Shown: positions 1 through 44,671 of the stretch, piece by piece | Layout: every line of letters begins with the position of its first letter | How positions within the stretch are numbered: the stretch's first letter is position 1 | Assembly (NCBI GenBank): GCA_003557725.1 | Contig: PWNQ01000012.1 | Location: forward strand, 1-44,671 | DNA length: 44,671 nucleotides | Origin: Bacteroidales bacterium | Lineage (GTDB): Bacteria; Bacteroidota; Bacteroidia; Bacteroidales; PWNQ01 | Reading direction: 5' to 3' | Position numbers and translations under genes: made by a program | The notes under the pieces: model-generated | What the model was told of the DNA's origin: nothing | Seen by the model: the letters and a program-made list of their open reading frames with translations, nothing else | Database searches by the model: none

Positions 1-192
1 GGTTGGTCCTATGTCTCCGGTTGTTCCATGTGGGCCGGTTGTTCCGGTTATTCCTTGTGGTCCCATAGGTCCGGTATCACCAGTTATGCCTGGTATTCCC
101 TGCGGACCGGTTGGTCCTATGTCTCCGGTTGTTCCCTGTGGTCCGGTTGTTCCGGTTATTCCTTGTGGTCCCATAGGTCCGGTATCACCTGT
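1..192. repeat. 108-bp period tandem repeat inside the collagen-like coding region
   Basis: ggttggtcctatgtctccggttgttcc... at 1 recurs at 109 with only about 2 mismatches over ~84 bp (36-aa repeat unit). Confidence 0.85.
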
Positions 193-645
193 TGGTCCGG
201 CAGGTCCGGTATTCCCTATTGGTCCTATTGGTCCAGTAGGTCCGGCACCTCCTATTGCTCCTGTGGGTCCGGTTACTCCCGGAGGTCCTGTTGGTCCTAT
301 TGGTCCTGGCGGCAGTGAAGCGGTATCGCATAAGCTTACCCATCCTGTAGGTCCTCCGGGCAGGGGTGCCAGTTCCCGGTAAAAGACAAAGCACTGTGAG
401 TCTGTGTCAAAAACAAGCAGGCCATTAGCAGGGTTTGGGATTGATATTCTTTGCGTGGAGGTCATGCGCGGAATAAGTATCCCTCTGTTGCTGTCTCTAA
501 CTTCCAGTACTGCGGAGTTATCCGGGGTATTGGTATTAATTCCTACCTGGTTTTGTGCGGTGCTGACCAGGGGTATTGCGTATATAAAGGCAAAGATGCC
601 AAATGCAAGTATACTTAGATAAAGTTGGTGTGGAATATTTTTCAT
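1..645 (-). CDS. Collagen-like repeat secreted protein (partial, runs off the left edge of the window)
   Basis: Manual minus-strand translation from ATG at 645: [67 protein letters not shown]... then [58 protein letters not shown]... Open to position 1. Not in the ORF track because it has no stop inside the window. Confidence 0.88.
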
Positions 646-785
646 TTTTCCTTTGTTTTTAAGTGTACAAAATGTATGTTGCATCAATGTAAAAGAAACT
701 GGGCAGGGGATATGGTTTTTATCCTGTGCTGCTATATGCTGCATATTATTGTTTATTATTTTCTGCATATTAATTCATTACGTTA

Positions 786-2141
786 CTATCGGATTAATGT
801 CAGGTGTCCCTGGTGCCGGTTTTGTTTTCCACTTTTCCCTTTGACGATGATCAGGTAATTATAGACGCCTATCGGGGCATTTGCTCCTCTGATGGTTCCG
901 TCCCATCCTTCCATGTAGTCGTTGGTGCTAAATAATATTCTTCCATACCGGTCAAAGATATAGAGTTCATAATCGGCTATGTCGTAGTTTTCATTCACTA
1001 CGGGGTGGAATACATCGTTAAGTCCGTCTCCGTTGGGGGAGAATGCATCCGGGATAAACAGGTCTGCAAAAGGGGTTTCTGTTGAGGCCAGTGCCCAGTT
1101 AGTGAATAATTCAGTGGGATCAACATCTTTAATACGGACGGTTCTGAGTGCAGCAGAAGCTTCGCCTTCAGGAGGTATAGTTTCCCAGCTATATGCATTT
1201 TCATCGAACCTGACGGCTTTAAGATTGGGAGGGTCAATAAGGGTATTAAGAGTAGGTTTTAAATCTTCGGGAGTATAAGTGAAGGTAATATCTACCTGTG
1301 GTTTATGCTGGAAAGCGGGCTTTATGACCCAGTAGCGGTCTATGACCGTAAGGGGCTCTAATGTTAAAGCGGATGTGTTTTGGGGGAAAGGGGTATTGTA
1401 GAGGTCTGTAGGATATGTTGCAAAAGTAAAATAACTGTTATCATCCATTCCCCCCTGTTTAATGTTTATCTGTAGGTTGAGGTCATTGGTATTTGATAAG
1501 CCACTTCCGAAAGGGACATTAAAGGTGCCAAAGTTAGTTGCTCCCACATTCCACTGTAGCTCGCCGTATCCGTCAACAGGTGTTGTTTCACTCATGATAT
1601 ACCCTCCAATGTATACAATTCCAATAGGAGAGGGGTTGTCAATAATTAATTTTCGCATGTTTAGCTCCAAAATAGCATTGATGCGTAATGTGCCGCGGAC
1701 CATGTTTTTATCTGTTAACAGAAACTTAGGCCTGTTTTCAATGTACAGGTTCTCAAAATGTGTAGGTGTAGTTCCGGTTAGATACTGGGGGTTAGCCGGG
1801 CCGCTTAAAATTACTGTTCCGTCAGAGCTGGTGCCAAATAAAGTAGTAAAAACATGTCCGTTAGAATAGTTAAACCAGCTACCCCATACTTCCATGTCTC
1901 CACGAAACAATTCAATGGTTCCTGTGTGTGTATTAGTTGGTGTTATGGTATCCCGGTTGGTGAAATCCCCGTCAATAAACAATGCCGGGGCAGTGGTGAC
2001 GCTCCCGCTTATATTACCCACAAATACCGATGACCCTCGGTTTACAAATGTGGAATCACGAGTAACTACCTGAGCACTGAGATTATAGATGTATAGTGCA
2101 AATAACAGTATGGTAAAAAAATACTTCATAATATTTTGCAA
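786..2141 (-). CDS. T9SS type B sorting domain / gliding motility-associated C-terminal domain protein
   Basis: C-terminus ADLFIPDAFSPNGDGLNDVFHPVVNENYDIADYELYIFDRYGRILFSTNDYMEGWDGT... is the classical type B CTD. Likely true start at internal Met 2129 (MKYFFTILLFALYIYNLSAQ signal peptide). Confidence 0.88.
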   Translation of the reverse strand: MQNIMKYFFTILLFALYIYNLSAQVVTRDSTFVNRGSSVFVGNISGSVTTAPALFIDGDFTNRDTITPTNTHTGTIELFRGDMEVWGSWFNYSNGHVFTTLFGTSSDGTVILSGPANPQYLTGTTPTHFENLYIENRPKFLLTDKNMVRGTLRINAILELNMRKLIIDNPSPIGIVYIGGYIMSETTPVDGYGELQWNVGATNFGTFNVPFGSGLSNTNDLNLQINIKQGGMDDNSYFTFATYPTDLYNTPFPQNTSALTLEPLTVIDRYWVIKPAFQHKPQVDITFTYTPEDLKPTLNTLIDPPNLKAVRFDENAYSWETIPPEGEASAALRTVRIKDVDPTELFTNWALASTETPFADLFIPDAFSPNGDGLNDVFHPVVNENYDIADYELYIFDRYGRILFSTNDYMEGWDGTIRGANAPIGVYNYLIIVKGKSGKQNRHQGHLTLIR

Positions 2142-2569
2142 ATGTCTTCCAAAGCATATTATAAAAAATCAAACCAATGACTTAAAAAATTTATAAACTC
2201 AAAGAGTCAAAATCTATTGCTGGCTAGCGATTGCGAATCATATATTTTACCTGTATTTATTTAATTGAATAATGAAACAAAAATAAAGAAAAAAACAGAT
2301 AATCAACACTACATCTCTATTTTCAACGAAAAATAATAAAGAAAGTTCTGTTACTTCAGGCAGGATTATTATCATGCTATTTTAACATGCTATTAGACAG
2401 GAGGAAGTGGATAAATTATTCGAAATTTTTATTATGATCCGCTGAAGAAGGAATAATTCTTTAGTTTTGCCCATTATATATAGGTGGGGAGTGCGCTTGC
2501 AGGAAAGCCTTGATATGTATATAACTTACTCTCAATTGAGGTTTTATATTTTATAATCAATTCTTTTTC

Positions 2570-2848
2570 ATGCGATTTGTTAAGTATCCATTATTATTTT
2601 TCATACGGGTTTACCAGTACATGATTTCCCCGTTTACTCCGGCATCCTGTCGTCATATTCCCACGTGTTCCTCCTACGCGTATGAGTCATTGGAGCGTCA
2701 CGGGATGATAAGGGGTATACGGCTGGCGTTTTTTCGTGTGATTCGTTGTCATCCCTGGGGCACCAGTGGATGGGATCCTGTGCCGCTCATTTTAGTTAAA
2801 CGGATTAAAGTAAGACCAATAAAAAGATCAATCTCCATAAAATTTTAG
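2570..2848 (+). CDS. yidD: Membrane protein insertion efficiency factor YidD
   Basis: [58 protein letters not shown] matches the YidD family signature. Confidence 0.93.
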
Positions 2849-2850
2849 TT

Positions 2851-3768
2851 ATGCGTGTTAATTGGGTTTTTTTGCTTTTGATAGCGGGAAGCATTTTTTT
2901 TCAAATGTGTCATTATAAATCGGATAAGTCTGATTTAGAGGGGGCAGCAGTGGTTAGTGTGACCGTGCTTCCCCTTCAATATTTCACAGAGCGTATATGT
3001 GGAGATTTTTGCCGTGTGAACGTGCTGGTACCTCCGGGTGCTGGTCATTCCACCTATGAGCCTACAGCTAAACAGATGAAAAAGCTTTCCCGTTCTCAGT
3101 TGTATTTGAGTATTCCTTCACTGGACTTTGAGCATGCCTGGATGGGTCGTTTCCGGTCGGTTAACCCCCAAATAGAGGTGGTGGATATCTCCCGCGGCAT
3201 CTCGTTGATAGGGAATTCCCGCCATGATAATGGTCAGGACCATACGGTTTGTGACCACGGGGTGCCGGGCCATGGTGATCCGCACATCTGGGTATCTCCA
3301 TCCACGGTTCTTCCGTTGATAGAGAATATTAGACAAGCACTGGTTCGGGTTTATCCCGACGAGGAGGAGGTCTTTAATGCTAATTACCAACGTTTAAAAG
3401 CAGAGGTTTATGCAAAAGACTCCCTGTTAAAAGACCGCTTTTCCAGCTTGGTTGATCGCTCTTTCCTGGTTTATCATCCTGCATTGGGCTATTTGGCAAG
3501 GGATTATAACCTGGAGCAGATTGTAATTGAAGACATGGGAAGAGAACCTTCTCCCCGTCAGTTGGGTAAAGTACTACGGCAAGCTCATGAAAAGGGAGTA
3601 GATAAACTTTTTGTGCAAAAGCAGTTTGACGTGGAAACATCGCGGGTGGTTGCCGGAGAGCTTGGCCTTAAAGTGGTTATTATCGACCCGCTGGATTACA
3701 ACTGGAACAGTCAGATTGAACATATTGCAAATAGCGTTGGTGATGACAAAATTGTTGGAGGTAAATGA
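2851..3768 (+). CDS. znuA: Metal (zinc-type) ABC transporter substrate-binding lipoprotein
   Basis: Lipoprotein-like N-terminus, His-rich loop (RHDNGQDHTVCDHGVPGHGDPHIWVSP), YHPALGYLARDYNL; followed by cognate ATPase and permease genes. Confidence 0.88.
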   Translation: MRVNWVFLLLIAGSIFFQMCHYKSDKSDLEGAAVVSVTVLPLQYFTERICGDFCRVNVLVPPGAGHSTYEPTAKQMKKLSRSQLYLSIPSLDFEHAWMGRFRSVNPQIEVVDISRGISLIGNSRHDNGQDHTVCDHGVPGHGDPHIWVSPSTVLPLIENIRQALVRVYPDEEEVFNANYQRLKAEVYAKDSLLKDRFSSLVDRSFLVYHPALGYLARDYNLEQIVIEDMGREPSPRQLGKVLRQAHEKGVDKLFVQKQFDVETSRVVAGELGLKVVIIDPLDYNWNSQIEHIANSVGDDKIVGGK

Positions 3769-4504
3769 TGTTAGTGCCGGATACCACCGGGAACCAGTGA
3801 TCGAGAAGGCTTGCTTTTCCGTGTCACAGGATGACTTTATTGGGATCATCGGACCCAATGGGGGAGGGAAAACAACGCTGTTAAAGGTGATGCTGGGCCT
3901 GCATAAACCGTTCAGCGGAATGGTTAAGTGGTTTTTGGAAGATAACCCCCAGTCTGCCAGACAAAAAATAGGATACTTACCCCAGATCAACTTTTTTGAT
4001 ATTCGTTTTCCAATATCCGTTTTTGATGTGGTGCGCTCCGGACTGGCTTCTCCGGATAACCTGAGAGGCAGGTTTTCCCGGAAACAAAACCACCACGTGG
4101 AGGAGGTGTTGAGACTGCTGGGAATGAGTAGGTTAAAAAATAAGAGCATGGGGATGCTTTCCGGTGGTGAGAAGCAGCGGGTTTTTCTGGGCAGAGCCAT
4201 CGTGTCCAATCCGGATATCCTGTTCCTGGATGAACCCGGAACTTATGTGGACCACGAGTTTGAATCGGAAATGTACGATATGCTTAAAAACTTAAACCAG
4301 CATATGGCTATCGTTCTGGTATCTCATGACCTGGGGATGATCTCTTCCTATATTAAGTCCATTATATGTGTTAACCGGGTGGTTCACTATCATGCATCCA
4401 ATATCATCTCCAATGAGCAGCTGACTACCTATAACTGTCCTATCCAGTTGATCACCCATGGGGATGTACCTCATACGGTTTTGAATAAACATACACAGAG
4501 ATGA
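3743..4504 (+). CDS. znuC: Metal ABC transporter ATP-binding protein
   Basis: Walker A GPNGGGKTTLL, LSGGEKQR signature, Walker B DILFLDEP. ATG at 3743 (MTKLLEVNDVSAGYH) is preferred over the track start 3611, which lies inside znuA. Confidence 0.9.
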   Translation: MTKLLEVNDVSAGYHREPVIEKACFSVSQDDFIGIIGPNGGGKTTLLKVMLGLHKPFSGMVKWFLEDNPQSARQKIGYLPQINFFDIRFPISVFDVVRSGLASPDNLRGRFSRKQNHHVEEVLRLLGMSRLKNKSMGMLSGGEKQRVFLGRAIVSNPDILFLDEPGTYVDHEFESEMYDMLKNLNQHMAIVLVSHDLGMISSYIKSIICVNRVVHYHASNIISNEQLTTYNCPIQLITHGDVPHTVLNKHTQR

Positions 4505-5304
4505 GTGAGTTGTTTCAATATGATTTCTTTATCAGGTCACTGGCTGGGGCGGTGTTTGCCGCCATTACCTGTGGCTTGACAGGAACCTATATTGTTAGCC
4601 GCCGAATGGTTTTTGTGTCCGGAGGGATAACGCATGCCTCATTTGGAGGGATTGGCATTGGGTATTTCCTGGGCATAAACCCGGTGATGGGGGCTGCGGT
4701 ATTCGGAGTGCTGGTAGCCCTGGGCATGGAGCGATTCTCCTACCGGGATATGGTTCGCCAGGACTCGCTCATCGCCATGTTATGGTCGCTGGGAATGGCT
4801 GTGGGCGTTATTTTTATCTATATCACACCAGGATATGCCCCCAATTTGCTTACTTACCTGTTTGGAAGTATATTGACCATCACTACCACAGACCTGCTTT
4901 TACTGGGCGGTCTTTCCTTGATTAGTATTCTGATATTCATTCTGTTCTACAATACCATACTGATGGTTTCTTTTGATGAGGGCTTTGCTGAGACTCGAAG
5001 CATGCCAGTAAAGGGAATAAAAAGCATGATGATCATTTTGGTGGCACTGACCATTGTGTTTAATATCCGCATTGTGGGCATAATAATGGTGCTTGCGTTG
5101 TTGACTGTTCCGCAAGCCATAGCCAATTTATTTACCAGCAATTACAAACACATGCTTATTTATTCCGTTTTGTCCGGCATGGCAGGAACCCTCTCAGGGC
5201 TGGCAGCATCCTGGTATCTGAATATCCCTTCAGGGGCCACTATTGTTTTTACCCTGGTGCTGATGTTCTCTATGGCAAAGCTGATCAAAAGTGTGACGGG
5301 CTAA
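4501..5304 (+). CDS. znuB: Metal ABC transporter permease (ZnuB/MntB family)
   Basis: Multi-spanning protein with GTYIVSRRMVFVSGGITHASFGGIGIGYFLG motif; ATGA overlap with znuC. Confidence 0.9.
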   Translation: MSELFQYDFFIRSLAGAVFAAITCGLTGTYIVSRRMVFVSGGITHASFGGIGIGYFLGINPVMGAAVFGVLVALGMERFSYRDMVRQDSLIAMLWSLGMAVGVIFIYITPGYAPNLLTYLFGSILTITTTDLLLLGGLSLISILIFILFYNTILMVSFDEGFAETRSMPVKGIKSMMIILVALTIVFNIRIVGIIMVLALLTVPQAIANLFTSNYKHMLIYSVLSGMAGTLSGLAASWYLNIPSGATIVFTLVLMFSMAKLIKSVTG

Positions 5305-5894
5305 TGGTCGTGATCATGGTCATGGTCATGGTCATGATGCTCATCATGGTAGATCCCCGCTTCTTCATAGGTTTTGTTTATGGTTCCTCTGGGATGTTCG
5401 GGTGGCCCGTAGATGGTATACAGCTTCAGTTTGCTGTCGCCCACATTTTTTATGGTGTGCCAGTATCCTGCAGGGATAAGTACGGCCCAGTCATCTGATA
5501 CTTTTTTATCAAAGTCAAGGTTCTCTTCTGTGAGGCCCATCATTACCCTGGCTTTTCCTTTCTCAACCCTTATAAACTGGTCATGTCCCCGGTGTACTTC
5601 CAGGTCAATAATTTCACCTGGCTCCAGTGTCATTAGCACCAGTTGCATATAGTCGCCTGTCCATATGCTTTGGCGGTAATTTTTGTTGGAGAGGGTGGCC
5701 TTTTCCACATCCACCACGTAAGGAATGGGGCCTCTGTCGTCAAGGTTCAAAGGGTCGGGTGTTTTCATCTCTTTTTTGTCTGGCTTTTCTCCTTCAGCGG
5801 GGGCCTGGTCATTACAGGCTACAAAGGCCATCATTACAGCAGCCGCAGTTAATGAAACAAGGGCTCCTTTCAAAAATAATGCATTTTTTCTCAT
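5301..5894 (-). CDS. Cupin-domain lipoprotein with C-terminal His/Asp-rich tail
   Basis: MRKNALFLKGALVSLTAAAVMMAFVACND lipobox-like start; cupin core (QLVLMTLEPGEIIDLEVHRGHDQFIRVEKGKARVMMG...VLIPAGYWHTIKNVG); tail HDEHHDHDHDHDHDH. The track start 5942 is probably upstream of the real one. Confidence 0.82.
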   Translation of the reverse strand: MRKNALFLKGALVSLTAAAVMMAFVACNDQAPAEGEKPDKKEMKTPDPLNLDDRGPIPYVVDVEKATLSNKNYRQSIWTGDYMQLVLMTLEPGEIIDLEVHRGHDQFIRVEKGKARVMMGLTEENLDFDKKVSDDWAVLIPAGYWHTIKNVGDSKLKLYTIYGPPEHPRGTINKTYEEAGIYHDEHHDHDHDHDHDH

Positions 5895-5912
5895 AATACA
5901 AGGGTTTAGTAA

Positions 5913-5983
5913 TGAGAGTAGTCTAAAGCACCATGCGTTCACAATGGGTAGAAATCAGATGCAATTTATTTAGACCGGACTCA
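5913..5983. repeat. MITE-like inverted-repeat element, copy 1 (71 bp)
   Basis: TGAGAGTAGTCTAAA...TTTAGACCGGACTCA; related along its length to 35531..35602. Confidence 0.6.
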
Positions 5984-6066
5984 TCATAGATTAACGAATT
6001 TATTTTGTTTTAAATTGATAAACAAGCCATCTGTGGATTTGTTCACACCTGGGAGGTGGGTTGAGC

Positions 6067-6120
6067 ATAAAAACCCTCCATTACAGGAGGCGTGTGCCAT
6101 CCTGCCATGGAGGGTTTTTA
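6067..6120 (-). terminator. Stem-loop terminator downstream of the V/A-ATPase operon
   Basis: aaaaaccctccat...atggagggttttta inverted repeat flanked by A/T runs. Confidence 0.7.
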
Positions 6121-6179
6121 ATAGGTTTGCCGGGGTGATTATATTTTCCGGCAATATTTGGTGTTCTTTTCCCGGGCGG

Positions 6180-6650
<471 letters not shown>

Positions 6651-6659
6651 TTATTATTA

Positions 6660-8492
6660 TTACTGTAACTGTTTAAGCGGTTTATATTCTTTTCCGCCGC
6701 CGGTAAAACCGGCGTTTTTATAAAATTCCACAAAGGTAAGCCGGAGTGGGTGAACAAACGCTCCCAGTCCGGACATAAAGATATTGATACTATGGCCAAC
6801 CACCAGGATAATAAGGATGACCAGTTGCTGCAGGATGATCACATCGGGGCTCAGATCAAAGGCCAGCTGGTTAAAGACCAGGCCCAGAATAGCACTGGCT
6901 AACCCCAGAGCAAACAGCCTGATGTAGGACAACAAGTCGCCGATCAAACCAATAACCGTGTTGTAGGCGTCCCAGAATCCCAGACCAATATTTAAAAAGA
7001 TGTTGCGCTTTGGGTCGTTGAGGACAAATATACCCAGAGATGCAGCGCCAAGGATTATCTTGTGGGCTGTGCCCCAAAGCAAAGGCTCTTGGGAAGCGGC
7101 TTGTTCATCCAGGTAATAGAATAGGCCTGAAAATACGATAAGGAAAAACCATGACCAGGTAGAGATGGAGTAGGCAAAGCCTTTTTGGCGGATTTTGTTA
7201 ACCGCTTTAAGCACCATGCCAAACAGGATTTGTACCCCACCCAAAATTATGGCCAGGTTAAACATTTGGTTTTCATCCAGGAACATTTCCCTGATGCCCG
7301 ATAAAACGGGGATAGGAGTTTCAATAAGGTTTATGCCAAAAAATGTACCGGTAAGGATGCCAAAGATAACCGTAGCCAGTCCCAGCCACTGTATCAGGGC
7401 TAACACGGGCTTTAGGCCGGGTTTGGCTTTCCGTTTGTAAAGGGCTGCGGCGATCACCATCATCAGTCCATACCCTGCATCGCCCAGACAAAAGCCAAAG
7501 AACATCATAAAGAAAGGGGCAAAGAAGGGTGTCATATCCAGTTCCGCATAGGAGGGGAGGGAAAAAAGCTTGCCTACCGGCTCAAATAGCCGCGAGTAGC
7601 GGTTGTTTTTCAGCATAATAGGTGGCTTTTCCTCCTCTTTAGCCTTTTCTTTCAGGTAATATACCTCTTTATGGTTGAGGAATTCATCCAGTGCGTCCTG
7701 CTTAACCTCCGGGACCCATGCTTCCAGGTACCTTACCTTTCCTTCCGCCTCTTCACGGGTCTGAAAGCGCACGTTGAGCTCGGCATAGGCATCTTCCAGC
7801 TCTTTTTTGTACTGCTCAACTTGCTCCAGTCCTTCCTGTGACAAATGATCCAGCGCCTCATTGATCTCCCGTATGCGTTCACGGCTTTTCTTTTCTTCTT
7901 TTTCCACTGTGCCCAGCTCTTTTCCGGGAGGAGCGACTTCATCTACTGCCCTGTTCTTTATGGCGATTTCCGGCTTTTCAGTCCTGCTGATGGACACAAA
8001 ATAGCGAAACCCGGCATGGTCTGACACCACCTCAATGGGGTACTTTTCCTCCCATTGGGGCTGGTATTTTTTCACAGGACATACAAAGAAGTGAATATGA
8101 AAGCCTTCTTCCAAAAGCCGCTGAACCTTGCTGCGGGAGAAATAACCCCAGGGGGTGATCTGCTTCTTCTCTTTTAGTAATGCCTGAAGTTGTTGTTCAT
8201 ACTGCTCCAGGTCTCTTTGGTATGTGGAGATGGTTTCAAAAACTTCTTTTCCTGTTTTGTTCTTTTCATTTTCTCCGGAAAGGGTGGTTTGACTTTTTGG
8301 TTTTCTGCTTTCCAAAAACTTAACCACTTTATGTACATCATGAATATCCCGGTACAGCTCCTGCATTTCCCGGGAAGGCTCAGCCTTGTACTGGCGGATA
8401 TGTGCTACACCCTTGCGTTTTAACTGCTCTATGAACGCGTCATAATCCGCATAAAAAACAAGGAATGAATATTTATACATGGGTATGATCAT
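6660..8492 (-). CDS. V/A-type ATP synthase subunit I
   Basis: Long charged N-terminal half, then multi-TM region with FAPFFMMFFGFCLGDAGYGLMM and GDLLSYIRLFALGLASAILG motifs. Confidence 0.92.
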   Translation of the reverse strand: MIIPMYKYSFLVFYADYDAFIEQLKRKGVAHIRQYKAEPSREMQELYRDIHDVHKVVKFLESRKPKSQTTLSGENEKNKTGKEVFETISTYQRDLEQYEQQLQALLKEKKQITPWGYFSRSKVQRLLEEGFHIHFFVCPVKKYQPQWEEKYPIEVVSDHAGFRYFVSISRTEKPEIAIKNRAVDEVAPPGKELGTVEKEEKKSRERIREINEALDHLSQEGLEQVEQYKKELEDAYAELNVRFQTREEAEGKVRYLEAWVPEVKQDALDEFLNHKEVYYLKEKAKEEEKPPIMLKNNRYSRLFEPVGKLFSLPSYAELDMTPFFAPFFMMFFGFCLGDAGYGLMMVIAAALYKRKAKPGLKPVLALIQWLGLATVIFGILTGTFFGINLIETPIPVLSGIREMFLDENQMFNLAIILGGVQILFGMVLKAVNKIRQKGFAYSISTWSWFFLIVFSGLFYYLDEQAASQEPLLWGTAHKIILGAASLGIFVLNDPKRNIFLNIGLGFWDAYNTVIGLIGDLLSYIRLFALGLASAILGLVFNQLAFDLSPDVIILQQLVILIILVVGHSINIFMSGLGAFVHPLRLTFVEFYKNAGFTGGGKEYKPLKQLQ

Positions 8493-9091
8493 GCCAGTGT
8501 CTCCGTTTGTTGTTGTCTGGTTTTTACGATTTTCTGTGCTGCCTTGGATAGGTTTTCTTCGTCTTCCAGAAACCGTTTGATTTTTCGTATGGCTTCCTGA
8601 TATCCGGGTATTTGCACCTTTTCAAAGAGGTTTACCTTTTGGGTGGTTTTTTTCCGTGCATGGTCCAACAGCTCCATTTTGCGCTGAAATACGTCTTTTT
8701 CAATAGCTATACGTGTGAGTTTTTTCAGTATTTCCACTGCGTCCGGGAACCAGGCCGGGGCTTGAAACATGTTGTAGTCTTTGATCTCATACTGTATATC
8801 TTCCAGTATGGGCGTTTGTACTCCGGCGATTTTCTTTGAGCTGAGATTTACCTCTTTGATCTGTATCAGGTCCGCCTGGAACTCACCCCACAGACGCATG
8901 GTAGCTTCCAGGGTGTTCATCTCCTGCTGCAGTTTTTTCTCCAGCTCTACCGCTTTGGTCTTGGCCTTTTTTACCTCCATACGCAAGGCAGACTCCTTGT
9001 TCTTCAGCGTAGGCAAAGCCCTCTCACGGATCTGAAGCTGTTTTTTCAGCGCCTGTTGTGATGTTTTATTATATTGAAACTTAATAGCCAC
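8489..9091 (-). CDS. V/A-type ATP synthase subunit D
   Basis: Coiled-coil protein of ~200 aa (MAIKFQYNKTSQQALKKQLQIRERALPTLKNKESALRMEVKK...) between B and I; ATGA overlap with I. Confidence 0.88.
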   Translation of the reverse strand: MAIKFQYNKTSQQALKKQLQIRERALPTLKNKESALRMEVKKAKTKAVELEKKLQQEMNTLEATMRLWGEFQADLIQIKEVNLSSKKIAGVQTPILEDIQYEIKDYNMFQAPAWFPDAVEILKKLTRIAIEKDVFQRKMELLDHARKKTTQKVNLFEKVQIPGYQEAIRKIKRFLEDEENLSKAAQKIVKTRQQQTETLA

Positions 9092-9119
9092 GTTATAATG
9101 AAGGTTTTAATGATTTAGC

Positions 9120-10532
9120 TTACTTGTCCTGGTCTTTGTCCGTGTCTTTATCCGATTTTTTGGCAGATTCTTTATCAGACTCTTTATCCGATTCTTTATC
9201 CTTTTTATTATCTTTTTCTTTCCAGTATTTATCTACCAGTTCTTTTTTGATTCCTGCTTCTGCTTTAGAGAAGTATGTTGCCAGCAATTCCCAGGCCGTA
9301 TCCAGCATGGCTTCCATATCCATGTTTACATCGATGGCCAGCAATTTATTGGAGTATTCTTTAGCAAACTTAAGGGTCCGTTCGTCATAATCGGTAAGGT
9401 CGAATCCATTTTCCAGTTTGGTTTTGGCATTGGCAGCATCGGCGTATAGCCGGATGGCGGTGTTCATCACCTGCGGGTGGTCTTCGCGGGTTTGTGTTCC
9501 GATCACCAGTTGTTTAAGTCTTGATAAAGAGCGGAAGGGGTCTACGATCACCTTTCCAATATCCGTATCTCTGCGGAGGAAAAGCTGTCCTTCGGTAATA
9601 TATCCCGTATTATCGGGGATGGCATGTGTGATATCGCCTCCTGACAGGGTAGTTACCGCCACGATGGTGATGGATCCTTTTCCGGGGAACTGTACGGCTT
9701 TTTCATATATTCTGGCCAGGTCTGAATACAGTGAGCCCGGCATACTGTCCTTGGAAGGGATCTGATCCATACGGTTGGACACAATGCTAAGGGCATCGGC
9801 GAAGAGGGTCATGTCGGTAAGCAGCACCAGGACGTTTTCTCCCTTTTGGGTTGCAAAGTATTCGGCTGTAGTAAGTGCCATATCGGGCACCAGCAGGCGT
9901 TCTACCGGGGGGTCATCGGTGGTATTTACAAAGCTGACGATGCGGTCCATGGCCCCTGCATTGTTAAATACGTTTTTAAAATACAGGTAATCATCATTGG
10001 AAAGGCCCATTCCGCCCAAAATGATCTTATCGGCTTTGGCTCTGAGAGCCACACTGGCCATTACCTGGTTGTAAGGCTGGTCGGGGTCGGCAAAGAACGG
10101 GATTTTTTGTCCTGATACCAGGCTGTTATTCAAGTCAATGCCAGCAATTCCTGTAGCGATAAGCTCTGAAGGTTGCTCCCTTCTCACCGGGTTTACGGAA
10201 GGGCCGCCAATTTCTGTAACCTTTCCCTCCACCTCGGGTCCCCCGTCGATGGGTGCTCCGTAAGCATTGAAAAAGCGTCCGGCCAGCTGGTCACCCACCT
10301 TTAACTGGGGGGGATTGCCTAAAAAGGTCACCTCTGCATTGGTAGGAATACCCTCAGTGCCGGAGAAGATCTGCAGAACTATCTGGTCGCCAATGATTTT
10401 TACCACTTGCGCCATCCGGTCTTCCACCAGGGCGATCTCATCATATCCCACACCGGTGGCCGTTAAGGAAACGGTGGCCTTTGTTATGTTGTTAAGCTTA
10501 GTATATGTTTTTTGAAATGCTTGACTTTCCAT
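9120..10532 (-). CDS. V/A-type ATP synthase subunit B with an unusual Lys/Asp/Ser/Glu-repeat C-terminal tail
   Basis: PVNPVRREQPSELIATGIAGIDLNNSLVSGQKIPFF... B-subunit core; tail KEKDNKKDKESDKESDKESAKKSDKDTDKDQDK. Confidence 0.93.
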   Translation of the reverse strand: MESQAFQKTYTKLNNITKATVSLTATGVGYDEIALVEDRMAQVVKIIGDQIVLQIFSGTEGIPTNAEVTFLGNPPQLKVGDQLAGRFFNAYGAPIDGGPEVEGKVTEIGGPSVNPVRREQPSELIATGIAGIDLNNSLVSGQKIPFFADPDQPYNQVMASVALRAKADKIILGGMGLSNDDYLYFKNVFNNAGAMDRIVSFVNTTDDPPVERLLVPDMALTTAEYFATQKGENVLVLLTDMTLFADALSIVSNRMDQIPSKDSMPGSLYSDLARIYEKAVQFPGKGSITIVAVTTLSGGDITHAIPDNTGYITEGQLFLRRDTDIGKVIVDPFRSLSRLKQLVIGTQTREDHPQVMNTAIRLYADAANAKTKLENGFDLTDYDERTLKFAKEYSNKLLAIDVNMDMEAMLDTAWELLATYFSKAEAGIKKELVDKYWKEKDNKKDKESDKESDKESAKKSDKDTDKDQDK

Positions 10533-10561
10533 GGTTGTTATTTTAATAATACATTACTGTT

Positions 10562-12346
10562 TTAGTTTTCCGCAGGCTCTTTTTGAACACGTTCATTTAT
10601 GATATCATCCAGCTCTTTTTCACGTGTTTTAAAGTCATCGGAGTGGAATTTAGCGTAGTTCATCTGTTTAAACTGGTTGATAATACGCTTAAAAAAGTCG
10701 CCCACTTCTTCAAAGTGCTGGAATTCAAATTCTTTGTCTATTACTTCCAGTACTTTATCCATCATATATTTTTGTCTTTTCAGCGGGGTTACTGAGTCCA
10801 CTTTGTCGAAAGCATCTTGTTGAAGGATAACAAAGTCCATCATTTCCGATCTCCAGAACCGTATATGAAAGTCCACGGGCACTCCGTCATCTCCCAGGAT
10901 ATTGATCTGTTCCATGGTTTCTTTACCGGTAAACAGGATATCTTTGGCGCGGGTCACCTTATTGATCCAGTTTTCGTCCATATTTTCTCTGAGCGACTTT
11001 TGCACTTCCTCATATTCCAGGTACTTGGAGTAGCTTTCAATGGGGTCAATGGCGGGATATCTCTTGCTGTCGGCACGGCTTTGTGATAGTCCATAGAAGC
11101 ATCGGGCCGCTTTTCGTGTGCTTTCGGTTACCGGTTCTTTCAGGTTTCCACCGGCGGGGGATACGGTTCCGATAAAGGTGATGGATCCGGGTTTATCGTT
11201 ATTCAGGTATACATATCCTGCGCGGGCATAGAAGTTGGAGATAATGGCCGACAGGTCCATGGGGAATGCATCCGGTCCGGGCAGTTCTTCCATCCGGTTG
11301 GACATTTCCCTGAGGGCTTGAGCCCACCGGGAGGTGGAGTCGGCCATAAGCAATACGCGCAATCCCATACACCGGTAATATTCTGCAATGGTCATGGCTG
11401 TATATACCGAGGCTTCTCTTGCTGCCACGGGCATGTTGGAGGTATTGGCAATAATGGTGGTGCGCTCAATAAGCTTTTTCCCGGTATGGGGGTCTTCCAG
11501 TTCGGGAAACTCCTTAAAGACCTCTACCACCTCATTATCGCGCTCCCCACAGGCGGCAATGATTACTATATCTGCTTCTGCCTGTTTGGAGATGGCATGC
11601 TGCAATACGGTCTTTCCCGTTCCAAAAGGGCCGGGGATAAAGCCGGTTCCCCCTTCGGTGATGGGGTTCAGGGTGTCGATACAGCGCACTCCCGTTTCCA
11701 GCAGCTTGAAGGGGCGGGGCTTGTTTTTAAAGGCTTTTATCGGCATCTTTACAGGCCACTTCTGTACCATGGTCACCTTTATCTCTTCACCTTCTTCATT
11801 GGTGATCACGGCAATCTGGTCGTCCACACGGTATTTACCTTCTTTGGTGATCTCTTTTACGGTGTGTCGTCCCTTGAGCTTGAAAGGCACCATGATCCTG
11901 TGGGGCATGCCGTTTTCCTGCACCTCCCCCAGCCAATCTCCGGCCACCACCTGGTCGTCTTTTTGGGCCAATGGCTTGAACTCCCATTGTGCCTCACGAT
12001 CCAATGGGTCGGTATACTCTCCCCGCTTAAGGAAAACACCCTCCATCTTATCCAGGTCGTTTTGCAACCCGTCGTAATTCCTCGAGAGGATGCCGGGTGC
12101 TAAAGTAACCTCCAGCATGTGCCCCTCAAAGACCACCTTGCTGTCCGGCCTGAGCCCGCGGGTGCTCTCAAAAACCTGCACAAACGCCTGCTCACCGGTA
12201 ATCTTGATTACCTCGGCCATTAAAGTCTCATCATTGTGCCGGATGAAACAAATCTCGTTTTGCCCCACCGGGCCATCCACTTTTACAATAACCAGGTTGG
12301 CAATTATTCCGGTGACAATACCCGTTGTCTTATCTTTTCTTTCCAT
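10562..12346 (-). CDS. V/A-type ATP synthase subunit A
   Basis: Walker A GPFGTGKTVLQ; GERDNEVVEVFKEFPEL; MADSTSRWAQALREMSNRMEELPGPDAFPMDL. Confidence 0.95.
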   Translation of the reverse strand: MERKDKTTGIVTGIIANLVIVKVDGPVGQNEICFIRHNDETLMAEVIKITGEQAFVQVFESTRGLRPDSKVVFEGHMLEVTLAPGILSRNYDGLQNDLDKMEGVFLKRGEYTDPLDREAQWEFKPLAQKDDQVVAGDWLGEVQENGMPHRIMVPFKLKGRHTVKEITKEGKYRVDDQIAVITNEEGEEIKVTMVQKWPVKMPIKAFKNKPRPFKLLETGVRCIDTLNPITEGGTGFIPGPFGTGKTVLQHAISKQAEADIVIIAACGERDNEVVEVFKEFPELEDPHTGKKLIERTTIIANTSNMPVAAREASVYTAMTIAEYYRCMGLRVLLMADSTSRWAQALREMSNRMEELPGPDAFPMDLSAIISNFYARAGYVYLNNDKPGSITFIGTVSPAGGNLKEPVTESTRKAARCFYGLSQSRADSKRYPAIDPIESYSKYLEYEEVQKSLRENMDENWINKVTRAKDILFTGKETMEQINILGDDGVPVDFHIRFWRSEMMDFVILQQDAFDKVDSVTPLKRQKYMMDKVLEVIDKEFEFQHFEEVGDFFKRIINQFKQMNYAKFHSDDFKTREKELDDIINERVQKEPAEN

Positions 12347-13193
12347 AATTTATAGTGTATTCCCGGGGAAATTCAAACCCCGACTTAAGTTCATTGAACA
12401 ACTCTTTAAACATTTTGCGGCCCTGCTCCGTATCCAGCGCATACCAACGCTCCACAATAAAGAGCTTTAACACAAAGGCCAATACTTTTTCGATGGTGAA
12501 ATAATTAAAGAAGGTGATGCTATCCAAATATTTCCATTTATGCATGTCCAGCTTCATCTCCCGCTCTTCCAGCTTTTCTGACTGGAATATTTGGATGATC
12601 TCCTCCATATATTCAACCCTGGCAGATAACCCAAAGTCCACTGCCCGGCTTTTTTTCAAAGCTTCCGTTACTTCATTGTTCCCAATAAACTGCTGCTCAG
12701 GGTTCAATTCATGCCTTCTTGCATTTAATGCAATGGCAATATTGGCTATATTCCGTTCGTAGTCAGCAATTTTATTGATAAATTCGTTCCCATGGGAGTC
12801 CAAAAAGTCATAATATCCCCGGCTGAGCATCCGGGAAGCCGTCACTTCATTTACCCCCTCCGGGTCCTGGTGGATATGCTGAATAAAATCACTCCAGTAC
12901 CGGGGATAAACGGACATATCCACCTGATCAAAAGACTTTTTGTCCAGCAATAGCTCCAGCTGTGCCCTGGAATAATTGGCCCGGGGCTCCCAGGGTTTAT
13001 CCTTTTGATATAATAAGTGAATAAGGTTATGGTGGTCAAAACGCAGATAAAAATGACGAGCCCACCGCATATCCTTATCCGTGAGGCTGTTTTCTATCCT
13101 CTCCCGAAAGTCCTTGCCTGTGAATGGCAACTTCTTCATATCCGGGCTGATCTCTGGTAAACCGGAAATTAAATAATGATAGAGTGTGAACAT
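12330..13193 (-). CDS. DUF2764 family protein (V/A-ATPase operon-associated)
   Basis: MFTLYHYLISGLPEISPD... located between subunits E and A, typical for Bacteroidota operons; 17-bp overlap with A. Confidence 0.8.
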   Translation of the reverse strand: MFTLYHYLISGLPEISPDMKKLPFTGKDFRERIENSLTDKDMRWARHFYLRFDHHNLIHLLYQKDKPWEPRANYSRAQLELLLDKKSFDQVDMSVYPRYWSDFIQHIHQDPEGVNEVTASRMLSRGYYDFLDSHGNEFINKIADYERNIANIAIALNARRHELNPEQQFIGNNEVTEALKKSRAVDFGLSARVEYMEEIIQIFQSEKLEEREMKLDMHKWKYLDSITFFNYFTIEKVLAFVLKLFIVERWYALDTEQGRKMFKELFNELKSGFEFPREYTINYGKKR

Positions 13194-13195
13194 GA

Positions 13196-13807
13196 TTACC
13201 GTGATTCAAAAAGAAATTCCATGGTTTTGGGACGAAGGTACGACTTGAAGAAGTTGTTAAAATCCTGCTCCGTAAAATTTATCTGGTAACTGCTTCCCGA
13301 CGGAGCAACTTTGAACCCGGATTTTAATCTTCCGGAAAAACTGAACGTTACCTCCTTGTTTAACTGGTTGAAAAGTTCGTTTTTGAAGTACTTCTCCAGT
13401 TCCTCTTTCTGCTTTTCAGGTAAAATTACGTCCAGATCCGTACTTTGTTTTTCCCCCCACTTTTCCACAATGGTTTTTATCAGCGCTCCCACATATTCCT
13501 TCTGAGAAAACAACTCTTTTGATGACGGCTCCACTGCTTTGGCCGTTATCAAATGGGTGATTTCCTGTTTTAAGGCAGAAACGGACTGATCTACTGCCAT
13601 CTTCATTTCTTTTTCCACCTGCTCACGCGTGGATTGTGCCTGCTCTTCTGCACTGGAAACAATGTCACCGGCCTTCTTTTTGGCCTCCCTTTCAATCTTA
13701 TCCGCTTTATCCCTGGCTTCGCTTATGATCTTATCCCCCTCATCCCGGGCCTTTTGAACCCCCTCCTGGTAAATCTTCTCAGTGAGAACCTCAATTTTCT
13801 TTGTCAT
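13196..13807 (-). CDS. V/A-type ATP synthase subunit E
   Basis: MTKKIEVLTEKIYQEGVQKARDEGDKIISEARDKADKIEREAKKKAGDIVSSAEEQAQ; first gene of the operon. Confidence 0.87.
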   Translation of the reverse strand: MTKKIEVLTEKIYQEGVQKARDEGDKIISEARDKADKIEREAKKKAGDIVSSAEEQAQSTREQVEKEMKMAVDQSVSALKQEITHLITAKAVEPSSKELFSQKEYVGALIKTIVEKWGEKQSTDLDVILPEKQKEELEKYFKNELFNQLNKEVTFSFSGRLKSGFKVAPSGSSYQINFTEQDFNNFFKSYLRPKTMEFLFESR

Positions 13808-14127
13808 ATCCTTTGGTTTTTCTATAGAATAATGTGCCTGTTGTCATTTAATGATGCCGTTAACATAGCATCGCAAAAATATTACTATCCCCAATCGCTT
13901 ATTTATGATGATGCAAAAGTATAATAAATTAACAAAAATAAACTTATATTGCTTTATTAGGTATTAATCGCCCTTCAGTAAAGGATAGAAGAGGATTTTA
14001 TTTTACTGTTAATAGATAAACAATAAAATTTTTGGTTTATTATATGAGACCGGTGAAAAAACATAAAATTTATGGCATCCGTTGATTTTGAAATATGTAT
14101 TAATCCGGTAATTGGCTGATTGAGAGA

Positions 14128-14162
14128 TAAAAAAAGCACCGGGGAACCGGTGCTTTTTTTTT
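14128..14162 (-). terminator. Rho-independent terminator downstream of the DUF1015 gene
   Basis: aaaaaaagcaccggggaaccggtgcttttttttt. Confidence 0.85.
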
Positions 14163-14220
14163 AAAGAGGATATGGTATCTGGTGTGTATATCCATATCCC
14201 AACTATACTATTGGGAAAAA

Positions 14221-15471
14221 TTAGTCATCCAGGGTGTGAACCACCAGTCCGGACCTTAGCTTAGGCTCAAACCATGTGGTTTTTGGGGGCATGATCTTTC
14301 CGCTGTCGGCGATATCCAGGAGTTGTTTCAGGGATACGGGGTACAAAGCGAAGGCCACTTTCATTTCTCCGCTGTCCACTCGTTTTACCAGTTCATCCAG
14401 TCCTCGTATGCCGCCCACAAAGTCTATCCTGTCGCTGGTTCTCAAGTCTTTAATATCCAGCATTTGGTCCAATACATACTTTGAAAGCACGTTTACGTCC
14501 AGTATTCCCAGGGGGTCTTTATCGTCATAGGTACCTTCTTTAGCCGTCATGGAGTACCATTTCCCTTCCAGGTACATGCCAAAATTATGGAGTTGGTTCG
14601 GTTTATAAGGGGTTGTACCCTTTTCTTCCATATGGAATACCTCTTCCAGTTTGCTAAGAAATTGATCTGCTGATAGTCCATTCAGGTCTTTCACCACCCG
14701 GTTATAATCAATAATTTTTAGTTGGTTATCGGGGAAGTGCACAGCCAGGAAGTAGTTATACTCTTCCGATCCATTGTGGTCGGGGTTATTTTTCTTTTTT
14801 TCATTTCCCACCAGTGCAGCTGCGGCGGTTCTGTGATGTCCGTCGGCCACGTAGGTATTAGGGATTGATTCAAACAGTTGCAATAGTTTTTGGTTTGTTT
14901 GCTCATCATGGATTGGCCAGAACTGATGTTGTACCTGGTCGTCTGCCAGGAAGTCATACTCGGGTTGGTGTTTGCTAACCCATTCTTCGATGATTTGATC
15001 GATTTCAGGTACGGCTCTGTATGTAAAGAACACGGGTTCCATGTTGGCATCAGTAATGCGAACATGTTTCATGCGGTCTTCTTCTTTGGCGGCCCGGGTC
15101 AGCTCATGCTTTTTAATGATATCGTTCATGTAGTCTTGCACGCCTGCACAGCCTACAAGTCCATATTGTTTATGGTTTCCCATGCGTTGTGCATAGATGT
15201 ACAGCATGTCCTGGTTGTCTTTTACCAGCCAGTTATTATCCCGGAATTTGCGGAAATTTTCTTTGGCTTTGTTGTATACCGGGTCACTGTAGAGGTCTGT
15301 TTCCGGTGGCAGGTCGATTTCCGGTTTAATAATATGCAGTAAAGATTTTTCGTTGCCTTCCGCTTCCACGCGGGCTTCTTTTGAATCCAGCACGTCATAG
15401 GGCCGGGAGGCAATTTCCCGGGCCATTTCTTTTGGCGGGCGCCATCCTTTAAACGGTTTTAATATTGCCAT
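14221..15471 (-). CDS. DUF1015 family protein
   Basis: MAILKPFKGWRPPKEMAREIASRPYDVLDSKEAR...YVADGHHRTAAA is the DUF1015 signature. Confidence 0.9.
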   Translation of the reverse strand: MAILKPFKGWRPPKEMAREIASRPYDVLDSKEARVEAEGNEKSLLHIIKPEIDLPPETDLYSDPVYNKAKENFRKFRDNNWLVKDNQDMLYIYAQRMGNHKQYGLVGCAGVQDYMNDIIKKHELTRAAKEEDRMKHVRITDANMEPVFFTYRAVPEIDQIIEEWVSKHQPEYDFLADDQVQHQFWPIHDEQTNQKLLQLFESIPNTYVADGHHRTAAAALVGNEKKKNNPDHNGSEEYNYFLAVHFPDNQLKIIDYNRVVKDLNGLSADQFLSKLEEVFHMEEKGTTPYKPNQLHNFGMYLEGKWYSMTAKEGTYDDKDPLGILDVNVLSKYVLDQMLDIKDLRTSDRIDFVGGIRGLDELVKRVDSGEMKVAFALYPVSLKQLLDIADSGKIMPPKTTWFEPKLRSGLVVHTLDD

Positions 15472-15553
15472 ATTTTTAATTTTTAATGGTCTGTATCACC
15501 CCAGGAGGGGCCCTCTGCAGGTCAGAAGCATATTTTTTCCTTGTATAGCAGAT

Positions 15554-15596
15554 ATGCCTTGCTGTTATCATATTTGATTGGACAACAGCAAGGCAT
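15554..15596 (-). terminator. 13-bp perfect inverted repeat downstream of the four-helix-bundle gene (possible terminator)
   Basis: atgccttgctgtt (15554-15566) / aacagcaaggcat (15584-15596), 17-nt loop; no strong U-tract. Confidence 0.5.
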
Positions 15597-15660
15597 GGTA
15601 TACAGACGTGTGAATAACTATATGATATTCTGCTTTACAGCAGATTGTTTTTCAATAGCT

Positions 15661-16188
15661 TTACTGGTTGAAATTGTGGTTTTGCGTCGGTTGAGAGTGG
15701 TTGCTATAGTTTCCGTTGGGGTTGCCATTGTTGGTTCGCTGAAGTGAAGAGATCAGTGCTCCCATCATCTTGGACAGTTCAATGAGTTGTCCTCGTGAAT
15801 CTTCATAAGCTTCTTCTCCCAGGTATCCAAAACGGTGTGCGATGGTGGTAAGCACTACACATTCTCTGATACAGCTTTTGGACAATTTCAGGTGATAAAT
15901 AAATTGGCTTTTTGTCCGCCCTGACCCTTCTGCAATTCGAATGGCAATAGACTGGGAGGCATTGCGGAAACGAGCGGCCAGGCCGTCGTCATCCAGCTCA
16001 GGAAATAACCTGGTGGTATCATGAACCCACTGAGTATAGGTTAACACCTTCTCGTACAAGCGCAAATCTTCAAAGCGAAAAAAACTAAAATTCCGCTCTT
16101 CGCGAGGTTGCTGCTCCTGATCGCCCTGGGGTTGCTGCTCCTGGTCTTCCATTGGCTCTCTTTGCTCTTCTTCTCTCATGTTAAACAT
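15661..16188 (-). CDS. Four helix bundle protein (S23/IVS-like) with N-terminal Gln/Glu-rich repeats
   Basis: FEDLRLYEKVLTYTQWVHDTTRLFPELDDDGLAARFRNASQSIAIRIAEGSGRTKSQFIYHLKLSKSCIRECVVLTTIAHRFGYL matches the four-helix bundle (IVS-encoded-like) family; repeat DQEQQPQGDQEQQPREE. Confidence 0.83.
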   Translation of the reverse strand: MFNMREEEQREPMEDQEQQPQGDQEQQPREERNFSFFRFEDLRLYEKVLTYTQWVHDTTRLFPELDDDGLAARFRNASQSIAIRIAEGSGRTKSQFIYHLKLSKSCIRECVVLTTIAHRFGYLGEEAYEDSRGQLIELSKMMGALISSLQRTNNGNPNGNYSNHSQPTQNHNFNQ

Positions 16189-16295
16189 AGTTTTTAAATT
16201 TAGGCTGACAAAAATAGCGGTTTTTATTACAACAGGTATACTTTGCCACTAATTATTATTTTATTTGATTAAAAGACTCTTTATAGTAGTATGTA

Positions 16296-16353
16296 AAGCT
16301 ATGCCATAACACGTGCAACCATGTGCCTGCAACCATGTGATCCGGCATAGCTT
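16296..16353 (-). terminator. Stem-loop downstream of serA with an internal direct repeat in the loop
   Basis: aagctatgcc (16296-16305) / ggcatagctt (16344-16353); loop contains gcaaccatgtg twice. Confidence 0.5.
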
Positions 16354-16376
16354 CTTCTGATTTTCAACGATTCAGG

Positions 16377-17300
16377 CTATTTGTTCACCTGAAATGTGCG
16401 GTCATTATTTTTCAGAAACTTTACGATTTGCTCTGCTGCCGCCAGTCCGGCATTGATATTGGCTTCTGCTGTCTGGGCTCCCATTTTCTTTGGCGTGAAA
16501 TAATATTGCCCTTCAAACTTTTGTGCTATCTGCTGTGCCATATCGGGGGCAATATCAGAAAGGTAGTGGAAGTCTTTTCGCTCTTCCATCACCTTCATCA
16601 GTTCCTCCTCATGGATAACTTCTTTGCGTGCGGTATTAACCAGGGTGGCCTTTTCCGGCATGCTGCTCAGCAGGGAAAAGTTGATGGACTGTTTGGTTTT
16701 TTCGTTGGCGGGGATATGCAGGGATATATATTGACACCGTGCATACAGTTCTTTTTCTGATTCCAGGGGTTTAACCCCTTCTTTTTCTATCTCTTGCTTA
16801 CTGAGGAAGGGGTCGTAGGCATAGATATCCATTTGAAATCCTTTGGCTATCTCGGCCACCAGTCGTCCCACATTTCCAAAAGCGTGTATTCCCAGTGTTT
16901 TTCCTCTCAGTTCTGTGCCGGATTTTCCGTTAAACTGCCCTCTGGCGTGGTAGATCATCATGCCTATGGCCAGTTCGGCCACGGCATTAGAATTTTGCCC
17001 CGGGGTGTTCATCACCACCACTCCTTTTGCGGATGCTGCTTCCAGGTCTACGTTGTCGTAGCCGGCTCCGGCGCGGATCACGATTTTGAGCTCTTTTGCT
17101 GCGTCAATAACTTCTGCAGTAACCTTATCGCTTCTTATTATCAAGGCGGTGGCGTCTTTTACTGCTTCCAGTAGTTGGCTTTTATCCGTATATTTTTCCA
17201 GGAGTGCCAACTCATAGCCGGCCTCTTGTGCGATTTTTTGTATCCCCGGAATGGTATCCGGATGGAACGGCTTCTCCGTTGCTACCAGTAACTTTGTCAT
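16377..17300 (-). CDS. serA: D-3-phosphoglycerate dehydrogenase
   Basis: 2-hydroxyacid dehydrogenase fold (VIRAGAGYDNVDLEAASAKGVVVMNTPGQNSNAVAELAIGMM; LGIHAFGNVGRLVAEIAKGF) adjacent to serC. Confidence 0.87.
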   Translation of the reverse strand: MTKLLVATEKPFHPDTIPGIQKIAQEAGYELALLEKYTDKSQLLEAVKDATALIIRSDKVTAEVIDAAKELKIVIRAGAGYDNVDLEAASAKGVVVMNTPGQNSNAVAELAIGMMIYHARGQFNGKSGTELRGKTLGIHAFGNVGRLVAEIAKGFQMDIYAYDPFLSKQEIEKEGVKPLESEKELYARCQYISLHIPANEKTKQSINFSLLSSMPEKATLVNTARKEVIHEEELMKVMEERKDFHYLSDIAPDMAQQIAQKFEGQYYFTPKKMGAQTAEANINAGLAAAEQIVKFLKNNDRTFQVNK

Positions 17301-17354
17301 AACTGTATAGGTTTAATTACCGCCCCGCCTTAACGGGGGGGCGGAAGGTTTTTG

Positions 17355-18422
17355 TTAATGATTTTGTTCAAATTCTTTCATGCAATCCATAAGTGCTTCC
17401 ACACTTTCTCTTGGCATTGCATTATATAGGGATGCACGGAACCCGCCCACATCGCGGTGCCCTTTAATGCCCATCATGCCGCGGGAGGTGGCAAACTCAA
17501 GGAATGGCTTTTCCAGTTCTGAGTAGGTTTCGTTCATTACAAAGCATACATTCATCAGAGAGCGGTCTTTTGCTTTGGTTACGGTGGGCTTGAACAGCTT
17601 GTTCCTTTCGATTTCCTCATACAAAAGGTTAGCTTTCTCAATATTGATCTTTTCCATAGCTTCCACCCCCCCATTTTGCTTCAACCACCTGAGCGTTTGC
17701 ACTGCCGCAAAAACAGGCACCACCGGGGGCGTGTTGAACATGGATTCCTTTTTAATGTGGGTGCGGTAGTCCAGCATAGTTGGAATATGGCGATCTACCT
17801 TGCCCAGCAGCTCCTCTTTAATAATCACAAAGGTCACACCGGAAGGGGCCAGGTTCTTTTGCGCACCACCATATATAATGCCATAGCGGGATACATCCAT
17901 GGGGCGGCTAAAGATATCTGAAGACATGTCTGCAACCAACGGTACGGGGCTCTTGATATCTTCCCTGATCTCTGTACCGTAAATGGTATTATTGGTCGTG
18001 ATATGGAAGTAGTCGGCATCTTCAGGAATAGTATATTCAGGAATATAATTGAAATTCTGGTCCTGAGAGGAGCCCACCACGTCTACCTCTCCGAAAAATT
18101 TGGCCTCTTTGATGGCCTTGGAAGCCCAGGAGCCGGTGTTCAGGTAGGCCGCCTTCTTCTTCATAATGTTAAATGGCACCATAGCAAACTGGAGGCTGGC
18201 ACCTCCACCCAAAAATACTACCTCATAACCCGCAGGGATGTTTAACAAGTCTTTAAAACCCTGGCGAGCCTCATCCATAACAGCAACAAACTCCTTGCTG
18301 CGGTGGGAGATCTCCATAATAGATAAACCCATACCCCCGAAGTCCTTAATGGCTTCTGCAGTGTTTTGAATGGTGAAGTCCGGCATAATGGACGGACCTG
18401 CAAAAAAATTATGTTTTTTCAT
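17355..18422 (-). CDS. serC: Phosphoserine aminotransferase
   Basis: [28 protein letters not shown]...[12 protein letters not shown]...[18 protein letters not shown]. Confidence 0.95.
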
Positions 18423-18526
18423 AACATTTGGTTTTTAGTTGATTATAAAAAAAAGAATACACAACGTATTCCTTGCGAAAATGCAATTATTTTTTCAATT
18501 TATTGACAGAAAAAGAAAAACTCCTG

Positions 18527-18838
18527 CTAAACGCTCACATCACCGATCTTGTCGCGGATAGATTGGATCTTTTCTTTCATCATGGATGACTGGTTCTTTT
18601 TTATATCGAACTTTACGGTGGAGTAAATGCGTTGAGAATGGGGCTCCAGCACATCGTGGGCTTTCTGAAGTACTGCCAGCGCTTCTTCAAAGCTGTTGGT
18701 CTCAAATATTGTACCCATAGGAGTAAGCTGATAGGGAACATCTCCGTTTTTGAATACTTCAATGATCTTGCTCACATACGAGCTTACACTGATCCCCTTA
18801 TCCGTGGGAAACATGGCAAATTCAGTTAATACGGCCAT
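18527..18838 (-). CDS. Thiamine-binding-like / MTH1187 (DUF77) family protein
   Basis: MAVLTEFAMFPTDKGISVSSYVSKIIEVFKNGDVPYQLTPMGTIFET; start at internal Met 18838 preferred over 18916. Confidence 0.8.
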   Translation of the reverse strand: MAVLTEFAMFPTDKGISVSSYVSKIIEVFKNGDVPYQLTPMGTIFETNSFEEALAVLQKAHDVLEPHSQRIYSTVKFDIKKNQSSMMKEKIQSIRDKIGDVSV

Positions 18839-19143
18839 AATAGTCGATTTTTTTGTGGTGATGATTGCAGTGGCAAAGATAAAAAATTCCCTCAATATTA
18901 TGGATAAGTCCGCCAAAAATCGCCCCTTTGATCGTGTATTATCGCCAATTTCGCCGCCACCCTTTAATAATTTTGTGATTATCGCCCGGGTTAAGGCTTG
19001 CTTTTTTATAATGGATTGTTTATCTTTACGGCCTGCTACGGATTGATTGGGTTGAGTTTGGATTATTATCTGGAAGGAGTTTTCAAACCGGGTGCAGCGT
19101 TTATTGCGGGGTCTTTTTTGCTATAAACCAAAACCATATTATC

Positions 19144-21192
19144 ATGCGAAAAGCCATACTTCTAGCATTAGTTTTCAGTGCATTGTCAGTTAATGCTCAA
19201 ACGATGTTTCAAAAAACAGTTGGAACCCTATCCAATGACCGTAACTACAATCTGGCGGTGATGCATGACGGAGGGCTTGTTGCTACAGGCTATACTCAGT
19301 CGTCAACGCCCAATGTTCGGGATGCTTTTCTGTTAAAATACGACCGCTTTGGAGAAGTGGAATGGGCAAAAACCTATGGTGGTGCTGCCCATGAGACCAT
19401 CTGGGATGTGATTGTCACTCAGGATAACCACATTGTGGGGGCCGGGCATTCGGCTAGTCTGGGAGCCAATACCGAAGGGGTTATCGCCCGGTGTGACAGT
19501 CTGGGAAATGTGCTCTGGGCCACCGGAGCCGGCAGCCCGGGCAGGGATGTGCAATTTTACAGTGTGATGGAAACCAGTGCCGGCCAATTGATTGTCGCCG
19601 GGCTTCTCCGTGATAACCACGGGGATGATATGCTTATATGCAAGTTTTCACCCCAGGGGATCCTGCTATGGAGCCGTATTATCGGCTCTGCAGATAGTGA
19701 TGAGATCATGGGGATCACCGAAACGGCACAGGGCGACTATCTCTTTGCCGGCCTTACCGGCAAGGCCACCGACCAGGGCGGCGAAAGCTTTGCCGTGGTG
19801 AAGACCGATACCACCGGAAAAGTGATCTGGAAAAAATCCTATGGCAGCCAGGGGGACGACCGCCTTAATGATGTGATGGAACTGGATAATGCCTACTACT
19901 TCCTGGGCTGGTCTGAGGCGACAGCTGTCGGAAACAGGGATGCCGTGGTGATGAAAACCGACACTGCCGGGAATGTAATCTGGGTAAATGCATATGGTAC
20001 CCCGGAAACGGAACGGGCTTTTAATATGCTTTATCACCACGACAGGGAAGCCATCCTTATTGCGGGATATACAGATTACTCCCCGATCATTACCAGCAAT
20101 CGCAATACCTTTTTGCTGAGCATAGATACGGCAGCTAATATTCACTGGGTAAGAGGGTATGGCAGCACACAAACCGACGGCCACTGGCCCACCGGATTGG
20201 CTCAAAATGACGATGCCGGTTATTATGTCTTTAGTAGTACCAACTCTTTTGGACCTAATGATATGAGCTTGCATCTCACCAAAACCGACACGGCGGGGCA
20301 TACCGCTTGCCATGAGAAAACCCTGCCGTTTATCCGGCAGGAACTCACCGGATGGAGCGGAATGAATTTTGGCTCCGACTCGGTTGTTACCTTAACTAAT
20401 ACTGCCATCCCATTATCAGGAGTAAACTGGGTGGTTACACCCTCCACTCAATGTTGCCTGCTCTATGCCTTTGCAGGAAAGGATACGGGGGTCTGCCCGG
20501 GCAGCACCACCATGATTGGCTCTGATGGCATACCGGGATATACGTACTCCTGGACCTATAATAATAATGTGGCAGGCAATCAGCCATGGTACATGGTGAG
20601 CCCGGACAGCGTTGGTGTATATGTTCTTACGGTAGAAGTCCCTGGCTCTGCATGTGCTGCACAAAGCGACTCGCTGTGGGTTAGTGCCTTCCCGGCACCA
20701 CAAAAACCGGTTGTTACTTATGTGCCCCAGCAATATAATATGCTGCAATCCAGCGTGAAAACCAATATACAATGGTTCTTTAACGGAACCATAATGCCCG
20801 GAGATACACACCAGGTGCTCCATGCATATCAAGATGGATACTACCATGTGGTGGCGTATAATGAATATGGCTGTGAAACAGCCTCAGACTCTGTTTACCA
20901 CCTGGTGAATAGCTCCAAAAACCAAAAGGATCACAAAAATGCCATCCTTACCGTATTCCCAAACCCCACCAGTGGAAACCTGTATTTGCGCTTTCATAAA
21001 GACATACCGGATAAAATGGAGGTGATGATCTACGACCCCAAAGGACGGTTAATTTATGAGCAACAACTAAACCATGTGAAAAAATATGAAGCAATAAGTA
21101 TATCCCTGAATAACCAGGCTGAAGGGGTCTGTCACCTGGTGGTGAAAACTGTAGAAAACACCTGGAATTTTCAGGTAGTAATCCTACGGTAA
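19144..21192 (+). CDS. T9SS type A sorting domain protein with beta-propeller-like repeats
   Basis: Signal peptide MRKAILLALVFSALSVNAQ; repeats of the form xxKTDTxGxVIWxKxYG; C-terminal VFPNPTSGNLYLRFHKD...VILR. Confidence 0.87.
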   Translation: MRKAILLALVFSALSVNAQTMFQKTVGTLSNDRNYNLAVMHDGGLVATGYTQSSTPNVRDAFLLKYDRFGEVEWAKTYGGAAHETIWDVIVTQDNHIVGAGHSASLGANTEGVIARCDSLGNVLWATGAGSPGRDVQFYSVMETSAGQLIVAGLLRDNHGDDMLICKFSPQGILLWSRIIGSADSDEIMGITETAQGDYLFAGLTGKATDQGGESFAVVKTDTTGKVIWKKSYGSQGDDRLNDVMELDNAYYFLGWSEATAVGNRDAVVMKTDTAGNVIWVNAYGTPETERAFNMLYHHDREAILIAGYTDYSPIITSNRNTFLLSIDTAANIHWVRGYGSTQTDGHWPTGLAQNDDAGYYVFSSTNSFGPNDMSLHLTKTDTAGHTACHEKTLPFIRQELTGWSGMNFGSDSVVTLTNTAIPLSGVNWVVTPSTQCCLLYAFAGKDTGVCPGSTTMIGSDGIPGYTYSWTYNNNVAGNQPWYMVSPDSVGVYVLTVEVPGSACAAQSDSLWVSAFPAPQKPVVTYVPQQYNMLQSSVKTNIQWFFNGTIMPGDTHQVLHAYQDGYYHVVAYNEYGCETASDSVYHLVNSSKNQKDHKNAILTVFPNPTSGNLYLRFHKDIPDKMEVMIYDPKGRLIYEQQLNHVKKYEAISISLNNQAEGVCHLVVKTVENTWNFQVVILR

Positions 21193-21324
21193 AAGTGTAG
21201 ATACGCTGGATGCAACGTCTCTTTTAATAATTTCAAAAAGCATGGAGAGCCCGGGGCAAAGAGCCCATGACAATCAAAAATAACCTTTTTATACAGGACT
21301 CTATGTTGGTTCATAAAAAAATAT

Positions 21325-21332
21325 TACTTTTG
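21325..21332 (+). promoter_or_regulatory. Bacteroidota -7 element (TACTTTTG) upstream of tRNA-Leu(GAG)
   Basis: TAnnTTTG motif about 30 nt upstream of the tRNA 5' end, with a TTG 16 nt further upstream. Confidence 0.55.
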
Positions 21333-21362
21333 CATCGTTTTTCAATCATCAAAGGATGTAAT

Positions 21363-21447
21363 GCCCAGATGGCGGAAATGGTAGACGCGCATGGTTGAGG
21401 GCCATGTTCCCGTTAAGGGAGTGCAAGTTCGATTCTTGTTCTGGGCA
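21363..21447 (+). tRNA. tRNA-Leu (anticodon GAG)
   Basis: GCCCAGA...TCTGGGC acceptor stem; anticodon arm CATGG-TTGAGGG-CCATG; long variable arm; GTTCGATTC T-loop; CCA not encoded. Confidence 0.95.
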
Positions 21448-21456
21448 CATTTATTA

Positions 21457-21490
21457 GAGGACAACCGTATTTGGTTGTCCTTTTTTTTAT
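21457..21490 (+). terminator. Terminator of tRNA-Leu(GAG)
   Basis: aggacaac cgtattt ggttgtcct + T-tract. Confidence 0.85.
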
Positions 21491-21561
21491 TGCCTTCATT
21501 CATCGTTAACCCCGGGATGCCGGGTTTTTGGGGGTAGTGGGGTGGTTTAATCCGTCTTTAC

Positions 21562-24500
21562 TTACCGGAACAGTTCTTTTATCTCGCTGGTTGTCATTTC
21601 TCTGAATGGAGAGATGTCATTGATCAGGGAATGGGCCAGCTCTTCTTTTCGTTTTTGAAGGGAGAATATTTTATCTTCAATGCTGTTTTTTGCAATAAGG
21701 CGGTACACGAACACCTTTTTTTCTTGTCCTATCCGGTGGGCCCGGCTGATGGCTTGCATTTCTGCTGCGGGGTTCCACCAGGGGTCAAGGATAAACACAT
21801 ACTCTGCCGCCGTCAGGTTCAGTCCGGTGCCTCCCGCTTTGAGGGATATAAGAAACAACATTGGGCCCTGTTCTTTTTGAAACTTATCCACCACTTTTTC
21901 TCTGTTTACTGTGCTTCCGGTGAGCATCACATACGGGTGCTCCCTCTGGTCCAACTCTTTGGCAATTAATGACAAATGAGACACAAAGGATGAGAAAAAT
22001 ATGCCTTTATGTCCTTGTGCGGTCAGGCTGTCAGCAAAATATAATACCTCATCCATCTTTCCTGAGTCGCCCTGATAGGAGGGGTTGGCTAGCAGAGGGT
22101 GGTTGGACATTTGCCGCAGCCGCAGGATAGCTTCCAGAATCTGGACCTGTTTTTTCCCCAGCGTGCTGTCGTTCAGATTGCTTATCAAAGAGTTGCGTAC
22201 GGCAGACTTGAACCGGTCATAAGCATCCTGTTGCTGGCGGGTCATCTCACATTGAACCACTTGCTCCGTAACGGGCGGCAGTTCCCGGGCCACTTCCCCT
22301 TTCTTTCGCCGGAGAATAAAGGGGCGTATCAGTTGTTTCAGCTCCCTTGCAGCATGAACGTTACCTTCCTTTTCCACCGGTCTGTAGTATCTTTGGGTAA
22401 ATTGTTCCCGGTTGCCCAGCATCCCCTGGTTGAGGAAGTTGAACTGAGCCCAGAGATCAGTAAGCGCGTTTTCTATGGGTGTTCCCGTTAATACCAGCCG
22501 GTGCCGGGCTGAAAGCATGGTGATGGCCTTATAGGTTTTGGAAGAGGGGTTTTTTACAAACTGGCTTTCATCCAGTATAATATAATGAAAGGCATGTGCT
22601 TTCAGCATATCCACATCATTTCGGGCGATGCCGTAACTGGTGAGGATGATTTGATATTGATGGAACCGGCCGGGGAGGGTTTTCCGGTTTTCTTTGTATA
22701 TTAGTGTCTTCAGGTGGGGTGTGAACTTTTTGATCTCATTATACCAGTTATGGATAAGGGAGGTAGGCATAATGATCAGGCTGGGGGTATGTGTGGAAGC
22801 GGCTGGTGTTTGGTGTGAAGCGGGTTTTTCTTCCGTGGAGCTGTTAAAGAGGGAGAGTTGTTGCGGGCCTTCGGCATTTTGTGGCCGGGGAGATGTATCT
22901 GTGGCCGGGTTTTCCAGGGACTCTGCAAGCAGGGCCAGTGTTTGCACTGTTTTTCCCAGTCCCATATCATCGGCCAGGCATCCGCCCAGCTGGTGTTTAT
23001 GCAGGTGGCGCAGCCATGCCAGTCCCTGGAGTTGATAGTCTCTCAGGGGAGCCTTCAGGTTTTGTGGCGGCTTGATATCCCTGTCCGGCCTGGAGGAGTA
23101 GAGGGCCTCAAAATTGTGTGGTACCCCACTTCTTTCCCACAGGCCGGCTCCTTGTACCAGTCCCAGGTGGTGCTTTCGCAGCCGGAAATGCCCTTTCCGG
23201 GAGCGATTATCCGGACAGGCATAATACATTAGCTCCTTAAACTGGGTCAGCCACCGGGCCGGAAGAATAAAAACAGTTCCGCAGGGTAGCTGAAAGGTGC
23301 GTTTTCCGCTAAGAATGGTGTCCCGTAGCATGATAAATGGCAATGCTTTGGTCCCCAGCCAGATCGTTACATGGATGTCAAACCAGTCTATGGATCCCTC
23401 CTCCACCAGGCTTTCCAGATTCACCGGACCCAGGTGAAAAGTTGGCATATCTTTGGCTCTGATAACCCGAAAGCCGGCATCTTTCAGGGTGTGGTGCTTC
23501 CGGTTGGTCCAGGAAACCAGCTCTGTCCCTTCATGGTCCCCGTCATTTAGCGTAAAAAATACGTCATCATTGCCGGAAAGGCCCATATTCCGTAATGTAT
23601 GGATGGCTTGCTTTTCCAGTAAAATATTTCGGATATACTTATGGTAGCAGATCGATTCATTTTTTCTGGAAAGAAACACCAGATTTTTTTTGCTATCCGA
23701 TGGTAGGACCATGTGTTTATCGTAGCCATATTGCAGTTTGATGGCCAGCCGGCCTTTCAGGTTTGTGGTCACCTCCAGCACCCATTCCGGGTCATGGGTG
23801 TGGGTGTTTACGGTGAAACCCTCGGCGGTGATGGGGTTGTCCTGAAGGGTTTTACGGATAAATCCTGTGAAGTAGCTTTCCTGCAATTGTTGAGGTACAT
23901 GGATTTGAGGCTTGCTAAAGAAGGGCATCAGCTTGTTTGCCGGCACATTATCAAGGACAAACAGTTCTTTATCAATAACTATGGCGCATGGATCCCGGCT
24001 AAGCAAAACCGGGCGCTTTCCAATCAGGGAAACGGGGGTGTCCTGATGCAACAATCGCATGTTATAGTCAATGCCTTTATCCGTTTTGATAAAGTGAAAC
24101 AAGGCCCGGGCCGGTTTCTTATGAACCTTTACCACAGCCCTGAGGGGCTCCTGGATGTCTGGACTCTCTCGGAGCAATACCGGAATGTGGGCCGCACGGA
24201 CAATATTAATAATGCTATAGATCTTGCTTTGAACAAAACGGAGCACATGTTCTTTGGCCGGTGACAGCTGTTGTGAGCCGCTTTTATGGCGGCTTGGGCC
24301 AACTTTTTCTTCGGCTGCAGGGCCAAAGGAGCTTTTTAGCGATGTCCTGCGGTACTCCCGTGCCAGGAAAATCACCTGCTTTTCCGCAAGGGTTTCATTA
24401 TGCAGGTCTTCCTTGTGGAGGGAGGCCGCGTCCATATAGTTGTGTGTGATCTTCCATGAGCGGCTTTTGGGTTGATACAACGCACGGTAAGGTTTTAATA

Positions 24501-24585
24501 TGTACCCCAGTGAAGAATGATGGTGGATAGCTATTATGCACTTTTCTTCTCTCATAGGCTGCTGGTTTTTTTCCATATTTCCCAC
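21562..24585 (-). CDS. SNF2-family DEAD/DEAH box helicase
   Basis: GCLADDMGLGKTVQTLALL; LDESQFVKNPSSKTYKAI; LTGTPIENALTDLWAQFNFL; LKAGGTGLNLTAAEYVFILDPWWNPAAEMQAISRAHRIGQ. Confidence 0.95.
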   Translation of the reverse strand: MGNMEKNQQPMREEKCIIAIHHHSSLGYILKPYRALYQPKSRSWKITHNYMDAASLHKEDLHNETLAEKQVIFLAREYRRTSLKSSFGPAAEEKVGPSRHKSGSQQLSPAKEHVLRFVQSKIYSIINIVRAAHIPVLLRESPDIQEPLRAVVKVHKKPARALFHFIKTDKGIDYNMRLLHQDTPVSLIGKRPVLLSRDPCAIVIDKELFVLDNVPANKLMPFFSKPQIHVPQQLQESYFTGFIRKTLQDNPITAEGFTVNTHTHDPEWVLEVTTNLKGRLAIKLQYGYDKHMVLPSDSKKNLVFLSRKNESICYHKYIRNILLEKQAIHTLRNMGLSGNDDVFFTLNDGDHEGTELVSWTNRKHHTLKDAGFRVIRAKDMPTFHLGPVNLESLVEEGSIDWFDIHVTIWLGTKALPFIMLRDTILSGKRTFQLPCGTVFILPARWLTQFKELMYYACPDNRSRKGHFRLRKHHLGLVQGAGLWERSGVPHNFEALYSSRPDRDIKPPQNLKAPLRDYQLQGLAWLRHLHKHQLGGCLADDMGLGKTVQTLALLAESLENPATDTSPRPQNAEGPQQLSLFNSSTEEKPASHQTPAASTHTPSLIIMPTSLIHNWYNEIKKFTPHLKTLIYKENRKTLPGRFHQYQIILTSYGIARNDVDMLKAHAFHYIILDESQFVKNPSSKTYKAITMLSARHRLVLTGTPIENALTDLWAQFNFLNQGMLGNREQFTQRYYRPVEKEGNVHAARELKQLIRPFILRRKKGEVARELPPVTEQVVQCEMTRQQQDAYDRFKSAVRNSLISNLNDSTLGKKQVQILEAILRLRQMSNHPLLANPSYQGDSGKMDEVLYFADSLTAQGHKGIFFSSFVSHLSLIAKELDQREHPYVMLTGSTVNREKVVDKFQKEQGPMLFLISLKAGGTGLNLTAAEYVFILDPWWNPAAEMQAISRAHRIGQEKKVFVYRLIAKNSIEDKIFSLQKRKEELAHSLINDISPFREMTTSEIKELFR

Positions 24586-25310
24586 GCTTTTTCGGCTTGC
24601 CGTTGCAGCATCAGCTTGCCGTTAAATGTCTTAGCACCTTGTGCGGCGGCTTTTTTCATTAGCAGGGTTTCCTGTGGCTCATAGATCAAATCCAGGAGGG
24701 TGTTAGCACGGGTTATCCATTGAAAGGGGAGAGGGGGAGCCTCCCGGGGTTGGGGGTGCATGCCGGCCGGGGTGCAGTTAATGATCAGTGGGTGGCTCCT
24801 GAGCAACTGTGGAGAGATGCTGTCATATGCTATCTGCCGGGGTGATGGGTTGCGGCTGACAGTAATGGCAGGTATGCGGCAGGAGGTTAGCACATGCCAT
24901 ACGGCTTTGGATACACCGCCACTTCCCAACACCAGTGCCCCGGGAGGGGTATTACTTATATATTGTTCCATCATGGCCATAAAGCCATCCACATCCGTAT
25001 TATAGCCGGTAAGGAGTAATTGCCCCTCATGGGTACGATCAACCGCAACGGTGTTTACCGAACCAATGGCCCGGGCTTGCTCTTCCAGGTGGTCCAGCCA
25101 GGGGATAATGGTTATTTTGTGGGGGATGGTCACATTAAACCCCAACATAGAGGGGTAGGGCATTATTTTCTTCCGGATAGTGGAGATATCTTTCAGAGGT
25201 ATTTTGACGTACTCTGCCTGAGGAAGGTTTTCTCTGCGAAAGATCTTCCGGAACAGGGAGGGGGACTGGCTGTGGGCCAGTGGATATCCGGTGACAGCTG
25301 CCAGGATCAT
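24552..25310 (-). CDS. aroE: Shikimate dehydrogenase
   Basis: VTGYPLAHSQSPSLF; LGFNVTIPHKITIIPWLD; IGSVNTVAV; NTDVDGFM; VLGSGGVSKAV; NCTPAGMHP. Confidence 0.93.
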   Translation of the reverse strand: MILAAVTGYPLAHSQSPSLFRKIFRRENLPQAEYVKIPLKDISTIRKKIMPYPSMLGFNVTIPHKITIIPWLDHLEEQARAIGSVNTVAVDRTHEGQLLLTGYNTDVDGFMAMMEQYISNTPPGALVLGSGGVSKAVWHVLTSCRIPAITVSRNPSPRQIAYDSISPQLLRSHPLIINCTPAGMHPQPREAPPLPFQWITRANTLLDLIYEPQETLLMKKAAAQGAKTFNGKLMLQRQAEKAWEIWKKTSSL

Positions 25311-26311
25311 TTGCTTTTCTTTTCTCCGGACCGTTCAATGAGCCAGATCAGGCCAAAGCCTATGCACATCCAGAACAGGGCATAGGGCACTTCCCACGAT
25401 AAGGCGGGCAGATAATGTTTATATGCAGTAACGATGGGTTCTCCGTGCCGGTCTACCTGTAGCAGTCCGTCCGTTTTTAGATATATTTCTCTTTTCCAGG
25501 GCCATACCACAGCCAGTGATCCGCTGATAAACCCGGTAAGTACGGCCAGGGTATTGTCACGTTGGTGCTTAAATATCCAGGCCAGCAGGTGGGAGAAAGC
25601 CAGAATGCCGGCAACCCCTCCCAGTCCAAAGATGCCCAGTAGCTTCAGGTGTTGAACCACCTCGGGGTTTGCGGAGAAAAAGCCGGGATTAAACTTCAAC
25701 AGCTCATGGATGGCAGTGGATAGTGAATTTACGGAAGTGACCATCAGTAGCACATAATTTCCCATTAGTACCAGGATAAAAGACCCGGACAGGCCGGGGA
25801 GGATCATGCCGCTCATGCCGATCATGCCACAAATAAATACATACCATAATGCTTCATTTTCGTCGGCATGGGTCATAAAGGAGATGCTCAATCCGATAGA
25901 TATCCCCACTATTAGGAGGATAATACGGTCGGCAGCCCACCCTTCAATACGCCGTGCGATAAACAGTACGCTGGCCAGGATCAGCCCGAAGAAGACAGAC
26001 CAAATGATAAGGGGCTGGTGTTCCAGTAGGTATTCAAATAGGCGGGCAATAGAGAATACGCTGAGTAAAGCCCCTCCAAAGACGGCAATCACAAACAGCA
26101 GGTTGGTATGGGCGGCAAACTGTTTCCACCGAAAGGTGATCAGGTATTTAATAGCTTTATGGTCAAAGGACTTGAGGGAATGGATAAGGTCTTCATAGAT
26201 GTTAGTTATCAGGGCAATGGTACCACCGGAGACTCCGGGGACCACATTGGCGGCTCCCATTGCAAAACCTTTAAGAACCAGTATCAGGTAATATACTGCA
26301 TTTTTCACCAT
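25307..26311 (-). CDS. DUF368 domain-containing membrane protein
   Basis: KGFAMGAANVVPGVSGGTIALITNIYEDLI and GMIGMSGMILPGLSGSFILVLMGNY motifs. Confidence 0.92.
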   Translation of the reverse strand: MVKNAVYYLILVLKGFAMGAANVVPGVSGGTIALITNIYEDLIHSLKSFDHKAIKYLITFRWKQFAAHTNLLFVIAVFGGALLSVFSIARLFEYLLEHQPLIIWSVFFGLILASVLFIARRIEGWAADRIILLIVGISIGLSISFMTHADENEALWYVFICGMIGMSGMILPGLSGSFILVLMGNYVLLMVTSVNSLSTAIHELLKFNPGFFSANPEVVQHLKLLGIFGLGGVAGILAFSHLLAWIFKHQRDNTLAVLTGFISGSLAVVWPWKREIYLKTDGLLQVDRHGEPIVTAYKHYLPALSWEVPYALFWMCIGFGLIWLIERSGEKKSK

Positions 26312-26314
26312 GGT

Positions 26315-27097
26315 TTACGGCTTAAAGGCGTTGAACTTATCTGGGAGGAATTGGAAGAAGGTATCGCCGCGCAGTCCCAGGCGCAGGGTTTCCAGGGCCA
26401 GCACCTCACCCGGGCACACGTTGCCCAGGTTCACGTTAGCTCCCAACTGCTTGATAAACCAGGCCTGCTGTTTTTTTTGTGGGGCTTCCCACATTATTTT
26501 TATCTGGGGTATTTGTTCTGTGATCTTTTGGAATAGCACCATTTCTGTATTTCCGCAAGAGGTATAAATGCCGGTATTTCCGCTTTCCCGTGCTTCGGCG
26601 ATGACCAGTTGGGAGCCTGCTTCCAGCTCTTTTTCCATCATGGACACCCAGTCGCAGGGTTGGATCACCACCTCTTCCTGCTTGCTGCCCACTTCGGAAA
26701 GCACGGTAAAGTCACGTGAAAATTCATCTATCCAGGCCAGCTTTACGTCGTGTGCCACGGCAATGCTGCCATCCGAGATCTCCAAGGTGGTAAGGTTATT
26801 GTCCAGCAGCAGCCTTTTGTAGTCACTCAGCTGCTGGCGAACGGCAAATGCTTCAAAAAGCGTTCCGCCAAAATAGGTGGTGATGCCGGCATTACGGTAG
26901 ATATTGATCTTTTCTTTAAGGTTGTTGGTGACCATCGGGGTGCCAAATCCCAGTTTTACATAATCTATATAGTGCCCCGCTACGGCGGCCATGTCTTCTG
27001 CTTCCCGGGTGCTTAGCCCTTTATCCATAACCATAAGCAGACCATTAGGGCGAGGCTTCTCAGGCCTTTGGGGGATATATGACAGTGGTGTTTTCAT
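26315..27097 (-). CDS. Phosphosulfolactate synthase-like protein (ComA family)
   Basis: KPRPNGLLMVMDKGLSTREAEDMAAVAGHYIDYVKLGFGT...ITTYFGGTLFEAFAVRQ...LEISDGSIAV...VIAEARESGNTGIY match the ComA-family barrel. Confidence 0.85.
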   Translation of the reverse strand: MKTPLSYIPQRPEKPRPNGLLMVMDKGLSTREAEDMAAVAGHYIDYVKLGFGTPMVTNNLKEKINIYRNAGITTYFGGTLFEAFAVRQQLSDYKRLLLDNNLTTLEISDGSIAVAHDVKLAWIDEFSRDFTVLSEVGSKQEEVVIQPCDWVSMMEKELEAGSQLVIAEARESGNTGIYTSCGNTEMVLFQKITEQIPQIKIMWEAPQKKQQAWFIKQLGANVNLGNVCPGEVLALETLRLGLRGDTFFQFLPDKFNAFKP

Positions 27098-27129
27098 GAA
27101 TTACAGAATTATTATCAGCATTAATGGCT

Positions 27130-28539
27130 TTAGTGGAGTGTTCTGGCCTTGTGGATCAGCATCAGCACCTCCGGGTCATCCTGGACGTCACTGCCCAGTT
27201 CCACAAATTCAAAAAGCTTATCGGGGTCAATCTTCAGCGCTGTTTTTAGCTGCCGAAGGCCCTCTTCTCTTTGGTTATCAGTTAATAGGTAAAAGCTCAG
27301 GCGGTAATGTATGGCAGCATCTGTTGGGTGCTGTGCAGCAGCTTTCTTCAATATTTTTATGCCGCTGCTTATCTTCCGGTCGCGAAGGGAAGCCGTCTCT
27401 GCCAGGTCCATGTAAATGTCAGCAGCGTGGTCGAACCATGGCAGCGCCTTCTCAAAGTATTTGACAGCAGTGGAATAGTCGTTCATGGCTTTGCTGATAT
27501 CCGCATACAGGAGCATATAGTCGCTGTTATGGTCATTATCTACTATGGCCCTTTGAATATAAGCTAAAGCCTTTTCATAGCTTTCTGTTTCATAAAATAC
27601 GGATGCCAATCCTGCCATGGAGTCGGTAAATTCCTCGTTGACCTCCAGGGCTTTCATATAGTATCGTACGGCACTGTCGTAGTCTTCGGCCTTTTCGTAG
27701 CATTCTGCCAGATAATGCAGCGTGATGGCATTTGGTATTTCCAGGTTCATGCTTTCCTTGTAAGCCTGGATGGCCTGATGATATTTCCCCTGGTTGCTGA
27801 GCACGGTGGCTTTATTGAAATGAGCAGAAGCATGATCAGGCTCCAGGGCAATGCAGAAGTCAAAGGCTTCCAGGGCGTCATCTAATTGCTCCAGTGTGGA
27901 ATAAGCTACACCCAGGTTAAACCAGGCAATGGATGACAAGGGGTCTTCCTTCAGGTAAGCTTTGAAATATTCGGCACTTTCTTTGATTTTTCCGCAAGCT
28001 TCATAACAAAAAGCCAGTTCGAACAAAGTGTTATCATCTTCAGGGTTGATGGCCAGCACTTTTTTCAGGTAATGGATGGCATATTCGTGCTGGTCCATGT
28101 TTTGATATTCAAAAGCAATATTGGAATATACCTCTTCCGGGTCATCGTCTCCGACCAGCTTTTTATACTCGTCAATGGCTTCCTGGTATTTTTCCATCTG
28201 GCTTAATATGTTGGCTTTAACGCGGATGATCTCCGGGTTATAGGGTTCCAGGTTTTCAGCCTGGGAGAGGATGCTCAGGGCCTGTTGGGTATTGTTAGTG
28301 ATGGCCTGGATCCTGGCTTCCCTGATGGAGAATGCCACTGAGCCGGGGTGGAGCTCCACCGCATGCTTCAGCGCCAGACGCGCCATGTCGATGGAGGCAA
28401 AGTCCAGGTAATAGTCGATGATAGAGGCAAAATCATCAACATCAAAGAAAAAACTCTCTTTGCGCTTTAGCTTCTGCTCAAATACATCAACCGGTGCCAG
28501 GTTTTCATTATCACTCCAATACCCAGGATCAAAATTCAT
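27130..28539 (-). CDS. Tetratricopeptide repeat protein
   Basis: Multiple TPR motifs (e.g. SIAWFNLGVAYSTLEQLDDALEAFDFCIALEPDHASAHFNKATVLSNQGKYHQAIQAYKESM). Confidence 0.9.
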   Translation of the reverse strand: MNFDPGYWSDNENLAPVDVFEQKLKRKESFFFDVDDFASIIDYYLDFASIDMARLALKHAVELHPGSVAFSIREARIQAITNNTQQALSILSQAENLEPYNPEIIRVKANILSQMEKYQEAIDEYKKLVGDDDPEEVYSNIAFEYQNMDQHEYAIHYLKKVLAINPEDDNTLFELAFCYEACGKIKESAEYFKAYLKEDPLSSIAWFNLGVAYSTLEQLDDALEAFDFCIALEPDHASAHFNKATVLSNQGKYHQAIQAYKESMNLEIPNAITLHYLAECYEKAEDYDSAVRYYMKALEVNEEFTDSMAGLASVFYETESYEKALAYIQRAIVDNDHNSDYMLLYADISKAMNDYSTAVKYFEKALPWFDHAADIYMDLAETASLRDRKISSGIKILKKAAAQHPTDAAIHYRLSFYLLTDNQREEGLRQLKTALKIDPDKLFEFVELGSDVQDDPEVLMLIHKARTLH

Positions 28540-28657
28540 AATTGCTGTTGGTTGCTTTTGATATTTGTATTTTAGTTTTTATACCGCAAATGTACAACCA
28601 ATTGAATTAAAAAAGCAATGATTAATACTTTTTCACGGTGTTTTTTTATACTAAAAA

Positions 28658-28688
28658 AGGACAACCCCCTGATAAGTTGTCCTTTTTA
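28658..28688 (-). terminator. Terminator of tRNA-Leu(CAG)
   Basis: aaaggacaac cccctgataa gttgtccttt; the minus strand ends in a T-run. Confidence 0.8.
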
Positions 28689-28694
28689 TCCATG

Positions 28695-28778
28695 TGCCCA
28701 GAACAGGAATCGAACCTGCACGACCTTGCGGCCACTAGTCCCTGAAACTAGCGCGTCTACCAGTTCCGCCATCTGGGC
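28695..28778 (-). tRNA. tRNA-Leu (anticodon CAG)
   Basis: Minus strand GCCCAGATGGCGGAACTGGTAGACGCGCTAGTTTCAGGGACTAGTGGCCGCAAGGTCGTGCAGGTTCGATTCCTGTTCTGGGCA; anticodon arm CTAGT-TTCAGGG-ACTAG. Confidence 0.95.
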
Positions 28779-28801
28779 ATTAAGGTGCTTTAAAAGCCAG
28801 G

Positions 28802-28809
28802 CAAAATTA
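28802..28809 (-). promoter_or_regulatory. Bacteroidota -7 element (TAATTTTG) upstream of tRNA-Leu(CAG)
   Basis: Plus-strand CAAAATTA, 24 nt upstream of the tRNA 5' end. Confidence 0.5.
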
Positions 28810-28897
28810 ATACTTTTTTATTATCCACCATGTTTTTTTATGTTTTTTTAATCCCTGGCGGCAACGGGCCAGCTAATCACCCGTCTTGCATTGGGAC

Positions 28898-30325
28898 TTA
28901 CTCCACTTTGATGATCATTTTCCGGCGGCCGGTGCCTTGCAGTTCCAGCATATATACCCCGGGTTTCAGGTGGCTTGTGCTCAGTGACTGGCTTTCGGTG
29001 ATCCTTTTTGTGGCCACGTGCTGCCCGGTGATGTGGCGGATAACCAAGGTGTGTGGCTGGCCCCTTTCTGTCCCGGGGACCTCTACATATATTTGATTGG
29101 TAAACGGGTTGGGATAGGCATGCAGAAGGTTATCCCGGTTTTTTGGAGCAGATGTATGAACAAAGTGATCCCAATAGGGCACCGTTTCATTCACGCTGTC
29201 GGCCACCATAAGGATGATATTTCTGTAACCGGCTCCCCAGCTTTCCGAATACCCACATACTATTACTCGGTTTTGGTGATCACTGATTATTCGTCTGCCC
29301 ACCTCATCCTCCCAGTGACCGTATGTCCGGCCTTTGAGCCAATACCCCTGGAAGTTGGTCTGGATGTTGAAAATATCTTTTTTCCCCTGGCCAAAGGATT
29401 CGGTAAAACCGGTATAATAATATGCTGAGCCGTCGGGAGTGACGGTCACATCATAATAGACGTCATCGTTGGCGCCGCCTCCCGTCTCGCATCGTTCCCG
29501 CCCACCCAGATTCATGTTATAAACAAATACCCAGCCCTGTTTGCTGTTCCCGGGGATATGGTGATAGCCGCCGGTAAATATCCGTGGGGCATGGTACTGG
29601 CAGAACAGGAAGTTATTTTCTGCAGTATCAGACATTACTGTATCCATAAGGATGTTTAAGGCCGTATCCAGGAACAGCATGCGGCCATTTTTCATGGAGT
29701 CGGACGGGTTCACCACGTAACCCACTGCTACCAGGGCTGTATCACCGAGCATGTCCATAGCGTTGAGTTCACTTTCCGTGCTGCCGGGGAGCACCTGCTC
29801 CCTGACCAGCGAGCCGTCCATGTCCATCACCCCGGCATAAGCCCGCTTTGTGTCCATATCCGTGGAAAGGCTGTATCCGGTGATCCAGATGCGGGAACCC
29901 AGATGCTTAAATGCATTGATCCCGTGCCACCCTTCCCCGCCAAAAGACTGCTCCCAGTAAACTCCACCCAGGGTATCCACCAGGGCCATAAAAAAATGAT
30001 ATCCTTGCCCCGATACATGGGTGGTGCCCCCCAAAAGGATACTGTCCGGACTAACCACCGCCGCCTGGGTTATCCGGGTAATACCCCCCTGAAAAAAGGC
30101 ACGGTCCCATAATGGGGTGCCATCCAAACCGGTCTTTAAAAGGTATACCTGTGTGTTTCCCCCGGGAAAGCTGCTGTTGGCAACTACCAGATAGCCTCCC
30201 GGGTGCAGGTGTATATCTACGCCTTCATTATATCCGGAAAAGCCATAACTCCGGATAAAAGAACCTTGTGCTCCCGCAAGCACCGGCAGGAAAAGGCTGA
30301 AAATGATGATAAAAGTAAGCTTCAT
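28898..30325 (-). CDS. T9SS type A sorting domain protein with beta-propeller-like repeats
   Basis: Signal peptide MKLTFIIIFSLFLPVLAGAQ; GGYLVVANSSFPGGNTQVYLLKTGLDGTPLWDRAF-type repeats; C-terminal LLHAYPNPFTNQIYVEVPG...LKPGVYMLELQG. Confidence 0.87.
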   Translation of the reverse strand: MKLTFIIIFSLFLPVLAGAQGSFIRSYGFSGYNEGVDIHLHPGGYLVVANSSFPGGNTQVYLLKTGLDGTPLWDRAFFQGGITRITQAAVVSPDSILLGGTTHVSGQGYHFFMALVDTLGGVYWEQSFGGEGWHGINAFKHLGSRIWITGYSLSTDMDTKRAYAGVMDMDGSLVREQVLPGSTESELNAMDMLGDTALVAVGYVVNPSDSMKNGRMLFLDTALNILMDTVMSDTAENNFLFCQYHAPRIFTGGYHHIPGNSKQGWVFVYNMNLGGRERCETGGGANDDVYYDVTVTPDGSAYYYTGFTESFGQGKKDIFNIQTNFQGYWLKGRTYGHWEDEVGRRIISDHQNRVIVCGYSESWGAGYRNIILMVADSVNETVPYWDHFVHTSAPKNRDNLLHAYPNPFTNQIYVEVPGTERGQPHTLVIRHITGQHVATKRITESQSLSTSHLKPGVYMLELQGTGRRKMIIKVE

Positions 30326-30383
30326 AACAATGTTTTTTACAACCAGAGCGGCTATGGTATAGTCAACCTTCCGGAGCCCAAAG

Positions 30384-31199
30384 CTACTGCTGGCTTTTTA
30401 TCAGTTGATAGAGTGGAATAAGTTCTTCGAGCATTTTTTCCATACGGGTTAAAGGCATCATATTAGCGCCATCCGACCGGGCACTTTCCGGATTGGGGTG
30501 AGTTTCCACAAAGAGGCCGTCGGCTCCGGCGGCAATAGCGGCTTTGGCAATGGTGGTGATCATCCGGGGCTGACCCCCACTGACGCCTCCCGGCTGGTTG
30601 GGTTGCTGAAGGGAATGGGTGACATCCATGATCACCGGCACCTGGTTTGCTCTCATCAGAGGAATGTTGCGAAAGTCCACCACCAGGTCCTGATAGCCAA
30701 AGGTGGTTCCCCGCTCGGTGAGCATTACCTGCCTGTTCCCGGTAGCATAGACCTTCTCCACAGCATACTTCATGGCTTCTCCCGAAAGGAACTGCCCTTT
30801 TTTGATATTGACGGGTTTTTTCGTTTTTCCTGCAGCGGTGAGCAACTCTGTTTGGCGGCAAAGGAAAGCCGGGATCTGAAGCACATCGGCATAGTCTGCC
30901 GCAAGAAAGGCCTCCTGTGCGCTGTGGATATCGGTGATCACCGGGATGTTGAACATGTCACCGGCCTTACGAAGGATCTTTAGTCCCTCGGTGTCGCCGG
31001 GACCTGTATACGAGTCGGGGCGCGAACGATTGGCTTTTTTATAGGATGCCTTGAAAACCAATGGAATGCTCAGGTCATCGCATAGTGTGGCCAACGCCTC
31101 CGCCACCCCCATGGTGATGGCCTCGCTTTCTATAACACAGGGGCCGGCGATCAATAAAAAATTTCCGCTGCCGGTATGCTTTAAGGATGATATATTCAT
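30384..31199 (-). CDS. kdsA: 3-deoxy-8-phosphooctulonate synthase
   Basis: LLIAGPCVIESEAITMGVAEAL; VFKASYKKANRSRPDSYTGPGDTEGLKIL; VITDIHSAQEA; GLFVETHPNPE. Start at 31199 (MNISSLKH) preferred over 31253. Confidence 0.94.
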   Translation of the reverse strand: MNISSLKHTGSGNFLLIAGPCVIESEAITMGVAEALATLCDDLSIPLVFKASYKKANRSRPDSYTGPGDTEGLKILRKAGDMFNIPVITDIHSAQEAFLAADYADVLQIPAFLCRQTELLTAAGKTKKPVNIKKGQFLSGEAMKYAVEKVYATGNRQVMLTERGTTFGYQDLVVDFRNIPLMRANQVPVIMDVTHSLQQPNQPGGVSGGQPRMITTIAKAAIAAGADGLFVETHPNPESARSDGANMMPLTRMEKMLEELIPLYQLIKSQQ

Positions 31200-31331
31200 G
31201 TGTTTATTTTTTTGTTCCTTGTTCCTTGTTCCTTGTTTGGTGTTTTTTACCACGAATGCACGAATAATATGCTACTCCTCACACCCCACGCATCACACCC
31301 AAACGCTCCGCGCCACACACCAAGCCCAAAT

Positions 31332-31371
31332 CCCTATGCCCTATGCTCTATGCCCTATGCCCTATGCCCTA
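31332..31371. repeat. Heptanucleotide tandem repeat (ccctatg, ~5.7 copies)
   Basis: ccctatg-ccctatg-ctctatg-ccctatg-ccctatg-cccta in the intergenic region upstream of kdsA. Confidence 0.9.
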
Positions 31372-31536
31372 AAGGGGAGCCAGAGGGGCGCGTGGGGGAG
31401 TTTCCCGGCTAGGAAATAATCATTCCCCTGTGTGTCGAAAAAATTTCGCTATGGTGGTTTCATATTTAATGATTTCATATTAGATGATTTGCTGTTATTC
31501 TGATTTGGCACCTTTAATATAAGGTGTTTCTACTAA

Positions 31537-32754
31537 TTAAAATGCTTTATGCACGCGGACCAACGCGTGGGCGGCGGCCGGATGATTATTTAACCACATA
31601 CCCATCAAATTATTACTCACCAGCTCCATATCCAATCCGTATTGAAGGCTGGCTCTTAGGCCCAGTCCCGTGGTCAGGGCCCCATATCCGCCGTAAGAAA
31701 CCACACCCATTACCTTCCAGTTAGGATGTATCTTCCAGCCGGGAACCACCCAGATCTGCGGACGGGCCAGGCTGAACAGAGGGTAGCTCCCATATAACGC
31801 CACAGAGTAACGATAGTCTTGAATGCCATGAACAAAAGAGACTCTGAGGGAGGCAGGAAGCAACACCTGTTGGCGGCCGTTGTGCCGTGCTCCGCTCCAG
31901 CTTAGCAAGCTGTCACGGTTTACGTTCAGTTGCATATTATTGTCTTCAAAGAAATTTGCCTCCACCCCTTTATAATGCCAGGTGGAGTCTATATTGCTGT
32001 TAAAATGTGTGTTGTACATTATCACCCCTAGGTTTTCAAGGGCAATATATGCTTTTTGATTTTTCGTTTCATACCCATAGGTGATGCTTCCCGCCAGCCC
32101 GCTGCTCCGGAAAAAGCCTTTGTTGCCCGCAGTGTCGCTCCAGTGAAGGTGTCCTTGCATCATTAGCTCTATACACTGGCCATCGCTGTGGGTGTAAATG
32201 GTGCCCTCTTCCAGATGGCCCGAGAAATAGTAGGTGCCGCTGGCAGGGCCCAGGCGAATCCCACCGTAATGTCTGTTATGACGATAGTGAATGCCGCCCT
32301 GGAATAGCTGATAGTCCAGCTCCCGGTATTGTAAACTAAAGGGATAAGCCTCTCCGGTGCTGGGTTTATTGCCGAAAAATACCAGGTGGAAGGCAGAACG
32401 GGAAAAGGAAAGCTCCTTGAGTTGGTGTGCAGAGAGGTGGACCGACCATTGCCAGGGAGAGCCTTTTACCGGAGAGAAGAAATCCATGCCCCATGAGGCC
32501 TTCATTCCAAAAAGATTGTGATTGTCCCCCAGGCGGTCAATGGCATCCTGCTTTAAAGCGTGATCAAGGTATCCTCCAAAGAGCACCTTTCCGGCAAATT
32601 TTCCGGGCACAGCATCTGTGGCCCCATGCAAGCCATAATGTAACTGCAATGCGGTACTGTCGGGAGGGCCCAGGGGACGGTAAGTCCCTGGCATGGCCGT
32701 AGAAAGCCAGGTCAGAAGAAAAAGAATACTGCCGGTTGCAATTCTCTTAGCCAT
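31537..32754 (-). CDS. Putative outer-membrane protein (DUF5723-like)
   Basis: Signal peptide, aromatic/Gly-rich alternating strands (FAGKVLFGGYLDHALKQDAIDRL...GMKASWGMDFFSPVKG); family assignment tentative. Confidence 0.55.
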   Translation of the reverse strand: MAKRIATGSILFLLTWLSTAMPGTYRPLGPPDSTALQLHYGLHGATDAVPGKFAGKVLFGGYLDHALKQDAIDRLGDNHNLFGMKASWGMDFFSPVKGSPWQWSVHLSAHQLKELSFSRSAFHLVFFGNKPSTGEAYPFSLQYRELDYQLFQGGIHYRHNRHYGGIRLGPASGTYYFSGHLEEGTIYTHSDGQCIELMMQGHLHWSDTAGNKGFFRSSGLAGSITYGYETKNQKAYIALENLGVIMYNTHFNSNIDSTWHYKGVEANFFEDNNMQLNVNRDSLLSWSGARHNGRQQVLLPASLRVSFVHGIQDYRYSVALYGSYPLFSLARPQIWVVPGWKIHPNWKVMGVVSYGGYGALTTGLGLRASLQYGLDMELVSNNLMGMWLNNHPAAAHALVRVHKAF

Positions 32755-34330
32755 GGATATTTACGGTTATGTTTCCAATGATTTTGTACTTTAGCCGATA
32801 ATGGTCGTAAAGCTGTACTCTTTCTGTTCCACTGGTATTCAGGCGTGCTTGCAAAAGCAGCATGCCATGGGTCTTCAAGGCCTGCATAGCGGCCGCAGGA
32901 ACATTGAGGGTAACCGTTGAAACTGCAGGCGCCGTCACCACCCCGCCGGCATCTACCGGCGCACCTGACAGAATGTTCTCTCCGTCAACAGAAAGCTTAT
33001 GACCGCCCATGTTTCCGTTTGGACCGGCCCAAACGGTGATGAAAAACTCCAAAGGGAAGTGGTTGGTAAACTCAATGGCCACCGTTCCGCTTTCCACCAG
33101 GTCGTCCATATCCTCCACATTCAGGTTCACCTCCCTGGTCAGTATCAGATCTTCCGCCTTGACCTTCAGTGGAAGATCCATCTCCAGGTCTACGGTTAAC
33201 GGATAGTCTATATGAAAAAAATCGTTACCCATGCTAATATTTCCCATGGGATTAATCTGCATTTGCAGATCATATCCTATGCTATGGGGCAGGTTTTCCG
33301 TAAAAGCTCTGATGTTTGATCCTTCCATGTCCAGTGTCCGGCTAACGGGAAAAATGCTTCCCCCGTACTCTGCTGCCCGGCTGATATGTATGGGAGTGCC
33401 TGTCAAAGAGGATTGCAGGGGTACCTGGTTATGGGTATAGTGGTTTATGCTGGAAAGGTGATGAAGGATGATGGACAGGTCTGCTCCCACCCCGTTGGTG
33501 ATATGGAAGGCGGCATTCAGGGAATCCAGCTCCAGCAGTCCGGAGTGGATATTGTCAAAAATATCAATAGCCTCTTCCCCTGTAGTGCGTATGGAAGGCT
33601 GTCCAAAGGATCCTTTCAGGTATTTCATTTCTAAATCCTTGAACCGAACAGCCAGGGCCAGGCTGTCTTGCGGAGTGATCACCATGGTGTCAGCAAAGGA
33701 AGCCGTCCGTGCAAATACCGTATAGTGTATTTGGTTATACTGTTGATTATTAAGGCCGGTGAGGTCAAGGTGGTAATCGTTGATCTCAAAGTCCCTCTCC
33801 AAAATCAGCGTGCCCGAAGGGCTGGCAGGAATCACTTCAGTGACCGATAAGGGCACTCCGTTTTTTGTGAACCCCGGAAAATCAAAGGTGTACTCCACCG
33901 GAACACTATAGGTGGTTTTTGCTACTACCGTGATCTTTCCACTGCGAATATGTGCTTCTGTAAGACGGGAATCCCCAGCGTCAATGCTGTGCTCGCGCTG
34001 AGAGTTCATGAGGGTGTGGCCCGGAGCAACGGTTAACTCAAAAGGTAAACGCAGAGAGCTGCGCCCCAGGTCATCAGGGATGGTGACCAGCGAATCACCG
34101 GAAAGGGTGAACAGGTTGCGGCGAACACTGAGGAAAACCGCATGATTGTCTGTCCATATAAGGGAATCATCCAGTAAATCAGACAGGGTAAGCTGACCGT
34201 AGGCTAACGGACCATACCACCTGGAATCCCAGAAAAAACCATCATCCTTCCGGCAACCGGTAACGGATAATAGAAGAATAATAAACCCCGACAGGATTAT
34301 CAGAAATATATGCTTCAATGCAGTATGCAT
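32747..34330 (-). CDS. Hypothetical lipoprotein, translationally overlapping the downstream OM protein gene
   Basis: N-terminus IFLIILSGFIILLLSVTGCRKDD (lipobox); 8-bp overlap with 31537..32754. Confidence 0.7.
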   Translation of the reverse strand: MHTALKHIFLIILSGFIILLLSVTGCRKDDGFFWDSRWYGPLAYGQLTLSDLLDDSLIWTDNHAVFLSVRRNLFTLSGDSLVTIPDDLGRSSLRLPFELTVAPGHTLMNSQREHSIDAGDSRLTEAHIRSGKITVVAKTTYSVPVEYTFDFPGFTKNGVPLSVTEVIPASPSGTLILERDFEINDYHLDLTGLNNQQYNQIHYTVFARTASFADTMVITPQDSLALAVRFKDLEMKYLKGSFGQPSIRTTGEEAIDIFDNIHSGLLELDSLNAAFHITNGVGADLSIILHHLSSINHYTHNQVPLQSSLTGTPIHISRAAEYGGSIFPVSRTLDMEGSNIRAFTENLPHSIGYDLQMQINPMGNISMGNDFFHIDYPLTVDLEMDLPLKVKAEDLILTREVNLNVEDMDDLVESGTVAIEFTNHFPLEFFITVWAGPNGNMGGHKLSVDGENILSGAPVDAGGVVTAPAVSTVTLNVPAAAMQALKTHGMLLLQARLNTSGTERVQLYDHYRLKYKIIGNITVNIHG

Positions 34331-34457
34331 TTTCCCTGTGTTAATAGATGCTGTTAAAACCTAAATGTGACTTTATTCATTTATTGATTTTTATATCATA
34401 CAAAAATAAGATATTTCCATAAAATATGGGAAAATTTTTGATGCCCAACTGCCGGTT

Positions 34458-34529
34458 GTCGCTAAAGCCACTAAAGCCACTAAAGCCACTATAGCCACTA
34501 AAGTCGCTAAAGTCGCTGAAGTCGCTTCG
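34458..34529. repeat. 9-bp tandem repeat (gccactaaa/gtcgctaaa, ~8 units)
   Basis: gtcgctaaa gccactaaa gccactaaa gccactata gccactaaa gtcgctaaa gtcgctgaa gtcgcttcg. Confidence 0.9.
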
Positions 34530-34626
34530 GGGAGGAAAATTGAAAATTCGCGGATCCCGGTGGCGTTTTTTTTGGGGGGTATAAAAAAAATGTTTATCTT
34601 TATAAAGAGGAATTGTTTTTGGTCAC

Positions 34627-35508
34627 ATGGTTTTTGAACCGTGTATATTTATGAATAAAATTCTGTGTATCATGGTTAGGTCTCTATTAATCAGTGTATT
34701 TTTTGTTTTTTCCACGTATTATTTGTCTGCTCAGTATGATGGCAGTTATGCTGGAGCCCGTCAGGCCGGGATGGGTGGCCATGCGGTGACACTGGAAGAT
34801 GGTTGGAGCATATTAAATAACCCTTCAGGCTTGTGGAGCACAGAGGCGTTGGGGGCGGGGATATTTTTCGAACAGCGGTTTGGGTCGTCGGAGTTAAGCT
34901 ACCGGGGTGCGGGCATTCATCTTCCTGCCGGTTCCGGGGGGATGGGCATTGGGTTCACCATTTTTGGCTTTGATGTTTACAATGAGAAGCGTTTTGCTTT
35001 GGCTTACGGGGTGGAGCTATTTTCCGGCTTTCGTGCCGGCCTGAGTCTGGACTATCTCCATACACAAATTGATGATCCGGCTCAGGTGCTCACAGGAAAC
35101 AAGGGGAACATCACCTTTAATGTGGGGTTACAGGCAGCCTTGTCACCGGAAATCACTCTGGGCTTTTCCCTGTTTAACCCCTGGTTGGTGACCCTGTCCT
35201 CATATGAAGAGGAGCGGATCCCGGCCATAATACGGTTGGGAATGACCTGGCAGGCCGGAGAGCGTTTGTTGTTACTGGTAGAAGCCGGCCATGTGACCGG
35301 GAGCCATCCCGTACTAAAAGCAGGGCTGGAGTACACCATCAATGAAAAGCTAATCCTCAGGGGAGGCCTGGCCAGCAAACCCACAGAGTATGGTATAGGC
35401 TTGGAAACCAACTTTCTGGGGATAGACTTCCACGTGGCGGCCACATACCACCTGGTGCTGGGGTACTCCCCGCACGGGGCCTTTTTCTATACACGTGACC
35501 CTGAGTGA
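34627..35508 (+). CDS. PorV/PorQ-like outer-membrane beta-barrel protein
   Basis: Signal peptide ending LSAQ; ARQAGMGGHAVTLEDGWSILNNPSGLWS start of barrel; likely real start at 34651 or 34672. Confidence 0.72.
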   Translation: MVFEPCIFMNKILCIMVRSLLISVFFVFSTYYLSAQYDGSYAGARQAGMGGHAVTLEDGWSILNNPSGLWSTEALGAGIFFEQRFGSSELSYRGAGIHLPAGSGGMGIGFTIFGFDVYNEKRFALAYGVELFSGFRAGLSLDYLHTQIDDPAQVLTGNKGNITFNVGLQAALSPEITLGFSLFNPWLVTLSSYEEERIPAIIRLGMTWQAGERLLLLVEAGHVTGSHPVLKAGLEYTINEKLILRGGLASKPTEYGIGLETNFLGIDFHVAATYHLVLGYSPHGAFFYTRDPE

Positions 35509-35530
35509 TAATAAAAACTTTTTATAATAA

Positions 35531-35602
35531 TGAGTCCGGTCTAAAAACACACATTTTTCACATCCGCTGAAAATCAAAAGTAATCTTTTTAGATTGGACT
35601 CA
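35531..35602. repeat. MITE-like inverted-repeat element, copy 2 (72 bp), with possible ATAA target-site duplication
   Basis: TGAGTCCGGTCTAAA...TTTAGATTGGACTCA (13/15 terminal inverted repeat); flanked by ATAA on both sides; similar to 5913..5983. Confidence 0.65.
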
Positions 35603-35619
35603 ATAATATACCATGTGCT

Positions 35620-37704
35620 ATGAGCTCCTTTACTCTTTCTTTAGTCGTGTGCTGCTGTTTGTTATCCTTTGTTTCCCAAACAGGTAACGCCCAGGAGGCA
35701 CAACTCCCTCCGGTTATTCGGGATATTATGGAAGATTATGCCCGTGAAGAGGAGGGAGATATGGATTATGCTCAGCTGGTGGATGAGCTGTTGTACCGGA
35801 TGGATGAGCCCTTAAACCTTAATGCGGCCAGGCGGGAAGACTTTCGGTATTTTATTTTCCTTAATAACCTACAGGTGGAGGATATACTGCGTATTCGCCG
35901 CCGTTTGGGGGGCTTTAATAATCTTTTTCAGCTCCAGTTGGTGCCGTCACTCACCAATCCGGAGATACAAACCCTTGGCCATTTTGCAGTTACAGAGCCC
36001 GTTGAGGAGCCGGTGTCTGGAAAGCTGAGACGGTCGTTGCGCCATGGGCGCCATGATTTGTTTTTGAGATACGAGCGTACCTTAGAAGAACAGCAAGGTT
36101 ATAAGCCGGCCACGGAAGAAATGCTGAAAGCCAGCCCCAACAGCCGGTATCTGGGAAACCCGGATAAGTATTATCTGCGCTACTCCTACCGCAGCCAAAA
36201 TATCCGCTGGGGTATCAATGCGGAAAAAGACCCCGGTGAGGAGTTTTTTTCCGGATATCAAAAACAGGGATTCGACTTTTACTCCGCCTATTTGATGCTG
36301 GAGGGCTTGTCATGGGCGGATGCGCTGGTGTTGGGGGACTTTACCATGCAGGCAGGACAGGGACTTGCCTTATGGTCCGGGATGTCTTTTGGACAGGGCG
36401 CTCAGGCCGTCTCAGTGAAAAAGAACGCTGTCGGCCTGCGACCAAGCACATCCATGAATGAATATGGATTCCTTAGAGGAGCCGCCCTTACCAAAAGGCT
36501 GGGGAGAATTACCACCACCGTGTTTTATTCCCTGGCGCCGCGTGATGCAAATATAGGCGAGCAGGACTCTGCAGGAAATATTTTGTATGTCCGCTCTATA
36601 CAAAAAACCGGCCTGCATAATACGGTCTCTTTGGCAGAAAATAAACACGCCATTACGGAGCAGCTGGCAGGAGGAAACATTACGGCAAGGTTCAACCGAC
36701 TGAAGGTGGGCATTACCGCAACCCATTACAGCCTGAGTGCTCCGCTAATACCTAACAAACAGCTTTATGCCAAATATCGCTTTTCCGGTGACCAAAGGGC
36801 TGTGGGCAGTGTGGATTATGAATACAACCGTAGGAATGTGATTATCTTTGGCGAAACGGGCTACTCAGATAACGGCGGCTGGGGTACGCTCAACGGGATA
36901 ACTTTCAAGCCAGCCGGAGGCGTGTATATGAGCATTCTGCACAGATATTACAGTATGGATTTTCAGAATGTTAAAGGGGGTGCTTTAGGGAGCAACTCAG
37001 CTAATCAGAATGAAAAAGGGCTCTATGCAGGGGTGCAGGCCCAACTGGGCGCAAAGGTGACCCTGAATGCCTATGCCGACCATTACCAATATCCCTGGCT
37101 AAACTTCCGGGTGGATGCCCCTTCCCGGGGAAGGCAGTACCGTATTCAGGTAGACTACGACGCCGGAAGAAGGTGGAGCGCATATATAAGGGGCTTTAAC
37201 CAAATCACTGCCCAAAACCTTAGCTCCGCACAGGTGAAAATCAACCAACCCGTCTCCAGAAACAGAAAAGGAGGACGCATACATTTTTCCTGGAAAGCCT
37301 CCTCCTGGCTGAAAATGAACAGCCAGGCTCAATGGAGCCGGGTAACCTTGTCCGACGGACAACCAGATAAAGGATGGCTTATATATCAGGATGTGTTAGT
37401 CAGACCCCACGGCCACCCGCTAAACCTCTCTTTCCGGTATGCTGTCTTCAATACCGACTCCTATGATGCCCGATTGTTTGCCTATGAACATGACGTGCTT
37501 TATGCCTTCTCAATTCCCGCTTACTTCTATCAGGGAATCAGGGCTTATATGGTGGTACGCTACAAAATTACCAGGAACCTGCAGGTATGGATAAGGGTGG
37601 CAAGAACACGGTATACCCACCGGGACCACGCAGGAAGCGGATTGAATCGCATTGATATGCCTCATAAAACAGATGTGAAAGCGCAGATCAGAATGCGGTT
37701 TTAG
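35620..37704 (+). CDS. Helix-hairpin-helix domain-containing putative outer-membrane protein
   Basis: LNLNAARREDFRYFIFLNNLQVEDILRIRRRLGGFNNLFQLQLVPSLT HHH repeats after a signal peptide, followed by long beta-barrel-like sequence ending in an aromatic residue (RMRF). Confidence 0.8.
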   Translation: MSSFTLSLVVCCCLLSFVSQTGNAQEAQLPPVIRDIMEDYAREEEGDMDYAQLVDELLYRMDEPLNLNAARREDFRYFIFLNNLQVEDILRIRRRLGGFNNLFQLQLVPSLTNPEIQTLGHFAVTEPVEEPVSGKLRRSLRHGRHDLFLRYERTLEEQQGYKPATEEMLKASPNSRYLGNPDKYYLRYSYRSQNIRWGINAEKDPGEEFFSGYQKQGFDFYSAYLMLEGLSWADALVLGDFTMQAGQGLALWSGMSFGQGAQAVSVKKNAVGLRPSTSMNEYGFLRGAALTKRLGRITTTVFYSLAPRDANIGEQDSAGNILYVRSIQKTGLHNTVSLAENKHAITEQLAGGNITARFNRLKVGITATHYSLSAPLIPNKQLYAKYRFSGDQRAVGSVDYEYNRRNVIIFGETGYSDNGGWGTLNGITFKPAGGVYMSILHRYYSMDFQNVKGGALGSNSANQNEKGLYAGVQAQLGAKVTLNAYADHYQYPWLNFRVDAPSRGRQYRIQVDYDAGRRWSAYIRGFNQITAQNLSSAQVKINQPVSRNRKGGRIHFSWKASSWLKMNSQAQWSRVTLSDGQPDKGWLIYQDVLVRPHGHPLNLSFRYAVFNTDSYDARLFAYEHDVLYAFSIPAYFYQGIRAYMVVRYKITRNLQVWIRVARTRYTHRDHAGSGLNRIDMPHKTDVKAQIRMRF

Positions 37705-37822
37705 CAAGAAATTATTAGATCTGTATTTATCAAAGATGATTTAAGGGTCAGTATTACAGGATATTACCATTGTCATTGTTTTAAACTGCCATCCCTTTTG
37801 AAAACTTTTTTTCATATATACT

Positions 37823-37851
37823 GTTGTATTCCTAAATCTTATCTATTTTTG
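37823..37851 (+). promoter_or_regulatory. Bacteroidota-type promoter (GTTG ... N17 ... TATTTTTG)
   Basis: TTG at 37824-37826 and TAnnTTTG at 37844-37851, ~32 nt upstream of the 37883 ATG. Confidence 0.55.
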
Positions 37852-37882
37852 TAGCTTACAAACCAACCAAAGACAAATACCT

Positions 37883-38251
37883 ATGAAAGTAAAAAGTTTA
37901 TTACAGATTGGAGCTATTATGATGGCCATATTGATTGCTGCATGTAACTCCGGAACCACAGAGGCAGAAAACGATGAAGAAGATGCTGCCCATGATGAGG
38001 GTACTGAGATCATGCACGATCACGATGCTCCTGAGCGTACTCCTGCGGATGATGAAGATCGTGGAGAGGTGCACGAAGATGATGCCAGAAGAGATGTTAT
38101 TGACCGTGGAACGGCCGTTGATGAAGATAAGGAAAAGCGTGAAGCCAAACTGGAAGGTGGCGACGTGAAAGAGACAGACAGCCGCCGGGATGTTATTGGC
38201 CGTGGTACTGCCGTGGAAGAGAAAGAAGAAGAAAAACCGGCCAGGCGCTAA
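37883..38251 (+). CDS. Acidic, probably disordered lipoprotein with repeated RRDVIxRGTAVxE motif
   Basis: MKVKSLLQIGAIMMAILIAACNSG lipobox; ARRDVIDRGTAVDE and SRRDVIGRGTAVEE repeats; high D/E/R/K content. Confidence 0.75.
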   Translation: MKVKSLLQIGAIMMAILIAACNSGTTEAENDEEDAAHDEGTEIMHDHDAPERTPADDEDRGEVHEDDARRDVIDRGTAVDEDKEKREAKLEGGDVKETDSRRDVIGRGTAVEEKEEEKPARR

Positions 38252-38318
38252 TAGAAAATTAGCCGCCGTTACCGGCTTAATCGGATAATTTCAAATTATT
38301 AATAAAAAGAACAAAACA

Positions 38319-39290
38319 ATGAAAAAAATGTATGTAATGCTTGTAATGCTTATGGCTACAAGCTTTGTGTTTGCACAGGTTAGGCAAACTAATGACAATG
38401 TGAGAATTATGGATTCCAAGCAGGTGAATATGCCTTCAGCAGAATCTAAAGTCCCAACGGATACTTTAGTACCTTACGGGATTGTGAATGCTACGGGTTT
38501 GATGATGGTTCCTGCCGACAATGGCGGTTATGTGGCCGGCGTTAACGGATATGGGGATGTGGCAGTGGCCCAGCAGTTTCCTGTTACTCCAGCCGATGGA
38601 TATATTGTAGAGGGTTTTCTGGTATGGATTGGTGCCAAAGAGATTGTTGGCACGGCCGGAACCGTAGATGCAGTGATTTATGATATGGACGGTGCCGGAA
38701 ATACACCAGGTGCTGTTCTTGAGTCTGTAACACTGGATATGGATACGGACGTGGATACGGTTGATTTTACGGTAGCCATGTTTAATAACCCGGTGCTCAG
38801 AAGCTATGACTATGCCGTAGGACTGGACTTTTCCAATATGGATGGTGATACACTGGGTATCGTACATTCTGATCACGGTGATGCCAATGAATATGAGCGC
38901 GCCTATAGCCTATGGGATACTGGTGACTGGTATTCATTTCTTTCTCAGGACAACTGGGGGCTGGATATCGATATGGCTTTCCTCCCTGTTGTGGATATGA
39001 GCACGCTGGATATTCATGAGCAAGCTTTTATTAATGGCGTGAGAATGGAAGCATACCCCAATCCGGCTGTAGATGTGCTGAATATTGACTTCCACATCCG
39101 CGAAGCGGCTGAGGTAAAGATAAATATCCTGGATATCTCTGGAAGGATCATCCAAACCGAAAGCCTGGGCAACAAAGACGCCGGTGAGTACTCTGCCTCC
39201 ATTTCCGTGGATAATATGAGTGCCGGGGTATACCTCTATATGATCGAGGCAGGTAACCAACGACTGGTGAAAAGAGTAGCTGTTCAGTAA
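38319..39290 (+). CDS. T9SS type A sorting domain-containing secreted protein
   Basis: Signal peptide MKKMYVMLVMLMATSFVFAQ; C-terminal VRMEAYPNPAVDVLNIDFHIREAAEVKINILDISGRIIQTE...MSAGVYLYMIEAGNQRLVKRVAVQ. Confidence 0.88.
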   Translation: MKKMYVMLVMLMATSFVFAQVRQTNDNVRIMDSKQVNMPSAESKVPTDTLVPYGIVNATGLMMVPADNGGYVAGVNGYGDVAVAQQFPVTPADGYIVEGFLVWIGAKEIVGTAGTVDAVIYDMDGAGNTPGAVLESVTLDMDTDVDTVDFTVAMFNNPVLRSYDYAVGLDFSNMDGDTLGIVHSDHGDANEYERAYSLWDTGDWYSFLSQDNWGLDIDMAFLPVVDMSTLDIHEQAFINGVRMEAYPNPAVDVLNIDFHIREAAEVKINILDISGRIIQTESLGNKDAGEYSASISVDNMSAGVYLYMIEAGNQRLVKRVAVQ

Positions 39291-39321
39291 GCGATCCTTT
39301 GACCTGAATATTTTATTAGTT

Positions 39322-39358
39322 CTAAAAAAGCTGCCGGAAATCACGGCAGCTTTTTTAT
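39322..39358 (+). terminator. Rho-independent terminator downstream of the T9SS protein
   Basis: aaaaaagctgccggaaatcacggcagcttttttatttt. Confidence 0.88.
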
Positions 39359-39382
39359 TTTTGTACCCTAAAAACCATTCTC

Positions 39383-40069
39383 ATGAATGAATTGCTATGG
39401 CTGGCTATGCTGCTGGTAAATTTTTCCCTGATCCTCCTGTCTTACCGTATATTTGGGAAAATGGGGCTGTTTATCTGGGTGCCTATTGCAGCGATTATTG
39501 CCAATATTCAGGTGATCCAGGGTATTCAGATCTTCGGATTTGCTGCCACACTGGGGAATATTGTGTATGCATCCTCCTTTCTGGTAACCGATATCCTGTC
39601 GGAAAACTATGGAAAAAAGGAGGCCAACAAGGCTATCTGGATAGGCTTCTTTAGCCTTATCAGCATGACCCTGCTTATGAACCTGGCATTGCTGTTCCAA
39701 CCCCTGGATAATGAGTTTGCCAAAGAGATGTACCAACACCTGTCAGGAATATTTTCCTTTATGCCCAGAATAGTGGTAGCAAGCCTTTTGGCATATATTG
39801 TCTCTCAAAAACATGATATCTGGGCCTATCATATGTGGAAAAAACGGTTCCAGGGTAAGAAGAATATTTGGATTCGTAATAATTTAAGCACCATGGTTTC
39901 ACAGCTTATGGACAGCTTGCTGTTCACCTTTGTGGCTTTTTATGGCGTTTATGAAATGAACGTGTTGTGGCAGATCGTTTTAACCACATACGTTCTCAAA
40001 TGGATGGTGGCCGCAGCGGATACCCCATTTGTATATATTGCCGCTAAGATGAAATCCAAAACGCCGTAG
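39383..40069 (+). CDS. Queuosine precursor transporter (YhhQ/DUF165 family)
   Basis: ANIQVIQGIQIFGFAATLGNIVYASSFLVTDILSENYGKKEANKAIWIGF; NLSTMVSQLMDSLLFTFVAFYG. Confidence 0.9.
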   Translation: MNELLWLAMLLVNFSLILLSYRIFGKMGLFIWVPIAAIIANIQVIQGIQIFGFAATLGNIVYASSFLVTDILSENYGKKEANKAIWIGFFSLISMTLLMNLALLFQPLDNEFAKEMYQHLSGIFSFMPRIVVASLLAYIVSQKHDIWAYHMWKKRFQGKKNIWIRNNLSTMVSQLMDSLLFTFVAFYGVYEMNVLWQIVLTTYVLKWMVAAADTPFVYIAAKMKSKTP

Positions 40070-40163
40070 GAGGGAACGGATGGATGGACGTTTGGTCAGG
40101 GCAGGCCATCCCGGATCACATATTTTTATTATTTTTGTCATTTGGTATGAATAGGGCAGTGCG

Positions 40164-41459
40164 GTGGTGTTTATAAAATCATATGATATGGATGGTACAT
40201 TAGGAGATAAAATTGCGGAGTGGCTGATGCAAATGGGCATGGCGGCTCAGTATGCCGGATGGACAAAAAACCTGATCATCTTCACATTGATGATCGGGCT
40301 GGCTTTTTTGCTGGATCGTTTTGGGAAGAGCATGCTTATTCGTACGGTTACGCGTATTGCCCGGAAAACGGAAACCCAATGGGATAATATGATCATCAAC
40401 CGCCGGGTTTTTCATCGCCTGGCACCCTTACTGCCGGCCATTGTCATATACCTGCTTTTACCCTCGGCGCTACGTGAAATGCCTAAGGTTATGGCACTGG
40501 TGCAGGATGGACTGAAGATATATATGGCCCTGATTATTATACGCTCTTTGGATGCATTGCTCAGTGCACTAAATGATATTTATCGCACTTACGATATTGC
40601 TGTATCAAAGCCTATAAAAGGGTATATACAGGTTGTTAAGATTATCATGTACCTTATTGGGGGGGTCATCATTATTTCTATGTTGATTGGTAAATCGCCC
40701 TATACCTTACTGGCCGGCCTGGGAGCTATGACGGCAGTGCTTATGTTGGTCTTTCAGGACATCATCCTGGGACTGGTAGGCAGCGTTCAGCTTTCCGCCA
40801 ACGATATGGCCAGGGTGGGTGACTGGATATCCATGCCTCAGTATAATGCCGATGGGCCCATCGAAGAGATATCTCTGGCTACGGTAAAAGTGAGAAACTG
40901 GGACCGCACCATTTCAACCATCCCCACCTATGCCTTGATCACCAACTCCTTCCAGAACTGGCGGGGAATGGAGGAGTCAGGAGGGAGAAGAATCATGCGC
41001 TCCATAAAGCTGGACCAAAATACCGTACGGTTTTTGAGGGCCGAGGACATTGAAAAACTCAGCAAAATACAGATACTGAAAGATCATCTGGACCTAAAGA
41101 AAAAGGAGCTGTCGGCCTACAATGAAAAGTATCAAGTGGATAACGCTATCCTGGTAAATGGTCGCAGGATGACCAACCTGGGTGTACTTAGAGCTTATGT
41201 GCAGCAGTATCTTAGGAGGCATCCTATGATTAACAACGATATGCTGATCTTGGTAAGACAGATGGAACCCACAGAAACAGGTATTCCCCTGCAATTGTAT
41301 TGCTTTTCCAGCGATAAAGCCTGGGCCAATTATGAAAGCATTCAGGCGGATATCTTTGACCACATGCTGGCGGTGATCCCTGAGTTTGACCTGAAAGTGT
41401 ATCAAAATCCCACCGGTGCAGACCTGCGATCACTTAGACAAACCAAAACAGAAGCGTGA
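40164..41459 (+). CDS. Mechanosensitive ion channel (MscS family)
   Basis: LLAGLGAMTAVLMLVFQDIILGLVGSVQLSANDMARVGDWISMPQYNADGPIEEISLATVKVRNWDRTISTIPTYALITNSFQNW; start may be 40188. Confidence 0.92.
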   Translation: MVFIKSYDMDGTLGDKIAEWLMQMGMAAQYAGWTKNLIIFTLMIGLAFLLDRFGKSMLIRTVTRIARKTETQWDNMIINRRVFHRLAPLLPAIVIYLLLPSALREMPKVMALVQDGLKIYMALIIIRSLDALLSALNDIYRTYDIAVSKPIKGYIQVVKIIMYLIGGVIIISMLIGKSPYTLLAGLGAMTAVLMLVFQDIILGLVGSVQLSANDMARVGDWISMPQYNADGPIEEISLATVKVRNWDRTISTIPTYALITNSFQNWRGMEESGGRRIMRSIKLDQNTVRFLRAEDIEKLSKIQILKDHLDLKKKELSAYNEKYQVDNAILVNGRRMTNLGVLRAYVQQYLRRHPMINNDMLILVRQMEPTETGIPLQLYCFSSDKAWANYESIQADIFDHMLAVIPEFDLKVYQNPTGADLRSLRQTKTEA

Positions 41460-41523
41460 TACATGCCGGGCGGTGTAGGATTACATACCGGGCGGTATAA
41501 GGCAAGGTGTATTGTTATTACTC

Positions 41524-42678
41524 TCAGTCCACAGTGATCACCCGGGGAATATTGGCAGGCAGTCGTGTAAGGAGCTCATAATTAAGCTGGTTGGAAAAGT
41601 CACCAAAAGAGGCTACCGTAATTTCTGCATCCCCTTGCCGGCCGATGAGCACCACTTCATCGTCTTTTTTTGCCTCAGGCACATCGGTAATTCTGGCAAT
41701 AAGCAGGTTCATATTTACTATTCCAATCACATCCACCCGTTGGCCCCTGATGAGTACCCGGCCCTGGTAAGACAACGAACGGCTGTAGCCATGGGAATAT
41801 CCCACAGGGATGGTGGCTATCTTCATGGTGCTTCGTGCAATAAAGCTGGTGCCGTACCCAATAAACTCTCCGGTTTTTACTGTTTTGGTACTCATGATCT
41901 TGCTTTTCCACGATAATGCCCGTTGCAAGGGGTCTTCTTTTTGGGTCTTTTTACCCACAAAATTTATAAAGGTCTCAATACTGGGCCAGAATCCATACTG
42001 CATAATGCCGATACGCACCATATCCATGATGGTTTCCGGGTATGAAAATGCGGATGCAGAGCAGGCGGTATGCCGTTTTTTGGGAATGATCCCATGGCTC
42101 ACCACTTTTTTATAGGCCGACCGGTACCGCCGGATTTGCATCTTAATGCGGGCATGGTTGGCAATGCTTTCTGCGCCCGCATAATGGGTGCAAAACCCCT
42201 CTAAAATATAGTGCCCCGGGTTATCTTTAAGCAGCCGTATCACCCGTGTGAGCTCACTATTGGTAAATCCGGTGCGGTTCATGCCCGTTTCCACCTCCAC
42301 ATGGAGCCGGGCCGCCTTGCCAATCTCCTTCGCCAAAGCTAATGCATGCTGTAAACGATCCATCTCAAAAACAAAAAATTCAATATCATGCTCTATGGCC
42401 CATCGTAAATCCTGGTTCTCAATCATTCCCATGATCAATATGGTGGATTTCTTGATGCTGGAGTTATAGGCCCGGAAAGCTTCATCGGCATTAAATACGG
42501 AGAAATGACGGATACCACAGGACTCCGCCAAAGGGACAAACTCTTCAATACCATGGCCATAAGCATTTCCTTTGATCACTGAGGAGATGGTCACATTGGG
42601 CCCCAAATGACGGCGTAAAAAAACAAAGTTGCTGTTTAATACCTGTCGATTAATGAATAAGGTGGAGGTGGTGAACAT
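41524..42678 (-). CDS. alr: Alanine racemase
   Basis: SVIKGNAYGHGIEEFVPLAESCGIRHFSVFNADEAFRA; VETGMNRTGF; GYGTSFIARSTMKIATIPVGYSHGYSRSLS. Confidence 0.92.
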   Translation of the reverse strand: MFTTSTLFINRQVLNSNFVFLRRHLGPNVTISSVIKGNAYGHGIEEFVPLAESCGIRHFSVFNADEAFRAYNSSIKKSTILIMGMIENQDLRWAIEHDIEFFVFEMDRLQHALALAKEIGKAARLHVEVETGMNRTGFTNSELTRVIRLLKDNPGHYILEGFCTHYAGAESIANHARIKMQIRRYRSAYKKVVSHGIIPKKRHTACSASAFSYPETIMDMVRIGIMQYGFWPSIETFINFVGKKTQKEDPLQRALSWKSKIMSTKTVKTGEFIGYGTSFIARSTMKIATIPVGYSHGYSRSLSYQGRVLIRGQRVDVIGIVNMNLLIARITDVPEAKKDDEVVLIGRQGDAEITVASFGDFSNQLNYELLTRLPANIPRVITVD

Positions 42679-42698
42679 GGCTGATGCAAATCAATTAG

Positions 42699-43850
42699 TT
42701 AACTTTCCCGGCAGGGGTTGTTTTCAAGGGCTAAATTAATAATTTCTCTGAATATGTCAATTCCATGGGGAATAAGTTGGTCGGGAAAGTCATAATCGGA
42801 GTTGTGCAGGTCTGGGGTGTCCTTTCCTGCTCCCAGTGCAAACATGGCTCCTTTATATTTTTGGAGGAAGTAGCCAAAGTCTTCGGACCACCGGTACGGG
42901 CTTTCCAGCTCCTTGAATTCTATCTGTTTGTTTTTTGCTGCCTGCTGTATGATCCGGAAACACTCCGGGCGGTTGTCGGTGGCGCTGAAGGCTTCGGTCC
43001 ACTCAATACCCGCCTTAATCTCATGCTTTGCTGCAATGGCAGCAGCCTTTTGCGCAGCATGCTGTTTTAGTGTTTCCAGGTCATTGTTTTGGTAGGAGCG
43101 AAGGGTACACATTACTTCAGCATAGCCGGGAGTGGTTCCAAAAGCCTTTTCTCCCAGGCGGGCATGGATGACGGTGATCAGCGAAAAGTCTTCCAGGTGA
43201 TCCCGGGTGTCTGTCACCAGGTTTTCCAGCATTTTTACTGTATCGGCCATGGGGATGGCGGGGCTATGACCGTTCTCCGGCTCCGCTGCATGGGAGGTCC
43301 TTCCCTTAAGGGTGACTATCATGCCAATGGAGGCACTGGCAAAGATGCCCGGACGGCTGAGCACCCTCCCTTCCGCCTCTCCGGGCAGGTTATGAAGACC
43401 AAACAGATAATCGGGAGCCATCCTTTTTAAACCCGGATCGCTCAGCACCCGGAGAGCCCCTTCGCCGGTCTCCTCGGAGGGCTGAAACAATAGTAATACC
43501 TTGCCTTTTTTTATGGGCTCCCTTTGCAGCATCTTTCCCAGGCCGGCAACAATGGCCATATGACCGTCGTGGCCACACTTGTGAGATACCCCCGGGTTTT
43601 TAGACCGATGGTCAAAAGTATTGTCCTCATCTATGGGCAAAGCATCTAAATCTGCCCGAATGCCCACCACCGAACCCTCCTTGCCGCTGTCATAAATAAC
43701 GGCCACACCAGCCCCGCCAATGCCTTCTATCACTTCCGAAGGATTAGTGCTTTCTAAAAAACGCTTTATGCGCTCTGCTGTATTATATTCATTCCCGGAT
43801 AACTCAGGATATCGATGCAACTCCCTGCGAAATGTGGTGAGCTCTTTCAT
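42699..43850 (-). CDS. M20-family amidohydrolase/metallopeptidase
   Basis: FRRELHRYPELSGNEYNTAERI; VGIRADLDALPI; SHKCGHDGHMAIVAGLGKML; LLFQPSEETGEGA. Confidence 0.92.
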   Translation of the reverse strand: MKELTTFRRELHRYPELSGNEYNTAERIKRFLESTNPSEVIEGIGGAGVAVIYDSGKEGSVVGIRADLDALPIDEDNTFDHRSKNPGVSHKCGHDGHMAIVAGLGKMLQREPIKKGKVLLLFQPSEETGEGALRVLSDPGLKRMAPDYLFGLHNLPGEAEGRVLSRPGIFASASIGMIVTLKGRTSHAAEPENGHSPAIPMADTVKMLENLVTDTRDHLEDFSLITVIHARLGEKAFGTTPGYAEVMCTLRSYQNNDLETLKQHAAQKAAAIAAKHEIKAGIEWTEAFSATDNRPECFRIIQQAAKNKQIEFKELESPYRWSEDFGYFLQKYKGAMFALGAGKDTPDLHNSDYDFPDQLIPHGIDIFREIINLALENNPCRES

Positions 43851-44170
43851 CTGATTTCTACGTTTTTATTCATTCTTTCTAAGGCTCTAATATGGTCAAG
43901 CAATTGTATCCGCTTATCCTTTTCATTCTCATCTTTCAGCAGTTTGTTCAGCCCAATAAATTTATTTACTGGTTCTTTGTATTCATCTGTATCCATGAAA
44001 GTTGTAAGCCAATCAAGATACCGTTGTGTGCAGATTTTTTTGCAGTCCTTAGTCATCGATTTTGCAAATTCAAGCATGTCGTATCCATGCTCGTACATGT
44101 CAATCCGTGTTATCTCTTTATCAAGCAGTAATCCATGAAGATAAACATTTTGATGATTTGATTTTTTCAA
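43847..44170 (-). CDS. Hypothetical protein, 107 aa (TTG start; 4-bp overlap with the amidohydrolase)
   Basis: Open frame MKKSNHQNVYLHGLLLDKEITRIDMYEHGYDMLEFAKSMTKDCKKICTQRYLDWLTTFMD...; no recognised family. Confidence 0.5.
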   Translation of the reverse strand: MKKSNHQNVYLHGLLLDKEITRIDMYEHGYDMLEFAKSMTKDCKKICTQRYLDWLTTFMDTDEYKEPVNKFIGLNKLLKDENEKDKRIQLLDHIRALERMNKNVEIR

Positions 44171-44241
44171 TCTGCTTTTCTGTCATAATCCTCAAGGTAT
44201 CTGATTATTTTGTTGTTAACGACTATTGCATGGCGACCCAA

Positions 44242-44257
44242 ATCCGCCTGGGCGGAT
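44242..44257. repeat. REP-like short palindrome (atccgcc-tg-ggcggat)
   Basis: 7-bp perfect stem, 2-nt loop, ~105 bp from the 3' end of the IS200-like transposase gene. Confidence 0.5.
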
Positions 44258-44362
44258 AGTTTGTGGTTACAAAGATAATAATCCTTTTGTTGGTGCCGGC
44301 CCATTATTTATGGTCTGTTGGTTTAGGATGAGAAAATGCGTGAATTTTTTTTTCTGTAGGGT

Positions 44363-44671
44363 TTATGGTAATAATTTGTCTTCATCCCAATTTTTAGGAT
44401 TGTTGATAATATAATGTTTTATGCATTGATATGATGCATTATCACGGACAAAGTGGTCGTGGTAATTGGATTGCCAATTTTTGTTGCCCGGGGTGTTTCG
44501 CAGTTTGTTTATTTGTTTTGATGTTTGCATTTGCAATTTTCCCATTATTTTGGGAATGATCATTTTTCGCCGGTATTTCCTGTATTGTTTTATTTCGTCA
44601 ATGGTTGGTTTGTAATCGTGGTTTTGCCACCATGGTTGATTGGACGTATATCGGGACGTTGGTTGTGGGGA
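44363..44671 (-). CDS. IS200-like / REP-associated tyrosine transposase (partial, runs off the right edge)
   Basis: Manual translation from the window edge is open: ...PWWQNHDYKPTIDEIKQYRKYRRKMIIPKIMGKLQMQTSKQINKLRNTPGNKNWQSNYHDHFVRDNASYQCIKHYIINNPKNWDEDKLLP*. NWQxNYHDHxVRD...YIINNPxNWxxD is the characteristic C-terminus. Confidence 0.82.
   Translation of the reverse strand, partial: SPQPTSRYTSNQPWWQNHDYKPTIDEIKQYRKYRRKMIIPKIMGKLQMQTSKQINKLRNTPGNKNWQSNYHDHFVRDNASYQCIKHYIINNPKNWDEDKLLP

Follow-up and report, generated by a model that had tools for sequence, protein, structure and literature searches.

Comparison with described MITE families

In kind, the closest described relatives of the repeat family analysed here are the Porphyromonas gingivalis MITEs with IS5-type ends (PMC4596501) and MITEAba12 (PMC6382973). 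The former comprise BrickBuilt, MITEPgRS/464, MITE239 and MITE700, whose IS5-family terminal inverted repeats (TIRs), either GAGACCTTTGCA-like or beginning with ACGTCA, are matched by the resident ISPg1/3/4/9, and which occur in about 10–20 copies per version with target site duplications (TSDs) of inconsistent length (PMC4596501). MITEAba12 from Acinetobacter/Moraxellaceae is a single family of near-fixed length (111–114 bp), present in many genomes of one family (PMC6382973).

We analysed the window, the whole stretch of 44,671 nucleotides, together with the genome to which it belongs (G000; 2.82 Mb in 236 contigs). Our comparison reveals that the present family, which is from the same order as the P. 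gingivalis MITEs, resembles them in being gene-less and intergenic, in its short TIRs starting with GAG, in its internal repeats and in making up about 1% of the genome (PMC4596501). By comparison, it differs in its TIR, GAGTCCGGTCTAAAA, in its 6-bp A-N4-T TSD and in its copy number, which runs to hundreds; the P. gingivalis MITEs have a matching resident IS, whereas none is known for the present family. It does not belong among the IS5/ISPg-related MITEs, as its TIR differs from their GAGACCTTTGCA-type TIRs (PMC4596501). The likeness to MITEAba12 lies in the near-fixed length and in the duplication, kept in about 40% of MITEAba12 copies and in a similar share here; MITEAba12 differs in its known mobilising IS (ISAba12), its 9-bp TSD, its copy number of no more than tens per genome and its one interior type (PMC6382973). 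A literature search with the TIR string returned only one unrelated Arabidopsis paper. MITEs are a known kind of element, but the family itself appears to be undescribed. We read positions 5914–5982 of the window as an old, decayed copy of this family of non-autonomous DNA transposons (MITEs), with a probability of about 0.93.

Ends and target site

The element runs GAGTCCGGTCTAAA...TTTAGACCGGACTC and, as expected of a MITE, carries the TIR GAGTCCGGTCTAAA(AA), 14–16 bp in length, on both ends; the outer T and A are instead part of the duplicated 6-bp target, A-N4-T. Among 103 distinct paired elements from the window's genome and other genomes, 50 are flanked by an exact 6-bp TSD against 1.8 expected, and duplications of 4, 5, 7 and 8 bp differ little, if at all, from background, so that the TSD has the fixed length typical of MITEs. 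The target consensus is strongly conserved, with A in 66/70 and T in 64/70 sites. Where the outer bases are not T and A, they match the far flank (TTGATT, TTTATT, ATTTAA, AAATAA and ATAATA), and an exact 6-bp match is found in 6/21 of the elements with such aberrant bases against 0.64 expected. Since GAG...CTC ends together with a 6-bp duplication explain the aberrant end bases, the outer T and A are target DNA. An early reading with TGAG...CTCA ends and 4-bp duplications, under which the flanks showed a strong preference for A at −5 and T at +5, was dropped in favour of the 6-bp model, which accounts for the aberrant ends. Of the ends proposed in the sequence-only reading, the repeat itself therefore stands but its delimitation does not: the terminal T and A are part of the 6-bp target duplication, and the boundary and target site are corrected from TG...CA ends to a 6-bp A-N4-T target.

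The ends also bear on the question of whether these are REP/REPIN-type repeats, that is, palindromic, RAYT-linked repeats without a TSD, moved by RAYT (IS200/IS605-like TnpA-REP). The high copy number, the intergenic placement and the palindromic interiors of the longer, 151-bp form would fit such repeats. However, duplications with fixed TIRs are not expected of RAYT-driven REP insertion, and the clear 6-bp TSDs and the 14–16-bp TIRs place the family outside this class and make such an origin exceedingly improbable.

Two size forms

Two size forms dominate in the window's genome, one of ~70 bp (GAG...CTC) and one of ~151 bp; both are short and contain no ORF, in line with the non-coding nature of MITEs. 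The 151-bp form corresponds to the 70-bp form plus 81 bp that have a direct copy of CCGCTGAAAATCA on each side; this extra segment holds further inverted copies of the CCGCTGAAAATCA block. The short form may have arisen from the long one by deletion, or the long form may have been made by the addition of an insert. Both forms are found in the genus-mates G001 and G002, and the split between them is therefore older than the species. The median identity to the own consensus is 0.98 for long copies (n=12) and 0.93 for short copies (n=34), and this closer match suggests that the long form has been active more recently. Several contigs of the assembly end within long copies. In G002, a 440-bp element (L191, 823–1262) with the family TIRs and a near-perfect duplication contains an extra interior insert of ~290 bp.

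Abundance and intergenic placement

The 15-mer TIR TGAGTCCGGTCTAAA, allowing ≤2 mismatches, occurs 254 times in the whole genome, compared with 6 occurrences of a control pattern, the same 15-mer reversed but not complemented. Element statistics were obtained from a 451-kb genome sample and from individual loci. A profile search of these 451 kb detected 39 elements, ~one per 12 kb, which extrapolates to ~240 copies in the genome; the multiple dispersed copies of a MITE family are thus observed both as TIR ends and as whole elements. The 39 elements overlap predicted ORFs over 21% of their length, where 91% would be expected; no value below 72% was obtained in 2000 randomisations. A MITE family with precise ends accounts for hundreds of intergenic repeats and for several contig breaks in the group. 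The sequence-only reading had stood to fall if further copies and a conserved core in relatives were lacking; the genome holds hundreds of copies, and the TIR recurs in other Bacteroidales.

In the genus-mate G001, whose DNA is ~69% identical, 686 kb contained only about six copies; the family has therefore expanded in the lineage of the window. Three collinear intergenic regions were found in G001, one of which is 74 bp shorter opposite a G000 element (248 vs 174 bp); this is as expected of an empty site, and the poor alignment of ~70% identical DNA makes it a weak indication of one.

Copies in the window

The copies of the family in the window and the features next to them are as follows.

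5301..5894, − strand: cupin-domain lipoprotein gene, neighbour of copy 1 (PF07883, E=2e-11)
5914..5982, + strand: MITE copy 1, 70-bp type, decayed (exact right TIR, 69% identity, shuffles, nhmmer)
~21248..21301, + strand: MITE copy 3, 151-bp type, truncated to its right part (nhmmer, E=1e-3)
35526..35531, + strand: left 6-bp target site duplication of copy 2, AATAAT (sequence, 6-bp TSD model)
35532..35601, + strand: MITE copy 2, 70-bp type, well preserved (nhmmer, E=2e-24)
35602..35607, + strand: right 6-bp target site duplication of copy 2, AATAAT (sequence, 6-bp TSD model)
35620..37704, + strand: neighbour gene of copy 2, starting 18 bp from it (weak helix-hairpin-helix match)

Copy 2 is identical to the consensus at 68/70 positions, and its TSD is perfect (AATAAT/AATAAT). 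Copy 3 runs from CCGGGGCAAAGAGCC... to the right TIR TTTATACAGGACTC; the TIR has few mismatches, and the interior block is that of the 151-bp form. It is located 60 bp upstream of a tRNA gene. Elsewhere in the window, a collagen-like Gly-Pro-Val repeat region with repeats spaced 27/36/45 bp lies at the window start (11–382), and positions 15661–16188 encode a four-helix-bundle protein of the 23S rRNA intervening-sequence type (PF05635).

The inverted repeat that the sequence-only reading had placed at 5913–5983 is present there, and copy 1 itself extends over 69 bp (5914–5982) rather than the 71 bp originally bounded. Its left TIR is GAGAGTAGTCTAAA and its right TIR is TTTAGACCGGACTC; the left end, TGAGAGTAGTCTAAA, differs from the consensus TIR at 4 positions, and the flanks, AGTAAT on the left and ATCATA on the right, form no target duplication. 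The duplication has thus been lost. With this loss and an eroded left TIR, copy 1 is probably immobile now. As had been reported, its right end, TTTAGACCGGACTCAT (5969–5984), and the left end of the copy at 35531 are exact reverse complements over 16/16 nucleotides, a match of TIR against TIR. The homology of the two copies likewise holds, in the same orientation (+), both aligning with the family consensus.

The eroded left TIR, the missing duplication and a profile match of only E=0.01 (nhmmer, profile from clean copies, 451-kb sample) would be compatible with copy 1 alone being an inverted repeat that arose by chance and has no relation to the family. Against this, its right TIR is exact over 15 bp, and over 16/16 including the next base, and the TIR spacing is correct to within one base. 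In addition, 48/70 positions (69%) are identical to the 70-bp consensus in the + orientation, and the interior scores higher against the family consensus, in the matching orientation, than 1000/1000 shuffles. We therefore consider a chance repeat very improbable and retain the reading of copy 1 as a decayed member of the MITE family.

The left end of copy 1 lies 19 bp upstream of the ATG (5894) of the cupin lipoprotein gene, in agreement with the position upstream of this start given earlier, and copy 1 is thus in the leader/promoter region of the gene, whose translation shows an N-terminal lipobox-like MAFVACN. A sigma-70-type scan, which does not cover Bacteroidota promoters, revealed no promoter on the cupin gene strand at copy 1. 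Any influence of copy 1 on the cupin promoter or leader would be incidental.

Folding and base pairing

The sequence-only reading had also suggested a conserved regulatory or RNA element. Such an element could be a structured RNA before genes, for instance a leader or an attenuator, with the inverted repeat as the RNA stem. Consistent with this, the elements are intergenic and often upstream of genes, and copy 2 (z −5.8) and the 151-bp form, with its strong hairpins (z −8.3), fold far better than shuffles. However, hairpins arise from the inverted repeats of any MITE, and the fold of copy 1 on the + strand is poor (z −0.9). The TIR pairs of 25 seventy-bp copies show 61 single-sided changes compared with one compensatory change, and base pairing is therefore not what is maintained. 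Covariance-model searches assigned the element to no Rfam family, the matches in the window being two tRNAs only. Furthermore, the genes flanking the elements are diverse, with most copies located away from conserved genes; the elements have target duplications, and one is absent from a collinear region of the genus-mate. With TIR changes that do not compensate each other, and with copy 1 a decayed relic, the suggestion of an RNA element is not upheld, and we judge it highly unlikely.

Proposed mobilisation and search for the transposase

Our preferred reading is a new MITE superfamily, whose movement we infer to depend on a DDE transposase that acts in trans and recognises the GAGTCCGG ends. 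In the proposed mechanism, the gene-less units of 70 or 151 bp, bounded by the 14–16-bp TIRs GAGTCCGGTCTAAA(AA), would be recognised through these TIRs by a DDE-type transposase supplied in trans. The transposase would excise or copy the unit, which would be inserted between genes at A+T-rich sites that have A-N4-T as their core, and insertion would duplicate the 6-bp A-N4-T target. The sequence-only reading had proposed a MITE from an undescribed IS. Its first part is borne out by the copies, TIRs, TSDs, non-coding nature and intergenic placement, and by the presence of the TIR on unrelated interiors, while the link to an IS is one that we infer.

The exact ends provide an exact query for the missing transposase. 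In G000 and its relatives, no transposase gene flanked by the family TIRs was found with PF00665, PF01609 and PF14294 after the flanks of all matches had been read; the rve (PF00665), DDE_Tnp_1 (PF01609) and DUF4372 (PF14294) transposases of the TIR-bearing genomes have other ends. Similarly, TIR pairs 240–4000 bp apart with duplications included no transposon containing a transposase. Among the families tried, the only transposase found in G000 is that of an IS1634-family IS (G000:C148, L083 117–2173; NF033559), which has 17-bp perfect TIRs, CTAGCGTGAGTTTATTA, at both ends. These share the TGAGT...TAAA look of the MITE ends but differ from GAGTCCGGTCTAAA, so that a partnership with the MITE is not supported and derivation of the MITE from this resident IS was rejected. 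At G000:C148, the IS adjoins a MITE-like fragment.

Many contig ends in Acetofilamentum and three other genomes have, after the TIR, a conserved subterminal sequence of ~105 bp; these are probably the ends of a longer multi-copy element that collapsed in assembly. A short conserved reading frame occurs on the reverse strand of this sequence. Walks inward from the candidate long-element ends in Acetofilamentum and others stopped at contig breaks, and the extension of a candidate end in L138 belonged to a different repeat and was discarded.

Distribution in Bacteroidales

Of 393 genomes of the order, 19, spread over 14 family-level groups, contain the exact 17-mer TIR TGAGTCCGGTCTAAAAA, against a single hit for the control; it is absent from all ~380 genomes that represent other orders of the class. 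The elements in other Bacteroidales are 66–193 bp long and have the TIR and the 6-bp duplications in common, while their interiors are mostly different; in one 154-bp element of another family (G131, L126), the interior resembles the long form. Tentatively, and at rather less than even odds, the TIR GAGTCCGGTCTAAAAA and the 6-bp A-N4-T duplication may mark an undescribed IS group confined to Bacteroidales, whose repeated capture of unrelated DNA would have given rise to independent MITE families, with expansion to ~240 copies in the present species; the multi-copy ends GAGTCCGGTMTAAAAACTCYCTCTTTTTTTAAGCTCGTATAAATGCG... of Acetofilamentum and its relatives would then be the ends of the autonomous element. 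Ends common to unrelated interiors in about 14 family-level groups would allow tests of MITE origin and of horizontal spread.

Plasmid and phage collections yielded no match to the family at distant-blastn sensitivity. On the viral contig IMGVR_UViG_3300000234_000106 (6082–6098), an end with the superfamily TIR directly follows a terminase-like phage gene, and a phage of this kind is a possible vehicle for spread. In addition, the interior of an element end at G251:C199 (L122/L196) contains a repeat of the TCATTGCGA...GAAGCAATCTC type, which suggests the capture of another repeat by this element.
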